This document shows, one piece after another, positions 1 through 64,000 of a stretch of DNA of 64,000 nucleotides (the stretch's first letter is position 1; each line of letters starts with the position of its first letter). The notes below the pieces were generated by a model. The model saw nothing but the letters and a program-made list of their open reading frames with translations. It was not told the origin of the DNA and made no database searches. The DNA comes from Streptomyces sp. RFCAC02 (lineage in GTDB: Bacteria > Actinomycetota > Actinomycetes > Streptomycetales > Streptomycetaceae). A program made the position numbers and the translations under genes. The DNA is taken from positions 1,405,501 to 1,469,500 of the forward strand of contig NZ_SAUH01000001.1 in NCBI RefSeq assembly GCF_004193175.1. The letters are read 5' to 3'.

Positions 1-1
1 G

Positions 2-679
2 CGAGGAGAACCGGTCAGCCGCAGGGAGCGTCCCGCGAAGCCCGCCCTGTCCCGGCAGGGGATCGTGGACACCGCCGTGCGGATCATGCGCGCCGACGGG
101 CTGGAGAAGGTCACCATGCGCCGGCTGGCGCAGGAGCTGGACACCGGCCCGGCCTCGCTCTACGTGTACGTCGCCAACACCGCCGAACTCCACGCTGCCG
201 TGCTCGACGCGCTGCTCGGCGAGGTCGACCTCGCCGACGAGGGACGCGAGGACGACTGGCGCGGGCGGCTCCTGACCGTGCTGACCTCCTACACCATGGT
301 GCTGTTCCAGCATCCGCAGCTCGCCCGGTCGGCCCTCGTGGCGCGCCCCAGCGGCCCGAACTACCTGCGCCTGGTGAACCGCGTCCTCGCCCTGCTCGCC
401 CGCAGCGGTGCCGCCGCCGGACAGGTGGCCTGGGGCGTCGACACGCTGCTGCTTGCGGCCACCGCCACCGCGGCCGAGCAGTCCACCCGGGCACAGGACC
501 CGGCGGCCCGGGACGACTGGGACGCGCTCACCCGCGCCCTGCACGCCGCCGACGAGAGCACGTACCCGGCGATCAAGGCCCACATGCCGGCCCTCATCAG
601 CGGCGCCGGGGGACGGCTGGCCTGGAACTTCGACGCACTGATCAACGGCGTGGTGGCCACCCCCGTCCCCGGCGCCTGA
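2..679 (+). CDS. TetR family transcriptional regulator (5' truncated by window)
   Basis: The frame is open from base 2 with no stop, so the true start lies left of the window; a GTG at 65 is internal to the DNA-binding domain and is not a credible start. The first ~60 visible residues form a TetR helix-turn-helix (TMRRLAQELDTGPASLYVYV), and the rest fits the TetR_C_1 type ligand-binding domain of drug-responsive repressors. It runs codirectionally into a TetX-like flavin monooxygenase, and a palindrome lies in the 150-bp gap, so I infer that it represses that gene and responds to its substrate. The ligand is unknown. Confidence 0.88.
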   Translation, partial: RGEPVSRRERPAKPALSRQGIVDTAVRIMRADGLEKVTMRRLAQELDTGPASLYVYVANTAELHAAVLDALLGEVDLADEGREDDWRGRLLTVLTSYTMVLFQHPQLARSALVARPSGPNYLRLVNRVLALLARSGAAAGQVAWGVDTLLLAATATAAEQSTRAQDPAARDDWDALTRALHAADESTYPAIKAHMPALISGAGGRLAWNFDALINGVVATPVPGA

Positions 680-734
680 TCCCTGCCCGCTCCACCCGGA
701 CCGTGGGGCACGACACCCTGGGACGAACTTGTTC

Positions 735-754
735 GTGACGAACGCGTTCGTTAC
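735..754. promoter_or_regulatory. Palindromic operator, probable TetR binding site
   Basis: A 20-bp near-perfect palindrome (half-site GTGACGAACG, one mismatch in the other arm) lies about 75 bp before the monooxygenase start. Size and position suit a TetR-dimer operator controlling the downstream gene. Binding by the neighbouring TetR is inferred. Confidence 0.6.
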
Positions 755-829
755 GGTGGGACTCCCGACGCCCCCGGCCTCCGTCCCGGGCGGCCCACCG
801 CGCCCCGGCGCACGATTCAGGAGGTGCCC

Positions 830-1969
830 ATGCGTACCCACTTCCCCATCGCGATCATCGGCGCGGGCCTGGGCGGCCTCACCGCGGCCCGTGTCCTGCA
901 CGTCAACGGCATCGAGGCGGCCGTCCTCGACCTGGAGGCGTCGGCCGCCGCCCGCACCCAGGGCGGGATGCTCGACATCCACGAGGACACCGGCCAGGAG
1001 GCGCTGCGCGCGGCCGGCCTCCACGACGGCTTCCGCCGGATCATCCACGAGGGCGGCGAGGCCATGCGCCTGCTCGGCCCGGACGGCACCGTCCACATCG
1101 ACGAACCCGGCACCGCGAGCCGGGGCCGTCCCGAGGTGGACCGGGGCGACCTGCGCGCCCTGCTCCTCGGCTCCCTGCCGGACGGCACGGTCCGCTGGGG
1201 CCGCAAGGCCGTCGCCGCCCGCCCGCTCACCGGCGGCCGGCACGAGGTGACGTTCGCCGACGGCTCGGCCATCACCACGGACCTCCTCATCGGCGCCGAC
1301 GGCGCCTGGTCGCGCGTCCGGCCCCTGCTGTCGGCCGCCGTGCCCGCGTACACCGGCATCTCCTTCGTCGAGACGGACCTGCTGGACGCGGACACCCGCC
1401 ACCCGCGCGCCGCCGCGGTCGTCGGCGGCGGGCTCTTCTTCTGCCTCGGCGACCGGCGCGGCTGCCTGGCCCACCGCGAGACCGACGGCAGCCTGCACGT
1501 GTACACCGCCCTCCGGGCCGACGAGGGCTGGCCGGACACCGTCGACTTCGCCGACACCGCCGCCGCCAAGGCCGCCGTCCTCGCGCACTTCGACGGGTGG
1601 GACGAGGACCTCCGCCGTCTCGTCGCGGACGCGGACGGCCCGCTGGTGCCGCGCCGCATCCACGCCCTGCCGGTCGGACAGGCGTGGCCCCGTGTCCCGG
1701 GCGTGACGCTGCTCGGCGACGCGGCGCACCTGATGTCCCCCTTCGCCGGGGAGGGCGCCAACCTGGCCATGCTCGACGGAGCCGAACTGGGCCGCGCGCT
1801 CGCCGCGCACCCCGGCGACACCGAGACCGCGCTGACCGGCTACGAGAAGGCGCTCTTCCGCCGCGGCGAGGCCGCCGCCGCGGAGTCGGCCGCCAGCCTG
1901 GAGACGATGTTCGGCGACGACGGCCTCGCACGCATGATCGACTTCTTCACCGTCCCCACGACGGACTGA
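830..1969 (+). CDS. FAD-dependent monooxygenase, TetX-like
   Basis: A 379-residue class A flavoprotein monooxygenase, predicted to hydroxylate an aromatic or tetracycline-like substrate using NAD(P)H and O2. Visible motifs are the N-terminal dinucleotide fold GAGLGGL (about residues 11-17), the middle LIGADGAWSRVRP motif, and the FAD-ribityl motif LLGDAAHLMSPFAGEGANLA near residue 300, which closely resembles TetX-type enzymes. ATG 830 is chosen because AGGAGG at 819-824 is 5 nt upstream; the in-frame GTG at 824 is inside that site. With the TetR and palindrome it forms an inducible detoxification unit. Substrate is not determinable here; antibiotic inactivation is only a possibility. Confidence 0.88.
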   Translation: MRTHFPIAIIGAGLGGLTAARVLHVNGIEAAVLDLEASAAARTQGGMLDIHEDTGQEALRAAGLHDGFRRIIHEGGEAMRLLGPDGTVHIDEPGTASRGRPEVDRGDLRALLLGSLPDGTVRWGRKAVAARPLTGGRHEVTFADGSAITTDLLIGADGAWSRVRPLLSAAVPAYTGISFVETDLLDADTRHPRAAAVVGGGLFFCLGDRRGCLAHRETDGSLHVYTALRADEGWPDTVDFADTAAAKAAVLAHFDGWDEDLRRLVADADGPLVPRRIHALPVGQAWPRVPGVTLLGDAAHLMSPFAGEGANLAMLDGAELGRALAAHPGDTETALTGYEKALFRRGEAAAAESAASLETMFGDDGLARMIDFFTVPTTD

Positions 1970-1999
1970 GGCCGACCCCGCACACCGCATCGCCGCGGC

Positions 2000-2245
2000 C
2001 TACTCCTCGGAGGCGGGTCCGGTTCGCCAGTAACTTTCCGTGAGCAGCTTGAACAACCGGTGCATGGGATTCATGAGCGTGTGCTTGAGCGCCCACGACT
2101 CGGCGGCGACCCGATCGTCGTCAACGGGCGCGGACGCCTGATGGCATGTCATGCATTCCACACTGAAGATCGCCCCTGGTGCCCCCTCCCCACCCCCCAC
2201 GGTGAGCACCCAGTCGGCGGACTTGATGATCGACCGGCGGCTCAT
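2000..2245 (-). CDS. DUF7848-like small protein
   Basis: An 81-residue protein beginning MSRRSIIKSADW with a CxxC pair (VECMTCHQ) and the motif WALKHTLMNPMHRLFK. This pattern (CxxC, then W-KH-x-x-x-N-P-x-H) is one I associate with DUF7848, small Streptomyces proteins found beside XRE regulators; function is unknown. Its ATG overlaps the upstream stop as ATGA (2242-2245), so the two genes are translationally coupled. The Cys pair could bind zinc (inference). Confidence 0.72.
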   Translation of the reverse strand: MSRRSIIKSADWVLTVGGGEGAPGAIFSVECMTCHQASAPVDDDRVAAESWALKHTLMNPMHRLFKLLTESYWRTGPASEE

Positions 2246-2487
2246 CCCCGGCCCCTGCGGCTGCGGGCGTTCACCTCGGCGACGCGAGCGCTCAGGTGTT
2301 CGGCCCTGGTCAGGGGTCTCACGTCCTCCGGCCGGGCGTCCCACTTCGGGCCGCCGCCGGGTGGCCGCAGACAGACACGCGACTCTTCGCGCTCCACCAC
2401 CTGACCGACCTTGCCCCGCCTGGTGTCCTGGGCAAGTGCGCCGACATGGGGGGCAGCCGCCTGCGCCGGAGTTGCTTTCCTCTCCAT
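2242..2487 (-). CDS. Small conserved Streptomyces protein with LRPPGGG-x-W motif
   Basis: An 81-residue protein with DTRRGKVGQVVEREESRVCL followed by RPPGGGPKWDARPEDVRP and RLSAR-like C-terminus (HLSARVAEVNARSR). I recognise this as a common small Streptomyces family sitting next to XRE or ATP-binding regulators; the core resembles an SH3-like beta barrel, with no known function. It is transcribed divergently from the XRE gene at 2577 across an 89-bp gap and overlaps the next gene by 4 nt. Confidence 0.7.
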   Translation of the reverse strand: MERKATPAQAAAPHVGALAQDTRRGKVGQVVEREESRVCLRPPGGGPKWDARPEDVRPLTRAEHLSARVAEVNARSRRGRG

Positions 2488-2576
2488 GGCCCCGAAGTTC
2501 CCGCATGCGGTGCGTGCCCGTCCAGCGACCAGGAGTCAGCCTCTTGTAGGCCGGCCGTAGGCCATACTCCTTCGTC

Positions 2577-3215
2577 ATGGGCATCGGTGACCGTATCCGC
2601 AAGCGGCGGGAAGAACTCGGCTGGACTCAGGAGAAGGTGGCCAAGGAGACCTGCCGCGCCGCAGGAGTGGCCGCCAACACGCTGGGGCGTCAGGAGATCT
2701 ACCGCTATGAAAAGGGGAAACGGACTCCCCGCGAATGGCTTCCGGCCATAGCCGAGGCGCTTGGCCTGGAGCAGGAGGAACTCACCGCCCCGGAAGAACT
2801 CCCGGGCATCGACGTATCCGGTATTTGGTTGAGCAGGTATACCTATTCGAGCACCCGGAAGGGCGAAGTCAGCCGGGAACACTTCGTCGTCGTCCAGCAA
2901 CAGGGATCCCGCATCAGCATGGAGAGTCTGCCCCTGTCGAACGACTCCCCGGTCTCTCTCGATCTCACGGTGAAAGGCCCTGTGATCACGGGTAACTGGG
3001 TCGAACAGACGGCAGTGGACGGCTACTACCAGGGAGCCGTGTATCACGGGGCGATCCAGATGCTGGCAGACCTGACCGGACGCAGGCTGGCGGGCAAGTG
3101 GGTGGGTTTCACGAGGGATTTCACAGTGGACACCGGCCCGTGGGAGATGACCTTCCAGGAAAGATCCACCAGTCCGTCGACGCGTCAGCAGTACGACCGG
3201 CCGCCCGGCGCATGA
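2577..3215 (+). CDS. XRE family regulator with C-terminal beta-rich sensor domain
   Basis: A 212-residue protein. Residues 1-65 are a helix-turn-helix of the Cro/XRE type (RKRREELGWTQEKVAKE...YEKGKRTP). Residues ~80-200 are rich in alternating polar/hydrophobic strands with Trp (GIWLSRY, GNWVEQ, GKWVGF, WEMTF) and look like a small beta-barrel sensor. The gene and its divergent partners use more A/T codons than surrounding genes, suggesting acquisition. The shared 89-bp promoter region contains repeated TAGGCC elements (about 2546-2563), a plausible autoregulatory site. The ligand and regulon are unknown. Confidence 0.8.
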   Translation: MGIGDRIRKRREELGWTQEKVAKETCRAAGVAANTLGRQEIYRYEKGKRTPREWLPAIAEALGLEQEELTAPEELPGIDVSGIWLSRYTYSSTRKGEVSREHFVVVQQQGSRISMESLPLSNDSPVSLDLTVKGPVITGNWVEQTAVDGYYQGAVYHGAIQMLADLTGRRLAGKWVGFTRDFTVDTGPWEMTFQERSTSPSTRQQYDRPPGA

Positions 3216-3365
3216 GGCTCCCGTGAACACCCGCACGGCGGGGGGCGGTAATCGGGTGCGCGTACGAACGGTCACCCGTAAGCCGGGCAGTGCGGCGCCG
3301 CGTCAGTGACCGGCTCACCAGCGGGAACGCTGGGAGAAAGCGCTTCCTGACGAGTGGAGCCCGCC

Positions 3366-3626
3366 ATGCAGTCCGATCTCGCCTCTCCCGGTCTCATCCG
3401 TACGGTCCGCACCTACGTCGTCGATCTCGCCGAACGCGTGGTGACGACCTTCGTCGTGGCGGCCGCCGGTGTCGCGGTCGCGGCCGGTCCGGCCGATCTG
3501 TTCTCGGCAAGCTACTGGGAAACGGCCGGCGCCGCCGGCATCGCCGCCGTCGGTTCCCTCATCAAGGGCCTCGCGGCCCGGTTCGTCGGCGACCGCAACA
3601 GCGCCGGGGCCGTGTCCGGGACCTGA
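3366..3626 (+). CDS. Holin-like small membrane protein
   Basis: 86 residues with two hydrophobic segments (about 22-42 and 48-66) separated by a short polar turn, then a basic tail. The layout (amphipathic start, TFVVAAAGVAVAAGPADLF, then AAGIAAVGSLIKGLAA) resembles actinophage r1t-type holins. ATG 3366 has GGAG 6 nt upstream; an in-frame GTG at 3354 lacks a clear site. No endolysin, terminase or other phage gene lies nearby, so it is either a phage remnant or a domesticated holin in cell lysis or secretion (inference). Confidence 0.6.
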   Translation: MQSDLASPGLIRTVRTYVVDLAERVVTTFVVAAAGVAVAAGPADLFSASYWETAGAAGIAAVGSLIKGLAARFVGDRNSAGAVSGT

Positions 3627-3628
3627 AC

Positions 3629-3660
3629 GCCCGGGGCGCCCGCGGCCGGTCGCCCCGGGC
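3629..3660. terminator. Bidirectional hairpin between convergent genes
   Basis: A perfect 10-bp inverted repeat (GCCCGGGGCG at 3629-3638 and its complement at 3651-3660) with a 12-nt loop lies just after the holin stop and just after the stop of the minus-strand gene ending at 3668. There is no U-tract, as is usual in Streptomyces. Confidence 0.65.
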
Positions 3661-3667
3661 GCCCCGC

Positions 3668-4051
3668 TCAGATCTGGCCCCGGCGCCGCGCCGACTTGAT
3701 CAGCAGCGTCCACAGCAGGCCGTATCCCGCCGCCATCGCGACGCACGCCAGCCCGGCGGACGGCTCCCCGGTCACCATCATCGCCACGCCGACCAGCGCG
3801 AGGATCACGGCCACCGGGATGCCGACACGCATGCTGCGCCGGATGATGGTGCCCTGCCGTTCACGGTCGCGGCGGCGCCGCGCGTCGTACTCCTCCTGGG
3901 ACATGCGCCCCGATTCCACCGCCTTCCGCTGTCTTCGGAGTTCACGGCGCCCGAGGAGGACGGCGAGGGCGACGCACACGACGCCGACGACGAGCACCCA
4001 GGGCAGCCAGGCGTCGGGGATCATGGAACCTGCCCTCGCGAGTTCCCGCAT
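3668..4051 (-). CDS. Hypothetical membrane protein
   Basis: 127 residues: an N-terminal transmembrane segment (about 16-36, LPWVLVVGVVCVALAVLLG), a strongly charged region with SQEEYDARRRRDRER that resembles the amphipathic linker of SHOCT-like proteins, then two closely spaced hydrophobic segments (about 77-97 and 103-120). ATG 4051 is preferred because GGGAG lies 7 nt upstream; an ATG at 4024 is possible. The family is not recognised. It heads away from the Gly/Cys-rich gene block. Confidence 0.55.
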   Translation of the reverse strand: MRELARAGSMIPDAWLPWVLVVGVVCVALAVLLGRRELRRQRKAVESGRMSQEEYDARRRRDRERQGTIIRRSMRVGIPVAVILALVGVAMMVTGEPSAGLACVAMAAGYGLLWTLLIKSARRRGQI

Positions 4052-4132
4052 GACGTGACTCCCGTTTTTCATTGGCGAGTTGGGACTCACCTACGGGTAC
4101 CCGGCCACCGGCGGGGATCACGCGGTGTCCGG

Positions 4133-4387
4133 TCAGCCCCCTCCTCCGCCACCACCCCCGCCGCCCCCGCACCCGCCACCGCCGCCGCCTCCGCCGCAGC
4201 TCGAACCGCCACCGCAACCGCCGCCACCGCTGTGGCCGGACCAGCCGCCGCCGTTGTTCCGGCGGCGTCTTCCCCCGGAACCCCCGCGCCTGAAGAAGAC
4301 GAACCAGACGATCCCGACCCACACCCCGGCGAGGAGGACGGGTCCGATCCACAGCCCGGCGATGAAGAGAAAACCCGACCCGTCCAC
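4133..4387 (-). CDS. Small membrane protein with Gly/Cys-rich C-terminal tail (paralog 1)
   Basis: 84 residues from GTG 4387, which has a G-rich site (GGGGGG) 7 nt upstream. One transmembrane helix (about 6-29, ending GIVWFVFFRR) is followed by an Arg/Asn linker and a tail made almost only of Gly with single Cys residues (SGHSGGGGCGGGSSCGGGG...). The same architecture and SGHS-GGGCGGG core recur at 6813-7013. The proline-rich open frame on the other strand is only its complement. Gly/Cys tails of this kind occur at the end of TIGR04222-type actinobacterial proteins; function is unknown. Metal binding or post-translational modification of the Cys residues is speculative. Confidence 0.6.
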   Translation of the reverse strand: MDGSGFLFIAGLWIGPVLLAGVWVGIVWFVFFRRGGSGGRRRRNNGGGWSGHSGGGGCGGGSSCGGGGGGGGCGGGGGGGGGGG

Positions 4388-4505
4388 GACGCGCCCCCCA
4401 ACGCAGAAGAGAACTGATTGCCAGTCACCAACAGGGACGCCGCCGGGCACCCGTCCGTTCCCCGCGTTCCTCGATCCACGGGCGAACCCGCTGCGCTGCG
4501 GATCG

Positions 4506-4979
4506 TCAGCCCGCGAGGCGGTCCAGCTCCTCGCCGATCGCCCCGCGCAGCGCGTCGTGCCGCCGGCCGAGCGCGTACCGTTCGTCGCTCCACCGCTCAC
4601 GCGGGTACAGCCACACGGGTCCGCCCGCGAGTCCGCCGGGCTCCCATGCGTACCGCGGCCACACATGCACGTGCAGGAACGGGTCGGTGTTCCCGAGGAT
4701 TTCGAGGTTGACCCGCCGGAAGGCCGGATCCAGCCGGCCGCAGGCGCGTTCGACGGCCTCCCCGAGCCGGTCCATGTCGGCCAGGAAGGCCGACCGCCTG
4801 CGCCGGGGCAGCTCCGACAGTCGCCCGACAGCGGGGTCATCGGCCAGCAGCACCGAATATCCGGGCAGGAATTGAACGTCCCCGACCACCGCGAAGCCGG
4901 CCCCGAGCCGCCGCAGCACCGTCGGATTCTCACCCCGGAGCGCGCTGCCGATCCGGTCCTTCCGCCAGTCACCCGTCAC
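4506..4979 (-). CDS. HIT-family nucleotide hydrolase/transferase
   Basis: 157 residues with the HIT signature FLHVHVWPRY at 101-110. Aligned with FHIT-type proteins, the catalytic middle His (His103) and following His105 are kept, whereas the first His of the triad is Phe. HIT proteins cleave dinucleoside polyphosphates or AMP-X substrates; the substrate here is unknown. GTG 4979 is supported by GGAGG 11 nt upstream. It lies between a Gly/Cys-tail gene and the Ser/Thr kinase, all on the minus strand, but gaps of 48-118 bp make a single operon uncertain. Confidence 0.82.
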   Translation of the reverse strand: MTGDWRKDRIGSALRGENPTVLRRLGAGFAVVGDVQFLPGYSVLLADDPAVGRLSELPRRRRSAFLADMDRLGEAVERACGRLDPAFRRVNLEILGNTDPFLHVHVWPRYAWEPGGLAGGPVWLYPRERWSDERYALGRRHDALRGAIGEELDRLAG

Positions 4980-5027
4980 GGTCGGCGCGGCCTCCCTGAG
5001 CGTCGAGTCATGGTCACGGGCACGGTC

Positions 5028-6734
5028 TCAGTCCAGGAGGGGTGGTGGGAAGTCCGCGCAGGCACTGTAGTCGGCGGTGGCGGAGAGGCCGGACGGGTAG
5101 AGGGTGGCCTCGATGGAGTAGGTCAGGAAGCAGTCGTCGGTCGGGTAGGGGTACTCCAGGGCGACGAACTCGCTCGGCCCGGCGAGGTCGTCGGAGATCC
5201 GGACGTCCTGGAACGTGCCGTCCAGGTACCAGTCCACGACGACCCAGGAGTCCGCGTCGATGCCGTCCACCCCGATCTCGGCGTAACCGACCTCGCAGGC
5301 ACAGGAGTCGTCGTAGAGCGTGACGAAGCTGAGGATCTCGATGCCGGCCGGGGTGTTGTCCGGTGTGTCGCGGGCGTCATCGTCGGGGGGCGGTTCCTCG
5401 GCCGCTTCCTCGGTGGTGGGGTCGGGTTCGGGCTCGGATTCCGTCTCCGGTTCGGTCTCCGGTTCGGTCTCGGTCTCGGTCTCGGGATCCGGTTCCGGAG
5501 TGGTCCTGTCGGCCGTCGGCGGTTCCGGGTCCGGGGTCCACGACGGCGGCGACGAGGTGAGCGACAGGTCGTCCTGAGCGGCGCGGTCGTCGTCGGAGCC
5601 GCCGCCGCTGGTCAGGACGGCGGTCAGGACGACGGCCAGTACGGCGGCGGTCACGGTGCCCAGGGCCGCGAGAGCGGCCCGGCGGCCGTCGCGGCGCCCG
5701 CCGGGCCGGGTGGCCGGCCGGTGCGGCGAGACGGTGGTGAGCGGCCCGGGGACCGGCGCGGACAGGATGTGCGGCGGATAGTGCGGCGGCAGGGCGGGAG
5801 CCGGCGCGACCGGTGGCGGCGCGGCCGTAGCGACCAGCCGGGCGGGGAGCCAGCCGGTGCCGGGCAGGTGGTCGGGCAGGCCCATCGTCCCGGCCAGTTC
5901 GCGGCAGGACTCGACGACGGCGGCCGGGGCCGGGCGGTCGCCGGGGTCCTTCGCCAGGCAGGCGCCGATCAGGTCGCGCAGCCCGGCCGGGCAGCCGCCC
6001 AGGTCGGGCTCCTCGTTGATGATCCGGTAGAGGAGCGCGGGCGTGGCACCCTCACCGAACGGGTGGCTGCCGGCGGCGGCGAACGCGGCGGTCAGTCCGA
6101 GGGCGAACACGTCCACCGCGGCCGTCACCGAGCCGTGGCCCACGATCTGCTCGGGCGCCATGAACGCCGGGGTGCCGACGCGTGACTCGGCGCTGGTCAG
6201 CGAGGTGGCGTCGGCCGCACGCGCGATGCCGAAGTCGATGACGGCCGGCCCGTCGGCGGCCAGCAGCACATTGCCCGGCTTGAGGTCGCGGTGCACGACC
6301 CCGGCCGCGTGGATCGTCGCCAGCGCCTCGGCGACCCCGGCGGTCAGCCGGACCACCGCGTCCTGCGGCAGCGGACCGTGCGCGGCCACGGCCGTCAGCA
6401 GCGAGGGACCCGGGACGTACGCGGTGGCCAGCCAGGGCACGGCGGCGTCGGTGTCGCTGGCGACCGGCGGGACCAGGAACCGGCCGTGCACCCGCCGGGC
6501 CGCCCTGACCTCGTGCTCGAACCGCCGCCGGAACAGCGGGTCCTCGGCGAGCTGGGTGTGCACCAGCTTGAGGGCGACCGGGCGGCCGTCCGGGGCCGTG
6601 GCGAAGTAGACGGTGCCCATGCCGCCGGTGCCGAGGCGGCCGTGCAGGGCGTGGCCGGCGACCTCGCGCGGGTCCTGCGGCTGGAGCGGCCGGACCTGGT
6701 CGGCGGGCGGTGGGCCGGACCCCGGTTCCGTCAC
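5028..6734 (-). CDS. Membrane Ser/Thr protein kinase with extracellular Cys-containing domain
   Basis: 568 residues from GTG 6734 (AGGGGG just upstream; an in-frame GTG at 6749 is less likely). Kinase domain about 28-285: glycine loop GRLGTGGMG (32-40), Lys56, catalytic HRDLKPGN (148-155), DFG at 167-169 and APE-like MAPEQ (192-196). A Pro-rich linker leads to one transmembrane helix (about 355-376), an acidic Thr/Glu/Pro repeat (about 410-450, repeated E-T-E and E-P-E units), then a ~105-residue outside domain with Cys478, 480, 535 and 559. There are no PASTA repeats, so the sensor differs from PknB. All catalytic residues are present. It is neighboured by three Gly/Cys-tail membrane proteins that could be substrates or partners (inference). 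Confidence 0.92.
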   Translation of the reverse strand: MTEPGSGPPPADQVRPLQPQDPREVAGHALHGRLGTGGMGTVYFATAPDGRPVALKLVHTQLAEDPLFRRRFEHEVRAARRVHGRFLVPPVASDTDAAVPWLATAYVPGPSLLTAVAAHGPLPQDAVVRLTAGVAEALATIHAAGVVHRDLKPGNVLLAADGPAVIDFGIARAADATSLTSAESRVGTPAFMAPEQIVGHGSVTAAVDVFALGLTAAFAAAGSHPFGEGATPALLYRIINEEPDLGGCPAGLRDLIGACLAKDPGDRPAPAAVVESCRELAGTMGLPDHLPGTGWLPARLVATAAPPPVAPAPALPPHYPPHILSAPVPGPLTTVSPHRPATRPGGRRDGRRAALAALGTVTAAVLAVVLTAVLTSGGGSDDDRAAQDDLSLTSSPPSWTPDPEPPTADRTTPEPDPETETETEPETEPETESEPEPDPTTEEAAEEPPPDDDARDTPDNTPAGIEILSFVTLYDDSCACEVGYAEIGVDGIDADSWVVVDWYLDGTFQDVRISDDLAGPSEFVALEYPYPTDDCFLTYSIEATLYPSGLSATADYSACADFPPPLLD

Positions 6735-6812
6735 GCGTGTCCCCCTCACTGCGCGGGTTCGGATCTCCGGTCATCGTAGGGGCGGCCGGGCGCCGGGCGC
6801 CCGGGTCCGCCG

Positions 6813-7013
6813 TCACCCTCCTCCGCCGCAACCACCTCCGCAGCCGCCGCCTCCGCCACAGCCCGTACCGCCGCCGCACCCGCCGCCGGGGCTGTGGCCG
6901 GACGAGCCGCCGTCGTTCCGGTGGTCCCGCTTCCGCGGACCGGCGCCGGGCGCACGGAACCAGACGATCCCGACCAACAGCGCGACAAGAACGAATGCCC
7001 CCAACAGGATCAC
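6813..7013 (-). CDS. Small membrane protein with Gly/Cys-rich C-terminal tail (paralog 2)
   Basis: 66 residues from GTG 7013 (AAGGGGG 7 nt upstream). Residues 1-19 form a transmembrane helix (MILLGAFVLVALLVGIVWF), then a charged linker PRKRDHRND, then GGSSGHSPGGGCGGGTGC and further Gly/Cys. The helix end GIVWF and tail core match paralog 1. Even the DNA upstream shares GGCAATCAG near both starts, so the two genes arose by duplication. It lies 78 bp upstream of the kinase on the same strand. Confidence 0.6.
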   Translation of the reverse strand: MILLGAFVLVALLVGIVWFRAPGAGPRKRDHRNDGGSSGHSPGGGCGGGTGCGGGGGCGGGCGGGG

Positions 7014-7131
7014 GCCGCTACCCCCTTCGCGCGTGAGCTGATTGCCCGTCATCCACTGGGACGCGGCCCGGTGCCCGGCCGTTCCCCGTGCCGGCACGGC
7101 AGTTCGGGCCGGGCGCGCCGGTCGGGCGGGA

Positions 7132-7197
7132 TCACGTGGGGAAGAGGCCCAGCAGCGTCCATCCGACCAGCAGCGCGGCAAGGCCGAGGTACCCCAT
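7132..7197 (-). CDS. Possible 21-residue membrane peptide
   Basis: A tiny open frame, ATG 7197 to TGA 7132, encodes MGYLGLAALLVGWTLLGLFP plus Thr. It is almost entirely hydrophobic and would span a membrane once. It sits between two Gly/Cys-tail genes on the same strand and resembles their transmembrane segments. The nearest GGAG is about 16 nt upstream, which is weak. It may be a degraded third copy that lost its tail, or a genuine micropeptide. Confidence 0.35.
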   Translation of the reverse strand: MGYLGLAALLVGWTLLGLFPT

Positions 7198-7231
7198 GAG
7201 TGTCACGCCGTCTCCGTCCCTGCCGGGCGGC

Positions 7232-7441
7232 TCACTCGCCGCCGCCTCCGCAACCGCCGCCGCCCCCGTCGTCGTTCCCGCCGTCGAACCAGCCGGTGTC
7301 CCCGCCGCCCGGCCGGTGACGGCTCCGGCCGCCGCGTCGGCGGTCCTCGGGGCCGCCCCACGAACCGCCCCTGTCGGGCCGGCCGAGCCACGCGAGCCCG
7401 GCCAGCAGTGCGATGAACATGAAGACCGCGAGCCCTGTCAC
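7232..7441 (-). CDS. Small membrane protein with Gly/Cys tail (paralog 3)
   Basis: 69 residues from GTG 7441, preceded by a long GGGGGGAGG stretch ending 3 nt before the start. Residues 1-20 form a transmembrane helix, followed by an Arg-rich, Trp-containing linker and a short tail GGNDDGGGGGCGGGGE. The order helix, basic linker, Gly/Cys tail is that of the two neighbours, but the tail has only one Cys. Function is unknown. The start could alternatively be the internal ATG at codon 8, which would shorten the helix. Confidence 0.5.
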   Translation of the reverse strand: MTGLAVFMFIALLAGLAWLGRPDRGGSWGGPEDRRRGGRSRHRPGGGDTGWFDGGNDDGGGGGCGGGGE

Positions 7442-7583
7442 CGCCTCCCCCCTGGAGCCGGGCGTCCGTCACCGACGAGGACGCGCACCGGCCCGGCTCC
7501 GTTCCCGCGCACCGACCCCGGATCTCTCGTGACGGACGCATCCGGGGGAGCCGGTCACGGGCCTTCCTGCTTTCCGGGCGCGG

Positions 7584-8507
7584 TCAGCTCTGGGGGACCG
7601 GGAAGGTGACGCCGGTCAGCCGCTCGCTCTCGCGCCACAGCCAGGCCCCCACGTCGGGATCGTCGGCCCCGGCGGGCAGCCGGACCGGCTTGGGCGTGCC
7701 GGAGGTCTGGTCGCGTCCGGCCGGGCCGAGGTAGGCCCCGTTGACGACCCCGGGGTGGGTCGCGGCGTACAGGGACGGCCAGGCCGCGCCGTCGGCGGAG
7801 CCCATCAGGGTACGGGAGGCGACAGCCAGGATCAGGCGCCCCGTCCGGCTGGTGGAGGTGTGACGCTGCAGGTCGGTGATGGCAGAGCCCGGATGGACGG
7901 CCACGGCGCGGTGCGCGCCGCCGGCGAGGCGGCGGGCGAGTTCCCGGGTGAAGACGACGTTGGCGCGCTTGGACTTCGCGTACGCGCTCATCGGGCGGTA
8001 GCCGCGCTCGCTCATCAGATCCGCGAGATCACCGGAGCGCCAGGCGGCGGCGACGGCGCTGACCGTGACGACGCGGGCGGCCGCCGAGCGCCGCAGGGCG
8101 GGCATCAGGTGCGCGGTCAGCGCGAAGTGGCCGAGGTGGTTGGTGCCCACCGTGAGTTCCAGCCCGTCGCGGGTCAGCCGTCGCTCCGGGACGTCCATCA
8201 CACCGGCGTTGTTGACGAGGAGGTCGAGGGTCTCGGCCGCGGCGAGCGGGGCGGCCGCCTCGCGGATCGCGCCGAGGTCGGCGAGGTCGATCTCCACGGT
8301 CTCCAGGCGGGCGCCGGGGACATCCGCGCGCAGGCGGCGGGCGGCATCCGCCAGGGGCTCCGGGCGCCGTCCCGCGAGCAGGACGCGGGCACCGCGTTCC
8401 GCCAGCACCCGGGCGGTGCGGTGGCCGATGCCGCTGTTGGCGCCGGTGATCAGTGCGGTCCGGCCCGAGAGATCGGGGATGTCGGCCGGGGTCCAGTGCG
8501 AATCCAC
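7584..8507 (-). CDS. Short-chain dehydrogenase/reductase (retinol-dehydrogenase-like)
   Basis: 307 residues. A classical SDR: TGANSGIG cofactor loop (about 21-28), NNAG (about 98-101), and catalytic Ser...YAKSK (Tyr and Lys near residues 182-186), with a C-terminal extension typical of WWOX/retinol-dehydrogenase-like SDRs. GTG 8507 is chosen because AAGGAG lies 7 nt upstream; a longer frame starting at 8534 would run over the operator. It is divergent from the TetR at 8602, and the operators between them suggest it is that regulator's target. Substrate unknown. Confidence 0.87.
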   Translation of the reverse strand: MDSHWTPADIPDLSGRTALITGANSGIGHRTARVLAERGARVLLAGRRPEPLADAARRLRADVPGARLETVEIDLADLGAIREAAAPLAAAETLDLLVNNAGVMDVPERRLTRDGLELTVGTNHLGHFALTAHLMPALRRSAAARVVTVSAVAAAWRSGDLADLMSERGYRPMSAYAKSKRANVVFTRELARRLAGGAHRAVAVHPGSAITDLQRHTSTSRTGRLILAVASRTLMGSADGAAWPSLYAATHPGVVNGAYLGPAGRDQTSGTPKPVRLPAGADDPDVGAWLWRESERLTGVTFPVPQS

Positions 8508-8521
8508 CACGCCACTCCTTG

Positions 8522-8535
8522 AATGAACGTTCATT
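8522..8535. promoter_or_regulatory. TetR operator candidate 1 (AATGAACGTTCATT)
   Basis: A perfect 14-bp palindrome with GAACGTTC core lies 15 bp before the SDR start, overlapping its promoter zone. A second copy of the core sits near the TetR gene. The pattern is typical of TetR sites in divergent TetR/SDR pairs. Confidence 0.7.
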
Positions 8536-8573
8536 TACTTCAGTCTACGCAGGACCCGATCCGACTTGTCAAA

Positions 8574-8584
8574 CGAACGTTCAG
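8574..8584. promoter_or_regulatory. TetR operator candidate 2 (GAACGTTC core)
   Basis: A second GAACGTTC palindrome (8575-8582), followed by CAG, lies about 18 bp before the TetR start and 49 bp from site 1. Together the two sites would let one repressor control both divergent genes. Confidence 0.62.
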
Positions 8585-8601
8585 CAAGAAAGGCTGGAAG
8601 C

Positions 8602-9177
8602 ATGGCGACACGTGACCCCGACCGCAAGCGCAGGCAGCTGATGGAAGCCGCCCTCGCCGAGTTCGCCGAGTTCGGCGTGGCCGGCGCCCGCGTGGACCGG
8701 CTCGCCGGACGCGCGGGCATCAGCCCCGGCCTGGTGTACTCCTTCGCCGCCGGCAAGGAGGGCCTGTTCGAGGCCGTCTACGGGGCGATCGCCGAGCAGA
8801 CCGTGGACGCGGTCCCCATCGACGCCGACGACCTGCCCGAGTACGCCGGCCGCCTGCACGACGCCGGGCAGCAGCACCCCCAGGTCATGCGCTTCCTCAC
8901 CTGGTACGCGCTGGAGAGCACCGAACGGCCGGCGTCCGACGCCGTGGCCCGCTCGATGCGGGACAAGATCACCGCCATCGAGGCCGCCCAGCGACGCGGC
9001 AGCGTCCGCCGGGACAGGCCGGCCGCGGAGATCCTGGCGCTCGTCCTGACTCTCGCGAACATGTGGCAGCACCACACCGAGGACGTCAACTCCCTCGTCC
9101 CGCCCGCGCAGCAGCGCGCGACGATCACCGACGCCGTACGCCGCCTCGTCGCCCCGGACCGGCCCGCCGATCACTGA
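8602..9177 (+). CDS. TetR family transcriptional regulator
   Basis: 191 residues from ATG 8602 (GGAAG just upstream). N-terminal HTH about 10-55 (ALAEFAEFGVAGARVDRLAGRAGISPGLVYSF), followed by a helical ligand domain ending around 185 with many His residues (MWQHHTED). It is divergent from an SDR with two matching palindromes between them, so it is predicted to repress both the SDR and itself. An upstream in-frame ATG at 8566 is rejected because it would cover operator 2. Confidence 0.87.
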   Translation: MATRDPDRKRRQLMEAALAEFAEFGVAGARVDRLAGRAGISPGLVYSFAAGKEGLFEAVYGAIAEQTVDAVPIDADDLPEYAGRLHDAGQQHPQVMRFLTWYALESTERPASDAVARSMRDKITAIEAAQRRGSVRRDRPAAEILALVLTLANMWQHHTEDVNSLVPPAQQRATITDAVRRLVAPDRPADH

Positions 9178-9198
9178 CCGCCGGCACACCCCCGGCGG
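9178..9198. terminator. Hairpin between convergent TetR and STAS genes
   Basis: A 7-bp perfect stem (CCGCCGG at 9178-9184, CCGGCGG at 9192-9198) with a 7-nt loop directly follows the TetR stop codon and faces the STAS gene end at 9235. Confidence 0.5.
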
Positions 9199-9234
9199 GC
9201 GGACGGCTGCCACTGTCGGCGCGCCGGACAGACC

Positions 9235-9597
9235 CTAGCGGTCTTCCGTGAGTGCCCGCACGGCACGGGCGACCGGGTCGGCCGTCCGGTCCCCGCCGGA
9301 CGGCGCGAGCGTGCCGGCGAGCCGCAGCAGCTTCCTCGGCTGCCGCCGCCAGCCCCGCGCGGTGACACGGCGGCCGAGCCGCGCCTCCTCCTGCGCGAGG
9401 CGGTGCAGGAGCCGCAGACCCGCCAGGTCCATGAACGGCACACCCGCCATGTCGAGTTCGACCGCGCCGGGCGCGGACGGCAGCTCCATGAGGGCGCGCT
9501 CCACGTCCGGCAGGGCGTCGAAGTCCAGGTCCCCGCGCGGGGACAGGACGGTCACGCCGGCCGTCGTCGTGGTGCTGTGCAGAGTGAAGGCGGACAC
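9235..9597 (-). CDS. STAS-domain protein (anti-sigma-factor antagonist type)
   Basis: 120 residues from GTG 9597 (AAAGGGG 9 nt upstream). The sequence follows the STAS fold: GVTVLSPRGDLDFDALPDVERAL, then VELDMAGVPFMDLAGLRLLHRLAQ at the position where SpoIIAA/BldG carry the phosphorylated Ser-rich DLSGVxFxDSxGL motif. Here the usual Ser is Asp/Leu (FMDLAGL), so phosphorylation by an anti-sigma kinase looks unlikely and the protein may be constitutively active or bind another partner. No sigma factor or kinase gene is adjacent. Confidence 0.75.
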   Translation of the reverse strand: MSAFTLHSTTTTAGVTVLSPRGDLDFDALPDVERALMELPSAPGAVELDMAGVPFMDLAGLRLLHRLAQEEARLGRRVTARGWRRQPRKLLRLAGTLAPSGGDRTADPVARAVRALTEDR

Positions 9598-9805
9598 GCC
9601 GCGTTCCCCTTTCGGCAGGGGGCGAAGCCCGGCGCGGCGTGCGGCCGTCCGGAAACGCGGGGACCGCGAGGAAACCCCGAGCCCGCCGGACCGGGCTCGT
9701 TCACCCCCACCCTCCCACGCCCCGGAGGATATGAACAGCGCCGTCCCCCGCGCCAGATCCGGCCCGGGGGCGGCGGACGACCCCTCAACCAGGAGGTGAC
9801 CTGCG

Positions 9806-10423
9806 GTGATGGACCTGCCGGACGAGGCCGCGATCCGCGCCCTGCACGAACGGCATGCGCCGGGCCGCGCGGCGTTCGACCTCGTGCACACGCACTGCCG
9901 GATCGTCGCCGGGATCGCGGACGCCCTCGCCGCGCGGTACGGCGGCCCCGCCCTCGACACGGACCTCGTGCGGGCCGGCTGCCTCCTGCACGACATCGGC
10001 GTGTACCGGCTCTACGGCCCCGACGGCACGTCCCTCGACCACGCCAGGTACATCCGCCACGGCGTCCTCGGTGACGAGCTGCTGGCCGCCGAGGGCTTCC
10101 CCGAACGGCTCCGCCGCTTCTGCTCCCACCACACGGGCGTGGGCATCACCCGCGACGACATCACGTCACGGGGCCTGCCGCTGCCGGTCGCCGACTACCT
10201 GGCCGAGACCCCGGAGGAGCGGCTCGTGATGTACGCGGACAAGTTCCACACGAAGTCGTCCCCGCCGGCCTTCCTGTCGGCCGGCCGGTACGCGGAGCAC
10301 GCGCGCGGGTTCGGCGAGGACAAGGCGGCCGGGTTCCGGCGGCTGCGGGACGAGTTCGGCGACCCGGGGCACGACGAACTGGCCGCCCTCGCGGCGCGCC
10401 ACGGCCACGCGTTCCTGGACTGA
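9806..10423 (+). CDS. HD-domain phosphohydrolase
   Basis: 205 residues; AGGAGG (9791-9796) supports GTG 9806 or the adjacent ATG 9809. Metal-binding HD residues are visible: His30, HD at 62-63 (LLHDIG), His109-110 region (CSHHTG) and Asp in MYADKFHTK (about 146). HD proteins of this size hydrolyse nucleotides or phosphate esters; the substrate is not evident. It stands alone between a STAS gene and a convergent esterase. Confidence 0.8.
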   Translation: MMDLPDEAAIRALHERHAPGRAAFDLVHTHCRIVAGIADALAARYGGPALDTDLVRAGCLLHDIGVYRLYGPDGTSLDHARYIRHGVLGDELLAAEGFPERLRRFCSHHTGVGITRDDITSRGLPLPVADYLAETPEERLVMYADKFHTKSSPPAFLSAGRYAEHARGFGEDKAAGFRRLRDEFGDPGHDELAALAARHGHAFLD

Positions 10424-10438
10424 GCCGCCGGTCCCCGC

Positions 10439-11389
10439 TCAGGCCCGCCTCAGATGCTCGTCGAGGAACGCGAGGAGCGTGTCGTACGTCGGCGCCGGGC
10501 CGTCCGCGCGGGTGGTCGTGCCGCCCGTGGTGTGCGCGACGGTCCTGCCCGCCGAGCGCGCGGCCGACGGCAGGTAGGTGTCGGTGTGGCCGGTGCGCGG
10601 GACGAGCGTCAGGGTCGCGGTGGCCCCGGCCGCCTCGTACGCCGCGAACAGCAGCTCGCTCTGGTGCGCGGGCACGTACGGGTCGTCGGTGCCGTGGGCG
10701 ATCCAGATCGGCGGGCTCCCGGCGGTGACGTGGGCCGCCGGGTTCGCCTCCCGCACGGCGTCGGGGCGCGTCCGGATGGGGAAGCCCATCAGCGCGGACT
10801 CGGGCGAGTCGGCCGGGTCGTGCTCCTGCCCGCCGGGCGGGCGGTGGGCGTCCATCGCGAGGAAGTCCGTCGGCCCGTACAGGTCGATGACGGCCTGTAC
10901 GGCGCTGGAGTGCCCGGCGTCGCCGAGGCCGCCCTCGAACCGGGGGTCGCCGGACGTGACGCCCGCCATGGTGGCGACCCAGCCGCCGCTGCTGGTGCCC
11001 ATGGTGGCGAAGCGGCCGGGGTCGAGGCCGAGGCGTCCCGCGTTCGCGCGCAGGTGGCGGAGCGCGGCCTTCACGTCGTGGACCTGCGCGGGGAACGGCG
11101 CCTGCGCGCTGCTGCGGACGTTGAGCCCGGCGACCGCGTACCCGTGGGGCGTCCAGCGGCGCGCGAGCGAAGCGGCCGACAGCGGCTCGTCGTCCCCGGC
11201 GGTGCCCGGCGGCGGACCGCCCTTGGTGTCGTCGCTGCGGAAGGCGGACCCGGCCTGGAAGACGACCAGGGGGAACGGGCCGCCGCCGGACGCGGGGACG
11301 TACAGGTCCAGCAGGTGGCCGCGGCCGGCGGGGGCCGCGTAGGCGATGTCGCGGTGCACGCGGTGGCCGGCACGGGCCGCTGTCGTCAC
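10439..11389 (-). CDS. Alpha/beta hydrolase, BD-FAE/esterase type
   Basis: 316 residues from GTG 11389 (AGGAGG about 6 nt upstream). Nucleophile elbow GTSSG (Ser133), probable acid in GTDDPYVP (Asp235/236) and His268 in RTGHTDTY complete a catalytic triad. The order of blocks (RDIAYA, LDLYVPA, PLVVF) is that of polyhydroxyl-acid and carbohydrate esterases. No signal peptide, so cytoplasmic. It shares a strand and short gap with the lipoprotein gene at 11446, but the roles are not linked by sequence. Confidence 0.85.
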   Translation of the reverse strand: MTTAARAGHRVHRDIAYAAPAGRGHLLDLYVPASGGGPFPLVVFQAGSAFRSDDTKGGPPPGTAGDDEPLSAASLARRWTPHGYAVAGLNVRSSAQAPFPAQVHDVKAALRHLRANAGRLGLDPGRFATMGTSSGGWVATMAGVTSGDPRFEGGLGDAGHSSAVQAVIDLYGPTDFLAMDAHRPPGGQEHDPADSPESALMGFPIRTRPDAVREANPAAHVTAGSPPIWIAHGTDDPYVPAHQSELLFAAYEAAGATATLTLVPRTGHTDTYLPSAARSAGRTVAHTTGGTTTRADGPAPTYDTLLAFLDEHLRRA

Positions 11390-11445
11390 GGGGGTCCTCC
11401 TCGGTGGTGCGTCCCCCCAGTGTCGCGCGGGCGCTCGGCGGGCGG

Positions 11446-11934
11446 TCAGCAGGCGTCGAACTTCCACTGGCCCTCCTCCTTCGCCCACGGCTGCTCCTCG
11501 CGGCTCATCTCCGCCGCCGTGACGGTGTAGGTGACGCGGGCGAGCCCGCCCTCAAGACGGTCGACGGTGACCTCCTCCACCTCCTGCGGTCCGTAGGTGT
11601 CGCCGGCCTCCCGGACGAGGGCGTCGAACTCCTCACGGCCCCACCGGTCCCGGCAGCGCTCGGACACCATCGGCCAGGCGGCGTCCGCGTTCCCCGCGGT
11701 GGTGGAGACGATGTAGCCGCGCACGGCGCCCTCCAGGGCCGCCGCCTCGGCCTCGTCGGGCGGCGGCGCGTCGTCGGCGGTCGGCGTGCCCGCGTCGGAG
11801 GACGGCGTGTCGGCGGCGGCGCTCGGGGTGCCCGGCTCGTCGTCCCCGTCGTCGCCGGAGGAGCAGGCGGACAGGCCGGCGGCGAGCGCGACGGCGGCGA
11901 GTACGGCGGCTGGCACGGTGCGGATCGTCGTCAT
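11446..11934 (-). CDS. Putative lipoprotein
   Basis: 162 residues from ATG 11934. A lipoprotein signal peptide (TVPAAVLAAVALAAGLSAC) ends in lipobox LSAC with Cys24 as the lipidated residue. A 35-residue linker rich in Asp, Thr and Pro leads to a ~100-residue folded domain with two Cys (ERCRDRW and the C-terminal KFDAC) that could form a disulfide. The domain resembles the small NTF2-like/DUF4878-type folds common in actinobacterial lipoproteins, but I cannot name the family. Confidence 0.75.
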   Translation of the reverse strand: MTTIRTVPAAVLAAVALAAGLSACSSGDDGDDEPGTPSAAADTPSSDAGTPTADDAPPPDEAEAAALEGAVRGYIVSTTAGNADAAWPMVSERCRDRWGREEFDALVREAGDTYGPQEVEEVTVDRLEGGLARVTYTVTAAEMSREEQPWAKEEGQWKFDAC

Positions 11935-12015
11935 CCGCCGAGCATCCCCCGGACGGGGCACGCTTGTTGAGGGTCCGTGCGCGTCTTTTTCGGGTCCGGC
12001 CGGGGCGGCGGCGGA

Positions 12016-12984
12016 TCAGCCGGGCAGGGTGGCGAGCCACTCCGTCAGGAGCCTGTTCACCTCGTCGGGGCGTTCCTGCTGCACCCAGTGACCGCAGCCG
12101 TCGAGGAGGTGCGCGGCGTGCAGGCCGGGCAGGGTGGCGGGGAAGGCGTCGATGGCGTCGGACAGCCAGGCTGTCGAGGCATCCCGCGCACCGCCGATGA
12201 ACAGGGACGGGCAGGTGACGGGCGCGCCGTCCCAGGGCGCCAGGTCCTCCCAGTCGCGGTCCATGTTCCGGTAGCGGCCCAGCGCGCCGGTGAGGCCGGT
12301 CCGCTCGAACTCCCCGGCGTACACGTCGAGGTCGCCGTCGCCGAGCCAGGCGGGGGCGTCTCCCGCCGGGAACCGGTCGCGGAGCGTCCCGCCGCGGGAC
12401 ACGAAGTGCGGGTCGGGCGCGCCGTCGTGCGGCATCGTGTCGGCGGACAGGGCGGCGTAGAAGCCGGCGAGCCAGCCCCGCACGTCGGGCTCGATCTCCG
12501 CCTCGGCGCGGCCGGGCTCCTGGAAGTAGGAGACGTAGAACTCCTCGTCGCCGCCCATCGAGGCGAACACGTCGCTGGGGCGGGGGCCGCCGCGCGGCGT
12601 GTAGGGGACGCTCAGCAGGGCGGCGGCGCGGAAGACGTCGGGCCGTACGAGCGCGGAGTTCGCGGCGATCGTCGCGCCCCAGTCGTGGCCGACGACGACG
12701 GCGGTCTCCTCGCCGAGGGCGCGCACCACGGCCGCGGCGTCCTCGACGAGGTCGAGCATGCGGTACGCCGCCGGGTCCGCCGGCCGGGACGAACGGCCGT
12801 AGCCGCGTACGTCGATGGCCGCCGCGCGGTATCCGGCGGCGGCGAGCGCCGGGAGCTGGCGGCGCCAGGAGTACCAGGACTCGGGGAACCCGTGCACCAG
12901 CAGGACGAGCGGGCCGCTGCCCTGTTCGACCAGGTGGGTCCGCCCCGCCGGGGTGGGGACCAGACGGTGGGTGGACTGCTCCAT
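12016..12984 (-). CDS. Epoxide hydrolase-type alpha/beta hydrolase
   Basis: 322 residues; ATG 12984 has a consensus AGGAGG 5 nt upstream. The oxyanion motif HGFPESWYSW (31-40), nucleophile Asp101 in VGHDWGA, Asp268 and His299 in GCGHWVQQERP fit the Asp-Asp-His triad of epoxide hydrolases and fluoroacetate dehalogenases, with a cap region between ~125 and 250 (tyrosines FYVSYF). Epoxide hydrolase is the better guess because of HGFPES and the C-terminal HWVQ-ERP pattern. It is transcribed away from the MFS gene. Confidence 0.87.
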   Translation of the reverse strand: MEQSTHRLVPTPAGRTHLVEQGSGPLVLLVHGFPESWYSWRRQLPALAAAGYRAAAIDVRGYGRSSRPADPAAYRMLDLVEDAAAVVRALGEETAVVVGHDWGATIAANSALVRPDVFRAAALLSVPYTPRGGPRPSDVFASMGGDEEFYVSYFQEPGRAEAEIEPDVRGWLAGFYAALSADTMPHDGAPDPHFVSRGGTLRDRFPAGDAPAWLGDGDLDVYAGEFERTGLTGALGRYRNMDRDWEDLAPWDGAPVTCPSLFIGGARDASTAWLSDAIDAFPATLPGLHAAHLLDGCGHWVQQERPDEVNRLLTEWLATLPG

Positions 12985-13501
12985 GGTGACCTCCTGCTGT
13001 TCCGTCGGCGGGCCGGCGGGCGGCCCGTCGGTTCGATCATGGGGTGGTGCGCATGCCGGTGCCGAGTGACGTTGCCGTTCCGGCAAACGCCGCGCGCCCG
13101 GATCGTCGGGGTGTGATTTCGGCCACTCCACGTCGGCCGGTGGACGCGGGCGGAGCCCCGCCCCGGGGCCGTTTCGTCAAAGCTTGGACGAACGAAAGCG
13201 GAACTCGTGCGACATCTGTCAACGTAGAGGCAGATTGGGGGAGTTCGTCCCTGTCCATCGGCGGTGCCCCCTGTTAGGATCAGCCCGCCTGACGCTCTTG
13301 GCCGAAAGACGACCGTGCCACGGGACCCGCCGCCTCCGCGGCCGGGTCCGGCGGACACGCGCCGCCCGCCGGGACGCGGTCGCGGCATCCGGATCCCGAA
13401 GCGCCGGCCTCCCCCGCGGCCGGCGGCGCCGGCCTCCCCGGGCGCCCGCGCCGGCCGGTCCTGAGCCCGGGCGACACGACACCATGAACCGCGGAGGCTC
13501 C
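12985..13501. other. 517-bp region with no convincing gene
   Basis: Frames here are shadows without ribosome sites or codon bias. It holds the promoter of the epoxide hydrolase (its strong AGGAGG reads leftwards from 12996), a small palindrome TGCCGTTCCGGCA around 13073-13085, an A/T-richer stretch near 13180-13215 likely to contain a promoter, and a TTAGGAT -10-like element near 13275 reading towards the MFS gene. Confidence 0.5.
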
Positions 13502-13635
13502 ATGCCGCCTTCCACCGCCCCTGCCGCCCCACCGCGCCCCTCCCCCGCGGCGCCGAAGGTCCCCGGGTCCCCCGTCACCACGCCCCCGCCCCCACCACCG
13601 AGGGGCGTGCCGCCGCCTGGCCCGCCGCCGTATGG

Positions 13636-14802
13636 GTGCTGCTCATCGGCACGTTCGCCGTCCGGGCCGCCGGATTCGTCTACCCCTACCTCGCCTACCA
13701 CCTCTCCGACCGCGACGTCGGCTCCCGGGCCGTCACGGTGATCCTGGCGTTGTTCGGCGCCGGCTGGCTCACCGGCCAGTTCCTGTGCGGCGCCCTCGCC
13801 GACCGCATCGGCCGCCGCGCCACGCTGGCCGGCGCCATGGTCACAGCCGCCGCCGTCTTCCCCGTCCTGGCGCAGAGCCACACCGTCGCGTCGCTCGCGG
13901 CGGCGTCCTTCGTCGCCGGTTTCGTCTACGACTCGCCGCGCCCCATCGTGGCCGCCGTCATCGCCGACACCGTGCCCGACGAGCCGACCCGCGCCCGTAT
14001 CGCCGGCTGGCGGCACTTCGCCACCAACCTGGGCGCCGCCGTGACCGGCGCCGTCGGCGGCGCGCTCGCCGCACCGCTCGGCTTCCCCGTGCTGTTCCTG
14101 ATCAACGCGGCGGTCTGCGCCGCGTTCGCGGCCGTCGTGCTGAAGGCCGTCCCCTTGACCGCCCCCGGCGCCGCCACCGACCCGGCGCCGTCCGGGAGTT
14201 ACCGCGCCGCGTTCGGCGACGTCCGGCTCGTCCTGCTGTGGTTCATCAGCCTGTGCGCGTTCGTCCCCCTGATGGCGCTGTACTCGATCCTGCCGCTGAT
14301 GATGACGGAGGACGGCCTCCCCGCGTCCGCCTACGGATGGTCACAGGCGGCCGGAGCGGCGGCCGTGCTCATCCTGTCGCCGCTGATGAACGGCTGGCTG
14401 GCGCGCCGCGCGTCCGGTCCCTCCCCCATGGTCGGCCTGCTCGCCGCCGGCACGCTCGTGCTGGGCGTCGGCATGGGATCGGCGGGCTTCGCGTCCGGCG
14501 CGGCCGGTTACGCCGCCGCCGTCGTCCTCTCCGTGCCCGGCGAGATCGTGGCGTTCGTCGCGGCGGCCGACGTCCTGAACCGCATATCCCCGCCCCACGC
14601 CCGCGGCCTGTACGCCGGAATCTGGGGGACGGCCATGGCCGCTTCCGTGCTGCTCGCACCGCTGCTCGCGGGCTGGTGCCTGGCCGCAGGCGGCCATCTC
14701 CTCGTCGCGGCGGCCCTGTTCGGCTGCGGGCTCGCCGGAGCCGCCGTCTCCGTCCCCCTCAACGGACTGACGAGGCGCACCTCGCCGGTCCTCGCATCAT
14801 GA
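13636..14802 (+). CDS. MFS transporter (N-terminus uncertain, possible frameshift)
   Basis: 388 residues as read from GTG 13636, with about 11-12 membrane helices and MFS loop motif GALADRIGRRATLAG after helix 2. Similarity to small-molecule exporters should begin a few residues upstream (WPAAVWVLLIGTF). A well-placed GGAGG and ATG at 13502 exist but in another frame; that frame enters a Pro run at 13580-13600, where a C-homopolymer error or real frameshift of one base would join it to this frame. The gene is followed by an ATGA overlap (14799-14802) with the ATP-grasp frame, so it likely exports that enzyme's product. Confidence 0.8.
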   Translation: MLLIGTFAVRAAGFVYPYLAYHLSDRDVGSRAVTVILALFGAGWLTGQFLCGALADRIGRRATLAGAMVTAAAVFPVLAQSHTVASLAAASFVAGFVYDSPRPIVAAVIADTVPDEPTRARIAGWRHFATNLGAAVTGAVGGALAAPLGFPVLFLINAAVCAAFAAVVLKAVPLTAPGAATDPAPSGSYRAAFGDVRLVLLWFISLCAFVPLMALYSILPLMMTEDGLPASAYGWSQAAGAAAVLILSPLMNGWLARRASGPSPMVGLLAAGTLVLGVGMGSAGFASGAAGYAAAVVLSVPGEIVAFVAAADVLNRISPPHARGLYAGIWGTAMAASVLLAPLLAGWCLAAGGHLLVAAALFGCGLAGAAVSVPLNGLTRRTSPVLAS

Positions 14803-14831
14803 TCAGCACGTCGAATCCCCCGGAGACACCC

Positions 14832-16097
14832 ATGAACCACGTTTCCAACCCCCTTCTCCTCCTCGGCACCGGCGGCCCCACTGTGGCCGCGGCCGCCTAC
14901 CGCGAGCCCTGCCTCGCCGACATCGCCGCCGCCCGCCCTGTCGTCCTGGTCGACGAGCACGCGCCCGAGTGGGCGCGCCCTCACCTGACCGACCACATAG
15001 CGGTGGACCTCCGCGACGCGGAGGCGACGGCGGCCGCGGTCAAGGCGTACGCCGAACGGCAGCCCCTGAGCGGCGTGATGACGTACATGGAGGGCCATGT
15101 CATCACCACGGCCGTCCTCGCGCGCCAGCTCGGACTGCCCGGCGCCACGCCCGAGTCGATGGAGGCGTGCCGCGACAAGGCGCGGACGCGGCACCTCCTG
15201 GACGTGCACGGCGTGCCCTCCGCGCGCTCGGTCCTGGCGGACGACGCGGACGCCGCCGTCGCCTGGGCCGAGGCGAACGGTTTCCCCGTCATGCTCAAGC
15301 CCCGGTCGCAGGCGGCCAGCGCGGGCGTGGTGCGGGCGGATTCGGCGGCCGAGGTGCGGGTGGCGTTCGACCGGGCCACCCAGGAGACCTACAGCGGCAT
15401 CGGCCAGGTCGGTCCGCAAGGCGTCCTCGTGGAGGAGTTCCTCGACGGCCCCGAGATCAGCGTGGAGGTCGCCGTCCTCGGCCCGGGCGACAGCCGGATC
15501 ATCGCCGTCACCCGCAAGCGCGTCGGGCCGCCGCCGACCGCCCAGGAGTACGGGCACTGCGTCGACGCCCGCGACCCGCTGCTGACCGATCCCGAGCTGA
15601 CCGGCCTGCTCACCGCGGCGGTGGACGCCGTCGGCGTGACGCGCGGCACGCTGTGCATCGAGGTCATGCTGACGGCCCGCGGCCCGCGCATCGTCGAGAT
15701 CAACGGCAGGATCGGCGGCGACCTGCTGCACATCCTGATCCGCGAGGCCATGGGCCTCAGCCTGTCGGGGATCGCGGCGGACATCGCCGCCGGGGTCGGT
15801 CCGCAGCTCACGCCGACCCGTGAGCGAGCCGCCGCCATCCGGTTCCTCTACCCGGACCGCACCGGTGTCCTCGACCGCCTGACGGCCCCGGCACACCTGT
15901 CCGAGCCCGACTGGGTGGAGCGGCTCGTCGTCACGGCCGCGCCGGGCACCCCGGTGGCCGCGCCGCCGGCGGCCTCGTACGACGACCGCCTCGCCCACTG
16001 GATCGTGCGGGGCGACGACCCGGAGCAGTGCACGGCACGCCTCGACGAGGTGGAGGCCGGAATGGACCTGGCCATCACCCCCGCCGACGGCCACTGA
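14832..16097 (+). CDS. ATP-grasp ligase (amino-acid/peptide ligase type)
   Basis: 421 residues from ATG 14832 (GGAG 7 nt upstream); an ATG at 14799 overlapping the MFS stop would add 11 residues. Structure: N-terminal Rossmann-like domain, ATP-grasp domain from about 110 (VMLKPRSQAASAGV lysine and glycine loop; VEEFLDGPEISVEV), metal site IEVMLTARGPRIVEINGRIGGD, then a C-terminal domain. It resembles carboxylate-amine ligases such as BacD/L-amino-acid ligases that form dipeptides through acyl phosphates. With an MFS exporter, SARP activator and SagB-N-like protein it suggests a small peptide product. Substrates are unknown. Confidence 0.85.
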   Translation: MNHVSNPLLLLGTGGPTVAAAAYREPCLADIAAARPVVLVDEHAPEWARPHLTDHIAVDLRDAEATAAAVKAYAERQPLSGVMTYMEGHVITTAVLARQLGLPGATPESMEACRDKARTRHLLDVHGVPSARSVLADDADAAVAWAEANGFPVMLKPRSQAASAGVVRADSAAEVRVAFDRATQETYSGIGQVGPQGVLVEEFLDGPEISVEVAVLGPGDSRIIAVTRKRVGPPPTAQEYGHCVDARDPLLTDPELTGLLTAAVDAVGVTRGTLCIEVMLTARGPRIVEINGRIGGDLLHILIREAMGLSLSGIAADIAAGVGPQLTPTRERAAAIRFLYPDRTGVLDRLTAPAHLSEPDWVERLVVTAAPGTPVAAPPAASYDDRLAHWIVRGDDPEQCTARLDEVEAGMDLAITPADGH

Positions 16098-16110
16098 CGC
16101 ACCACCGACC

Positions 16111-16144
16111 GGGCCGGGGCACGGCACCCGCCGCACCCCGGCCC
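16111..16144. terminator. Hairpin after ATP-grasp gene
   Basis: A 9-bp perfect stem (GGGCCGGGG at 16111-16119 and its complement at 16136-16144) lies 14 bp after the ATP-grasp stop, so SARP transcription probably starts anew in the 184-bp gap that follows. Confidence 0.55.
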
Positions 16145-16328
16145 CGGCTGCCCGGTCGTCACAAGCACCCCGCACAGAGGGCCGGACGCTGTCGGCCCCC
16201 GGTCTCCGGGCGGCCGTATGACGACGTCATGGTCCGCCCCTGACGGATCCACGGGCGGACCGGTGACGCCGTCCCTGTCGGTCCCGCCCCGCCGCGTGAC
16301 AGGGTCGTGCCGGCAGGGAGGAGCGGAC

Positions 16329-17141
16329 GTGGAGTACTTCGTGATCGGGTTGCTGGGGCCGCTGTCGGTGCAGGTCGGCGGTGTCCCCGTGGCGCCCAGC
16401 GCCGGCCAGCAGCGCAGGCTGATGGCGCTGCTCGCGGCGAACCTGGGGCGGGAGGTCGGCATGGCCGCGATCGAGGAGGAACTGTGGGCGGGACGGCCCC
16501 CAGGACGTCCGGCCGCCGCCGTGCAGACGTACGTCAAGGAGCTGCGCCGCCGGATCGGTGACGCCGTGGTGACGCTGCCGGACGCGGTGGACCCGAAGCA
16601 GATCCTGAGCCGCGGCCACGGCGGCTACCGCCTCGGCGGGCCGGGCGCCGTCCTGGACGTCCACGACTTCGAGCGGTCCGTGCGCGACGCGTCCCGCGCG
16701 CTCGCCGCGGGCGACCACGAGGAGGCGTCGCGCCGGCTCACGGCCGGACTCGCGCTGTGGCGCGGCCGGGCGCTGGACGACGTACGCGGCGGGGGCGCGC
16801 TGCGCGCGGAGGCGCTGCGGCTGGACGAACTGCGGCTGACCGCCCTGGAGACACGGATCGGCGCCGACCTCCACCTCGGCCGGCACGCCCGGCTGATCAG
16901 CGAACTCACCGCGCTCACCAGCCTCCACCCCTTCCAGGAGAACCTGCACGGCCAGCTCATGCTGGCGCTGCACCGCAGCGGCAGGCAGTCGCGGGCACTG
17001 GACGTGTACCGGTGCCTGCGCGCGAGGTTCGTCCGGGAACTCGGTATCGAACCGTCACGCCGGCTCCGGGCGCTGCACCGGTCGGTCCTGGCCGCCGACC
17101 CGGCACTGGACCCGCCGGCGCTCGCGGGCCTCGCCTCCTGA
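16329..17141 (+). CDS. SARP-family transcriptional activator (OmpR-type wHTH plus BTAD)
   Basis: 270 residues from GTG 16329 (GGGAGGAG about 6 nt upstream). Residues ~5-95 form an OmpR-like winged helix starting with IGLLGPLSVQVGG and containing LWAGRPPGRPAAAVQTYVKELRRRIG. Residues ~105-250 match the bacterial transcriptional activation domain (DVHDFERSVRDA..., LHPFQENLHGQLMLALHRSGRQSRALDVY, LGIEPSRRLRALH). Such SARPs are pathway-specific activators of antibiotic clusters, so it likely controls the adjacent MFS, ATP-grasp and SagB-N-like genes. Small SARP without NB-ARC domain. Confidence 0.9.
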   Translation: MEYFVIGLLGPLSVQVGGVPVAPSAGQQRRLMALLAANLGREVGMAAIEEELWAGRPPGRPAAAVQTYVKELRRRIGDAVVTLPDAVDPKQILSRGHGGYRLGGPGAVLDVHDFERSVRDASRALAAGDHEEASRRLTAGLALWRGRALDDVRGGGALRAEALRLDELRLTALETRIGADLHLGRHARLISELTALTSLHPFQENLHGQLMLALHRSGRQSRALDVYRCLRARFVRELGIEPSRRLRALHRSVLAADPALDPPALAGLAS

Positions 17142-17191
17142 CGGCCCGTACCGGCCGAACCCGACGCCCGACCGCCCACCCGAGGTTCCCC

Positions 17192-17806
17192 ATGCGACGC
17201 ATCGCCGCGGAGGCGCGTACGTTCCACCTCCGGTCCCTGACGGAGGACGTCACACTCGACCAGGAGAGCGGCGGGGACGCGCTGGTCCTCCTCAGCCGCT
17301 GGGGGACCGACCGCGTCGACCGGCCGTCACCCCGCGTCCGCGAGGTGCTGCGCCGCATGGCCCTCGGGCCGGTGCTGCTCACGGGAACGCCGGAGCCCGC
17401 GGACGGCGAACCGGTCGTCCCCCGTGTGCTGGGGCGGCTCTCCCACCTCGTGATCCACACCCTCGGCGTGGACGACCTGCGCGGTCCCCTGCTCTCGGCC
17501 CTGCCGGTCGCGCGGCATGCCGCGTTCCCGCGCGTCCGGTTGTCCGAACGGCAGCCGGTGCGTGCGGCGGGTCCGCTGCTGCTGACCACCCGCGGCTCCG
17601 GGTGGGTGCTGAAGCACGCCGGCTCGCCGTACCGGGTGATCGTGCACCGGTCGGAAGCGGCCCTGGTGGCCTCCCTCCTGGCCTGGCCCGTGACGCCGGG
17701 GGCGGCGTCGGCCGCCCTGCGGCTGCCGCCCCGTGTCACGGCGGCCGTCATCGGCCACCTGGTCGCGGCGGGGATCGCCGAGCCGGTCGGACGTCCGGCG
17801 GACTGA
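17192..17806 (+). CDS. SagB N-terminal-like protein lacking the nitroreductase domain
   Basis: 204 residues from ATG 17192 (GAGG 7 nt upstream), 50 bp after the SARP. I see two successive beta-strand/winged-helix-like units: TFHLRSLTEDVTL...ALVLLSRWG...VREVLRRMALG...LGRLSHLVIHTL, then GPLLLTTRGSGWVLKHAG...ALVASLLAW...VTAAVIGHLVAAGIAEP. This matches what I remember of the region preceding the FMN-nitroreductase domain in SagB-type azoline dehydrogenases of RiPP clusters, but the catalytic domain is absent. No YcaO gene is nearby. It may be a stand-alone peptide-binding partner for the ATP-grasp ligase. Assignment is tentative. Confidence 0.55.
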   Translation: MRRIAAEARTFHLRSLTEDVTLDQESGGDALVLLSRWGTDRVDRPSPRVREVLRRMALGPVLLTGTPEPADGEPVVPRVLGRLSHLVIHTLGVDDLRGPLLSALPVARHAAFPRVRLSERQPVRAAGPLLLTTRGSGWVLKHAGSPYRVIVHRSEAALVASLLAWPVTPGAASAALRLPPRVTAAVIGHLVAAGIAEPVGRPAD

Positions 17807-17810
17807 GCCC

Positions 17811-17824
17811 GCCGCCCGGGCGGC
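17811..17824. terminator. Short palindrome between convergent genes
   Basis: GCCGCCCGGGCGGC is a perfect 14-bp palindrome between the SagB-N-like stop (17806) and the response regulator stop (17826). It would fold with a minimal loop and is a modest terminator candidate. Confidence 0.4.
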
Positions 17825-17825
17825 C

Positions 17826-18434
17826 TCACACGAGCCAGTCGGACTCCCGCGCTATGCGGATCGCGTCGACACGGTTGCGCGCGTTCAGCTTGGTGACGAC
17901 GGTGGTCAGGTAGTTCCGCACGGTGCCCGGGGTCAGGTGCAGGGCCGCGGCTATCTCCACCGCCTCGTGCCCCTGCGCGGCCAGTCGCAGCACCTCCGTC
18001 TCCCGCTCGGTGAGCGGGCTCTCCAGGCCGTCCCACGCGGCGAGCGCCAGCTCGGGGTCCACGACCCGCTGTCCCGCGTGCGCCCGGCGCACCGCGTCGG
18101 CGAGCCGTTCCGGGGATTCGTCCTTGAGCAGGAACCCGGAGACCCGGGCGGCCAGCGCGCGTCGCAGGGTGCCAGGGCGGCCGAGGCTGGTGAGGATCAG
18201 GGTCCGGCACGAGGGCATCTCCTCGTGCAGCCGCGCGGCGGCGGTGAGCCCGTCGACACCGGGCAGGTCGATGTCGATGACCGCGACGTCGGGCCGTGTG
18301 GCGCGGGCGGCCGCCAGGATCTCGTCGCCGCGCGCGAGTTCGCTCACCACGTCGAGATCGTGCTCCAGGCCGAGCAGGGCGACGAGGGCACCGCGCACCA
18401 TGTGCATGTCCTCGGCCAGCAGGATGCGGATCAC
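17826..18434 (-). CDS. LuxR/NarL-family response regulator
   Basis: 202 residues from GTG 18434. Receiver domain 1-120 with acidic pocket AED (7-9), phospho-acceptor Asp54 in VIDIDLPG, and Lys near 105 (FLLKDESPE). C-terminal LuxR HTH about 137-195 (LTERETEVLRLAAQGHEAVEIAAAL...). It resembles DesR-like regulators paired with a five- or six-helix HisKA_3 kinase, which is the next gene upstream (74 bp). Probable target is the divergent ABC system. Confidence 0.9.
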   Translation of the reverse strand: MIRILLAEDMHMVRGALVALLGLEHDLDVVSELARGDEILAAARATRPDVAVIDIDLPGVDGLTAAARLHEEMPSCRTLILTSLGRPGTLRRALAARVSGFLLKDESPERLADAVRRAHAGQRVVDPELALAAWDGLESPLTERETEVLRLAAQGHEAVEIAAALHLTPGTVRNYLTTVVTKLNARNRVDAIRIARESDWLV

Positions 18435-18507
18435 GGCGGTGCTCCGTTCGTGCGGTACGGCGTCCGCCCGAGCGTAGCAACCGCTCGGGCGCGCCCGGTG
18501 GCTGCGC

Positions 18508-19680
18508 TCAGGACGCCGGGCCGGTGTGGACGCCGGGGGCGCCGGGCGTCCGCTGTGCCGCCCGGCCGACCGGTGCCTCGGCGACGAGCAGGAACGTGCC
18601 GTCCGGAGCGCGTCGCCACGTCAGGGTGCCGCCGACGGCCCGCAGCCGGGCGGTCAGGTTGCCGAGCCCGCTGCCGCCGTCCGGCTCGGACGGGCCGGAC
18701 GGCTCGCCGTGCGCGCCGTCATTGGTCAGGGACAGCCGCACGACCCCGTCCACGGCGGCCGCGTCGATCCCGCAGCGGGTCGCGCGGCTGTGCCGCAGCA
18801 CGTTCGTCACCCCCTCGCGCAGCACGGTCGCGAGCGCCGTGTCCACCGTGCCGCTCACGGTGCCGAGCCGGACGTCCGCGTGCACGGTGATGCCCGCGGC
18901 GTCCAGGGTGGTCCGCGCCGAGCGGACCTCCTCCTCCAGCGACAGGTCCCGGTAGCCGCTGGCGACCGCGCGGACATCGGCGAGCGCCTGGCGGGTGATC
19001 ACGAGGACGTCCTCGACCTCGGTCACGGCGCGCCCCGGCTGGTCGGGGATGAGCCGCCGGATCAGCTCCCCCTTGAGCGCCACGGCGGAGAGGCTGTAGC
19101 CGAGCAGGTCGTGCAGGTCGCGGGCGAACCGCAGCCGCTCCCGGGAGACGGCCGCCCTGCTCAGTTCCTCCCGCGTGTCGTGGAGCGCCCGGACGACCTC
19201 GGTGAGCCGGGTGAGGCCGTAGGTGACCAGTCCTGTCAGCAGGGTCGCCTGGACGTAATAGACGATGGTGCGGGGCGGATCGCCCCACTGGATCCCCGGC
19301 ACGAGCAGGCTGATGCCGACGAGCCCGTACAGCGGCCATGCCCACGGGGGCGGCAGGAGCAGCAGGATCGATCCGGCGAGGAACCCCGCCATCGATCCCC
19401 AGGCGCTGTCGAAGACGACGAGCGGGAGGTACGTGAGGGCCGCCTGCAGACCGAGCGTCCAGCCGGTGCGGCGCAGCGGTGCCCGGCGGGCGCCCGGCGC
19501 GGAGTGCACCAGTTGCAGCGCGTAGACCGCCGCCATCGCGGCGAAGGCGGCCGCGGAGCCGAGGGGCGACAGGCCGGCGTCCCCGATGTTCATGGCCGTG
19601 ATGCCGAAGTAGCACAGCAGCGCGACGTGCAGGATCGTCCGGGCCATGCGGGGCGCGGGCGGTTCGTCGCGTCGCGGCAT
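18508..19680 (-). CDS. DesK-like sensor histidine kinase
   Basis: 390 residues from ATG 19680. Five or six N-terminal membrane helices (about 14-160) without a large outside domain imply membrane-state or small-amphiphile sensing. HisKA_3 dimerisation motif RFARDLHDLLGYSLSAV carries the phosphorylated His190. The HATPase region has GVTNVLRHSRAT and GSGLGNL. Partner is the response regulator 74 bp downstream. The Pro/Gly-rich C-terminus (last ~20 residues) is dispensable-looking. The divergent MacB/FtsX-type transporter suggests a BceRS-like or membrane stress response. Confidence 0.9.
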   Translation of the reverse strand: MPRRDEPPAPRMARTILHVALLCYFGITAMNIGDAGLSPLGSAAAFAAMAAVYALQLVHSAPGARRAPLRRTGWTLGLQAALTYLPLVVFDSAWGSMAGFLAGSILLLLPPPWAWPLYGLVGISLLVPGIQWGDPPRTIVYYVQATLLTGLVTYGLTRLTEVVRALHDTREELSRAAVSRERLRFARDLHDLLGYSLSAVALKGELIRRLIPDQPGRAVTEVEDVLVITRQALADVRAVASGYRDLSLEEEVRSARTTLDAAGITVHADVRLGTVSGTVDTALATVLREGVTNVLRHSRATRCGIDAAAVDGVVRLSLTNDGAHGEPSGPSEPDGGSGLGNLTARLRAVGGTLTWRRAPDGTFLLVAEAPVGRAAQRTPGAPGVHTGPAS

Positions 19681-19722
19681 CCGGGGTCCCTCCGCCGGTC
19701 GGGATCGGGACTAGGGAGCTTA

Positions 19723-19740
19723 GTCGAGTACGTGTACGAC
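19723..19740. promoter_or_regulatory. Interrupted palindrome in divergent HK/ABC promoter
   Basis: GTCG at 19723-19726 and CGAC at 19737-19740 flank a partly symmetric centre containing ACGT. It lies 42 bp before the kinase start and 59 bp before the ABC start, where a response-regulator site would control both. Imperfect; candidate only. Confidence 0.3.
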
Positions 19741-19798
19741 GTGATCGGCGACAGTGAAACCTCAGAGCGCCCTCAGCCGGGTGCGCGACGGTGGCCGC

Positions 19799-20590
19799 AT
19801 GAGAGGCACACAGGACTCCCCGGACGGGGAGACGGACGCCGTACGGCTCGAAGCCGTGCGCAAGGTCCATGGCAGACGGAACGCGGTGACCGCCCTCGAC
19901 ACCGTGGACGTGCGGCTGGCGGGCGGCAGTTTCACCGCGGTGATGGGCCCCTCGGGGTCGGGCAAGAGCACCTTCCTCCAGTGCGCGGCCGGCCTCGACC
20001 GGCCGACGTCGGGATCCGTGCACCTCGACGGCGTGGAGCTGACCCGGCTCGGTGAACGCCGCCTGACCCGGCTGCGCCGTGAGCGCATCGGCTTCGTCTT
20101 CCAGGCGTTCAACCTCCTGCCCGGACTGACCGTGTCCGACAACGTCACCCTGCCGCTGCGGCTGGCCGGCCGCCGTCCCGACCGGGCCGCGGTCCGGGCC
20201 GTGCTCGACCGGGTGGGCCTGGGCGACCGGCTGCGCAGCAGGCCGGGCGAGCTGTCCGGCGGCCAGCAGCAGCGGGTCGCGATCGCGAGGGCGCTGGTCA
20301 CCGGACCCGCGGTGGTCTTCGCGGACGAGCCCACCGGCGCGCTCGACACCCGGACCGCGCAGGATGTGCTCGACCTGCTGCGCGACACCGTGCGGCAGGA
20401 CGGCAGGACGGTCGTCATGGTCACGCACGACCCGGTCGCCGCCGCCCGCGCCGACCGCGTGCTGTTCCTGACGGACGGGCGGATCACCGATGAGCTGGAC
20501 CGGCCCACGGCGGACGCGGTGGCCGGGCGCATGGCGCGTCTCGGCCGTCCGGCGGCCGACCGGCACATCACGGCCGGGGGTCCGCGGTGA
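19799..20590 (+). CDS. ABC transporter ATPase, MacB/LolD type
   Basis: 263 residues from ATG 19799; a GTG at 19754 would add 15 residues. Walker A GPSGSGKST (50-58), Q-loop FQAFNLLPGLTV, signature LSGGQQQR, Walker B VVFADEP followed by TGALD, H-loop VTHDP. Sequence and length are of MacB/YknY ATPases that partner FtsX-fold permeases. Its stop overlaps the permease GTG (GTGA at 20587-20590), so they are coupled. Confidence 0.93.
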   Translation: MRGTQDSPDGETDAVRLEAVRKVHGRRNAVTALDTVDVRLAGGSFTAVMGPSGSGKSTFLQCAAGLDRPTSGSVHLDGVELTRLGERRLTRLRRERIGFVFQAFNLLPGLTVSDNVTLPLRLAGRRPDRAAVRAVLDRVGLGDRLRSRPGELSGGQQQRVAIARALVTGPAVVFADEPTGALDTRTAQDVLDLLRDTVRQDGRTVVMVTHDPVAAARADRVLFLTDGRITDELDRPTADAVAGRMARLGRPAADRHITAGGPR

Positions 20591-23130
20591 GGATCGCCCT
20601 CGGCAACCTGCGCCATCACGCGACGGGCCACATCGCGTCGTTCATCGCGCTGTTCCTCGGCGCCACGGTCGTCATCGGCTGCGCGGGGCTGCTGGAGACC
20701 GGCATACGGAACGCCGCCCCGCCGCAGCGTCTCGCCGCCGCGCCGATCGTGGTCGCGGGTGACCAGCGGTACCACGGGACCGAGCAGGAGTTGGTGTACC
20801 CGGAGCGGGTGCGGCCCGACGCGGGCACGGCCGGCATCGTGGCCGCCGTCCCCGGCGTCGCGGACGTGGTCACGGATGTCTCCGTGGCCGCCGTGCTCCA
20901 CGGCGGCACGGACGTCACGGCCCACGGCTGGTCGTCCGCGCGGCTCACGCCGTACCGGATCGCGGAGGGCGAGCCGCCCTCGGGGCCGGACGGGATCGTC
21001 CTCGGCGAGCAGCTCGCCCGCGAGGCGGGGCTGCGGCCGGGGGACCGGGCCGGACTGCGCGTGAACGGCACCCCGCGGGACTACATCGTGTCGGGCGTCG
21101 CCTCCGGAACCGGGGACGGCGGCACCGTCTTCCTGGCCGACGCCGAGGCCGACCGCCTCACCGGCCTGCTCCCGGGGCGTGCCGGCACGTTCGACGTCGC
21201 CGGCGTGTTCCCGGAACCCGGCGCCGACATCGACCGGGTGGCCCGGGACGTCCGCGCCGCCGTCGCCGAGCACCCGGTGGCCGACCGTCCCCTCACCGTC
21301 CTGACCGGCGACGGGCGGGGCCGGGCCGAGGACCCGTCGGTCATCGCGGACGGGGGCGACCTGGTGCCGCTGGCCGCCGCGTTCGGCGGACTGTCGGCGA
21401 TGGTCGCCGTCTTCGTGGTGTCGGGCACGCTCGGCCTGGCGCTGCGCCAGCGGCAGCGCGAGACGGCCCTGCTGCGGGCGATCGGCGCCACACCGGGCCG
21501 TATCCGCCGCATGATCGCGGGCGAGACCCTGGTCCTCGCGGTGCTCGCGACGGCACTGGCCCGGTACCCGGGGGAGCGGTTCGGGCGGTGGCTGCTCGGC
21601 GAGTTCGCCGACGCCGGGGTCGTCCCCGATGCGATCGCCTACCGTGCCGGCTCCCTGCCGCCGGTCCTCGGCAGCGCGACGGTGCTGCTCACGGCGCTGG
21701 CGGCGGCCCTGGTCGCGGCGAGCGGCGCCGCGCGGACCCGGCCGGCCGAGGCGCTCGCCGAAGCCAGTGTGGAACGCCGCCCGTTCAGCCGGATCCGGCT
21801 GGTCACCGGCGTGCTGTGCCTGGCAGGCGGTGCGCTGCTGGCACGGGGCACCGCCGGTTCCGACGGCCCCGACGCCGCCGGGGTCGCCACTCCCGCGGTC
21901 ATGGTCTGGGCGGCGGCGGTCGGGCTCCTCGGTCCGCCCCTCGTGCGCACCGCCATGGCCCTGCTGCGCGGCCCGGCACGGCGGGTGGCCGGGCTCGCCG
22001 GGGAACTGGCGGTGGAGAACACCCGTACCCGGCTCTCGCGCGTCGCCTCGGCCGTCACACCGATCATGCTCGCCACCGGGCTCGCGCTGAGCCTCGTCCT
22101 CATCCACAGCAGCGAGGAGGAGGGCGCACGCCGGGCGTCCGAGGAGCAGGTGCGCGCCGATCTCGTCGTCTCCCCCGGCGCCGGCGGCCTGCCGTCCGAC
22201 CTCGTCGAGACGATCGGGGAACGGACCGACGTCGCCGCAGCGACCGCGCGGCTCACCAGCACCGGCTTCCTCGAACCCGCCACCGACCCGGCCGCCGCGC
22301 CGCCCGCCGACGAGGAGGAGGCGGGTCCGCAGCCGACCGAACTGCCGCTGTGGGGCGTCACACCGGACGGCCTCGACCGCACGACGTCCTTCACGGCGGC
22401 CGAGGGCAGCCTCGCCGACCTCGACGGGGACACCATCGCCCTGCCCACGCGGTACGCCGCCGGGCTCCGCATCGGCGACACCGTCCCGGTACGGCTCGGC
22501 GACGGCGCCCGGGTCCGGCTCACCCTGGCCGCGACCATCGAGGCACGCCCCGGTTACGAGACGGCCCTCGTGCCCGTGTCCCTCCTGCTCCCCCACACCG
22601 ACGCGGGCGCGGTCCGGGAGATCCTGGTGCGCACGGCGGCGGGCACCGACCGCTCGGACGTGGCGGCGGCCATCGAGGCCACGGCCGGCGTGCGGGCCGA
22701 CGGACGGGAGACGCTCGCGGCGGAGCGGGACGGGACCCAGACGACGATGGCGAACCTGGTGCTCGGGGTCGTCGTCGGCTACGCGGCGATCGCCCTGGTG
22801 AACGCCCAGGTGCTGGCGACGGCCGAGCGGCGCCGTGAACTCGCCCTGCTCCGGCTCGTCGGCGCCGGACGGCGGCAGGTGCTGCGGATGATGACGGTCG
22901 AGTCGACGCTCGTCGCCGTGGCGGGCATCGGACTCGGGGCGCTCGTCGCGGGGGCGACGCTGGTACCGGTGGCGCTGAGCCTGCTCGACTCGGTGCTGCC
23001 CGCCGGTCCCGCGTGGCTCCCCGCCGTGGTGGCCGCGTCGGCGCTCCTGCTGACGGCCGCCCCCACGCTCCTCGCCTCCGGCGCGGCGCTGCGGCACCGG
23101 CCCGGCGCCGTGGTGGCGACACGGGAGTGA
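20587..23130 (+). CDS. FtsX-family ABC permease (duplicated MacB type)
   Basis: 847 residues. One N-terminal helix (about 11-35), a ~200-residue outside domain, three helices (about 255-375, with LRQRQRETALLRAIGATPGRIRRM-type FtsX loop), a further helix at ~480-505, a second outside domain, and three C-terminal helices with the second FtsX signature TAERRRELALLRLVGAGRRQVLRM (about 735-760). This two-copy FtsX layout is typical of actinobacterial lipoprotein/peptide efflux or mechanotransmission permeases. It does not pump through the membrane like type I exporters. Likely regulated by the adjacent two-component system. Confidence 0.9.
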   Translation: MRIALGNLRHHATGHIASFIALFLGATVVIGCAGLLETGIRNAAPPQRLAAAPIVVAGDQRYHGTEQELVYPERVRPDAGTAGIVAAVPGVADVVTDVSVAAVLHGGTDVTAHGWSSARLTPYRIAEGEPPSGPDGIVLGEQLAREAGLRPGDRAGLRVNGTPRDYIVSGVASGTGDGGTVFLADAEADRLTGLLPGRAGTFDVAGVFPEPGADIDRVARDVRAAVAEHPVADRPLTVLTGDGRGRAEDPSVIADGGDLVPLAAAFGGLSAMVAVFVVSGTLGLALRQRQRETALLRAIGATPGRIRRMIAGETLVLAVLATALARYPGERFGRWLLGEFADAGVVPDAIAYRAGSLPPVLGSATVLLTALAAALVAASGAARTRPAEALAEASVERRPFSRIRLVTGVLCLAGGALLARGTAGSDGPDAAGVATPAVMVWAAAVGLLGPPLVRTAMALLRGPARRVAGLAGELAVENTRTRLSRVASAVTPIMLATGLALSLVLIHSSEEEGARRASEEQVRADLVVSPGAGGLPSDLVETIGERTDVAAATARLTSTGFLEPATDPAAAPPADEEEAGPQPTELPLWGVTPDGLDRTTSFTAAEGSLADLDGDTIALPTRYAAGLRIGDTVPVRLGDGARVRLTLAATIEARPGYETALVPVSLLLPHTDAGAVREILVRTAAGTDRSDVAAAIEATAGVRADGRETLAAERDGTQTTMANLVLGVVVGYAAIALVNAQVLATAERRRELALLRLVGAGRRQVLRMMTVESTLVAVAGIGLGALVAGATLVPVALSLLDSVLPAGPAWLPAVVAASALLLTAAPTLLASGAALRHRPGAVVATRE

Positions 23131-23198
23131 ACCGCCCGGGTGTGCCGCGCGACCCGGCTGTCGGCGCGGCACACCGGCGCCCGCGCCACGGCGCCAGG

Positions 23199-23228
23199 TT
23201 GAGCGGGGGTCCCGCCCGCGCGTAGGCT
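23199..23228 (+). promoter_or_regulatory. HrdB-type promoter for leaderless leader transcript
   Basis: TTGAGC at 23199-23204 and TAGGCT at 23223-23228 are separated by 18 bp, a good vegetative Streptomyces promoter. Transcription would start about 23235, right at the GTG/ATG of a 20-codon frame. Confidence 0.65.
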
Positions 23229-23235
23229 GCCCGGC

Positions 23236-23298
23236 GTGATGAACCCCGAGTCCGACCATACGGAGCCGCCGGCCGCCCGGCGGCGGGTCGTCGACTGA
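23236..23298 (+). CDS. Putative leader peptide of the CmlR-like exporter gene
   Basis: A 20-codon frame, GTG 23236 (or ATG 23239) to TGA 23296, encoding MMNPESDHTEPPAARRRVVD. It has no ribosome site, but its start coincides with the predicted transcription start, so it would be translated leaderless. Two stable hairpins follow before the exporter start. Attenuation through a stalled leader ribosome is established for cmlA-type exporter genes; applying it here is inference. Too short for coding statistics. Confidence 0.45.
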   Translation: MMNPESDHTEPPAARRRVVD

Positions 23299-23311
23299 TC
23301 GGTGAGTGACA

Positions 23312-23331
23312 CCGGCCGGACCTCCGGCCGG
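23312..23331 (+). promoter_or_regulatory. Attenuator hairpin 1
   Basis: CCGGCCGG (23312-23319), loop ACCT, CCGGCCGG (23324-23331): a perfect 8-bp GC stem 13 nt after the leader-peptide stop. Confidence 0.5.
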
Positions 23332-23347
23332 ACCCGCCTTCGCGCGG

Positions 23348-23372
23348 CCGGACACGCGCTCCGTGTGTCCGG
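23348..23372 (+). promoter_or_regulatory. Attenuator hairpin 2
   Basis: CCGGACAC (23348-23355) and GTGTCCGG (23365-23372), perfect 8-bp stem with a 9-nt loop, 67 nt before the exporter start. Either hairpin could terminate or reshape the leader RNA. GGAG for the exporter is at 23426-23429, outside both. Confidence 0.5.
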
Positions 23373-23438
23373 TCCCTTCCCGCGATCCCGGCACACGGAA
23401 GATCCCCGTCCGCGTCATCCGCGCTGGAGTCGATTCCG

Positions 23439-24572
23439 TTGCCCCTGTTCATCCATGCCCTGGCCCTCGCCGTCTTCGCGCAGGGCACCTCCGAGTTCAT
23501 GCTGTCCGGCCTGGTGCCGGGCATCGCCGACGGCCTGTCCGTGCCGGTCGGCGCCGCCGCGAGCCTCACGTCCGCCTACGCCGTCGGCATGATCGCGGGC
23601 GCGCCCGTGATGGCCGCGCTGAGTGCCCGGTGGCCGAGGCGGCGGGCGCTTGCGGCGTTCCTGACCGTGTTCGTCGCCGTCCACGTCCTGGGCGCCGTCA
23701 CCACGAGCTTCCCCGTGCTGTTCGGCACGCGGGTCGTCGCGGCCGTCGCCAACGCCGGTTTCCTCGCGGTCGCCCTGTCCGTCGCCACGGCCGTCGTACC
23801 ACCGGAGCGGCACGGCAGGGCGATGGCCACGCTGCTGTCCGGCGTGACGCTCTCGTGCGTCGCGGGCGTCCCGGCGGGCGCGCTGCTCGGTGAGTGGTGG
23901 GGCTGGCGGTCGGCGTTCTGGGCCGTCGCGGCGCTGTGCCTGCCCGCGCTGGCGCTGGTGTTCAGGTCGGCGCCGGCCGGCGCGGCGCGGCGGGACAACG
24001 TACGGGTCCGGCGGGAGCTGCGCGCGCTGCGGTCGCGTCCGGTGCGCCGCGCCCTCGTCCTCGCGGCGCTGGTGAACGGGGCGACGTTCGCGACGTTCGC
24101 CTACCTCGCGGTCATCGGCACGGACGCGGCGGGCCTGCCGGACGGCGCGGTGCCGGGGCTGCTGGCGGCGTTCGGCGCGGGGGCGTTCGCGGGCGTCACC
24201 GTGGCGGGCCGTACGGACGGCGGCCGGCTGCTCGTCGTGCTGTGCGCGCTGCCGGCCGGCTGGGCGGCACTGGCGCTCACCGGCGGGCACGCGGGATGGC
24301 TGGTCGTACTGGCGGTCGTACAGGGCGGCCTGTCGTTCGGCGCGGGCTCGACGCTGATCACGCGCGTGGTGCGGGCGGCACACGAAGCACCGTCGCTGGG
24401 CGGCTCGTTCGCGACGGCGGCACTGAACACGGGCGCCTTCACCGGCCCTCTGCTCGCCGGCGCACTCACCGGGGCAACGGGCGACTACCGCCACGCGGCC
24501 TGGATCAGCTCGGCACTGTCCCTGACCGCGCTCGCCGTCACGACGATGGGGAGGGGCCGTCCGACCTCGTGA
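23439..24572 (+). CDS. MFS exporter, CmlR/Cmx chloramphenicol-resistance type
   Basis: 377 residues starting at TTG 23439 (GGAG 9 nt upstream); MPLFIHALALAVFAQGTSEFMLSGLVPGIA closely follows the N-terminus of Streptomyces CmlR-type exporters (xGTSEFMLAGLVPDIA). Twelve hydrophobic segments are visible, with the DHA1 motif SARWPRRRALA after helix 2. The predicted function is proton-driven drug efflux, possibly of chloramphenicol; specificity cannot be read from sequence. A 300-bp leader with promoter, mini-frame and hairpins suggests drug-inducible attenuation. Confidence 0.85.
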   Translation: MPLFIHALALAVFAQGTSEFMLSGLVPGIADGLSVPVGAAASLTSAYAVGMIAGAPVMAALSARWPRRRALAAFLTVFVAVHVLGAVTTSFPVLFGTRVVAAVANAGFLAVALSVATAVVPPERHGRAMATLLSGVTLSCVAGVPAGALLGEWWGWRSAFWAVAALCLPALALVFRSAPAGAARRDNVRVRRELRALRSRPVRRALVLAALVNGATFATFAYLAVIGTDAAGLPDGAVPGLLAAFGAGAFAGVTVAGRTDGGRLLVVLCALPAGWAALALTGGHAGWLVVLAVVQGGLSFGAGSTLITRVVRAAHEAPSLGGSFATAALNTGAFTGPLLAGALTGATGDYRHAAWISSALSLTALAVTTMGRGRPTS

Positions 24573-24683
24573 CCGAGGCATGGGCCAACACGCCGACACA
24601 CCGCGACCGGGGAACGATTTCCGGCCGCACGAGCGGCGCCATCCGGCCACTCCGGGCGTAGGGTCGCACCACCCCCACCAGCG

Positions 24684-24729
24684 CGAGGCCCCCGTAGGCA
24701 GCCCCCTGCCTCCCCGAGCGGGGGCCTCG
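24684..24729. terminator. Strong bidirectional terminator
   Basis: An 11-bp perfect stem (CGAGGCCCCCG at 24684-24694 with its complement at 24719-24729) encloses a second 5-bp stem (AGGCA/TGCCT). It separates the MFS gene from the convergent XRE gene whose stop is at 24735. Confidence 0.8.
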
Positions 24730-24734
24730 CCCAC

Positions 24735-25583
24735 CTACAGGGCCTGAAGCGCCGCCAGGATCAGCGCCCGCGCGTCATCGCCGTACACCGCGAGCCGCCG
24801 CAGTTGGTCGAACGCTTTCAGGTACAACGCGACCTCGCTGGGCTGCGTGATGTTCACCTGCGCTGACACCAGCTCGACGGACACGAGCCTGTCGTCGTAG
24901 ATGTGGAACGTCTCCACCGGGCGGATACGGCGCGCCGGCGTACTGGCGGGCACCACTCCGAGGGCCACCGCCGGCAACGCGCCGGCCGTGAGGAGGTGGC
25001 CGAGCTGCGCGGCCATCGCCGAGGAGTCCCCGATCTGATGCCGCAAGACGCCCTCCTCGACGAGCAGCACGAAGCGGTGCCCCCGCTCGTAGATCACCCG
25101 GGACCGCTCAGCGCGGGCAGCAGCCGCCTCTTCTCCGTCGTCGGGCACTCCGCGGAAGTCGGCGATGCCACTCAGCAGGGCGGCGGCGTACCCCTGGGTC
25201 TGGAGGAGCCCAGGGATGAGCGTGGAGGAGTACACCTTGAACGTCCCGGTGTCCCGGAAGAACTGAACCCAGTTCTCCTGTAGCGCCTTGAGTCCGTTCC
25301 GTACCTGGTGGCGCCACTCGGTGTACGCCGACTCGGCGTTGAGGGACTGCGCGATGACGTCGGGCACATCCTCCTGATGGCCGCAGGCGCGGCACCAGGC
25401 GTCGATGTCCCGAGCGGACGGCGCCGTACGGGCGTTCTCGATCCGGGATGTCTTCGCGTGATGCCAGCCGCACCGATCGGCCAGCTCAACGACCGTCAGC
25501 CCGGCGCCCTTGCGCATGTCGCGGAGCCGCCGGGCAACGGCGGCACGGGCAGCCTGAGCGGATGACGACGGGGAGAGGGACAT
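24735..25583 (-). CDS. XRE-DUF5753 transcriptional regulator
   Basis: 282 residues from ATG 25583. HTH about 15-75 (RRLRDMRKGAGLTVVELADRCGWHHAKTSRIENART) and C-terminal DUF5753 (about 100-280: VQFFRDTGTFKVYSSTLIPGLLQTQGYAAALL, ERGHRFVLLVEEGVLR). This is the large WhiJ-like Streptomyces family. Here it is the last gene of a three-gene unit with a DUF6879 protein (24 bp upstream) and an 87-residue protein, an arrangement repeated widely in Streptomyces and thought to influence development or antibiotic production. Confidence 0.92.
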   Translation of the reverse strand: MSLSPSSSAQAARAAVARRLRDMRKGAGLTVVELADRCGWHHAKTSRIENARTAPSARDIDAWCRACGHQEDVPDVIAQSLNAESAYTEWRHQVRNGLKALQENWVQFFRDTGTFKVYSSTLIPGLLQTQGYAAALLSGIADFRGVPDDGEEAAAARAERSRVIYERGHRFVLLVEEGVLRHQIGDSSAMAAQLGHLLTAGALPAVALGVVPASTPARRIRPVETFHIYDDRLVSVELVSAQVNITQPSEVALYLKAFDQLRRLAVYGDDARALILAALQAL

Positions 25584-25606
25584 GGGCTGGCCGATCGGTG
25601 TGCGTA

Positions 25607-26137
25607 TCAGTGGATTGCGTAGGAGTCGTGCGGGGTGGCGCGGTCCCACACCGCTGCGAACGCCTCTGCGCAGAACTTCGCGGCGGCGGGGTCGTCGGTG
25701 ATCTCCTCGCCGGTCCAGGTGCCGTCGCCCGCGAAGTGGTTCCAGTGGACCCACGTCTCGTCGAAGAGCCAGAAGTCGTTCCCGGGCAGAGCGATGTCCG
25801 AGGCTCGTCGCCTCGGCAGCCAGCGCACCTGTTCGCCGGCCGCCACGTTGGTGAAGGTGAAGCTGTGCTCGAACCGGATGTACTCGCTGACCGGCTCGGA
25901 CACGATCCGGGCTCGGCGGACGACGACGCCGCGCGCGACGGTGGTCTCCATGAGGTCGAGCCAGGGGCGCCACCAGGAGGCGCGGTCGTCCGGGTCGAGG
26001 CGGTGGCCGTCCCGCCAGGCGCGGAACCCGGCGTCCTCGTAGTCGACGGCGTAGGAGTCCCGCATCTCCAGGTGCACGGCGGAGTGCCGGCAGTTCTCGA
26101 TCAGCTCATCGAACGTGGGTGGCGAGGTCGAGGTCAT
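25607..26137 (-). CDS. DUF6879 family protein
   Basis: 176 residues from ATG 26137 (GGAAGG 6 nt upstream). The motif FDELIENCRHSAVHLEMRDSYAVDYE near the N-terminus and DFWLFDETWVHWNHFAGDG near residue 130 define the DUF6879 family as I know it. These proteins pair with XRE-DUF5753 regulators; they are proposed modulators of the regulator but biochemistry is lacking. The 5' end overlaps the upstream gene by 32 nt. Confidence 0.85.
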   Translation of the reverse strand: MTSTSPPTFDELIENCRHSAVHLEMRDSYAVDYEDAGFRAWRDGHRLDPDDRASWWRPWLDLMETTVARGVVVRRARIVSEPVSEYIRFEHSFTFTNVAAGEQVRWLPRRRASDIALPGNDFWLFDETWVHWNHFAGDGTWTGEEITDDPAAAKFCAEAFAAVWDRATPHDSYAIH

Positions 26138-26369
26138 CGCATGCCTTCCTGATCACGTCCGTCATCCTGGCGGGGATGCGGATCACGGCCTCGTTCTCCG
26201 GGATGCCCGTGGCGTGTCCGGGGACTTCGGTCGCCGCACAGGCCTCCTCGAGGGCGGCGTCCGGCTTCCAACCCTGGAGCACGAGTTCCCTCGCGTCATG
26301 GTCGACCCATACGGTGGGGCTCTGTTTGTCGCCTGTGTTGGGGTCGATCCCGATGAACACCAGCTGCAT
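26106..26369 (-). CDS. Small conserved partner of XRE/DUF6879 module
   Basis: 87 residues from ATG 26369 (AGAGG 5 nt upstream), starting MQLVFIGIDPNTGDKQSPTV and containing WVDHDARELVLQGWK and EAVIRIPARMTDVIRKA. I recognise it as the usual first gene of DUF6879-XRE triads in Streptomyces. No enzymatic motif is visible. A promoter-like pair TTGATG-18 bp-CAGGCT lies upstream on the same strand, so the whole triad is probably one transcript. Confidence 0.8.
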   Translation of the reverse strand: MQLVFIGIDPNTGDKQSPTVWVDHDARELVLQGWKPDAALEEACAATEVPGHATGIPENEAVIRIPARMTDVIRKACDDLDLATHVR

Positions 26370-26750
26370 GACGGCCTCTTGCCCGTCAGCCTGATGGCGT
26401 GGCGAGACGGGCATCAAGGGCGCATTGCAGCAGTCACGTGTATCGGTGATGCACACGCACACTTCTGCACATCGGTGGCGCTCGCGGGCGCCCCCGCACA
26501 CACCCCACTCCCCTGATCCGGCGGCGTCTTCGCGCCGGCCATGAGCCGGAGGCGCCGCCACCGACCCGCCCCGGGGCGGCGGCCGGGGTGCGCGCGGTGA
26601 CGCGAATGCCCAGTGCACGACAGATGCCCGGCCCAATGACCGGGGCCAGTACCGTTCGATCGGCTGTACGTGGACACATCCGCCTTGTCATGGCGGCGCT
26701 CCCCGCCCATGGCCGACAGGGAGCGCCGCCGGTTCAATGCCGGGCGGTGG
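26370..26750. other. 381-bp intergenic region without a gene
   Basis: No frame here has a ribosome site or family resemblance. The left ~60 bp holds the leftward promoter of the XRE triad (TTGATG and CAGGCT elements spaced by 18 bp, reading on the minus strand). Around 26511-26566 are GC-rich inverted repeats near the GGCGGCG/CGCCGCC motifs that may terminate transcripts of the zinc-ribbon operon ending at 26751. Confidence 0.45.
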
Positions 26751-27497
26751 TCACCTCCCGCCCTCCGGCACCACGTCCCGGACGGCCGCGCGCAGCACAT
26801 CCACCGCATCGGCGGCGATGGCACGCGCGGCGTCCCGCTCCAGCTCCGCCGCCGGGCGCGCGGCGGCGACGGCGGCGGGGAACAGCCGTTCCACGGCGGG
26901 CCGGATGTCCGCCAGCGCGTCCTCCCCCAGGTCGGCGAGCCGCCGCACGAGGCCGTCGGGGACGATCTCCGGCCAGTAGTGCAGATCGCCGCGTCCCGTG
27001 GAGGGGTGCGCGAGGAACGGGACCAGCCGCTGCCCGACCAGGCAAGCGCGGCACACCTGGTACCCGTGCCCGGGGCCGGCGGCCGTCTCCCCCGCAGCGA
27101 CGGTGGTCAGCGGCCCGCCGGTGGCCTCGCAGTACATGCAGCGCGCCCGCGCGCCCGCCGCGACGGCCCGCAACTCGTCCACGGCTGCGGCGATCCCGTG
27201 TTCGGCCCCGGCCCGCACGGCACCGAACAGCCGCGTCACCACCGGCCCGAGCGTCACTCCGGGCGCCAGGTCGGCCAACTGCTCCACCGTTTCGTCCGGG
27301 ACCGCGACCGGCCACTGGTGCGGCTCGCCCCGGCTCGTCACCGGATGATGCACCACAGGGATGAGGCGGCAGCGGACGAGACAGTCACGACACGCGTGCT
27401 GCGACCACCCCGTACCGGACCCGCTCTCGACGAGCGAGATCGCCGTCAGCACCGGCCCCGTCGCACCGCACGAACCACAGCGGACCTCGGCGCTCAC
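26751..27497 (-). CDS. Duplicated CxxC zinc-ribbon-like protein
   Basis: 248 residues from GTG 27497. It contains two homologous units: residues ~6-60 (CGSCGATGPVL...ACRDCLVRCRLIPVVHHP...PHQWP) and ~118-175 (CMYCEATGGPL...VCRACLVGQRLVPFLAHP...LHYWP), each with two CxxC pairs suited to bind one zinc ion, followed by an alpha-helical segment. The internal duplication is clear. I do not recognise a named family. It overlaps the upstream small gene by GTGA. Confidence 0.7.
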   Translation of the reverse strand: MSAEVRCGSCGATGPVLTAISLVESGSGTGWSQHACRDCLVRCRLIPVVHHPVTSRGEPHQWPVAVPDETVEQLADLAPGVTLGPVVTRLFGAVRAGAEHGIAAAVDELRAVAAGARARCMYCEATGGPLTTVAAGETAAGPGHGYQVCRACLVGQRLVPFLAHPSTGRGDLHYWPEIVPDGLVRRLADLGEDALADIRPAVERLFPAAVAAARPAAELERDAARAIAADAVDVLRAAVRDVVPEGGR

Positions 27498-27697
27498 GAC
27501 ACGTCCTCCGCATCACCGGCTCCCTCCTCCGCCACCACCTCCGGCGACGACGGCAACGGCACGACCGGCCCCTCAAGACCGGTGATCACCGTGATGTGCG
27601 GCTGCTCCTCCCGCACCGGCAGGGGCACGGGCGCGCCCAGATACCAGGGACGACCGTCGTGCGGCGTCCGGCGTGGAACAGGAACGTTCGTTGTCAT
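27494..27697 (-). CDS. Small hypothetical protein
   Basis: 67 residues from ATG 27697 (GGAG 8 nt upstream), Pro-rich, with PWYLGAPVPLPVREEQPHI and an acidic C-terminus; it reads like a short docking peptide rather than an enzyme. Its stop overlaps the zinc-ribbon gene's start. A 25-bp inverted repeat lies 20 bp before the start. Family not recognised. Confidence 0.6.
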   Translation of the reverse strand: MTTNVPVPRRTPHDGRPWYLGAPVPLPVREEQPHITVITGLEGPVVPLPSSPEVVAEEGAGDAEDVS

Positions 27698-27716
27698 GTG
27701 ACGACTCCAAGGTGAG

Positions 27717-27741
27717 ACTTTCCCGAGAAATTACGGAAAGT
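27717..27741. promoter_or_regulatory. Inverted repeat ACTTTCC-N11-GGAAAGT
   Basis: Two perfect 7-bp arms (27717-27723 and 27735-27741) flank an A/T-rich 11-bp centre directly upstream of the small gene at 27697, in an unusually A/T-rich stretch. This is a good candidate operator, perhaps for the XRE-TPR regulator whose gene ends at 27816. Confidence 0.55.
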
Positions 27742-27815
27742 GCACACCTGATGACAGACGCGGACCGTGTCCTCCCGGAGGGAAATCGAGGCCGGGGGGA
27801 CACGTTCCATGTCCC

Positions 27816-29045
27816 TTACTCCGCGTGCAGGAGTGCCGCCAGTTCGCGTTGGTCGCGTGTCATGACCCGCTGCCGCTTCCGTGCCGTTCCGAACACGTCC
27901 CGCGCGAGTCGCTGGTGCCGCAGCCACTGCGGGGATGTCCGGGACAGGCCGAGCAGGATCGCCATGGCCTCGTCCCCGGCCCGGAGCGCGGCGTGCGCCT
28001 GGGCCACCGTGAGCATGTGCCGACGGCCGAACGTCGCGCCCTTGGGCGGTGGCGGCATCCGGGAGGCAAGCGCCAGCGCCCGGTGCGGGTTGTCGGCCAC
28101 CATGTGGTTCTCGATGGCCTGGTACGCCACCGTCCGCCAGTCGAAGCGGCCCCAGGTCGCCGTACTGACCGCCTGCCCGCCGCCGAGCGCCACACCGGCG
28201 GCACGCGCCAGACGCAGCATGTCCCTCGCCTCACCCGGGCGGTTGTTCCGCGCGGCGGCCGACGAACCGTGGACGAGGAGCTTCCCCCACGCGCCCAGGG
28301 CCTCCCGCGACGCCCGGGACAGGCGCGGCTCCGACGCGTCAGCCGTCACCACCGACACCGCCTCGGCCTCATCGAGCCGTCCCTGCCGGATCAGCAGCCA
28401 TCCCTGCTGGTAGACGGCCGCCGCCACACCGCCCTGGTCGCCCGCCGCAGCCGCGTCCCGCACAGCGTCCCTGAGCGCCATGTGCGCCAGGTCGTACGCG
28501 CGGACCTGCACCAGGTAGCGACCGGCCATCTGCAGCACACGGGCGCGCAGCCGCAACGCGTCCCCGTGCTGAGCGGCACCCTCGAAATGACGTACCGCCG
28601 AATGCGCCGAGCGCACGAGCGACGGCAGCAACTCGGCAACCGTGCCGTAGTCGTCGCGGTAATAGGTGTCGGCCAGGCCGTCGGCAGTGCGCCACAACCG
28701 GCGCAGATCCGGTTCCTCGTCGGCCCCCGTCACGGCGGTCAGCCCCAGCGGCCCGTCGGCGGTCACCGGGGGCGCGATGACCTGGCGGAGGCCGAGGAGC
28801 GGCAGATTGTCACCGTCGTCACGCTGTTCACGATGGGGCGCCCCGGCGTCGAGCAGGCGGGACGTCCGTACACCGAGAGCGCGGGCAAGCGCGTGGTAGG
28901 TCTCCAGCCGCGCGGTGCCGCCGCGTTCGACCTTCTTCACCACACCGACGCTCAAGCCTGCTTCCACGGCGAGACGTTGCTGAGTGAATCCACGACTGAG
29001 ACGTACGTCCCGCAGCCTCTCCCCCGGCGAACTGACGTCATACAC
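27816..29045 (-). CDS. XRE regulator with C-terminal TPR-like repeats
   Basis: 409 residues from GTG 29045 (GGGGA 6 nt upstream). HTH about 8-60 (GERLRDVRLSRGFTQQRLAVEAGLSVGVVKKVERGG), then a 330-residue all-helical region with TPR-like Ala-rich helices (AVYQQGWLLIRQGRLDEAEAV, LTVAQAHAALRAGDEAMAILLGL). This architecture is that of actinobacterial tetratricopeptide regulators that bind peptides or metabolites. It lies downstream of the epimerase and upstream of the zinc-ribbon operon, all on the minus strand. Confidence 0.85.
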   Translation of the reverse strand: MYDVSSPGERLRDVRLSRGFTQQRLAVEAGLSVGVVKKVERGGTARLETYHALARALGVRTSRLLDAGAPHREQRDDGDNLPLLGLRQVIAPPVTADGPLGLTAVTGADEEPDLRRLWRTADGLADTYYRDDYGTVAELLPSLVRSAHSAVRHFEGAAQHGDALRLRARVLQMAGRYLVQVRAYDLAHMALRDAVRDAAAAGDQGGVAAAVYQQGWLLIRQGRLDEAEAVSVVTADASEPRLSRASREALGAWGKLLVHGSSAAARNNRPGEARDMLRLARAAGVALGGGQAVSTATWGRFDWRTVAYQAIENHMVADNPHRALALASRMPPPPKGATFGRRHMLTVAQAHAALRAGDEAMAILLGLSRTSPQWLRHQRLARDVFGTARKRQRVMTRDQRELAALLHAE

Positions 29046-29130
29046 GGCGATCCCCGTCCAAACCGGCCGACCAGTCACATGCCAGCATAGGCCGCAACTC
29101 ACCTTCTCCGTAGCCCGATGCGCCCGACGA

Positions 29131-30153
29131 TCAGGTGGGGCCGAGCGTGGTGAGGAGGGCGGTCTCCCTGTCGGGGGCGATGCCGTGCTCGGCCCATCGG
29201 GGGTGTTCCACGGGGCGTCCGCCGTCGCGCAGCCACTTCCAGGTGTCCGCGACGGTCTCCCGCAGCGGGCGGCACCGCAGTCCGGCGGCGTGCGCGGTCC
29301 CGGCATCCACCGACCAGGTCCCGGGTGCGGTGCGCCAGAGCGGCAGTTCGGACCACTGCCGCACACCGTGTTCGATGAGGAACCGGTCCGGTGCCCAGCG
29401 CAGTTCGCCACGTCTGCCGGTGACCGCGAGACAGGCGTCCAGGAACCCGCCCATCGTCTCGTGCCCGATCGGCGCGGCCACGTTGTACGCCCCACCACCC
29501 GGGACGGCCGCCCGGTCGAGGGCGAACCGCGCCACGTCCCGCACGTCCACCGGCTGGATCGAGTGCGCCGGCTCCCCCGGCGCCAGGATTGTGCCGCCGC
29601 GCTCCGCCCGACGCAACCACCAGGGCAGCCGTCCCACGTACTCGCCCGGACCGAGGATGACGCCGGGCCGCAGAACAACGGACCGCCCCTGTCCGAACGT
29701 GCTGACCACCGCCCGCTCGGAACCGGCCTTCTGCATCCCGTAATACGTCGCCGGTGACTCTGACCGGCCGAACTCGTCGTCCGCGTCCGCAGGAGCGGGC
29801 AGCAGACGTGACTCCTCGGTGAGCGACTCGTTCGGCCAGCCCGCGTAGGCGTTGACCGTCGACACGTACACATAGCGCCCGGCGACCGGTTCCAGTGCGC
29901 GAGCGCCCGCCAGCACACGGCGCGGGGCGAAATCCGCACTGCTCGTGTCCACCACGGCGTCCCAAGGCCCCGCATCAGCCAGATGCTTCAGGTCGTCCTC
30001 CGACGTCCTGTCACCCCGGAGCGCCCGGACCCCCGGCACATCGGTGCCCGTGCGGCCACGGCTGAACGTCGCAACATCCCACTGCCGCGCCAACGCCTGC
30101 TCCACGACACACCGACCGAGAAACCACCCGCCACCGAGCACGAGAATTCTCAT
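29131..30153 (-). CDS. NAD-dependent epimerase/dehydratase
   Basis: 340 residues from ATG 30153. An extended SDR with Rossmann loop LGGGWFLG (6-13), conserved YVSTVNAY, and YYGMQKAGSE (Tyr and Lys of the active site near 140-145). It resembles actinobacterial NAD-epimerases of the reductase type that lack a known sugar substrate. It shares its strand with the XRE-TPR gene 85 bp downstream. An ATG at 30165 would add four residues. Confidence 0.85.
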   Translation of the reverse strand: MRILVLGGGWFLGRCVVEQALARQWDVATFSRGRTGTDVPGVRALRGDRTSEDDLKHLADAGPWDAVVDTSSADFAPRRVLAGARALEPVAGRYVYVSTVNAYAGWPNESLTEESRLLPAPADADDEFGRSESPATYYGMQKAGSERAVVSTFGQGRSVVLRPGVILGPGEYVGRLPWWLRRAERGGTILAPGEPAHSIQPVDVRDVARFALDRAAVPGGGAYNVAAPIGHETMGGFLDACLAVTGRRGELRWAPDRFLIEHGVRQWSELPLWRTAPGTWSVDAGTAHAAGLRCRPLRETVADTWKWLRDGGRPVEHPRWAEHGIAPDRETALLTTLGPT

Positions 30154-30281
30154 CCGCGTCTGCATACGAAGATGGTGCCCACGCCACGTCAACGACGCCA
30201 ATGCGGGATTGACGGGAAGAAGAAGTAGACGGCGGCCCCTTCAGGGCTGCCGTTCAAGACACACGACGAGAGGCGGACGAG

Positions 30282-30443
30282 ATGGATCCCGAGCAGGGTG
30301 AGGGCGGTTCCGAGGAGTCGGAGGAGTGGGTCGATCCGCGTTACGCGTATCTGGTCGAGGAGTTCGACCGTGCGCGTGCGCGGGCCGGTCGGCCGCTGCG
30401 GTTCTTTCTGTACGACCCGCCGGGGCGGTCGTCTTCGGCGTGA
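30282..30443 (+). CDS. Small acidic hypothetical protein
   Basis: 53 residues from ATG 30282, with a GAGAGG element about 7 nt upstream. The N-terminal third is strongly acidic (EGGSEESEEW), followed by VDPRYAYLVEEFDRARARAG and RPLRFFLYDPPGR. Codons keep high G/C in third position, which supports translation. It stands alone between the epimerase and the tRNA. Family not recognised. Confidence 0.55.
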   Translation: MDPEQGEGGSEESEEWVDPRYAYLVEEFDRARARAGRPLRFFLYDPPGRSSSA

Positions 30444-30504
30444 TCCGTACGAGGCCCCGGCCCGTGGGCCGGGGCTCACCGCTGTTCGGTCAGGTGGTGT
30501 CGGG

Positions 30505-30576
30505 TGGGTGCAGACGGGTTCGAACCGCCGACATCCGCCTTGTAAGGGCGGCGCTCTACCGCTGAGCTATGCACCC
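30505..30576 (-). tRNA. tRNA-Val (anticodon UAC)
   Basis: A full cloverleaf reads on the minus strand: acceptor GGGTGCA/TGCACCC with A discriminator, D-arm GCTC...GAGC, anticodon stem CCGCC/GGCGG around loop CTTACAA (anticodon TAC), and T-loop TTCGAAC closed by GGCGG/CCGTC. 72 nt long. The CCA end is not encoded (the next bases are CCC), so it must be added. It serves the rare GUA codon. Confidence 0.95.
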
Positions 30577-30687
30577 CCGGGATTGAGGGCACAGCCTACA
30601 TGGCCCCCGGCCCGGCCCGGCAAACGCGGGTGGGTGGAAGAATGGGGCACAGGGAGATCGATCGGGTCGTCGTGGGGAGAGGGACAC

Positions 30688-32040
30688 GTGGCCGCTGGAC
30701 GTCGTACGCGGGGACCCGTGCCCCCCTGGCCGGTTCGGTCACCGTCCGTGTCGGTCCGGCGCCTGGTGCGCCTCCATCTCTCACTGGCCGTGCTCATGCC
30801 GGTGATCTTCAGCGGCGGGTCCCGGCCGTGGCGGCGCGGGCGCGCCGAGGACGTGCGGGCCGCCGCGCAGGAGGCCAAGGACGCCGCGGCCGCCGCGTTC
30901 TACGAGGTGGACACCGCGCAGCGCGACCTGCGGATCGCCGTCGAGACGATCGGGGCCGCCGACACCTCGCCCGAGGCGGCCCGCGCCGTGGCCGACTTCG
31001 ACGCGCTCGCGGAGCGCGTCGACCGGCTGAGCGCCGCTTACATCCGCACCGTGGACACGCACGACCTCGACGCCGAACGGCTCGACGGCGGCGCCGCGCA
31101 GCGGGCGTTCTCCGGCGTGAAGTCGGACCTGGAGCGTGCGCGCGGCGAGCTGGCCCGGTTCGCCGACCGTGTCGCCCCCCTGCAGGAACGTGCCGCCTCC
31201 CAGCTCGCGCAGGTCGGCCCCGCCGTGGAGCGCGCCAAGGAGGCCCTGCGCACCGCGACGGCCGCCCTGGACGCCGCCCGCGCCGGCGGCCTGCGGACCG
31301 ACGAGCAGGCCGCGGCGCTGGCCGCCCTCGGCCCCGACCTGCGGTTGCTCGGCGAGGGCGCGGGCCGGCACGGCGTGCAGGCGACGATCCGCCGCGCCGA
31401 CGCCGTACGCCGCCGCGCGGGGGCGCTGGCCGCCGAGGTGGAACGGCTGCCCGAGCAGGCCGCCGAGATCGACCGCCGCCTGTCGTCGCTGCGGACCAGG
31501 GCGGACGCCGTCGAGCACCACGTCGCGCGCGTCGAGCCGGTCCTCAGCGAGCTGCGGCGCCGCTTCAGCGCGCCATGCTGGCGCGACCTGCAGACGGTGC
31601 CGTCCCGTGCGGCCGAGTCGGTGGCGGCGGCACGCGACCGGCTGCGGGAGGCCGCCGGGGCGCGGGCGGAGCAGCGGTTCCGTGCCGCGACGACCGGGCT
31701 CGCCGCCGTCCACGGACTGCTCGACGGCGCCCAGGACGGCCTCGACGCCGCCGAGGACCGCCTGGAGCGGCTGAACGAGGTCGCCGCCGACGCCCGGCCC
31801 GAGATCGACAGGACCCGGTTCGCCGTCCGGGACGCGCAGCGCCTCGCGATGACGGGCCGCACCGTCCCCGACCCGCGGCACGCCGGGCCGCTGGACGCCG
31901 CCGCGGCGCGCCTCGGCCGGGCCGTCGCGGCGCTTGAGCACGGCGGGCGCCACCCCGACTACTGGTCGTTCCTCACCGAGACGGAAGCCGTCCGTACAGC
32001 GGTGGCGTCCGTCGTGCGGGACATCCGCGCCGGCCGCTGA
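30688..32040 (+). CDS. Coiled-coil hypothetical protein
   Basis: 450 residues from GTG 30688 (GGAGAGG upstream). A short N-terminal hydrophobic stretch (about 33-48, LHLSLAVLMPVIFSGG) could anchor it in the membrane; the rest is almost entirely Ala/Arg/Glu-rich helix with heptad patterns (RAAAQEAKDAAAAAFYEVDTA, LERARGELARFADRVAPLQE, RLRADA-like repeats), so long coiled coils are predicted. No enzyme motif. A structural or polar-growth-related role is possible but unsupported. It begins 111 bp after the tRNA on the opposite strand. Confidence 0.75.
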   Translation: MAAGRRTRGPVPPWPVRSPSVSVRRLVRLHLSLAVLMPVIFSGGSRPWRRGRAEDVRAAAQEAKDAAAAAFYEVDTAQRDLRIAVETIGAADTSPEAARAVADFDALAERVDRLSAAYIRTVDTHDLDAERLDGGAAQRAFSGVKSDLERARGELARFADRVAPLQERAASQLAQVGPAVERAKEALRTATAALDAARAGGLRTDEQAAALAALGPDLRLLGEGAGRHGVQATIRRADAVRRRAGALAAEVERLPEQAAEIDRRLSSLRTRADAVEHHVARVEPVLSELRRRFSAPCWRDLQTVPSRAAESVAAARDRLREAAGARAEQRFRAATTGLAAVHGLLDGAQDGLDAAEDRLERLNEVAADARPEIDRTRFAVRDAQRLAMTGRTVPDPRHAGPLDAAAARLGRAVAALEHGGRHPDYWSFLTETEAVRTAVASVVRDIRAGR

Positions 32041-32117
32041 CGGGCGCGGCGCGGGCGTTATGTCCCGCCCTCGACGGGTACGCGGCGTGGGTACCACGGC
32101 CACGAGAGGAGGCCCCC

Positions 32118-32780
32118 ATGACCGCTCCCCCGGGCGTCGACCCCCGGTCCCAGCCGCGGCTGCCGGGCGGGCCGCGCACCCTGTTCCGCGGTGCGTCGCT
32201 GAACGGGAAGGCGCCGCCCGACCGGCGGCTGAACCTCGTCTACCGCATCGGTTCGGGCCTGATGGGGCTCGCGCTGATCGTGTTCGGGATCTTCGGGCTG
32301 TTCTCCGACATCGGGTTCTTCGACACGGGCGACAACAATGTGTGGGGCCTGAACAGCAACGGCGCGCTCAGCGTCCTGTCGGTCGTCGTCGGCCTGATCC
32401 TCGTCCTCGGCATGCTGAAGGGCGGGCAGACCGCGTCCAATCTGAACCTGCTGTTCGGGGTGCTGTTCCTGCTGAGCGGCTTCTTCAACCTCGCGGTCAT
32501 GGAGACCGGCTGGAACTTCCTCGACTTCCGCATGCAGAACGTCATCCTCAGTTTCGCGATCGGCCTGGTGCTGCTGACGTTCGGCATGTACGGGCGGGTC
32601 AGCGGCCAGTTGCCGCACGACAATCCGTACTGGCGCGCCCGGCACCCCGAGGCCGACCGGGAGGACGAGCGGCGCCGGCGGCTGCGGGAGATGCGTTCCC
32701 CGGAACTCAGCCGCTGTGTGCGGGACCGGGCGCGCGATCGAGCCGTCCACGGAACGCCCGCAGGATCTGCTCACCGCTGA
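32118..32780 (+). CDS. DUF4383 family membrane protein
   Basis: 220 residues; ATG 32118 has GAGGAGG upstream. Four membrane helices (about 44-64, 82-100, 107-125, 135-155) carry the small-residue pattern LLFGVLFLLSGFFNLAVM of the DUF4383 family. The Arg-rich C-terminus from about residue 172 is unusual and its last 74 nt overlap the end of the convergent HAD gene; a reading error or true antisense overlap are both possible. Function unknown. Confidence 0.8.
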   Translation: MTAPPGVDPRSQPRLPGGPRTLFRGASLNGKAPPDRRLNLVYRIGSGLMGLALIVFGIFGLFSDIGFFDTGDNNVWGLNSNGALSVLSVVVGLILVLGMLKGGQTASNLNLLFGVLFLLSGFFNLAVMETGWNFLDFRMQNVILSFAIGLVLLTFGMYGRVSGQLPHDNPYWRARHPEADREDERRRRLREMRSPELSRCVRDRARDRAVHGTPAGSAHR

Positions 32781-33552
32781 GGACGCCCACCGTGTCGAGC
32801 GCGGTGACGTGCGCGGCGCTCCAGCCGCTGTCGGCCAGCTCGCCGTGGCCGGGCCGCCAGCCCAGGTCGGCCGCGAGCAGCAGGTCGGCGTCGAGGAGCG
32901 AGTCGCCCGCGGCGACGACGGCGGCGGCCCCGGTGCGGCGCGCGACCTCGGCGACGGCGGCCGACTTGGTGAGCGGGCGCGGCACCGTGTAGAGCTTCCG
33001 GCCCTGGAGGGACACGGTCCAGCCGCGCGGCTCGGCCCACGCCGTCAGCTCCTTGACCCAGGTGTCGGGGAGGAGGGCGCGGTCGACGACGAGGTAGCCG
33101 AACAGGTCCTCGGCGTCGCGTTCCTTCAGCAGCCAGGCCGGGTCGGTGGTCGCGCGCAGGCGGTCGGCGATCTCGGCGCGGGGGGCGCAGTCGGCGGCGA
33201 TGGCGCGGCGGACGGCGGCGTTCCAGTCGTGGTCGGTCTCCCCGTCCACGAGGAGGTGGCCGCCGTTGGCGCAGATCGCGTACCGCGGGGTGGGGCCGGG
33301 GAAGTTGATGCGGCGGTACTGGAGGCGGGTGCGGGTCGTGGTCGGTACGACGACGGCGCGCGGGTCGTCCAGCAGCGCGGCGTAGAGCCCGGCCGCCGTC
33401 TCGGTCATGAACGACTGCGGCCGCCCCTCGTACACCTCGACGCACAGCAGCCGGGGCGCGGCGGCGTCCGGTCCCGGCAGGGCGAGCGCGGCGGGCGAGT
33501 AGATGAGGGTGCGGTCGAGATCGCTCGCGATCACGGTGGGGGACGCGGTCAC
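32707..33552 (-). CDS. HAD-family phosphatase of the Ter-associated operon
   Basis: 281 residues from GTG 33552, overlapping the preceding StiP stop by GTGA. HAD motifs: DLDRTL (about 11-16), Thr/Ser motif in VVPTTTRT, Lys and GDSLLDADLL (motif IV, about 220). In Ter-type stress operons described by Anantharaman and colleagues, a HAD phosphatase, PRTase, StiP/PELOTA and HpcH-like enzyme are encoded together and proposed to make a nucleoside-like metabolite. That matches the neighbours here. Confidence 0.87.
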   Translation of the reverse strand: MTASPTVIASDLDRTLIYSPAALALPGPDAAAPRLLCVEVYEGRPQSFMTETAAGLYAALLDDPRAVVVPTTTRTRLQYRRINFPGPTPRYAICANGGHLLVDGETDHDWNAAVRRAIAADCAPRAEIADRLRATTDPAWLLKERDAEDLFGYLVVDRALLPDTWVKELTAWAEPRGWTVSLQGRKLYTVPRPLTKSAAVAEVARRTGAAAVVAAGDSLLDADLLLAADLGWRPGHGELADSGWSAAHVTALDTVGVLSGEQILRAFRGRLDRAPGPAHSG

Positions 33553-34355
33553 TGGGCCGCCTTTCCGTCCGCGCCGGTGGCGCCCTTGGTGTAGCGGGGG
33601 TGGATCAGGCCGACGCAACTGTAGGGGAGGCCGTCGGTCTCCTCGACGGGCACGCCGCGCTGTTCGGCCAGCAGCCGGATGTGGTCGAGGTCGCTGCCGG
33701 CGCCCCTGCGGGCGAGGACCCGCCACGGGACGCGGCGCAGCAGGACGCGGGTCGTCTCGCCGACGCCGGGCTTGACGAGGTTGACGTCGCCGATGCCGTA
33801 GGCGTCGCTGATGCGTTCCACGGCGCGCCAGCCGTCCCAGGTGGGGGTGCGGTCGGCGGCGAGGAGGGCGGCGGTGTCGGCGGTGACGCCGGCGGCGACG
33901 GCGGGGTCGGTGAACCGGGCCGCGACCGTGTCGACGAAGTGCCGGGACACGTCGGCGGCGGCCAGTTCGCGGTAGTGCTTGCCGCCGTGGAAGTCGTCGG
34001 GGCCGACGAGGTCGGCGCGCAGCACGGTCCGGGAGATCAGCCCGGAGACGGTGGAGTTGAGGCAGGCGGACGGGATGAGGAAGTCGTCGCGCGTGCCGTA
34101 GGTGGTGACGCAGCCGCCGGGGTCGGCGAGGACGGCGAGGCCCGGGTCGAAGCCGGGGAACGGGGCGAGGGCGGCGGCGAGTTCGCGGGTGATGGCGCCC
34201 TTGCCCGTCCAGCCGTCGACGAACACGACGTCGGCCGGGTCGTGGTGGGCGGCGAGCCAGCGCAGGGCGGCCGTGTCGATGCCCTGGCCGCGCACGATGG
34301 AGATGGCGTAGTGCGGCAGGTCGATGCCGTGGGCGTGGTGCGCCCAGCGGCGCAT
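33549..34355 (-). CDS. StiP-family cysteine protease-like domain (3' part of a frameshifted gene)
   Basis: 268 residues if read from ATG 34355. The frame is open further upstream and continues into PVLVSLARAGTPVGVL, which belongs to the same StiP domain, while its N-terminal part (SYDPQDVGWLL..., AIQSGGAHYAE) is in the PRTase frame. One base missing at about 34401-34413 would restore a single protein. Visible StiP features: PHYAISIVRGQGID, FVDGWTGKGAITREL, GSDLDHIRLLAE and SCVGLIHPRYTKGA at the end. Biochemistry of StiP is unknown. Confidence 0.8.
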   Translation of the reverse strand: MRRWAHHAHGIDLPHYAISIVRGQGIDTAALRWLAAHHDPADVVFVDGWTGKGAITRELAAALAPFPGFDPGLAVLADPGGCVTTYGTRDDFLIPSACLNSTVSGLISRTVLRADLVGPDDFHGGKHYRELAAADVSRHFVDTVAARFTDPAVAAGVTADTAALLAADRTPTWDGWRAVERISDAYGIGDVNLVKPGVGETTRVLLRRVPWRVLARRGAGSDLDHIRLLAEQRGVPVEETDGLPYSCVGLIHPRYTKGATGADGKAAQ

Positions 34356-35986
34356 GAGGACGCCGACGGGGGTGCCGGCGCGGGCGAGGGAGACGAGGAC
34401 GGGCCGGCGGGGGCGCGTTCGGCGAGGACCGCCTCCGTGACGGTGCCGACGGCGCGGGCGACGCGGCCGGCGGACGTGTCGAGGGCGGCGTGGAAGAGCC
34501 GCTGGTACTCGGGGCTCGGCTGGTACTCGACGGGCAGGGACTCGGCGTAGTGGGCGCCGCCGGACTGGATGGCCTCCTCGCGTTCCTCCGCGGGGGCCTC
34601 CAGCGTGACGTCGGAGAGGTCCTGCAGGAGCCAGCCGACGTCCTGCGGGTCGTAGGAGGAGAACGCGGGGCCGCGCAGCGGTTCGGCGAGACGGCGGTCG
34701 GGGACGGTGGCGACCAGGAGGTGCGGGGTGTGGGCGGCGAGGCGGTCGAGGAGGCCGCCGGGGGCGTGGAGGGCGGGGGTGTCGCCCGCCGTGTCGGTGA
34801 TGACGACGACGGCGTCCCAGGGCCGGCCGGCCACGTTGTACGCGTAGCGGGTGCCGGGTCCGTCCGCCGGGTCGTCGTGGGCGGGGAACGCGATGCGGGT
34901 GCGTATCGCGTAGCCGGGGTCGTCTATGGGGACGACGGGGCTGCGGGTCGTGGTGGAGAACCGGACCCGGGCGGGGCTGCCGGCGCGCTCCAGGCCGTCG
35001 GCGAGGGCGGCGGCGACGCGCAGCGGGGCGTACATCAGCTCCTCCGTGCCGAGGACCAGGATGTCGCGGGCGTCCGGCGGGAGGGCTGTGGCGACGCGGG
35101 CCGCGATGCCGGGCAGCGCGGCGGTGAGGCGCGCGGTGTGGGCGGCGGTGAAGCCGTGCCGGCCGCTGTCCGGGACGCGCGCGGGCCAGCCGAGGTCGAC
35201 GCGGACGGCGGCCGCGCGTGCCCCGGCGGCGGTGGTGTCCACCGCGCGTGCCTCCGCCTCCGCGACCAGCTCGGCGGCCCGCCCCAGCACGTCGGCGGGC
35301 AGGTCGACGGCGCCCCGCACGAGCGCGGCGACCTCCACGGTGGCGCCGAGCTCGGCGGCGAACTTCGCCAGCGCGGCCCGGTCCGCGTCCGTCCGCATGT
35401 CCACGAGCGCCGCGACGACGTACCGGGTGCGGGGGCGGGCGCGGTGCAGCGCGGCGATGGTGTTGCGGACGGTGCGGCCGGTGCTCAGCTCGTCGTCCAC
35501 CAGGACGAGCGGCCCGTCCCCGGTGAGCAGCGCCGGGTCGGACGGCAGCAGCAGGTGCGACGTGTGGTGGCTGTGCTCCTCCTCGAAGCCGCCCGCCGGG
35601 ACGATCCCCGGCACCGGGCGGCGCGTCGAGTGCAGGCAGGCGGCGGCGCCCAGGCCGTCGGCGACACTGTGCCCGAGCCCCGTGGCGGTCTCCGCGTAGC
35701 CGAGGACGACGGCGCGGGGGGCGTCGCCGTCGTCCAGCAGGTCCCGCACGAGCCCGCCGAGGCGCACCCCGGCGGCGTGCACCGTGCGCGGGTCCTGCGG
35801 CACGTGCTTGCCGAGGACCGTGGAGACGAGGAGGTGGGCGCGCTTCGGGTTGCGCCGCAGGGCGAGCCCCAGGAGGTCACGGGTGCCGGGGCCGCGCAGC
35901 CCGACACCGAGCCGCCGGGCGACCCACTCCCCCGTCCATATGCCGTCCGCGCCGGTGTCCGCTGTCGTGTCCGTCGTGGTGGTCAT
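34037..35986 (-). CDS. PRTase-TRSP protein fused to StiP N-terminus, frameshifted
   Basis: As read, 649 residues from ATG 35986 (ATGA overlap with the HpcH-like gene). Domain 1 (about 20-220) is a phosphoribosyltransferase with PRPP loop LVLVDDELSTGRT (about 160-172). Domain 2 is TRSP, named for its motif, visible as TTTRSPVVPI (about 315-325). From about 455 it becomes StiP (SSYDPQDVGWLLQDLSDV...). After AERAPAG (about residue 525) the amino acids turn into Pro/Ser/Ala low complexity to the stop at 34037, while the correct continuation is in the other frame. The homologous part thus ends near 34403. Confidence 0.8.
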   Translation of the reverse strand: MTTTTDTTADTGADGIWTGEWVARRLGVGLRGPGTRDLLGLALRRNPKRAHLLVSTVLGKHVPQDPRTVHAAGVRLGGLVRDLLDDGDAPRAVVLGYAETATGLGHSVADGLGAAACLHSTRRPVPGIVPAGGFEEEHSHHTSHLLLPSDPALLTGDGPLVLVDDELSTGRTVRNTIAALHRARPRTRYVVAALVDMRTDADRAALAKFAAELGATVEVAALVRGAVDLPADVLGRAAELVAEAEARAVDTTAAGARAAAVRVDLGWPARVPDSGRHGFTAAHTARLTAALPGIAARVATALPPDARDILVLGTEELMYAPLRVAAALADGLERAGSPARVRFSTTTRSPVVPIDDPGYAIRTRIAFPAHDDPADGPGTRYAYNVAGRPWDAVVVITDTAGDTPALHAPGGLLDRLAAHTPHLLVATVPDRRLAEPLRGPAFSSYDPQDVGWLLQDLSDVTLEAPAEEREEAIQSGGAHYAESLPVEYQPSPEYQRLFHAALDTSAGRVARAVGTVTEAVLAERAPAGPSSSPSPAPAPPSASSCAAGRTTPTASTCRTTPSPSCAARASTRPPCAGSPPTTTRPTSCSSTAGRARAPSPANSPPPSPRSPASTRASPSSPTPAAASPPTARATTSSSRPPASTPPSPG

Positions 35987-37158
35987 GCGATTCCTGCCGC
36001 GAGAAGGTCCACGAAGTCGACGCCCTCCCTGGCGACGCCGAACACCTCGGCGCGCAGCATGGTGCGCTCGGCCCATGCGCGGTGGGGCTTCACTTCGTTC
36101 ATCTTGTTGGTGTACGCCGAGCGCAGCACGCCCCCGCCGTCCGGGCCGGTGCCGAGGATGTCGGCGGCGTCGCTGAACTCCTCGTGCGTGACGACGGACA
36201 GCGCGTGCACGGGCGCCACGTGCGAGGGGTGGATGCAGGTCTTGCCCAGGAGGCCGTTGGCGCGGTCGAGGCCGATCTCGCGCAGCAGCCCGTCCATGTC
36301 GTGCTCGATGAGGCGGGTCCGCAGGTCCTCGGCGCGGCCGGTGAACGGGCTGTTGCGGAGCTGCGGCTTGAACATGCGCCGCTGCGGCCTGAAGTACTCC
36401 CACACCGGGCCGGTGACGGTGAACCCCGAGCCGTCCGCGCGGCCGAGGACGTTCACGACGTCCGCGATGACGGACGCGACGAGGTGCACGTCGTACGCCG
36501 TCATGTCGGGGGTGCGGCGCAGGCCGTACGCGGAGCAGAAGTCGGTGACGCCGAGGCGGACGGCGGGCACGCGGTCCCGGTACTTGTCGAGGACGAGGGC
36601 CGCGCCGCGCAGGCCGTCGGCGCGGGTCTCCATGTGCAGCAGCTCGGGGGATTCGAGGACCGGCATGGCCAGCAGCCGCCGCCCGCACACGACCTCGGCC
36701 GCGGTGAGGGCCTCCAGGAACGCGGGGCCGCGTTCGGCGGTGAACTTCGGGATGACGAAGCCGGTCAGCAGGTCGGCGCCCGGCCCCATGCGGCGGACGA
36801 GGTCCGGGATCTGGTCGGGCGTGCGGACCCGTACGAACAGCAGGGGCGGCTGCGCCGGGGCGCCGGGCGGCGGCGCGTCCCGCCGCAGGGCGTGGAACTG
36901 GCGCACCAGGTTCTCCTCGGCGCCGGGGACCTCGGCGTCGGATATGGAGTCCTCCAGGCACAGCACCATCGACACGACGCCGGCGGCGGCCTGTTTGCGG
37001 ATGTCGGCGACCAGCCGCGGCCGGGTCGCCGGACTGTAGAGTGTCGCCCCGAGAGCGACCCCCAGGGTCCGCACGGGCGATTCCGGTCCGAAATCGGCCG
37101 GCTCCTGGTGGAACAGCGCGCGACGCCGCGCAGGCGCGAGATGCCCGTAGTGCCGCAT
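35983..37158 (-). CDS. HpcH/HpaI aldolase-citrate lyase family protein (Ter operon)
   Basis: 391 residues from ATG 37158, a (beta/alpha)8 fold of the CitE/HpcH type: VSMVLCLEDSISDAEV with metal-ligand Glu/Asp, VRVRTPDQI, GFVIPKF, LLAMPVLESPELLHM, KTCIHPSHV. It is the first gene of an overlapping minus-strand operon (HpcH-like, PRTase-TRSP-StiP, HAD), the composition of the Ter-linked biosynthetic operon in actinobacteria. The substrate is unknown. Confidence 0.88.
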   Translation of the reverse strand: MRHYGHLAPARRRALFHQEPADFGPESPVRTLGVALGATLYSPATRPRLVADIRKQAAAGVVSMVLCLEDSISDAEVPGAEENLVRQFHALRRDAPPPGAPAQPPLLFVRVRTPDQIPDLVRRMGPGADLLTGFVIPKFTAERGPAFLEALTAAEVVCGRRLLAMPVLESPELLHMETRADGLRGAALVLDKYRDRVPAVRLGVTDFCSAYGLRRTPDMTAYDVHLVASVIADVVNVLGRADGSGFTVTGPVWEYFRPQRRMFKPQLRNSPFTGRAEDLRTRLIEHDMDGLLREIGLDRANGLLGKTCIHPSHVAPVHALSVVTHEEFSDAADILGTGPDGGGVLRSAYTNKMNEVKPHRAWAERTMLRAEVFGVAREGVDFVDLLAAGIA

Positions 37159-37170
37159 GGCCTACCCCCG

Positions 37171-37180
37171 GTTTCGAAAC
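37171..37180. promoter_or_regulatory. GTTTCGAAAC palindrome in divergent Ter promoter
   Basis: A perfect 10-bp palindrome lies 12 bp before the HpcH-like start; a related half TGTTTCGGAA sits at about 37240-37249, 28 bp before TerD. The pair flanks the shared promoter region and might be the binding site of a stress regulator. No regulator gene is identified. Confidence 0.4.
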
Positions 37181-37276
37181 ACTGCGCCGGTCGCCCCGCT
37201 GGCTCACCGGCCGCCCCTCGGCCCATCGTAATCGCGCCAATGTTTCGGAAGTATGGCGACAGGCAGGATTCCTCAC

Positions 37277-38089
37277 ATGACGCACCCGTTGGACAAAGGG
37301 ACTGCAATTCACCTGCCGGCCGCCGTGGTACGCGCCGTGTTGCGGTGGACACCCACCGGAGCCGAGCCGGGGGTTCCGGACATCGATCTGTCCGCGCTGG
37401 CGCTGGGGAGCGGGGGGCGGGTGCGCTCCGAGGGGGATTTCGTCTTCTACAACCAGCCGCGGCACCCGAGTGGCCGGATCCGGCGCCTCGCGCGCCGCCG
37501 GGACGCGGCCGGGTTGCGCGAGACCGTCGAGGTCGATCTCGGCGATCTGGACGCCGGGGTGAGCCGGGTCGTGCTCGCGGTGTCGGCGGACGCCGGTTTC
37601 CACGCGCCGGACAGCGCCCCCCGGCTGCTCGTGCAGGACGCGCCGGGCGCGACCGTCCTCGCGGTGTTCCCGCTGGCGCCCGGCGCCCTGGAGACGGCGA
37701 TGGTGGCCGGTGAGCTGGCGCGTGCCGGGGACGGCTGGGAGTTCCGGGCCGTGGGGCGGGGTGTCAGGGGCGGCCTGGTGGCGCTGGCCGGCGAGTTCGG
37801 TGTCGGCGCGGCGCGGCGTACGCCGGGCACCGGCACGTCCGCGCAGGGCACGGCCGCGCCCCTTCCCGAGGCCGCGTCCGACCTCGCGACGCCCACCACC
37901 GAGCGTTCCGCCGCCCCGCCCGACCACGCTCCGGCGCCGGCCGAGGGGACCGGCGCGACCGCCCGCCCCGCCGCCGCTGCCGGGTCCTCCGGGTACGGCT
38001 ACCCGCAGCCCGACCCCGGTTTCACGCTGCCGCCGCAGGGGCCGCAGTTCCTTCCCGGCCCGGAGCAGCGGGCCGACCGCACGGTGTGA
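37277..38089 (+). CDS. TerD-family stress protein
   Basis: 270 residues from ATG 37277. Residues ~1-175 form a TerD beta-sandwich (DIDLSALALGSGGRVRSEGDFVFYNQPRHPSG, EVDLGDLDAGVSRVVLAVSADAG), including the Asp-rich calcium-binding positions DIDLSA. The last ~90 residues are a Pro/Ala/Thr-rich tail ending in aromatic GYGYPQPDPGFTLPPQGPQFLP, probably disordered. Divergent from the Ter biosynthetic operon, with which it likely acts in the envelope-stress complex described for TerB/C/D proteins. Confidence 0.88.
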   Translation: MTHPLDKGTAIHLPAAVVRAVLRWTPTGAEPGVPDIDLSALALGSGGRVRSEGDFVFYNQPRHPSGRIRRLARRRDAAGLRETVEVDLGDLDAGVSRVVLAVSADAGFHAPDSAPRLLVQDAPGATVLAVFPLAPGALETAMVAGELARAGDGWEFRAVGRGVRGGLVALAGEFGVGAARRTPGTGTSAQGTAAPLPEAASDLATPTTERSAAPPDHAPAPAEGTGATARPAAAAGSSGYGYPQPDPGFTLPPQGPQFLPGPEQRADRTV

Positions 38090-38220
38090 GCCGTCCGGGA
38101 CGCCCCCGAGACCGGCACCGGGGTGTCCCCGGGGTCCGCACCTCGCGGCGTCGGGGTCAAGATCGGGGAGAACGCCTGATGGCGGGTCCCCCGTCCGCTG
38201 ATGGGATGGTCACCGATCAA

Positions 38221-38248
38221 CGGCCCCGGCTGCGAGCAGCCGGGGCCG
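38221..38248. terminator. 12-bp perfect hairpin in 5' region of serine hydrolase
   Basis: CGGCCCCGGCTG (38221-38232), loop CGAG, exact complement at 38237-38248. It lies 131 bp after TerD and 19 bp before the hydrolase ATG at 38268, so it may terminate TerD transcripts or hinder the hydrolase mRNA leader. Confidence 0.6.
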
Positions 38249-38267
38249 CCGGACGGAAGGGACCACC

Positions 38268-39413
38268 ATGCATGTGACGCGCAGACGGCGACGGGGCCTG
38301 CTCGCGCTGGCCGGGCTGAGCGCGCTCCTCGTCACCGCGTCGGCCGTGCCGGCGACGGCGGCGACGGCACAGCCCCGGGACGCCGATCCGCTCCAGCGGG
38401 CGGTGGACGCGGTCCACGACACGGGTGTCGTCGGTGTGGCGGCCGAGGTGACCTCCCCGGACGGGAGCGACAGCGCGCGCGCCGGGACCGCCGCGCTCGG
38501 CACCGACCGGCGGATGCCGCCGGACGGCAGGTTCAGGATCGGCAGCGCCACGAAGACGTTCACCGCCACGGTCGTCCTGCAGCTCGTCGCCGAGGGCCGG
38601 CTGTCCCTGGACGACACCGTGGAGCGGTGGCTGCCGGGCCTGGTCAGGGCCGACGGCGTCGACGGGCGGGAGATCACCGTACGGCAGCTCCTGCAGCACA
38701 CCAGCGGCATCCCCGACGTCCTGCCGGAGGCGGACGCGCTGCTCACCGCCGACGGGTACCGGTCCGACCGGTTCCGCACCTTCACGCCGGAGGAGCTGGT
38801 GGGGCTGGCGCTGCGGCAGCCGCTGCCCGAGACCGAGTGGTCGTACTCGAACACCAACTACATCCTCGCCGCGATGATCGTCCACGAGGTCACCGGCCGG
38901 AGCTGGGAGCGGGAGGTGACCGACCGCATCATCCGGCCGCTGGGCCTGGCGGACACCTCGGCGCCCGGCTCCTTCCCGTTCATCCTCGGCCCGCACGCCC
39001 GCGCGTACACCGGCTTCGGCACCGATGCCGCGATCGACGTCACGCTGCTGAACCCGAGCATGGCCGTCGGCTCCGGCTCGATCATCAGCACCACGCACGA
39101 CCTGAACCGTTTCTTCGCCGCGCTCTTCGACGGGCGGCTGCTGGAGCCGGCGGAGCTGGCCGAGATGACGGCGACCGTGCCCGCGCCCGACCTGGGCGTC
39201 GACTACGGACTCGGCGTGGCCGAGATCCCGCTGTCCTGCGGCGGCAGCTACTACGGGCACGTGGGCGAGCTCCTCGGCTACCGCGCCCTGGCGGGGGCGA
39301 CACCTGACGGGAGCGGGACCGCCGTCGTGTACGCCACCGGCGACGGCGACCGGGGCACGCAGGCGGCCATGATGGCGCTCGTGGACCAGGAGCTGTGCGC
39401 GACCGGCTCCTGA
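38268..39413 (+). CDS. Secreted beta-lactamase-fold serine hydrolase (D-Ala-D-Ala carboxypeptidase type)
   Basis: 381 residues; ATG 38268 has GGAAGG upstream. Signal peptide to about 32 (RRRRRGLLALAGLSALLVTASAVPATA, cleavage after ATA). Class C beta-lactamase/PBP motifs: SATK (Ser-x-x-Lys, about 91-94), YSN (about 191-193) and HVG (in YGHVGELLG). Similar proteins in Streptomyces are D-alanyl-D-alanine carboxypeptidases or esterases; true beta-lactamase activity is not implied. It interrupts the Ter-type genes. Confidence 0.88.
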   Translation: MHVTRRRRRGLLALAGLSALLVTASAVPATAATAQPRDADPLQRAVDAVHDTGVVGVAAEVTSPDGSDSARAGTAALGTDRRMPPDGRFRIGSATKTFTATVVLQLVAEGRLSLDDTVERWLPGLVRADGVDGREITVRQLLQHTSGIPDVLPEADALLTADGYRSDRFRTFTPEELVGLALRQPLPETEWSYSNTNYILAAMIVHEVTGRSWEREVTDRIIRPLGLADTSAPGSFPFILGPHARAYTGFGTDAAIDVTLLNPSMAVGSGSIISTTHDLNRFFAALFDGRLLEPAELAEMTATVPAPDLGVDYGLGVAEIPLSCGGSYYGHVGELLGYRALAGATPDGSGTAVVYATGDGDRGTQAAMMALVDQELCATGS

Positions 39414-39432
39414 CGTCCGTCCCGGCACGCCG

Positions 39433-39473
39433 CAGGCCGATCGCGTCCGGTGGTCCCGGTCGCGATCGGCCTG
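39433..39473. terminator. 13-bp perfect hairpin terminator
   Basis: CAGGCCGATCGCG (39433-39445) pairs with its exact complement at 39461-39473 around a 15-nt loop. It separates the serine hydrolase from the convergent secreted protein gene ending at 39497. Confidence 0.8.
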
Positions 39474-39496
39474 GAGAACAGGGCGGTGGGGTCCGG

Positions 39497-39919
39497 TCAG
39501 GAGACCGCGGTGACGGTGTCCGAGCAGTAGCTGGTGCTGCCCTTCACCAGGCAGACCCACATGCTGTAGCTGTGGTTCTCCGGGAGGTTCCCCGTCTCCC
39601 GGACCACGATGGGGGAGGCGAGCCCCCGGGTCGAGGCGGTGCGGATGCTGCTGAGGTGGGCCTCGACGCCGTACCCGTCCGGGGTGGAGTCGGCGGCGAT
39701 CAGCGTGTCGCCGTAGGACAGCCACTGCCCGTAGCCGACGAAGTCGCCGCTCACCTTGACGTGGATCGTCTTGCCGCCGTCGCTGCCGTTGACATAGGTG
39801 AAGCTGACGCTGAGGGCCGAGGCCGGCGTCGCGGTGCTCAGCGTGGTCGCGGCCACGATCGTGACGACGCCGAGAAGCGTGCCCCAGAGCTTGGAAAACT
39901 TGAGAGTGAGTGTGCGCAT
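39497..39919 (-). CDS. Small secreted protein
   Basis: 140 residues from ATG 39919 (AAGG 5 nt upstream). Signal peptide of about 35 residues (KLWGTLLGVVTIVAATTLSTATPASA). The mature part, about 105 residues, is rich in strands (SVSFTYVNGSDGGKTIHVKVSGDFVGYG) and has two Cys near the end (WVCLVKGSTSYCSDT) that probably form a disulfide. I do not recognise the family; size and Cys spacing resemble small extracellular beta-sandwich proteins. Confidence 0.7.
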   Translation of the reverse strand: MRTLTLKFSKLWGTLLGVVTIVAATTLSTATPASALSVSFTYVNGSDGGKTIHVKVSGDFVGYGQWLSYGDTLIAADSTPDGYGVEAHLSSIRTASTRGLASPIVVRETGNLPENHSYSMWVCLVKGSTSYCSDTVTAVS

Positions 39920-40069
39920 GCCGCCTTCTCCGTGGTGTGAATCGCCGGTGAAGGCTAGCGGCGCGCCACGACGGGCGGACAGCACGCTTTCGGCCAACCT
40001 GGCCGGATCCTTTTGGTCGCATTCGCAAAGATCATGCGTGATGCGGCACGCTCGTGCGGTTTCGGCGGA

Positions 40070-40822
40070 TCAGGCGCGCTGGCGGCCGTCCTTGAAACCG
40101 CGGCCCCACGACATGCCCCACCCGTAGAGGCGGTCGATCTCGGCCTGGAAGCCGTAGACGTACTTGACCTCGCGCCGCGCCACCAGCCGGCCCTTGTCGT
40201 GCTCGATGAGCGCGACCGCGCACGAGCGGGCGCCGCTCGGGGCGTCGGTGAGGCCGATCTCGATGTTCCGGCCGCCGGCCGCCGCGATCGACACGACCGC
40301 GATGGCCCGGTCGAAGGCGGGCACACCGTCGTAGATGTAGACGAACAGCAGGAGCCGCTTGAACTCGTCCTTGTGGTCGAGGTTCACGTAGAGCTGCTCG
40401 CCCGACGCGGTGCCGAAGCGGTCGTCGCCGCTCAGCTTGATGTACGGCGGCTCGTTGAAGTCGCCCAGCAGCCCGCCCACGGACTGCACGACACCCCGCG
40501 AGCCGTCCTTCAGCTCGTACAGGCAGGCCAGGTCGAAGTCGAGGCTGGCGACACCCTGGGAGTGGCCCTGGATCTCGGCCGGCTTGAAGATCTTCCACGG
40601 CTGCCGCCACACACGGCGCGCCGCCGGGTCGAAGTCGGCGTTGTGGCGCATCCGCCACGACAGCTCGACGCGCAGGGTGCCGGTGTCCGCCCCGGCGTCC
40701 GTCAGCGCCACGACGGGCGAGCGGCGCGTCAGCTCCATCGCGTAGGTGGACATGCCGCCCACGGTGTCGAACTTCTGCTTCGCGGATTCGCCGCGCCGCC
40801 AGTACGACCACAGGGAGGCCAT
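40070..40822 (-). CDS. TerA/TerD-like tellurium-resistance protein
   Basis: 250 residues from ATG 40822. The TerD-type sandwich core is visible: ASLDFDLACLYELKDG with conserved acidic calcium site, QSVGGLLGDFNEPPYIKLSGDDR, and EFKRLLLFVYIYDGV. The N-terminus (MASLWSYWRRGESAKQKFDT) and extra strand region LRVELSWRMRHNADFDPAARR are as in TerA-like proteins. It precedes nothing but intergenic DNA downstream and follows DUF475 by 180 bp on the same strand. Confidence 0.85.
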   Translation of the reverse strand: MASLWSYWRRGESAKQKFDTVGGMSTYAMELTRRSPVVALTDAGADTGTLRVELSWRMRHNADFDPAARRVWRQPWKIFKPAEIQGHSQGVASLDFDLACLYELKDGSRGVVQSVGGLLGDFNEPPYIKLSGDDRFGTASGEQLYVNLDHKDEFKRLLLFVYIYDGVPAFDRAIAVVSIAAAGGRNIEIGLTDAPSGARSCAVALIEHDKGRLVARREVKYVYGFQAEIDRLYGWGMSWGRGFKDGRQRA

Positions 40823-40989
40823 GGCCGCCCCACCCCTTCCACGCTCACTGTCCATGCCGACGGCGCCCCCGCCCCCGACAGCCCGGGAGCGGGGCGGCCT
40901 GCAGGCCGTCCCGCTCCGTGAAGGCTTCCCCCGGTGCCGGGCGGTGCACACCCGTCGCACGGGGCACACGCCCCGGCCGTGTGCGCCCC

Positions 40990-41013
40990 CCGGCGCCGCG
41001 TGTCAGGCGCCGG
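40990..41013. terminator. Hairpin overlapping the DUF475 stop codon
   Basis: CCGGCGCC (40990-40997) and GGCGCCGG (41006-41013), a perfect 8-bp stem, includes the minus-strand stop at 41003. Transcription from DUF475 towards the TerA-like gene may thus be partly terminated. Confidence 0.5.
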
Positions 41014-42145
41014 CCGACACGCTCGTCTTCGGTGGCCCGTCACTGCCCTCGCGTGCCGCGTCGATGCGGTTGGCCCGTACCGACGACCAGAAGGCGAGGG
41101 CGATCAGGACGACGCCGACGGTGCCCGTGACGACCTCGGGCAGCGGCCAGCGGATGCTGATCAGCAGCATGACGGCCAGGGCGCCGATCGCGTAGTGGGC
41201 GCCGTGCTCCAGGTACCGGTAGTCGTCGAGGGTGCCCTGGCGGACGAGGTAGATCGTGAGCGACCTGACGTACAGGGCGCCGATGCCGAGACCGAGCGCC
41301 ATCTCGAAGATCTCGTTGGTGACGGCGAACGCGCCGATCACGCCGTCGAAGGAGAACGACGCGTCCAGGACCTCCAGGTACAGGAAGAGGAAGAACGCGG
41401 CGCGGCCCGCGAGGCCGACCGCCGTGGGGGCCTTGCCGGCGCGGCGTGCCGCCTCCTCGGCCTCGTCGGCGCGCTCCTCGTCGTCCTCAAGACGGTCCTC
41501 GAAGTACCCGGAAAGACCGCCGACAACAAGGTAGGTGATGAGTCCAGCGACGCCGGCGAGCAGGACCGTCTCGGCCTTGTCGACGTGGGTGTCGCCGTGC
41601 TGGTGGGCGTGGTTCGCGACGAAGCTGGCGGTGAGCAGCAGCACGACCAGCGAGATGCCGACGGACACGGCGTCGATGCGGCCCAGCTTCGACAGCGGGC
41701 GCTCGATCCAGCCGAGCCACTTGTTCTCGCGCTCCTCGAAGATGAACTCCAGGAAGATCATCAGCAGGAACATGCCGCCGAACGCCGCGATGGCCGGGTG
41801 GGCGTCGGTGACCATCTGCGAGTACTTGTCGGGGTCGTCCAGGGCCAGCCGGACGGCCTCGATCGGCCCGACGCGCGCCGTCAGCGACACGATGGCGACC
41901 GGGAAGACCAGCCGCATGCCGAACACGGCGATGAGGATGCCGATGGTGAGGAAGATCTTCTGCCAGAACTCGTTCATCCGCTTGAGCACGCCGGCGTTGA
42001 CGACGGCGTTGTCGAACGAGAGGGAGATCTCCAGGATGGTCAGGATCGCGACGACGGCGAAGCCCTGCCAGCCCCACAGCAGAAGGGCGGCGGCCAGGCC
42101 GACGATGGTGATGCCGAAGGACCAGCCGAAGGTTTTGAGAAGCAC
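41003..42145 (-). CDS. DUF475 (TerC-superfamily) integral membrane protein
   Basis: 380 residues from GTG 42145. About nine membrane helices; the signature LTILEISLSFDNAVVNAGVL with acidic intramembrane residues, repeated as YLEVLDASFSFDGVIGAFA, is the TerC/YkoY metal-transport-like motif. The central cytosolic loop has an acidic/His-rich stretch (HAHQHGDTHVDKAE) that may bind metal. TerC proteins export Mn2+ or help metalate exoenzymes; this DUF475 branch is common in Streptomyces Ter clusters. Confidence 0.9.
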   Translation of the reverse strand: MLLKTFGWSFGITIVGLAAALLLWGWQGFAVVAILTILEISLSFDNAVVNAGVLKRMNEFWQKIFLTIGILIAVFGMRLVFPVAIVSLTARVGPIEAVRLALDDPDKYSQMVTDAHPAIAAFGGMFLLMIFLEFIFEERENKWLGWIERPLSKLGRIDAVSVGISLVVLLLTASFVANHAHQHGDTHVDKAETVLLAGVAGLITYLVVGGLSGYFEDRLEDDEERADEAEEAARRAGKAPTAVGLAGRAAFFLFLYLEVLDASFSFDGVIGAFAVTNEIFEMALGLGIGALYVRSLTIYLVRQGTLDDYRYLEHGAHYAIGALAVMLLISIRWPLPEVVTGTVGVVLIALAFWSSVRANRIDAAREGSDGPPKTSVSAGA

Positions 42146-42184
42146 AGAATGTCCAGTCTTCCGCGGGGCGGGCAGGGCTGCGGG

Positions 42185-42643
42185 CTAGAGCGCCCGGAGG
42201 GCCGAGACGTACGCGTCCAGGTCGCGCGCGTCGGGCAGGCCGTTGACGACGGTCCAGCGCACGAGGCCCTCCTTGTCGACGATGAAGGTGCCGCGCACCG
42301 CGCAGCCCTTCTCCTCGTCGAAGACGCCGTAGGCGCGGGAGACCTCGCCGTGCGGCCAGAAGTCCGACAGCAGCGGGTACTCCAGGCCCTCGCGCTCACC
42401 GAATACGCGCAGGGCGAACGGCGAGTCGTTGGAGACGGCGAGGAGCTGCACGTCGTCGTTGACGAAGGTGGGCAGCTCGTCGCGCAGGGCGCACAGCTCA
42501 CCGGTGCACACGCCGGTGAAGGCGAAGGGGAAGAAGAGGACGACGACGTTCTTCTCGCCCCGGAAGTCGCTCAGGGAGACGGTCCGGCCGTGCTGGTCCT
42601 TGAGCTGGAAGTCGGGGGCCTTGGTGCCCGGCTCGATCGCCAT
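42185..42643 (-). CDS. Peroxiredoxin (AhpE/Bcp-like)
   Basis: 152 residues from ATG 42643. Thioredoxin-fold peroxidase with active-site PFAFTGVCTGELC: peroxidatic Cys46 within PxxxTxxC, and a second Cys51 five residues later as in PrxQ/Bcp enzymes, although the overall sequence is nearer to AhpE. It reduces peroxides using a thiol partner. No clear ribosome site precedes the ATG, so it may be leaderless. It lies between DUF475 and DUF3052, in the order I remember from other Streptomyces. Confidence 0.9.
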   Translation of the reverse strand: MAIEPGTKAPDFQLKDQHGRTVSLSDFRGEKNVVVLFFPFAFTGVCTGELCALRDELPTFVNDDVQLLAVSNDSPFALRVFGEREGLEYPLLSDFWPHGEVSRAYGVFDEEKGCAVRGTFIVDKEGLVRWTVVNGLPDARDLDAYVSALRAL

Positions 42644-42760
42644 GTGCGCGTAATCCGTTTCTCGGCAGGAGGTAAAGGAGGTCGCCGACCAGCCTACGAC
42701 GAGGTCCCCGGAAGCGTGCCTGCTGCCCCCGGGGACCCGTGTGCCACTGCCGCCACGCGC

Positions 42761-42785
42761 CCTGCCCGGCCGGCGGCCGGGCAGG
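42761..42785. terminator. 11-bp perfect hairpin after DUF3052
   Basis: CCTGCCCGGCC (42761-42771), loop GGC, complement 42775-42785: directly beyond the minus-strand stop at 42794, before the peroxiredoxin promoter. Confidence 0.75.
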
Positions 42786-42793
42786 GGCGGCGG

Positions 42794-43228
42794 CTACTTC
42801 TTGCCGGCTGCCTTGGGCGTCACCAGGCGGCTGCCCGACCAGTCCTTGCCCGCGTTGACGGTGCTGGTCTGGGCGAGTCCCGCGGTCTGGGCGGCCTCAC
42901 CGATCTCGCTGGGCTCGACGTAGCCGTCCCGGCCCGTCTTCGGCGTGAGCAGCCACACCGGCGCGCCCGGGTCGATCATGGTCGTGGCGTCCACCAGCGC
43001 GTCGGTCAGATCGCCGTCATCCTCGCGGAACCACAGCACCACCGCGTCGGCCACGTCGTCATACGTCTCGTCGACGAGGTCCTGGCCCGTGATGGCTTCG
43101 ATGCCCTCGCGGAGAGCCTGCTCGACGTCTTCGTCCCAGCCGAGCTCCTGGACCACCTGTCCGGGCTGGAAACCCAGCCTGGCGGCGGGGTTGGTCCGCT
43201 CTTCCGCGTGGTCCGCGGTCGCGCTCAC
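42794..43228 (-). CDS. DUF3052 family protein
   Basis: 144 residues from GTG 43228 (AGGAG 7 nt upstream). Typical DUF3052 features: AARLGFQPGQVVQELGWDEDVEQALRE, acidic DDVADAVVLWFREDDGDLTDALVDA and APVWLLTPKTGRDGYVEPSEIGEA. The family is small and actinobacterial; its divergent position next to aceE is conserved in Streptomyces. Function is unknown. Confidence 0.9.
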   Translation of the reverse strand: MSATADHAEERTNPAARLGFQPGQVVQELGWDEDVEQALREGIEAITGQDLVDETYDDVADAVVLWFREDDGDLTDALVDATTMIDPGAPVWLLTPKTGRDGYVEPSEIGEAAQTAGLAQTSTVNAGKDWSGSRLVTPKAAGKK

Positions 43229-43648
43229 GGATTGCTCCTGTCCTGTGTCGGGCAGTCCCTCTGCCGGGGAGACCTCCCCGGATACCGCTTCGGAAACTGC
43301 TGGAGATTCTTCTGAGAAGAGGGTACGGGTCGGCCGCGCGCGCACGCGCGGCTTGGGGCGTAGTCCACACGCGACGGGCGGATCGCGCAAGTACCCGACG
43401 GCCGAGCACGCCCAAACGTTGACGGCTTGGCCCTGTCCCGGCCGCCCTCGGTGAACAGGCGTTCGCGGTGGTCGGGGGGCGCGGGCGTAGGGTGGGCCGG
43501 TCGGCCGGGACGCGGGCCGGGCGTGATCGACGCGGAGTGAAGGTTCCCCTTGGTTACCGCCCAGTAGAGATGACGTTTCGCCGTCCGGGGTCCACGATGG
43601 AGGCGGCGCGACACATGCAGAGCAGACAACTCACAGTGAAGGAACAGC
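43229..43648. other. 420-bp divergent promoter region of DUF3052 and aceE
   Basis: Open frames here are shadows. The left part next to DUF3052 is relatively A/T-rich (43285-43325) with a small hairpin TTCT-TCTG-AGAA near 43306-43317, likely promoter DNA. A TAGGGT -10-like element at about 43490 and A/T-richer stretches 43540-43580 and 43610-43640 are candidates for aceE promoters. No regulator site is recognised. Confidence 0.45.
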
Positions 43649-46387
43649 GTGGCTTCCGGATCAGATCGCAACCCGATCGTCATGGGCGGCCTTTCCAGCC
43701 AGGTCCCGGATCTCGACCCTGAGGAGACTCAGGAGTGGCTCGACTCACTCGACGCTGCCGTCGATGAGCGGGGCCGGGAGCGGGCCCGCTATCTCATGCT
43801 CCGCCTGATCGAGCGCGCCCGTCAGCAGCAGGTGGCCGTGCCCGAGACGCGCGGCACCGACTACGTGAACAGCATCGCCACGAGCGATGAGCCCGAGTAC
43901 CCGGGCGACGAGGAGCTGGAACGCCGGGTCCTCGCCGCGAACCGGTGGAACGCCGCCGTCATGGTCACCCGCGCGCAGCGGCCGGGGATCGGCGTGGGCG
44001 GCCACATCGCCACCTTCGGGTCGTCGGCCGTGCTCTACGACGTCGCCTGGAACCACTTCTTCCGCGGCAAGGACCACGGCGACGGCGGTGACCAGGTCTA
44101 CTTCCAGGGGCACGCGTCCCCGGGCATGTACGCCCGCGCGTACCTCCACGGCGTCCTGTCCGAGGAGGCCCTCGACGCCTTCCGGCAGGAGCGTTCCAAG
44201 GCCCCGCACGGCCTGTCCAGCTACCCGCACCCGCGGATGATGCCGGACTTCTGGGAGTTCCCGACCGTCTCGATGGGGCTCGGGCCGATCAGCTCGATCT
44301 ACCAGGCCCGCATGAACCGCTACATGCACGCCCGCGGCATCGCGGACACCTCGAAGTCCCGCGTGTGGGCGTTCCTCGGCGACGGCGAGATGGACGAGCC
44401 GGAGTCGCTCGGCCAGCTCTCCCTGGCCGCCCGCGAGAAGCTCGACAACCTCACCTGGGTCGTCAACTGCAACCTGCAGCGGCTCGACGGCCCGGTGCGC
44501 GGCAACGGCAAGATCATCCAGGAGCTGGAGGGCCAGTTCCGCGGCGCCGGCTGGAACGTGATCAAGCTCGTCTGGGACAGCTCCTGGGACGCGCTGCTCG
44601 CGCAGGACCGCGACGGCGTCCTCGTGGAGCGCCTGAACTCGACGCCGGACGGACAGTTCCAGACGTACGCGACCGAGACCGGCGCGTACATGCGGGAGCA
44701 CTTCTTCGGCTCCGACCCGCGGCTCGCCGCGATGGCCGAGGGCCTGTCCGACGAGGACATGGTGCGGCTCGCGACCGGCCGCGGCGGCCACGACGCCCGC
44801 AAGGTGTACGCGGCCTACAAGGCGGCCACCGAGCACACCGGCCGGCCGACCGTCATCCTGGCGCAGACCGTCAAGGGCTGGACGCTCGGTCCGTCCTTCG
44901 AGGGCCGCAACGCGACGCACCAGATGAAGAAGCTGACGGTGGCGGACGCCAAGGGCCTGCGCGACCGGCTCGGCCTGCCCATCCCGGACAGCGCGCTGGA
45001 GGGCGGCGTCCCGCCCTACTACCACCCGGGCGCGGACTCCCCCGAGATCCGCTACATGAAGGAGCGGCGGGAGGCCCTCGGCGGTTTCGTACCGCGGCGC
45101 GTCGTACGGTCGAAGGCGCTCGCGCTGCCGGACGACAAGGCGTACGCCACTGTCCGCAAGGGTTCCGGGAAGCAGGAGGTCGCCACCACGATGGCGTTCG
45201 CCCGCCTGCTGAAGGAGCTGATGCGGGACAAGGAGATCGGCAAGCGGTTCGTGACGATCGCGCCGGACGAGTACCGCACGTTCGGCATGGACGCCATGTT
45301 CCCGTCGGCGAAGATCTACAACCCGGCCGGGCAGAACTACGAGTCCGTCGACCGGAACCTGCTCCTCGCCTACAAGGAGTCGCCGACCGGGCAGATGCTG
45401 CACGACGGCATCACCGAGGCGGGGTCCACGGCCTCCCTGGTCGCGGCCGGCTCCGCGTACGCGACGCACGGCGAACCGCTGATCCCGATCTACATCTTCT
45501 ACTCGATGTTCGGTTTCCAGCGGACCGGTGACCAGTTCTGGCAGTTCGGCGACCAGCTCGGGCGCGGTTTCGTCCTGGGTGCGACCGCCGGCCGTACGAC
45601 GCTGACCGGTGAGGGCACGCAGCACGCCGACGGCCACTCGCAGCTCCTCGCCTCGACCAACCCGGCGTGCGTCGCCTACGACCCGGCCTACGGGTACGAG
45701 ATCGCGCACATCGTGAAGGACGGCCTGCGCCGCATGTACGGCGAGAACTCCGAGGACGTCTTCTACTACCTCACCGTGTACAACGAGCCGATCGCCCAGC
45801 CCGCCGAGCCGGCGGACGTGGACGTGGACGGCATCGTGCGGGGCCTGCACCGCGTGTCCGCGGGCACCGCGGGCAGCATCCCGGCGCAGATCCTCGCGTC
45901 CGGCATCGGCGTCACCTGGGCCGTGGAGGCGCAGCGCCTCCTCGCCGAGGAGTGGAACGTCAAGGCCGACGTGTGGTCCGCCACCTCGTGGAACGAGCTG
46001 CGCCGCGACGCGGTCGAGGCCGAGCAGCACAACCTGCTGCACCCCGAGGAGGAGCAGCGTGTGCCGTACGTCACGCGCAAACTCCAGAGCTCCGAGGGTC
46101 CGTTCGTGGCCGTCTCCGACTGGATGCGGTCCGTTCCCGACCAGATCGCGCGCTGGGTGCCGGGCACGTACCAGTCGCTCGGCGGTGACGGCTTCGGCTT
46201 CGCCGACACCCGCGGCGCGGCCCGCCGGTTCTTCCACATCGACGCGCAGTCGATCGTGGTGGCCGTGCTGACGGAGCTGGCGAAGGAGGGCCGGATCGAC
46301 CGGTCCGTCCTGAAGCAGGCCATCGACCGCTACCAGCTCCTCGACGTGGCGGCTGCGGACCCGGGTTCGGCCGGCGGCGACGCCTGA
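43649..46387 (+). CDS. aceE: Pyruvate dehydrogenase E1 component, homodimeric
   Basis: 912 residues; GTG 43649 has AAGGA 6 nt upstream. Homodimeric E1, which decarboxylates pyruvate with thiamine diphosphate and feeds the E2/E3 complex for acetyl-CoA. Visible: ThDP motif beginning [10 protein letters not shown] and ending [21 protein letters not shown]; transketolase-like central region with [22 protein letters not shown] and [12 protein letters not shown]-terminal domain. Length is as in actinobacterial AceE. No E2 gene is adjacent, as usual in Streptomyces. A strong terminator follows. Confidence 0.97.
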
Positions 46388-46408
46388 GCGAAACCGCGGT
46401 CGCGGTGT

Positions 46409-46448
46409 GACGGCCGCCGTGTCCCCATCCGGGGGCGCGGCGGCCGTC
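46409..46448. terminator. aceE terminator hairpin
   Basis: An 11-bp perfect stem (GACGGCCGCCG at 46409-46419 with complement at 46438-46448) lies 22 bp after the aceE stop. Confidence 0.8.
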
Positions 46449-46538
46449 GCCGTGCGCGGGCGGCCCCAGCCGTGACCTGCTCCCACGTTTCGGACGTGGG
46501 TACGAGGGGTAGCGCGGCCCCCGTATGATTGCGCGGCA

Positions 46539-47783
46539 GTGTTGATCTTTCGCCCTGTACCCCGAGATCTGTCCGCCGCCGATTCCGGCGCTCTCCTGCC
46601 CGTGCTCCTGCCGCTGGCCCTGGTGTTCGTCATCCTGGCGACGGCCGGCTGGATGGCACGCGGAGCGGCCGAGGGAAAGCCGGACGCGTACGAGGCCGAG
46701 CTGCTCGCCTGGGCGCGCGCCTCGGCCGCCGGTGAGCGGCTCCCCGACCCGGCCACCGCCTCCCCCGCCGATGTCGCGCGGTTCTTCGAGGGCCTGTCCC
46801 CCGCGCGGCGCGGCGAGCTGGCCGCCGACCATTCCCTCGTCGTCGGCAACCTGCCCGGCGTACCCGTCTCCCTGCGCTACCTCGCGAACCGGTACGCGCT
46901 CGCCGACGCCAGGGACGCCGAGCGCGCGCGGATGCACGACCCGCGCCTCTCCCCCGCCGGACAGCAGGAGGCGGGCCGGCGCATGCACCGGTACGAGTCG
47001 ATGCTGACGCCCGGCCGGCAGATCCTCGCGTTCGACCCGACCGGGCGGGGGCGGGCCGCCGAGGTGTTCGGCGACCTGGAGACGGCGGAGCGGATCTCCC
47101 TCGTCGTGCCCGGCGTGGACACGAACCTGCTGACGTTCGAGCGGACGAACGGCCGGTACACGGCGCCGTCCGGCATGGCGCAGGCGCTGTGGGAGGCGGA
47201 GAACGAGCAGCTCCCGCCCGGCGAGTCGACGGCCGTGATCGCATGGGCGGACTACGACACCCCGGTCGGCATCCACATGTCGGCCGCCACCTCCGGGCTC
47301 GCCGCGGCGGGCGCCGCCCGGCTCGCGCGCGCCGTCGAGGGACTGCCGGGGTCGGCGCCGGTGGCGCTGTTCTGCCACAGCTACGGGTCGGTGGTGTGCG
47401 GCATCGCGGCGCCGGACCTGCCGTCGCGGGTCACGGACATCGCGGTCGCGGGCAGCCCCGGCATGCGCGCCTCGGACGTCACGGACCTGCGCACCACGGC
47501 CCGCGTGTGGGCGCTGCGCGCCGCCGACGACTGGATCGAGGACGTGCCGCACCTGGAGCTGGGGCCGTTCGGCTTCGGTACCGACCCGGTCGACCCGGCG
47601 TTCGGCGCGCGCGTCCTGGACGCCGGCGAGACGGGCGGCCACAGCGGCTACTTCGAACCGGGCGGGCTGAGCCTCGCCGCCATGGCCGGCATCGGCGCGG
47701 GGCGCGTGGACGAGGAGATGTGCGCCCCCGGCGTGCGTTCCTGCGCTTCTCCCGGCACCTGCGCCCCGGCCGTCGCGGCGTGA
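46539..47783 (+). CDS. DUF1023 alpha/beta hydrolase
   Basis: 414 residues from GTG 46539. One N-terminal hydrophobic helix (about 19-40, signal anchor), a helical domain with the conserved NLPGVPVSLRYLANRYAL, then the hydrolase core: LVVPGVDTNL, AVIAWADYDTP, nucleophile CHSYGS, Asp in RAADDWIEDVP, His in GGHSGYF, giving a complete triad. Usual motif is GHSYGS; here Gly is Cys. TATGAT at 46524-46529 lies 9 nt before GTG, so the mRNA is probably leaderless. Family members are actinobacterial, membrane-attached or secreted, substrates unknown. Confidence 0.87.
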   Translation: MLIFRPVPRDLSAADSGALLPVLLPLALVFVILATAGWMARGAAEGKPDAYEAELLAWARASAAGERLPDPATASPADVARFFEGLSPARRGELAADHSLVVGNLPGVPVSLRYLANRYALADARDAERARMHDPRLSPAGQQEAGRRMHRYESMLTPGRQILAFDPTGRGRAAEVFGDLETAERISLVVPGVDTNLLTFERTNGRYTAPSGMAQALWEAENEQLPPGESTAVIAWADYDTPVGIHMSAATSGLAAAGAARLARAVEGLPGSAPVALFCHSYGSVVCGIAAPDLPSRVTDIAVAGSPGMRASDVTDLRTTARVWALRAADDWIEDVPHLELGPFGFGTDPVDPAFGARVLDAGETGGHSGYFEPGGLSLAAMAGIGAGRVDEEMCAPGVRSCASPGTCAPAVAA

Positions 47784-47874
47784 GAGGCTGCCGGCGGGCG
47801 GACGCGCGTGTACGGCCGAACACACTTGCCCGGGGGACGCGTCTTCGTCAGTCCCGGCGCATACGATGACCCGC

Positions 47875-48789
47875 ATGGGTGATGTGCTGGCCGGAATCCA
47901 CTCCACTTGGGAGTTCGACACCGACTCCGTGCTCATCCGCTTCGAACGGGGAATACGCACGCCGAAGCTGCTCCAGGTGCTGGGTGAGCGCCGCATCCCC
48001 TACGAGGCGTTGAGTTCGGTCGAACTGGCACCGGGGAAACGCAGGGGCACCGTCGTCCTGCACGCCGTACCGAGACGGGGGGCCGATCCGCTGCTGGACG
48101 CGGCGGCGGGGCAGTTGCGGGAGGCGTCCGACCCGTACCGGCTCGTCCTGCCCGCCGAGCGCGAGACGCTGGCCGACTACTACGCGGGGGAGCTGCGGTC
48201 CGCGCTCGGCCCCGCGGCCGCCGAGGAGGCGGACGACTACCTGGTGCCGGCGCCGGCCGCGCCGCTCCAGTTCAAGGCGTACGACGGCAAGGTCTCCTTC
48301 GACGGCAAGGAGGTGGCCTTCCGCTGGTTCTGGACGGGCGCCTCGTCGGCGAAGTGGAAGGCCGGGGACCAGGCGTTCGCCGTCGGCGACCTGGAGGGCG
48401 TCCAGTGGCGCTCGCCCGAGATCGCCGGGGGCTACCTGCGGCTGCTGCGGCGCGGCGGCGCCGCGGCCCCCCGGCCCGGCGGCCACGACCGGGCGGAGGG
48501 CGACGGCGACGACGAGGCAGGACCGGCCGCCGACCAGGACCCGGCGGCCGTCGTCTTCGGCCTCGGCTACGGCCTGGTCCACGAGTCGCTGCCGCTGGCC
48601 GCGGCCGTCCTGGAGGCGATCCGGGCCGCGGAGGCGGCGGACGAGGGGACGCGCCGCCACCGCTCCCACCGCGCCGACCCGGCCGACATCGCCGCCCGCA
48701 TACGGCACCTGGGCGACCTGCATTCGGCCGGTCTGCTGACCGACCAGGAGTTCACCACCAAGAAGACGGAGCTGCTGGCCGAACTCTGA
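47875..48789 (+). CDS. DUF4429/SHOCT domain protein
   Basis: 304 residues from ATG 47875. Two DUF4429 beta units: residues ~1-90 (TWEFDTDSVLIRFERG...YEALSSVEL) and ~130-195 (PLQFKAYDGKVSFDGKEVAFRWFW...QWRSPEIAGGYLRLL). The C-terminus (about 265-304) is a SHOCT domain: DIAARIRHLGDLHSAGLLTDQEFTTKKTELLAEL. A TACGAT -10 element at 47862-47867 with 7 nt to the ATG suggests leaderless expression. SHOCT domains mediate oligomerisation; the function is otherwise unknown. Confidence 0.85.
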   Translation: MGDVLAGIHSTWEFDTDSVLIRFERGIRTPKLLQVLGERRIPYEALSSVELAPGKRRGTVVLHAVPRRGADPLLDAAAGQLREASDPYRLVLPAERETLADYYAGELRSALGPAAAEEADDYLVPAPAAPLQFKAYDGKVSFDGKEVAFRWFWTGASSAKWKAGDQAFAVGDLEGVQWRSPEIAGGYLRLLRRGGAAAPRPGGHDRAEGDGDDEAGPAADQDPAAVVFGLGYGLVHESLPLAAAVLEAIRAAEAADEGTRRHRSHRADPADIAARIRHLGDLHSAGLLTDQEFTTKKTELLAEL

Positions 48790-48796
48790 GCGCGGA

Positions 48797-49819
48797 CTAC
48801 TCGCGGCCCGCCGCCGTGACGTTCATGTCCGGGTACTGGGTCCCCGCGACCCGGTCACCGATCGTGTCGAGGACGGCCAGCTCGTCGTCGCCGAGCGTGA
48901 TGCCGGCGGCGGCGACGTTCTCCTCGACGCGGCCCGCCCTGCGGGTGCCGGGGATCGGGACGACCGTCATCCCCCAGCGCGGCGCCTGCTGGTGGACCCA
49001 GGCGAGGGCGACCTGCCCCGGGGTGGCGCCATGGGCCTCGGCGACGCGGCGGACCGGTTCGAGGAGCGCACGGTTGGCGACGGCGTTCTCCCCGGAGAAC
49101 CGCGGCTGGCGCCTGCGCGAGTCGGACGGGTGGAGATCGGTCGTGGCGTCGGCGAACGAGCCGGTGAGGAAGCCGCGGCCGAGCGGCGAGTACGGCACGA
49201 ACGCGACGCCGAGATCCCGCGCCGCCGGCACCGCGCTGCGTTCCACGTCCCGGGAGAACAGGGACCACTCCGACTGCACGGCCGCGATCGGGTGGACGGC
49301 GTGCGCGGCGCGCAGCTCGGCGCCGGTGACCTCGCTCAGGCCGAGGTGGCGCACCTTGCCCTCGGCGACCAGCTCCGCCATGGCGCCGACGGTCTCCTCC
49401 AGCGGCACGGCCGGGTCGCGGCGGTGCATGTAGTACAGGTCGATCACATCGACGCCGAGGCGCCGCAGACTGGCCTCGGCGGACGCGCGCAGCTCGGCCG
49501 GGTCATTGGTGATGCGGCGGGCGCCCGGGTCGTCCGGGGCGAGCGTCAGCCCGAACTTCGTGGCGATGGTGATCTCGTCCCGGTGCGCGGCGACGAACGG
49601 CGCGAGGAACCGTTCGTTCTCCCCCATGCCGTACAGCTCGGCCGTGTCGTACAGGGTGACGCCGAGGTCGAGGGCGCGCTCCAGGGTGGCGCGTGCGGCG
49701 TCCGCGTCGGTCGGGCCGTACCCGAAGCTCATGCCCATGCAGCCGAGGCCCTGGACGCCGACGAGGGGTCCTCCGGTGCCGAGCGGGACGGTCGTGAGGC
49801 GGGGGGCGGCGGCACTCAT
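48797..49819 (-). CDS. Aldo/keto reductase
   Basis: 340 residues from ATG 49819. AKR13-like barrel with catalytic Asp and Tyr in LYDTAELYG, Lys in TKFG, His in LYYMHRRDP, and the NADPH-binding motif VPIPGTRRAGRVEENVAA. Homologous Streptomyces enzymes reduce small aldehydes and quinones. Its start overlaps the stop of the MerR gene (ATGA, 49816-49819), making a two-gene operon expected to be activated by that MerR. Confidence 0.92.
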   Translation of the reverse strand: MSAAAPRLTTVPLGTGGPLVGVQGLGCMGMSFGYGPTDADAARATLERALDLGVTLYDTAELYGMGENERFLAPFVAAHRDEITIATKFGLTLAPDDPGARRITNDPAELRASAEASLRRLGVDVIDLYYMHRRDPAVPLEETVGAMAELVAEGKVRHLGLSEVTGAELRAAHAVHPIAAVQSEWSLFSRDVERSAVPAARDLGVAFVPYSPLGRGFLTGSFADATTDLHPSDSRRRQPRFSGENAVANRALLEPVRRVAEAHGATPGQVALAWVHQQAPRWGMTVVPIPGTRRAGRVEENVAAAGITLGDDELAVLDTIGDRVAGTQYPDMNVTAAGRE

Positions 49820-50346
49820 GCGGAGACACTCATCCTTCCGTCGTCACGGTGTCCGTCGCCGGCTCGGTGCTCCAGCTCGCGGTAGACGCCGATCTTGTGG
49901 TCGAGGAGCGCGAGGGTGCTGTCGAGTTCGGCGATGCGGCGCACCACCTCCTCGCGGGTCTCCTCCAGCAGGGCACGGCGTTCGGCCTCCGTGCCGTCGC
50001 CCCGGCGGACGAGTTCGGCGTAACGGACCATGTCGGCGACGGCCATGCCGGTGAGGCGCAGCTTGCCGACGAAGGCGAGCCAGCCGAGATCCTGGTTGCT
50101 GTAGCGGCGCTGCCCGGTGTGCGAGCGGTCCACGTGCGGCATGAGGCCGATGCGCTCGTACCAGCGCAGGGTGTGGACGGACAGCCCGGTGTGGGCGGCG
50201 ACCTCGCTGATGGTGTAGTGGTCCTGGCCGTCGGGGCGCGGCGGCGGGCGTTCCTCGGACGCGCACCGTTCGACGCGGTCGGCGGCCGGCAGACGGGTCT
50301 CCGGGGCCGAGGCCCGGACGTGCGCGGGAGCGGCGGCGAGTGTCAT
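49816..50346 (-). CDS. MerR family transcriptional regulator
   Basis: 176 residues from ATG 50346. An unusual ~45-residue N-terminal extension rich in Ala/Pro/Glu precedes the MerR winged helix (YTISEVAAHTGLSVHTLRWYERIGLM, about 48-72). A long dimerisation helix follows, without the metal-binding Cys of MerR/SoxR, so it probably senses an organic compound via the substrate network of the AKR. The promoter has a 19-bp spacer, and the mRNA starts near the ATG, so the extension may be shorter if a later start is used. Confidence 0.88.
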   Translation of the reverse strand: MTLAAAPAHVRASAPETRLPAADRVERCASEERPPPRPDGQDHYTISEVAAHTGLSVHTLRWYERIGLMPHVDRSHTGQRRYSNQDLGWLAFVGKLRLTGMAVADMVRYAELVRRGDGTEAERRALLEETREEVVRRIAELDSTLALLDHKIGVYRELEHRAGDGHRDDGRMSVSA

Positions 50347-50353
50347 GGGAAGC

Positions 50354-50384
50354 ACGCTAGAGAGTTCGAGTGCACTCTACGCAA
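50354..50384 (-). promoter_or_regulatory. MerR-type promoter with 19-bp spacer and palindrome
   Basis: On the minus strand TTGCGT (50379-50384) and TAGCGT (50354-50359) are exactly 19 bp apart, the abnormal spacing that MerR proteins correct by DNA distortion. A perfect palindrome GAGTGCACTC (50368-50377) lies in the spacer. The -10 element is only 7 nt from the ATG at 50346. Confidence 0.75.
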
Positions 50385-50445
50385 GTCCTTTTCGCGGACG
50401 GATCCGCCGTCGGGTCCCGCCGGGGGCGCGCGTAGGCTCACCGAC

Positions 50446-51258
50446 ATGCGAAGCCTGGAGTTGATCGACACCTGGCCGGTGTCGGAGGTGGCGGCGGGTG
50501 TGGTCACGGCGGACGGGCGGCGGGCCGCCCGCGGGCCGGGCGGGCGGCCGTTCGCGCTGGCCTCGGTGACGAAGCCGCTGGCCGCGTACGCCGTGCTGAT
50601 CGCCGTGGAGGAGGGCGCCGTCGAGCTGGACGAGCCGGCGGGTCCCGAGGGCTCGACCGTACGGCACCTGCTGGCGCACGCGTCGGGCCTCGCGTTCGAC
50701 GAGCACCGGGTCGTGGCCGCGCCCGGCACGCGCCGCCTCTACTCGAACGCGGGCTTCGAGGTCCTCGGCTCGCACGTCGCCGCGGCGACGGGGATCGCGT
50801 TCCCCGAGTACCTGCGGCAGGCGGTCCTGGAGCCGCTCGGCATGACCGGCACGGAGCTGTCCGGCTCGCCCGCGAAGGACGGCGTCTCGACCCTGGACGA
50901 CCTGCTGCGCTTCGCCGCCGAACTGCTGGCGCCGCGTCTGGTGGCCCGCGAGACGCTCGACGCGGCGACGTCCGTGGTCTTCCCCGGCCTGAACGGCGTC
51001 CTGCCCGGCTTCGGCCACCAGCGGCCCAACGACTGGGGCCTCGGCTTCTCGCTGCGGGACCACAAGTCGCCGCACTGGACGGGCGCGACGTCCTCGCCCA
51101 GGACGTTCGGCCACTTCGGCCAGTCGGGCACGTTCCTGTGGGTGGACCCGGACGCGGCGGCGGCCTGCGTGGCACTGACGGACCGCCCCTTCGGCACCTG
51201 GGCGGCAGAGGCATGGCCCCCCTTCACGGACGCGGTCCTGACCGAACTGCGCGGCTGA
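50446..51258 (+). CDS. Beta-lactamase-fold serine hydrolase (cytoplasmic)
   Basis: 270 residues from ATG 50446; TAGGCT at 50433-50438 ends 7 nt before it, so leaderless. Class C-like motifs: Ser-x-x-Lys as SVTK (about 40-43), YSN as LYSNAGFEVLG (about 100), and HFGQSG near the C-terminus. No signal peptide. Related to esterase EstB or DUF-type beta-lactamases. Divergent from the MerR-AKR operon across a 100-bp region holding the MerR promoter. Confidence 0.85.
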   Translation: MRSLELIDTWPVSEVAAGVVTADGRRAARGPGGRPFALASVTKPLAAYAVLIAVEEGAVELDEPAGPEGSTVRHLLAHASGLAFDEHRVVAAPGTRRLYSNAGFEVLGSHVAAATGIAFPEYLRQAVLEPLGMTGTELSGSPAKDGVSTLDDLLRFAAELLAPRLVARETLDAATSVVFPGLNGVLPGFGHQRPNDWGLGFSLRDHKSPHWTGATSSPRTFGHFGQSGTFLWVDPDAAAACVALTDRPFGTWAAEAWPPFTDAVLTELRG

Positions 51259-51396
51259 CGGGGTTCGGCCCAACTCCCGGCCGGTGTCCGGCCCTTCACC
51301 TCTTCGCGATCGGGACGGCGCGATTCCTCACCGCGTGCGCCTGCTCTAGGGTGTGGTCCGCGATGATCGATGGAGCCTCGTGGGGTGGGGGGACTC

Positions 51397-51843
51397 GTGG
51401 ATTCGTTCGACGACGACTGGGCGCGCATCCAGGCGGCGGCACGGGAAGAGGTCGCGCGGACGCGGCTGAACGGTACGGAGTCCCCGGCCGGGGGCGGTGG
51501 AGCGGGCGCGGTCCTGGAGATCCACGAGGCGGACCTGGCGACCGTCGAGGACTGCGCGGCGACCATCGCGGACGTCATGGCGCGGTCGGACAACTCGACC
51601 AGGAACGCGACCCATCTGTCCGGGACCCTGCTGTCGACTCCGGGGTTCGAGACCGGCTCCGCGCTGCTCGACCTGGTCGCGCGCTGGGAGACCAGGACCG
51701 AAGCGCTGCACCGGGACTGCGTGATCATCGAACAGCACCTGCGCGAGACGTACACGCTGAACAGTGCCGCCGACCTGGAGCGGGCCGCCGAACTCCAGCG
51801 GCTGAACCTCTCCCCCGGCGGACGCGACCAGCGAGCGGTCTGA
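51397..51843 (+). CDS. Small helical protein, possible WXG/ESX-like partner
   Basis: 148 residues from GTG 51397 (GGGGGGAC upstream; ATG 51370 is a less likely start). It contains helical segments FDDDWARIQAAAREEVARTRLNG and VLEIHEADLATVEDCAATIADVMARSDN, then ETGSALLDLVARWETRTEALHRDCVIIEQHLRETY, which look like a helix-turn-helix bundle of the WXG100/LXG-partner type. First gene of a four-gene unit that ends with a lipoprotein. Family not firmly recognised. Confidence 0.6.
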   Translation: MDSFDDDWARIQAAAREEVARTRLNGTESPAGGGGAGAVLEIHEADLATVEDCAATIADVMARSDNSTRNATHLSGTLLSTPGFETGSALLDLVARWETRTEALHRDCVIIEQHLRETYTLNSAADLERAAELQRLNLSPGGRDQRAV

Positions 51844-51874
51844 CCTTCGGCGCGTTCTCAGGAAGGAGACGCGG

Positions 51875-52444
51875 ATGTCCCGCGCGTACACCGTCGAAAC
51901 CCTGCTCGACCTGCCGCTCAACCACCTGGGCGCCGCCGTCGAGGAGTGGGAGACGCAGCACCGGCGGCTGGAGGAACTCCTCGACACCGGCGAGACCATG
52001 GCCCGGTACGCCCGCGCCGGCACCTGGCGGGGGGAGAACGCCGGCGCGAGCATCCCTGTCGTCGTCGACCGTGCCGCGCAGGTCGAGGCGGCCTGCACGG
52101 AGGCGGGCACGATGCGCGACCTCCTGCGGGACGCCCGTGAGCGGCTGAAGAGCTGCCAGGACGCGCTGGTGACGATCATCGAGGTGGAGGCTCCCGAACT
52201 GGGGGTCCATGTCGACGCTCGGGGTCGCGTCACCGGCCGCTACGACGAGCAGAGCGAGGTGTACGAACGCCAGCAGGCGGCCGTACGGGAGATCGGTGAC
52301 CGCATCCGTGACGTCCTGACCCGTGCCGCCGAGGAGGACGCGCTGATCGCGCAGGCGCTGCGGGATGCCATGGGCACCGAGGAGGATCGTTTCAGCGGCG
52401 TCGCGTACGCACGGGGTTCGCACGCGGGCAGCACGCGCTCATGA
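51875..52444 (+). CDS. LXG/DUF6571 N-terminal-like protein, lacking the long C-terminus
   Basis: 189 residues from ATG 51875 (AAGGAG upstream). MSRAYTVETLLDLPLNHLGAAVEEWETQHRRLEELLD, WRGENAGASIPVV, RDARERLKSCQDALVTIIEVEA strongly recall the N-terminal helical region of DUF6571-type ESX substrates in Streptomyces, where the protein continues for several hundred residues. Here it stops at TRS with ATGA (52441-52444) overlap into a separate frame that resembles the C-terminal end. An ancestral protein has probably lost its middle. Confidence 0.65.
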   Translation: MSRAYTVETLLDLPLNHLGAAVEEWETQHRRLEELLDTGETMARYARAGTWRGENAGASIPVVVDRAAQVEAACTEAGTMRDLLRDARERLKSCQDALVTIIEVEAPELGVHVDARGRVTGRYDEQSEVYERQQAAVREIGDRIRDVLTRAAEEDALIAQALRDAMGTEEDRFSGVAYARGSHAGSTRS

Positions 52445-52917
52445 CGGGCGCCGAGGTGCGGGGACTCCTCGACCATGCCCGGGTCGACCAGATCCGGTCC
52501 GACTACGGCTCCGGTGCGGCGGCCAAGGAGGCGGAGAAGGACGCGCTGGCCTGGGGGGCCGCCGGGGCGCGCTCGGTCGTGGGCGTCGGGGTCGCGACCA
52601 CCAATGTGGTGCTGGTGGCGAGCACCGGGGCGACGGTCGCGGTACCCATCGTGACGGGTGCCGGCGAGAAATTCCTCGGGGAGTTCGTGGTGCAGCAGGT
52701 GTTCGGCGGCAACACCGAGTTGGAGAACCAGGCGCTGACCGCCGTCGCAACAGGAAACCTCTATCAGGACAGCCGTACCCAACTCGGAAACGTGGCGGCC
52801 GAGTATGAGGAATGGGCACTGGAGCACGGGTACACCGCTGAGCAGACGGTGCAGTTGACCAACAACACCAAGGACGCATATGGCTTCGGCGAGGATCAGG
52901 AAACGCGCGTCGGCTGA
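52441..52917 (+). CDS. Putative C-terminal part of an LXG/DUF6571-like protein
   Basis: 158 residues from ATG 52441, coupled to the preceding gene by a 4-nt overlap. A central Gly/Ala/Val-rich hydrophobic region (about 38-80, AGARSVVGVGVATTNVVLVASTGATVAVPIVTG) is flanked by helices, as at the C-terminus of DUF6571-type proteins. Glycine-rich hydrophobic segments of this type may insert into membranes. Its 3' end overlaps the lipoprotein gene by 38 nt. Whether it is functional alone is unclear. Confidence 0.6.
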   Translation: MTGAEVRGLLDHARVDQIRSDYGSGAAAKEAEKDALAWGAAGARSVVGVGVATTNVVLVASTGATVAVPIVTGAGEKFLGEFVVQQVFGGNTELENQALTAVATGNLYQDSRTQLGNVAAEYEEWALEHGYTAEQTVQLTNNTKDAYGFGEDQETRVG

Positions 52918-53551
52918 GCGGGGTGCGCACGGTGTTTCCCGGGCCGCGGGGCTCGTCCTGACGGCGGTGCTGCTGACGGGGTGCGCGTCGGGCGAGGGGC
53001 TGATGTCCGGCTCCGTCATCGGCGGAGTGTGGCGGCCTGTCGCCGAGGTCTGCGACGGCACGCTGGACGAGCCGGCGTACGAGGCGCTGGAGCAGTTATC
53101 CGGTCTGCCCGTCGCCATCGACGAGGGGGGCGGACCGGCCGACGAGGACGGCAGTGCGCCCGCCCCGGACCTGGAGGCGTTCGCCGGACAGCTCCGTGAC
53201 GCCCCGGACGGGCCACACATGTTCTGCACTCTCACGGACACGACCGACATGACCGTGGACAGCTACGCAGAGATGACGTTCACCTGGTACGACGTGCCTA
53301 CCGGCGAACAGGGCACCGGCCCGGCCGCTTACGTGACCGCCGAGTCCGGCGACATCTTCTTCCTCTGCCCGGGCGGCCCGGAGGAGACGCTGCGCGCCAA
53401 TTTCCTCATGCTGTCCCGGCCGGCGGGCGGGGACGCCGACGCGAGCCTGACCGTCACGAACTCGGTGGCACGGGCCGTCGCGGAGGAGCTGGGCTGCCTC
53501 GAAGCGTCCGGTCTCACCACCGCACCGCCGGAGCCCACGAGTACCGAATGA
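52880..53551 (+). CDS. Putative lipoprotein (contains a TTA codon)
   Basis: 223 residues from ATG 52880. Basic N-terminus, hydrophobic helix and lipobox LTGC (Cys about residue 35), followed by a ~185-residue domain with several Cys (EVCDGT, MFCTLT, FFLCPGG, LGCLEA). Similar lipoproteins follow LXG-type genes in Streptomyces, perhaps as partner or immunity factor. In-frame TTA at 53096-53098 makes translation dependent on the bldA tRNA, so expression is probably late in development. Confidence 0.75.
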   Translation: MASARIRKRASAERGAHGVSRAAGLVLTAVLLTGCASGEGLMSGSVIGGVWRPVAEVCDGTLDEPAYEALEQLSGLPVAIDEGGGPADEDGSAPAPDLEAFAGQLRDAPDGPHMFCTLTDTTDMTVDSYAEMTFTWYDVPTGEQGTGPAAYVTAESGDIFFLCPGGPEETLRANFLMLSRPAGGDADASLTVTNSVARAVAEELGCLEASGLTTAPPEPTSTE

Positions 53552-53627
53552 GCAGGCGGCCGGGCCGGTCACACCGTGGCGGGCGAGTTCTTGCCGGATG
53601 GGCAGGCGGCCGGGGACGAAGCGTTTC

Positions 53628-53654
53628 ACGGGGCGCCGAGACGCGGCGCCCCGT
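53628..53654. terminator. 10-bp perfect hairpin between convergent genes
   Basis: ACGGGGCGCC (53628-53637), 7-nt loop, GGCGCCCCGT (53645-53654), between the lipoprotein stop at 53551 and the ankyrin gene stop at 53673. Confidence 0.75.
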
Positions 53655-53672
53655 ACCCCACGGTGGCCTTCC

Positions 53673-54836
53673 TCACCGTTGCTGCCGACCGGCCTTCGCC
53701 TGCGCTCGGTGGTACAGCGTCCGTTTCGCGTTCTTCAGCAGGTCGGCTGCTTCGGTGCGACCGAGTTCATCGGCGAGGGTCATGGGCGTGTAATCGCGCG
53801 CCGAGTACCTCACGTGGCTGGGGACCCCCCTCTGTCGCGCATGGGGGTCACCGCCGGCTTCCACGAGGAGCCGCACGGCTGCCAGCGCGTCCGGTCCGGT
53901 GAGGGTGACCGCGGCGTGGAGCGGTGTGCGGCCGTACTCGTCGGCCGCGTTGGGGTCGGCGCCCGCGGCGAGGAGGGCTTCGATGACGTCGGGGGTGATG
54001 TCGGGGCCGGGGATGACGTGGAAGTTGCCGGCGACGGCCAGGTGCAGAGGCGTGACGCCGGCGCTCAGGTCTCCGAATCTGTCGCAGTGCCGTTGCGGGT
54101 GGCGATACGTCCAGGGAATCCTGCAGGTCTCGCGGAGCGCCGCACCCGGATCGGCGCCTGCCTCGGCCAGGGTCCGCACGACGGCGGCGGAGCGGCCGAT
54201 GACGGCCAGGTGCATGGGGGTGAGCCCGGAGTCGTTCAGTGGACCGAGCGCGGGTGTGGGTGTGCCGGCCAGAACCTCCCGGACAGCCGCGAGGTCTCCG
54301 ACCGCGCAGGCCCGTGGGAAGAGGTCCTCCGGGGACGGCGGGGGCACGGCCTTCAGGTCGGCCAGCAACCTCGACAGCGGCTCCGGTTCGAGGCACTCGT
54401 CCTCACCGTCGTCGTACCAGTCGTGGTCGATTTCGTAGACCGGCGGGTCGCCTGTTCCGGCCTCGTCGAGGTCCACCAGCCAGTAGAACTGGGTGTTGGT
54501 CATGCCGATGAGGAGCCATGCCCTCGCCGACGGCCCGTCCTCGTCGTCGAATTCGAGCATCATGGGGAACTGGATCGGTCCGCTGTCGTCCTCGTCGAGC
54601 AGGACGTGGGCCTGCGGCCAGCCGATCGACAGCAGGGCTTGGATCTCGGCCGGGAGCCGCCGTTCGCCGACCGGCGTCACGACGGTCCACCCCTCGCGCG
54701 GCGCGAAGTCGTCAGGCACCGCGCCGCGCAGGCGTTCCAGTTGGTACAGAACCTCGGGACGCAGCCCTCCGGCGGAACACCCCGCTGATGCAGCGGCGAC
54801 GGAGCGGTGGGATGTCATGTCGTTCAAGAACACCAT
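53673..54836 (-). CDS. SUKH-like/ankyrin repeat protein
   Basis: 387 residues from ATG 54836. Residues ~25-165 read as a SMI1/KNR4 (SUKH)-type immunity fold: LPAEIQALLSIGWPQAHVL, FPMMLEFDDEDG, AWLLIGMTNTQFYWLVDLDEAGTGDPPVYEIDHDWYDDGE. From about 180 there are ankyrin repeats: AVREVLAGT..., TPMHLAVIGRSAAVVRTLAEAGADP, TPLHLAVAGNF, LLAAGADPNAADEYGRTPLHAAV, LLVEAGGDPHA. SUKH domains are immunity proteins of polymorphic toxins; next to the ESX-like genes this suggests protection against a related toxin. It is convergent with them, so has its own promoter. Confidence 0.78.
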   Translation of the reverse strand: MVFLNDMTSHRSVAAASAGCSAGGLRPEVLYQLERLRGAVPDDFAPREGWTVVTPVGERRLPAEIQALLSIGWPQAHVLLDEDDSGPIQFPMMLEFDDEDGPSARAWLLIGMTNTQFYWLVDLDEAGTGDPPVYEIDHDWYDDGEDECLEPEPLSRLLADLKAVPPPSPEDLFPRACAVGDLAAVREVLAGTPTPALGPLNDSGLTPMHLAVIGRSAAVVRTLAEAGADPGAALRETCRIPWTYRHPQRHCDRFGDLSAGVTPLHLAVAGNFHVIPGPDITPDVIEALLAAGADPNAADEYGRTPLHAAVTLTGPDALAAVRLLVEAGGDPHARQRGVPSHVRYSARDYTPMTLADELGRTEAADLLKNAKRTLYHRAQAKAGRQQR

Positions 54837-55003
54837 CCTTCAGAGGCGGCCAGGCTTTCCGCGATCCCGGAACGGGACCTGAAGTCGGACGTGACTGAAC
54901 GAGACCCTTCTCGGCGACGGGCGCCACCGGGGCCCCTGGACGCGGGCGGCGGTCCACCGCCTCAGCGCCCCTTGTCCTTCCACCCGCCAGGGAATCCCGC
55001 AGC

Positions 55004-55330
55004 TTACCGATCTGCTTCCTGTAACTCTCCACCACCTCCCGTCCTTTCGCGGGCAGCTCGTCCCAAGTGCGCGGCCAGTCGGCCGGAGTAGCCCTTGCTG
55101 ATCTGCACGACTCCCCTCCACGCCGCCTCGGGTGTCGCTTCGTACAGGACGGGCGCGACCACGTACCAGGTACCCGGCGCGGCCTCGTCCGGCGCCGCTC
55201 CCCTCGCCACCCTGCTGTAGCCACGCGCCGAGGCCACAGCCACCAACCGCGCGAACTCGACAGCCGAGGCACGCCGCACCCCACGCGGAACCGGCCACCC
55301 GAACGGCGACACCACCCGTCGTCGGAACAC
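55004..55330 (-). CDS. Small hypothetical protein with TTA codon
   Basis: 108 residues from GTG 55330 (GGGAG 6 nt upstream) to TAA. FRRRVVSPFGWPVPRG, VVAVASARGYSRVARGAAPD-like segment and TWYVVAPVLYEATPEAAWRGVVQIS read as a compact alpha/beta protein. I recall similar Streptomyces hypotheticals with APVLYEATPE-W but cannot name them. A TTA codon occurs in-frame at 55022-55024, so it too would need bldA. Lies between the ankyrin and pirin genes on the minus strand. Confidence 0.5.
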   Translation of the reverse strand: MFRRRVVSPFGWPVPRGVRRASAVEFARLVAVASARGYSRVARGAAPDEAAPGTWYVVAPVLYEATPEAAWRGVVQISKGYSGRLAAHLGRAARERTGGGGELQEADR

Positions 55331-55371
55331 CACTTGCTCCCGTCTCACCACCGCACCGCCGGAGTCCACGG

Positions 55372-56055
55372 TCAGCGGGTGAGTGCGGCGCCGAATCGCC
55401 AGATCAGTAGTTCTGTCGGTTCCTCGGCTCGCAGGGGTGGGGTTCCCGCTGCTGTGAGGCGTGCCGAGTCGCCGGGGGTGAGGCGGGTCGCTGTCGTGAC
55501 GTCCGGGTGCAGTGTCACTGCGCCCCGCACCACGTGCACGTATGCGCGGTGTGCGTCGGGGACGGTCGTCCGCGTGCCCGTGTCGAGGTGGTGCACGTAC
55601 AGCGCCGCGTCCGTGCGCGGCAGGGCGTACGGAGTGCCGTCCGCGAGACCGCGCACCACCTCGTACTCCGGGGCGCCGCCCGGCTCGTCCGGCACCAGCC
55701 ACATCTGCAGGAACCGCAGCGGCTCCGTGCCCCGGTTGTGCTCGCCGTGGAGGGTGCCCGAGCCGGGGGTGAGGCGCTGCACGTCGCCGGGTCGTACGGC
55801 GGTGGTCCTGCCGTCGGTGTCCTCGTGGGTCAGCTCCCCCTCGATCACCCACGTCACGATCTCCAGGTCGCGGTGCCGGTGCGGCGGGAACCCGGCGCCC
55901 GGTGCCAGACGTTCCTCGTTGCAGGCGGTCAGGGGGCCGAACCGCAGGTTGTCGGGGTCGTAGAAGCCGGCGAAGGAGAAGGCGTGGCGTGTGTCGATCC
56001 CGGCGTGCGGCTCGCCGCCGCGGTGGCGCTCGCCCGCGCGCTTCACTTCGAGCAT
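55372..56055 (-). CDS. Pirin family protein
   Basis: 227 residues from ATG 56055. Pirin signature: HAFSFAGFYDPDNLRFGPLTACNEERLAPGAGFPPHRHRDLEIVTWVIEGELTHED, containing metal ligands His in PHRHRD and Glu, and HGEHN. Quercetin 2,3-dioxygenase activity is known for some pirins. Homologues occur near fasR in Streptomyces. Divergent from fasR with 93 bp between. A redox or regulatory role cannot be excluded. Confidence 0.93.
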   Translation of the reverse strand: MLEVKRAGERHRGGEPHAGIDTRHAFSFAGFYDPDNLRFGPLTACNEERLAPGAGFPPHRHRDLEIVTWVIEGELTHEDTDGRTTAVRPGDVQRLTPGSGTLHGEHNRGTEPLRFLQMWLVPDEPGGAPEYEVVRGLADGTPYALPRTDAALYVHHLDTGTRTTVPDAHRAYVHVVRGAVTLHPDVTTATRLTPGDSARLTAAGTPPLRAEEPTELLIWRFGAALTR

Positions 56056-56148
56056 GCCCCCCACCGTAGCCGCAGGGCGCCGGGCGGTCGCCCCGGCCCG
56101 GCACCCCCGCCGGGTATGGCCGAGGGAGAAATGAGGCAGGCTGGTCCC

Positions 56149-57327
56149 GTGTCCGATGCCGATGAGAAGGAAGCGCACGCCGCGACCGTGCGCCGTCTTG
56201 AACAGTCCTCCGGCAAGCTGTCGGCCGCCGCGATCGCGCGGATGGACGAGCAGTTGCCGTGGTACCGCGCCATGCCGCCGGAGAACCGTTCGTGGATCGG
56301 GCTGGTGGCGCAGGCCGGTATCGCGGCGTTCACCGAGTGGTTCCGGCACCCCGAGACGCCGCAGGCGATCAGCACCGACGTCTTCGGCACGGCGCCGCGC
56401 GAGCTGACCCGCGCCATCACGCTGCGGCAGACCGTCGAGATGGTGCGCACCACGATCGAGGTCGTCGAGTCCGCCGTGGACGAGCTGGCGCCGCCCGGCG
56501 GCGAGGCGTCGCTGCGCAGCGCGCTCCTGGTGTACGCGCGGGAGATCGCGTTCGCCACCGCCCAGGTGTACGCGCAGGCCGCCGAGGCCCGCGGCGCCTG
56601 GGACGCGCGCCTCGAGTCCCTCGTCGTGAACGCGGTGGTGTCCGGGGAGGCCGACGAGAGCGACCTGTCGCGGGCGGCCGCCCTCGGCTGGCGCACGCCC
56701 GAGCACGTCACCGTCGTCCTCGGGAACGCGCCGAACGGCGACAGCGAGCTGACCGTCGAGGCGATCCGCCGCGCCGCCAGGTACGCGAAGCTCCAGGTCC
56801 TCACCGGTGTCCTCGGCAAGCGCCTGGTCGTCATCGTGGGCGGCAGCGACGACCCGGTGCAGACGGCGAAGGCGCTCATCGGGCCGTTCGCGGCGGGGCC
56901 GGTCGTCGCGGGGCCGGTCGTCGGCGACCTGCTGGCGGCGACCCGGTCGGCGCAGGCCGCCGCGGCCGGGCTGCGGGCGTGCGCCGCGTGGCCGGACGCG
57001 CCGCGGCCCGTCCTCGCGGACGACCTGCTGCCGGAGCGCGCCATGGCGGGCGACCCGGCGGCGCGGACCCTTCTGGTGGAGGAGATCTACAGACCGCTCC
57101 AGGAGGCGGGCTCCGCGCTGCTGGAGACGCTGAGTGTCTATCTGGAGCAGGCGAGCAGTCTCGAGGGGGCCGCGCGGATGCTGTTCGTGCACCCCAACAC
57201 CGTCCGGTACCGCCTCCGGCGTGTGACTGACGTCACCGGGTGGCCGCCGTCGGACGTGCGGTCGGCGTTCACTCTCCGCGTCGCCCTGATGCTGGGGCGG
57301 CTCGCCGACGCGGACGGTCGTCCGTAA
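56149..57327 (+). CDS. fasR: FasR, PucR/CdaR-type activator of fatty acid biosynthesis
   Basis: 392 residues from GTG 56149. N-terminal helical domain, GGDEF-like middle region (LTGVLGKRLVVIVGG), and C-terminal PucR helix-turn-helix VYLEQASSLEGAARMLFVHPNTVRYRLRRVTDVTG. Position directly upstream of fabD is that of Streptomyces FasR, which activates the fabDHPF operon and controls growth and antibiotic precursor supply. TAGG-like element only 6-7 nt before GTG hints at leaderless start; earlier ATG 56116 is less likely. Confidence 0.92.
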   Translation: MSDADEKEAHAATVRRLEQSSGKLSAAAIARMDEQLPWYRAMPPENRSWIGLVAQAGIAAFTEWFRHPETPQAISTDVFGTAPRELTRAITLRQTVEMVRTTIEVVESAVDELAPPGGEASLRSALLVYAREIAFATAQVYAQAAEARGAWDARLESLVVNAVVSGEADESDLSRAAALGWRTPEHVTVVLGNAPNGDSELTVEAIRRAARYAKLQVLTGVLGKRLVVIVGGSDDPVQTAKALIGPFAAGPVVAGPVVGDLLAATRSAQAAAAGLRACAAWPDAPRPVLADDLLPERAMAGDPAARTLLVEEIYRPLQEAGSALLETLSVYLEQASSLEGAARMLFVHPNTVRYRLRRVTDVTGWPPSDVRSAFTLRVALMLGRLADADGRP

Positions 57328-57329
57328 CG

Positions 57330-57348
57330 TTTGTTCGAGCCCTACAAA
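57330..57348. promoter_or_regulatory. TTTGT-N9-ACAAA inverted repeat before fabD
   Basis: TTTGT (57330-57334) and ACAAA (57344-57348) form the only A/T-rich inverted repeat in the 88-bp fasR-fabD gap. It may be the FasR-binding site of the fab promoter; this is inferred from location. Confidence 0.45.
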
Positions 57349-57415
57349 TCCTCCGACTGTTCTTCGTTCTCGTCACCACGGGCGGCGCACCCCGTGGCCG
57401 GGAGAGAGTGAGAGC

Positions 57416-58363
57416 GTGCTCGTACTCGTCGCTCCCGGCCAGGGCTCCCAGACGCCCGGCTTCCTGAATCCGTGGCTCGAACTCCCCGGTACCGCCGACC
57501 GGCTGCGCGCCTGGTCGGACATCGCGGGCATCGACCTCGTCCACCTCGGCACGAAGGCCGATGAGGACACCATCCGTGACACCGCCGTGGCGCAGCCGCT
57601 GCTGGTGGCCGGCGCGCTGCTGTCGGCCGCCGCGCTGTTCGACGGCGCGGACGCGACGGCGGGTGCCGCGCGGCTCGGCGCGGTCGCGGGGCACAGCGTC
57701 GGCGAACTGCCGGCCGCGGCGATCGCCGGCGTGCTGAGCGAGGCCGACACGATGGCCCTGGTGCGCAGCCGCTCCACGGCGATGGCCGAGGCCGCCGCCG
57801 TGACGCGGACAGGCATGTCCGCCGTCCTCGGCGGTGACCCGGAGCTGGTCGCCGAGCGCCTGGAGAAGTGCGGCCTGACCGCGGCCAACAACAACGGCGG
57901 GGGCCAGATCGTCGCCGCCGGCACGCTGGAGCAGCTCGCGGAGCTGGCCACCGACAAGCCGGAGCGGTCCCGCGTCATCCCGCTGAAGGTGGCCGGGGCG
58001 TTCCACACGCACCACATGGCGCCGGCCGTGGCCGCCATGGAGGCGGCCGCGAAGGCCGTCACCATCGCCGACCCGGCCGTCCGGTACGTGTCGAACGCCG
58101 ACGGCGAGGTCGTCGGCGACGGCCGGGAGATCGTGCGCCGCCTGGTGACGCAGGTGTCGAACCCCGTGCGCTGGGACCTGTGCATGGAGACGTTCCGCCG
58201 GCTCGGTGCCACCGCGCTGATCGAGCTGTGCCCGGGCGGCACGCTCGCCGGGCTGGCCAAGCGGAACCTCAGGGGTGTCGCGCAGCTCGCCGTGAAGTCC
58301 CCGGACGACATCGCCGCGGCCCGTGAGCTGATCGCGGAGCACGCCGCGTCCCCCGCCGAATAG
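57416..58363 (+). CDS. fabD: Malonyl-CoA:ACP transacylase
   Basis: 315 residues from GTG 57416. Transfers malonyl from CoA to ACP. Ser94 in GHSVGE is the acyl nucleophile, GQGSQ near the N-terminus and GAFHTHHM give the oxyanion and catalytic His, with HTHHM as in actinobacterial FabD. First gene of the fabDHPF operon; 11 bp to fabH. It also supplies malonyl-ACP to polyketide pathways in Streptomyces. Confidence 0.97.
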   Translation: MLVLVAPGQGSQTPGFLNPWLELPGTADRLRAWSDIAGIDLVHLGTKADEDTIRDTAVAQPLLVAGALLSAAALFDGADATAGAARLGAVAGHSVGELPAAAIAGVLSEADTMALVRSRSTAMAEAAAVTRTGMSAVLGGDPELVAERLEKCGLTAANNNGGGQIVAAGTLEQLAELATDKPERSRVIPLKVAGAFHTHHMAPAVAAMEAAAKAVTIADPAVRYVSNADGEVVGDGREIVRRLVTQVSNPVRWDLCMETFRRLGATALIELCPGGTLAGLAKRNLRGVAQLAVKSPDDIAAARELIAEHAASPAE

Positions 58364-58374
58364 GAGCCTGACGG

Positions 58375-59409
58375 ATGACCGCCAAACTGAGGCCGAGCCG
58401 GGGCGCGCCGTACGCGCGGATCCTCGGCGTGGGCGGGTACCGCCCCGTCCGTGTGGTGCCGAACGAGGAGATCCTGAAGCACATCGACTCGTCCGACGAG
58501 TGGATCCGTTCCCGGTCGGGCATCGTGACCCGGCACTGGGCGGGCGAGGGCGAGACCGTCGTGGAGATGGCGGTGGCGGCGTCGGGCAAGGCGATCGCGG
58601 CGGCCGGCATCGCGGCGGAGCAGATCGACGCGGTCGTCGTGTCGACCGTGTCGCACTTCATGCAGACCCCGTCGGCGGCGACGGAGATCGCGCACCGGAT
58701 CGGTGCCGGGAAGCCGGCGGCGTTCGACATCTCGGCCGCGTGCGCGGGCTTCGGCTACGGCCTGACGGTCGGCAAGGGCCTGATCACCGACGGCACCGCG
58801 GGGCACGTCCTCGTGATCGGTGTCGAGCGGCTCTCGGACCTGACCGACCCGGAGGACCGGTCCACGGCGTTCCTGTTCGGCGACGGCGCGGGCGCGGTGG
58901 TGCTCGGCCCGTCGGACGAGCCGTCGATGGGTCCCTCGGTGTGGGGCTCGGAGGGCGACAAGGCGAACGTCATCGAGCAGACCGTGCCGTGGGACCGGTT
59001 CCGGATCGGGGACCTGTCCGATCTGCCGGTGGACTCGGCGGGGCAGGTGAAGTTCCCGGCGCTGCGGCAGGAGGGCCAGACGGTCTTCCGGTGGGCGGTG
59101 TTCGAGATGGCGAAGGTGGCCCAGCAGGCCCTGGACGCCGCCGGGATCACCGCCGATGATCTGGATGTCTTCATCCCGCACCAGGCCAACATGCGGATCA
59201 TCGACTCGATGGTGAAGACCCTCAAGCTGCCGGAGCATGTGGCGGTCGCCCGCGACATCGAGACCACCGGCAACACGTCGGCCGCCTCCATTCCGCTCGC
59301 CATGGAGCGGATGCTGGCGACCGGCCAGGCGAAGAGCGGTGACACCGCGCTCGTCATCGGCTTCGGGGCGGGTCTGGTGTACGCCGCCACGGTCGTTACC
59401 CTCCCCTAA
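58375..59409 (+). CDS. fabH: 3-oxoacyl-ACP synthase III
   Basis: 344 residues; ATG 58375 has TAGGAG upstream. Initiates fatty acid synthesis by condensing acyl-CoA (branched starters in Streptomyces) with malonyl-ACP. Catalytic Cys in DISAACAGFGYG, His in FIPHQANMRI and Asn in ETTGNTSAASIP are all present. Between fabD and acpP. Confidence 0.97.
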   Translation: MTAKLRPSRGAPYARILGVGGYRPVRVVPNEEILKHIDSSDEWIRSRSGIVTRHWAGEGETVVEMAVAASGKAIAAAGIAAEQIDAVVVSTVSHFMQTPSAATEIAHRIGAGKPAAFDISAACAGFGYGLTVGKGLITDGTAGHVLVIGVERLSDLTDPEDRSTAFLFGDGAGAVVLGPSDEPSMGPSVWGSEGDKANVIEQTVPWDRFRIGDLSDLPVDSAGQVKFPALRQEGQTVFRWAVFEMAKVAQQALDAAGITADDLDVFIPHQANMRIIDSMVKTLKLPEHVAVARDIETTGNTSAASIPLAMERMLATGQAKSGDTALVIGFGAGLVYAATVVTLP

Positions 59410-59476
59410 GCAGATCCGCTTCCCGCGGATCGTCATCAACGCGGTATCCACCGCACCACAACGAAGGAGCGCCGCA

Positions 59477-59725
59477 ATGGCTGCCACCAGGGAAGAGATC
59501 CTCGCGGGCCTCGCCGACATCGTGAACGAGATCGCCGGCATCCCGGCCGAGGAGGTCGCGGAGGACAAGTCGTTCACGGACGACCTCGACGTCGACTCGC
59601 TGTCCATGGTCGAGGTGGTCGTCGCCGCTGAGGAGCGCTTCGGCGTCAAGATCCCGGACGACGACGTCAAGAACCTGAAGACGGTCGGCGACGCTGTCGG
59701 GTACATCGACGCCCACCAGTCCTGA
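59477..59725 (+). CDS. acpP: Acyl carrier protein
   Basis: 82 residues from ATG 59477 (GGAG 8 nt upstream). Acidic helical ACP with DVDSLS: Ser41 carries 4'-phosphopantetheine. EFGVKIPDDDVKNLKTVGDAV region is helix III/IV. Third gene of fabDHPF, carries growing acyl chains for FabH and FabF. Confidence 0.97.
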   Translation: MAATREEILAGLADIVNEIAGIPAEEVAEDKSFTDDLDVDSLSMVEVVVAAEERFGVKIPDDDVKNLKTVGDAVGYIDAHQS

Positions 59726-59833
59726 CGGACGGGTTCCGCCGGCGCGTCCGGCGGACCCGGTGCCACGACGCAAGCGCTGTCGCCGCCCCGCGGGGCGGCC
59801 CGGCGATCATCCCCGACTAGCGGAGAGTTACGG

Positions 59834-61102
59834 ATGACCGTGAACACGACCCATCGAACGGTGGTTGTCACCGGTGTCGGCGCGACCACACCGCTGGGTG
59901 GCGACAGCGCGACGACGTGGGAGGGCCTGGTCGCCGGCCGGTCCGGTGTGGGGGTCCTGACGGAGGAGTGGGCGCGGGATCTGCCGGTCCGCATCGCCGC
60001 CAGGGCCGCCGTGGACCCGGCCGAGGTGCTGCCGCGCCCGGTGGCCAGGAAGCTGGACCGCTCGGCGCAGTTCGCGCTGCTGGCGACGCGCGAGGCGTGG
60101 GCGGACGCGGGCTTCTCGGGCCGCGCCGGTGACGACGACGCGCTGGACCCGACGCGGGTGGGCGCCGTCGTGGCCTCGGGCATCGGCGGTGTGACGACCC
60201 TGCTCGACCAGTACGACGTGCTGCGCGAGAAGGGTGCGCGGCGGGTGTCTCCGCACACCGTGCCGATGCTCATGCCGAACAGCCCGGCGGCCAACGTCGG
60301 TCTGGAGATCAACGCGCAGGCCGGCGCGCACGCCCCGGTCAGCGCGTGCGCCTCGGGCGCCGAGGCCGTGGGCTACGCGGTGGAGATGATCCGCACGGGC
60401 CGGGCCGACGTGGTGGTGGCCGGCGGCACGGAGGCGGCGATCCACCCGCTGCCGATCGCGGCGTTCGCCACGATGATGGCGCTGTCGAAGAACGAGGGCG
60501 ACCCGGCGAAGGTGTCGCGGCCCTACGACCGGGACCGTGACGGCTTCGTGCTGGGCGAGGGCGCCGGCGTGGTCGTGCTGGAGTCCGCCGAGCACGCCAG
60601 GCGGCGTGGCGCGCGGGTGTACTGCGAGGTCCTCGGGCAGGGCCTGTCGGGCGACGCGCACCACATCGCGCAGCCCGAGCCGACGGGCCGCGGCATCGCC
60701 GCCGCCCTGCGGCACGTGCTGGACGGTTCGGACCTGAAGCCGGAGCAGCTCGTCCACGTGAACGCGCACGCCACCTCGACGCCGCTGGGCGACCTGGCGG
60801 AGGTCAAGGCGCTGCGGTCGGTCCTCGGTGACGACCTGGACCACATGGCGATCTCGGCGACCAAGTCGATGACCGGTCACCTGCTGGGCGGCGCCGGCGG
60901 CATCGAGACGGTCGCGACGGTGCTGGCGCTGCACCACAGGACGGCGCCCCCGACGATCAACGTCGACAACCTCGACCCGGACGTGGACGCCGACATCGTG
61001 CGGGACGAGGCGCGGGAGCTGCCCTCCGGCACGATCGCCGCGGTGAACAACTCGTTCGGCTTCGGCGGCCACAACGTGGTCCTGGCCATGCGGACGGTCT
61101 GA
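59834..61102 (+). CDS. fabF: 3-oxoacyl-ACP synthase II
   Basis: 422 residues; ATG 59834, preceded by GGAGAG. Elongating beta-ketoacyl-ACP synthase. Catalytic Cys in VSACASGAEAVG, His in HVNAHATSTPLGD and His in MTGHLLGGAGG (with Lys in TKSMTG) make the C-H-H triad of FabF. Last gene of the operon, followed by a strong terminator. Confidence 0.97.
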   Translation: MTVNTTHRTVVVTGVGATTPLGGDSATTWEGLVAGRSGVGVLTEEWARDLPVRIAARAAVDPAEVLPRPVARKLDRSAQFALLATREAWADAGFSGRAGDDDALDPTRVGAVVASGIGGVTTLLDQYDVLREKGARRVSPHTVPMLMPNSPAANVGLEINAQAGAHAPVSACASGAEAVGYAVEMIRTGRADVVVAGGTEAAIHPLPIAAFATMMALSKNEGDPAKVSRPYDRDRDGFVLGEGAGVVVLESAEHARRRGARVYCEVLGQGLSGDAHHIAQPEPTGRGIAAALRHVLDGSDLKPEQLVHVNAHATSTPLGDLAEVKALRSVLGDDLDHMAISATKSMTGHLLGGAGGIETVATVLALHHRTAPPTINVDNLDPDVDADIVRDEARELPSGTIAAVNNSFGFGGHNVVLAMRTV

Positions 61103-61120
61103 GGCCTGCCCCCGCACCGT

Positions 61121-61177
61121 ACGGCGGCCCGCTCCCGGTCGCGCCCCTCGTGGCGCGGTCCGGGGGCGGGCCGCCGT
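61121..61177. terminator. Strong terminator after fabF
   Basis: A 12-bp perfect stem (ACGGCGGCCCGC at 61121-61132 with complement at 61166-61177) encloses a second imperfect GC stem. It separates fabF from the convergent DeoR gene ending at 61188. Confidence 0.85.
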
Positions 61178-61187
61178 CGTGCTGGGG

Positions 61188-61997
61188 TCAGTCGCCCGCT
61201 TCGCCGTCGGGGAGGACGAGCCGCACGTGTTCGGCGGCCAGCCTGCGGCGGACGGCGGGCGGCGGCTCGGCGTCGGTGACGACGGCGTCGAGGCGGTCCC
61301 AGCCGCACAGGAGGACGGGCGCCGTGGTCGTGAACTTGGTGTGGCCGATGAGGAGGACGACCCGTTCCGCTATGTCCATGAGGGTCTCCTTGACCTGCCG
61401 CTCCACGTCGGCGGCGGCGTAGATCCCGCGCTCGTCCACGCCGGCGGCGCCGAGGTAGCAGGTGCGGACCTTGAGGCGCCGCGCGGTGTCGACGGTGAGG
61501 GAGCCGACGAGCGCGCGGCTGGGCGCGAACAGGTCGCCGCCGAGGGCGATGCCCCGGGCGCCCGGCCGGTCCATGAGGAGGTCGATCACGGGCACCGAGT
61601 GGGTGACGACGGTGCCGTGGAACGTGTCGGGGAGCGCGGCGGCGAGCTGGTAGGCGGTGGTGCCGGCGTCGACGGCGATGACGTCGTCGTCGCGGACGCA
61701 GTCGGCGGCGGCCCGGCCGACGGCGCGTTTCTGCTCGACGTCGGCGGTGGAGCGGCTGGTGTACGCGGGGGCGGCGCGGTCGCGGGGGGCGCCGGCCGGC
61801 AGGACGACGCCGCCGCGCACGGCCATGACCTTGCCCTCGGCGGCGAGGCGGCGGATGTCGCGGCGCGCGGTCATCTCGGAGACGCCGAGGCGGGCGGCGG
61901 CGTCCGCGATGGACAGGAAGCCGGTCTCGCGCAGGGCGTCGACGACCTCGTCGCGGCGAGCGGGGGCCGCCCGGTACTTCAGCGGGTCTTGCGGCAC
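61188..61997 (-). CDS. DeoR/GlpR-family regulator, CsqR-like
   Basis: 269 residues from GTG 61997. HTH about 13-70 (RRDEVVDALRETGFLSIADAAARLGVSEMTARRDIRRLAAEGKVMAVRGG), then the DeoR sugar-phosphate sensor with VIAVDAGTTAYQLA, TVVTHSVPV, ALGGDLF, GAAGVDERGIYA and Lys in IGHTKF. Divergent from a PfkB kinase and YihT-like aldolase, the position of CsqR (YihW) in sulfoquinovose operons, whose ligand is SQ-related. Likely a repressor using the inverted repeats in the 217-bp gap. Confidence 0.87.
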   Translation of the reverse strand: MPQDPLKYRAAPARRDEVVDALRETGFLSIADAAARLGVSEMTARRDIRRLAAEGKVMAVRGGVVLPAGAPRDRAAPAYTSRSTADVEQKRAVGRAAADCVRDDDVIAVDAGTTAYQLAAALPDTFHGTVVTHSVPVIDLLMDRPGARGIALGGDLFAPSRALVGSLTVDTARRLKVRTCYLGAAGVDERGIYAAADVERQVKETLMDIAERVVLLIGHTKFTTTAPVLLCGWDRLDAVVTDAEPPPAVRRRLAAEHVRLVLPDGEAGD

Positions 61998-62027
61998 GGA
62001 ACGGCACCTCGTCGGCGGGTCGGCAAC

Positions 62028-62045
62028 AGATTTTGAAACAAATCT
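62028..62045. promoter_or_regulatory. AGATTT-N6-AAATCT inverted repeat
   Basis: Perfect 6-bp arms (62028-62033, 62040-62045) with spacer TGAAAC in a very A/T-rich stretch 31 bp before the DeoR start. Probable autoregulatory operator. Confidence 0.5.
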
Positions 62046-62123
62046 AACAAACCCAGGAGCGGTTCACCGGACGGGCCTTGGGTGCGCCCGGTGCGTCAGC
62101 GGGCTGTCCAGCAGGTCCGAGGT

Positions 62124-62181
62124 TGTTCGTTACTTGACACGATGTTCCCAATAGCGCCAAAGTGTTGTCATCTAACGAACA
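62124..62181. promoter_or_regulatory. Paired 9-bp inverted repeat around TTGACA promoter element
   Basis: TGTTCGTTA (62124-62132) and its exact complement TAACGAACA (62173-62181) flank 40 bp holding a TTGACA -35 at 62134-62139. A repressor bridging or binding both would cover the promoter of the kinase gene at 62215. Likely target of the DeoR protein. Confidence 0.5.
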
Positions 62182-62214
62182 CATCCCGTCCTTTCCGGAA
62201 CAGTGAGGTACCGC

Positions 62215-63159
62215 ATGTCCGGTCCTGAAGCCGCCGTCGTGTGCGTCGGGGTGGTGACCCTCGACGCGCTCGCCCTCGTCGACCGCCACCCGGGGCCGGA
62301 CGAACGCGTCCTGGCCGACCGCGTGGCGATCACCGGCGGCGGCCCCGCCGCCACCGCGGCGGTGGTCCTGGCCAGGCAGGGCGTGCCCGTCGCGTTCGTC
62401 GGCCGGGTCGGCACCGACGCCGAGGGCGCCCAGGCCCTCGACCTGCTGGCCGCCGAGGGCGTGGACGTCACGCACACCCTGCGCGACCCGGCGACGCCCA
62501 CCCAGTCGTCCGTCGTCATCGCGGCCACCGGCAGCGCCACCCGGTCCATCGCCACACGCGCCGTCCCGCCGCTCCCCCCGCTCACCGGGGCGGCGGCCGA
62601 CCTGGTCGCCGGCGCCGGCTGGGTGCACACCGACCACCTCGGCTTCGCGCCCGTCGCGGACCTCCTGGAGCGGCGCGCCGGCACGGACCGCAGGCCCCGC
62701 GTCGCCCTGGACGCCGGGAACGACGTCGCAGGACTCGACGGGCGGCTCGGCCTGGTCGACCTGTACGTCCCCACCACCGCGTCGCTGACGGCCCGCTACG
62801 GCACCACGCCCGACGCGGCCCCCGACACCGTCGCCGACTGCGCCGCCCGCGCGCTCGCCGAGGGCGCCGGCACCGTCGTCGCCACGCACGGCGCGGGCGG
62901 CAGCGCCGCCTGGTGGCCCGGCGGCCACGCCACCGCGCCGGCCGCCACCGGCGTCGGCATCGTCTCCACCCTCGGCGCCGGCGACGTCTTCCACGGCGCG
63001 CTGCTCGCCGCCGTCTGCCGCGGCCTCGACTGGTCCGAGGCGCTGCGGCACGCCAACGCCACGGCGGCCCTCTCCTGCCGCGCCCTCGACGGCCGCAGCG
63101 CCATCCCCGGCACGGCCGAGCTGGACGCCTTCCTGACCGCCGCCGCACCGGCCGCCTGA
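62215..63159 (+). CDS. PfkB-family sugar kinase, probable sulfofructose kinase
   Basis: 314 residues from ATG 62215 (GAGG 7 nt upstream). Ribokinase-fold kinase: N-terminal GGGPAATAAVVLARQG and FVGRVGTDAEG, catalytic TLGAGDVFHGALLAA (Asp in GAGD). In E. coli the sulfo-EMP pathway kinase YihV phosphorylates 6-deoxy-6-sulfofructose before aldolase YihT. The next gene here is YihT-like, so this is probably YihV-equivalent, although specificity residues were not checked. Confidence 0.82.
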   Translation: MSGPEAAVVCVGVVTLDALALVDRHPGPDERVLADRVAITGGGPAATAAVVLARQGVPVAFVGRVGTDAEGAQALDLLAAEGVDVTHTLRDPATPTQSSVVIAATGSATRSIATRAVPPLPPLTGAAADLVAGAGWVHTDHLGFAPVADLLERRAGTDRRPRVALDAGNDVAGLDGRLGLVDLYVPTTASLTARYGTTPDAAPDTVADCAARALAEGAGTVVATHGAGGSAAWWPGGHATAPAATGVGIVSTLGAGDVFHGALLAAVCRGLDWSEALRHANATAALSCRALDGRSAIPGTAELDAFLTAAAPAA

Positions 63160-63201
63160 CCCGCACCCCGCCCACCCGCTCCACGAGGAGAACGAGAACC
63201 C

Positions 63202-64000
63202 ATGACCGCAACGACCGACCGGGCCGCCGCCACCCTCGCCGACATCGCCCGCCCCTCCGGCGGCTTCGCGATGCTGGCGGTGGACCAGCGCGAGGCGATG
63301 CGCCTGATGTTCGCGGGCGTCACCGGCGCCCCGGTGTCCGACCAGGTCCTCACCGACTTCAAGGTGAAGGCCACCGAGGTGCTGTCCCCGTACGCGTCCG
63401 GCGTCCTCGTCGACCGGCAGTTCAGCTACGACGCGGTGCTCGACGCGAAGGCCGTGCACCCGGACTGCGGCCTCATCGTCGCCGCCGACGAGTTCCTGCC
63501 CGGCAACGGCATCCCGGTGGACGCCGTCGCGATCGACGACGCCGTGGACCCGGCCGAGGCCAGGGCGCGCGGCGCCGTCGCCCTCAAGCTGCTGGTGCTG
63601 TGGCGGCAGGACGAGGACCCGGCCGGGCGCCGCGCCATGGTCGCCGAGTTCACCGCCCGCTGCCGCGCGGCCGGCCTCGTCAGCATCATCGAGCCCGTGG
63701 TGCGCCCGCCCCGGCGCGGCTGGGCCTTCGACCGCGAGGCCGCGATCGTGGCGGCCGCGAAGGAACTGGGCGACAGCGGCGCGGACCTGTACAAGGGCGA
63801 GATGCCGTACGGCGGCGACGCCGACGACGCCACCCTGCTGTCCGCCTGCCGCGCCATCGACGACGCCGTCGTCATGCCGTGGGTGATCCTTTCCTCCGGT
63901 GTGCACGCCGACCGGTTCGGCAACGCGGTCCGCGTCGCCTGCCGCGCCGGCGCCTCCGGCTTCCTGGCCGGGCGCGCCGTGTGGCAGTCCGTCATCGGCG
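63202..64000 (+). CDS. Sulfofructosephosphate aldolase, YihT-like (3' cut by window)
   Basis: 266 residues visible from ATG 63202 (GAGGAG upstream), open to the window end. From memory of E. coli YihT the match is very close across its whole length: [86 protein letters not shown] (Lys198, Schiff-base lysine), [28 protein letters not shown]. It splits SFP into dihydroxyacetone phosphate and sulfolactaldehyde. A reductase or dehydrogenase for sulfolactaldehyde is expected just to the right of the window. Confidence 0.9.

Follow-up and report, generated by a model that had tools for sequence, protein, structure and literature searches.

A probable junction of an exporter–ligase pair and the regulatory and export end of a larger cluster in Streptomyces sp. 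RFCAC02

Four codirectional genes of Streptomyces sp. RFCAC02 code for an MFS exporter, an ATP-grasp enzyme, a SARP activator and a protein related to the N-terminal domain of SagB (SagB-N), and they raise the question of whether they form a single cluster dedicated to a ligase-derived peptide, as the first-pass annotation had proposed. They lie in a stretch of 64 000 nucleotides (G000:C1:1405501–1469500, here called the window) of a 6.13-Mb genome, the completeness of which is given as 98.7 per cent. The four genes are real, all being called by a codon-usage gene caller; a cruder GC3 filter called the MFS and SARP genes only and missed those of the ATP-grasp and SagB-N proteins. The identities assigned from the letters alone were correct, as established by Pfam for the first three and by a structure model and an alignment for the fourth. 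The reported absence of YcaO and nitroreductase also holds: the YcaO and nitroreductase matches of the genome (nine for the latter) all fall outside the window.

We consider it likely that the region is the junction of two modules: module A (13636–16097), an exporter with a ligase, and module B (16329–23130), the end of a larger cluster at which regulation and export are encoded. The two modules look independently inherited and now stand side by side. Their features are listed in table 1.

Table 1. Features of modules A and B (positions in the window).
Feature	Coordinates	Strand	Evidence and remarks
MFS exporter, module A	13636..14802	+	PF07690 132 bits; start codon unsure
L-amino-acid-ligase-type ATP-grasp, module A	14832..16097	+	PF13535, PF18603 LAL_C2, PF18130; 3vot 3.5e-22
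Gap between modules	16098..16328	.	Sequence; candidate separate promoter region
SARP activator, module B	16329..17141	+	PF03704 161 bits; alternative start 16218
Stand-alone SagB N-domain protein, RRE-like, module B	17192..17806	+	Nitroreductase domain absent
NarL-type response regulator, module B	17826..18434	-	PF00072, PF00196; convergent with SagB-N
HisKA_3 sensor histidine kinase, module B	18508..19647	-	PF07730
MacB-type ABC ATPase, module B	19781..20590	+	PF00005
FtsX-type ABC permease, module B	20587..23130	+	PF02687

The four-gene set and the exporter–ligase pair

The 4.2-kb DNA carrying the four genes was compared with 392 Streptomyces genomes (391 other than that of the window), one or two candidates being scored per genome. 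Among the matches listed from the 391 other genomes, none covers both the MFS–ATP-grasp pair and the SARP–SagB-N pair; the former is matched in, for example, G128, G378 and G095, and the latter in G199 and G177. No called gene matching SARP or SagB-N is present in any of 17 ATP-grasp loci (16 relatives and G378). Among 59 mapped SagB-N loci, an MFS match of at least 100 bits is found in none and an ATP-grasp homologue of at least 80 bits in one (L147). On these three comparisons a single conserved four-gene cluster is rejected, and the tempting call of such a cluster is corrected. The first-pass annotation had itself proposed a search for the neighbourhood in other Streptomyces and had taken lack of conservation as evidence against its cluster: the gene identities stand, as does a ligase distinct from PurK and CarB (see below), and the conserved four-gene unit, within the genomes and loci compared, does not. 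The SARP and SagB-N genes have conserved partners of their own outside 13636–17806, and the conserved neighbourhood extends past 17806.

The gap between the modules is 231 bp long; with the SARP start at 16218 it shrinks to 120 bp. No convincing SARP-type repeats that would link the modules, including upstream of the MFS gene, came from a simple scan made without a computed background. Lying just downstream of module A, the SARP could still control it.

The start of the MFS gene is unsure because, in its frame, no ATG, GTG or TTG follows the stop at 13462 until GTG 13636. An ATG at 13502, within the interval 13462–13636, is out of the MFS frame; either the start is unsure or the sequence has a slip. 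The alternative start of the ATP-grasp gene, at 14799, overlaps the MFS stop. The ATP-grasp protein matches PF13535 (58.2 bits) and LAL_C2 PF18603 (46.5 bits, for a cut-off of 29.4) in Pfam, and the solved structures nearest to it are those of L-amino acid ligases, 3vot (BL00235; 3.5e-22) and 30vh (1.2e-20). The 10 best-matching ATP-grasp loci code for proteins 46–73 per cent identical to it. A window-type MFS gene lies upstream, on the same strand and within four genes, in nine of them (in L095 as a 103-aa fragment, 72% identical) and also in G378, and L103 lacks it; apart from the fragment, the MFS homologues upstream of related ATP-grasp genes are 48–64 per cent identical. In this reading module A is an exporter and L-amino-acid-ligase pair that probably produces and exports a short amide or dipeptide. 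By analogy with the family, the ligase would join two small acids or amino acids with ATP, and the MFS protein would export the product.

A recurrent Streptomyces neighbourhood (L096–L104 and L196) is composed of MFS, LAL-type ATP-grasp and secreted SH3_3 proteins, to which some of the loci add TrpA-like and EgtD-like (Methyltransf_33) enzymes and a protein of about 411 aa with no Pfam match. The combination MFS/ATP-grasp/SH3/EgtD gave no match in the open-licence PMC literature.

The stand-alone SagB N-domain family

The SagB-N protein has 204 aa and matches no Pfam or NCBIfam family. Its family profile matches only SagB-type dehydrogenases in the PDB, and weakly (E 0.04–0.05). A structure model, in which the fold is confident, gives a strong match to domain 1 of ThcOx, and a full-length SagB from another locus aligns to the protein (tblastn 6.5e-28). 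The model predicts both the N-terminal peptide-clamp domain of SagB-type peptide dehydrogenases and an RRE fold; the FMN nitroreductase domain of these enzymes is absent. No description of a stand-alone SagB N-domain was recognised in the titles, beginnings of abstracts and a few passages of the papers listed from the open-licence PMC literature.

Of the 295 Streptomyces genomes in the sample, about 19 have stand-alone relatives (manual count of short frames, including the window genome and G093). In genome contigs, a pattern scan found 61 loci: 39 stand-alone, 20 with a full-length SagB containing the nitroreductase domain and two uncalled (L167 and L177). Some of these loci are from the same strains as the G genomes (e.g. 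L123 is G177), so that the L and G sets are not independent. In a tree from which six short or near-duplicate rows were left out (L118, L119, L121, L122, L135 and L141), 34 of the 36 stand-alone rows fall on one side of a supported branch (97/88), with L176 and L050 apart. The window protein groups with L123, L126 and L128 (98/83; L122 is not in the tree). L120 and G199 have a window-type SARP, yet they fall in the neighbouring clade. The alignment of 34 stand-alone sequences (A2, without L118, L119, L122, L135 and L140) has 12 invariant positions; the window protein departs from 10 of 63 conserved columns, the third most of the 34 rows.

A YcaO homologue is found within the fetched locus in 26 of the 39 stand-alone loci, and the full-length SagB stands beside one in 19 of the 20 full-length loci. 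A nearby nitroreductase partner was considered and rejected: a BLAST search with one SagB nitroreductase domain found none in the 39 stand-alone loci, and nearby nitroreductase rows in a 20-genome listing were judged by eye only. In the genus sample, 15 of the 18 stand-alone genomes other than that of the window have a high-scoring YcaO (323–349 bits); the exceptions are G224, with a fragmented YcaO, G017, where a contig end truncates it, and G051, with none of that score. Among 11 tested genomes, other than that of the window, with SagB-N and no YcaO nearby, nine carry a YcaO of 64–78 per cent identity elsewhere; YcaO is in pieces in L140/L141. The cognate YcaO is not kept by every SagB-N genome, L132, L139 and G051 having none of the close type. 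Both YcaO proteins tested (L120 and L037) carry TIGR03882 and TIGR03604 and are of the fused type. A small LVIE-type ORF stands before YcaO in 34 loci, of which 22 are stand-alone (47 YcaO genes examined, with a motif looser than that used for the window). This precursor-like ORF has about 60 aa, with the pattern LVIE(N/D)LD...ALFTIC.

The other partners are regulatory and export genes. The response regulator, in the window up to 79 per cent identical to its relatives, is adjacent and convergent to SagB-N in 29 of the 39 stand-alone loci, and a histidine kinase lies within six genes in 31. The window kinase has no HATPase_c match in Pfam, and its N- and G-boxes were read by eye in the sequence. 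A codirectional SARP directly upstream is found in five of the 39. The window SARP has a BTAD domain (PF03704, 161.4 bits), and its match to the OmpR-like DNA-binding domain (PF00486, 24.4 bits) stays just below the cut-off of 26.2; it is 59–66 per cent identical to the SARPs encoded immediately before SagB-N in L120, L122, L123, L126, L128 and G199. The ABC ATPase and permease are 67–72 and 54–62 per cent identical, respectively, to their counterparts in the SagB-N-linked clusters of G199, G177 and G394.

The 39 stand-alone loci form 25 flank groups and the 20 full-length loci six (groups sharing at least three flanking genes at 40 per cent identity or more), the number 25 being inflated by contig-end loci with few flanking genes. 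The 120 flanking genes scanned belong to mixed families (e.g. MFS 4, ACPS 4, AMP-binding 3, AfsA 2); the scan had no control, and no enrichment of biosynthetic functions is claimed. Another gene context of the same cassette is seen in L111, L112 and L116, where an interval of about 25 kb from SagB-N to YcaO contains GH3-family, P450 and DUF6182 genes (Pfam on L111) and a tautomerase-like gene (by eye).

Origin of module B

In the sister loci L122, L123, L126 and L128, a YcaO gene (72–74% identity) lies 57–58 kb from SagB-N on the same contig (placement checked for the first three, and by contig number only for L128). In G177 this interval codes for a protein with AMP-binding, PP-binding and thioesterase domains and an MMPL exporter (domains from L123, the same strain), and also for a LAL-type ATP-grasp, a halogenase, an ABC pair and an MbtH-like protein (the last by eye).

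A cluster of about 60 kb is seen in L033, L113–L115, L197 and L198, with a tryptophan halogenase, a partial tryptophan dioxygenase match, NRPS-type genes, a LAL-type ATP-grasp and an MMPL exporter, bounded by SARP–SagB-N–response regulator–kinase and by precursor–YcaO. Pfam confirmed the halogenase and partial dioxygenase matches in L198. This cluster might make a halogenated tryptophan-derived peptide. The halogenase is not a constant partner: the G134 copy (76%) is far from SagB-N and G250 has none.

The genome of the window lacks a close YcaO and the halogenase. The G394 halogenase, with matches of 89–91 per cent in G177, G199, G392 and G395, has none in G000, nor has the tryptophan-dioxygenase-like protein in a search without a positive control. 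No YcaO of the TOMM-cluster type was found in G000, where the sole match (31%, 59 bits) is at 5.11 Mb. In the window, tblastn gave only chance-level pieces of a hidden YcaO remnant, and no small ORF carries the LVIE motif.

The locus of this single YcaO match (L091, G000:C1:5101000–5120900) has a precursor-like 60-aa ORF with a Cys/Ser-rich C-terminus (15021–15203), separately encoded LanB N- and C-terminal domains (PF04738 and PF14028) and a nitroreductase protein. We read this cluster as thiopeptide-like.

The SagB-N and response regulator genes of the window lineage evolve faster (relative-rate chi2 4.6–9.8), the kinase partly so (0.8–4.0) and the SARP not (0.01–3.2); alternatively, the faster rates could reflect a branching of the window outside its sisters. 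Decay of module B is not evident because all its genes are intact open frames. Gene content and rates fit a cluster stripped to its control-and-export end, with partial acquisition as the alternative, and module B looks like what is left of the end of a larger cluster of the antibiotic type. Its relatives are linked to a cyclodehydratase in which a leader-binding part is fused to YcaO, and to the precursor-like ORF; both are absent here, as is the halogenase. From fold and linkage, SagB-N of intact clusters would serve as a peptide clamp (RRE) for the leader, holding the precursor for YcaO or presenting it to this enzyme with no azoline oxidation; the window copy would then probably be a retained, faster-evolving remnant. 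The kinase and regulator would control the SARP and/or the ABC pump, and together with the pump they may still sense and remove the product (orphan immunity). The source of the ligand is missing in G000, and therefore the likeliest state is one of orphan immunity or slow decay.

Other explanations have to be weighed. The four genes might be a newly assembled functional cluster, the MFS–ligase pair having been recruited under SARP and two-component control, with SagB-N assisting or regulating, to make a strain-specific ligase peptide. They are indeed intact, closely spaced and codirectional, and ATP-grasp homologues lie close to SagB-N in L043 and L147 and also within the G177/G392 cluster, the G177 protein having LAL_C2. 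However, these homologues, where identity is shown, are only 30–33 per cent identical to that of the window, and the lack of the set in the listed matches of other genomes, the intermodule gap and the lack of a convincing SARP-like repeat upstream of the MFS gene make a new cluster rather unlikely. Far less probable still is a ligase of primary metabolism, such as a PurK-, PurD- or CarB-like salvage enzyme; the first-pass annotation had named the PurK/CarB-like type as fatal to its proposal. GARS_A (42.6 bits) and CPSase_L_D2 (47 bits), both generic ATP-grasp domains, also exceed the Pfam cut-offs, and PurD comes next in the PDB ranking after the two ligases (3.1e-11), but the recurrent pairing with an exporter points elsewhere, and no NCBIfam cut-off is reached among the best 25 of 52 families. 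The enzyme is not PurK/CarB-like because it has the LAL C-terminal domain and its closest solved relatives are L-amino acid ligases.

The stand-alone SagB-N proteins could also be dead remnants of the full dehydrogenase, functionless everywhere; the adjacency of full-length SagB and YcaO and the divergence of the window copy at conserved columns would agree with this. We regard it as quite unlikely, since nearly all stand-alone sequences share one side of a supported branch, with 12 invariant positions, a confidently predicted fold and partners kept in many contexts. Conversely, SagB-N, YcaO, the LVIE(N/D)LD...ALFTIC ORF and the two-component system, at times with the SARP, might form a portable signalling cassette: the kinase would read the YcaO-modified peptide as a pheromone, SagB-N would deliver or titrate this peptide, and the window strain would be an eavesdropper that keeps sensor and pump and not the signal. 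This is unlikely in our estimation; if true, many unrelated gene neighbourhoods have received the same cassette.

With module B read as the end of a larger cluster, what recurs is a family that keeps only the peptide-clamp half of SagB. This family usually stands close to a cyclodehydratase, a precursor-like ORF and a two-component system, and its fetched loci contain no nitroreductase domain. It poses a testable question: the role of a dehydrogenase lacking its catalytic domain in a RiPP pathway, and whether the peptide is a product or a signal.

Comparison with known systems

SagB-N has the domain 1 fold in common with ThcOx and SagB-type azoline dehydrogenases, and differs from them in having no FMN/nitroreductase domain and in being encoded alone, convergent with a NarL-type regulator. 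An extract of the ThcOx study describes the N-terminal part of this enzyme as two peptide-clamp domains (PMC5108345). Residues 120–204 (approximately) of SagB-N align with the RREs of MccB, MibB, PbtF, PqqD and TbiB1; unlike these, SagB-N would consist, by analogy with ThcOx, of two tandem clamps in about 204 aa, and its window yielded no precursor. The relatives resemble TOMM/LAP clusters with a fused cyclodehydratase in their TIGR03882 + TIGR03604 YcaO and small precursor-like ORF, whereas a stand-alone SagB-N replaces the dehydrogenase, a two-component system is found alongside and the close YcaO is absent from the window genome.

The module A enzyme resembles the L-amino acid ligases BL00235, BacD and PnaC of the phosphonoalamides, in being an ATP-grasp with LAL_C2. 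BacD is a weak PDB match; PnaC, a dipeptide-forming LAL in Streptomyces according to an extract of its description (PMC11867202), is likened to the window enzyme by type and not by sequence comparison. In contrast to these ligases, some relatives of the window ATP-grasp sit with secreted SH3 proteins and with TrpA-like and EgtD-like enzymes.
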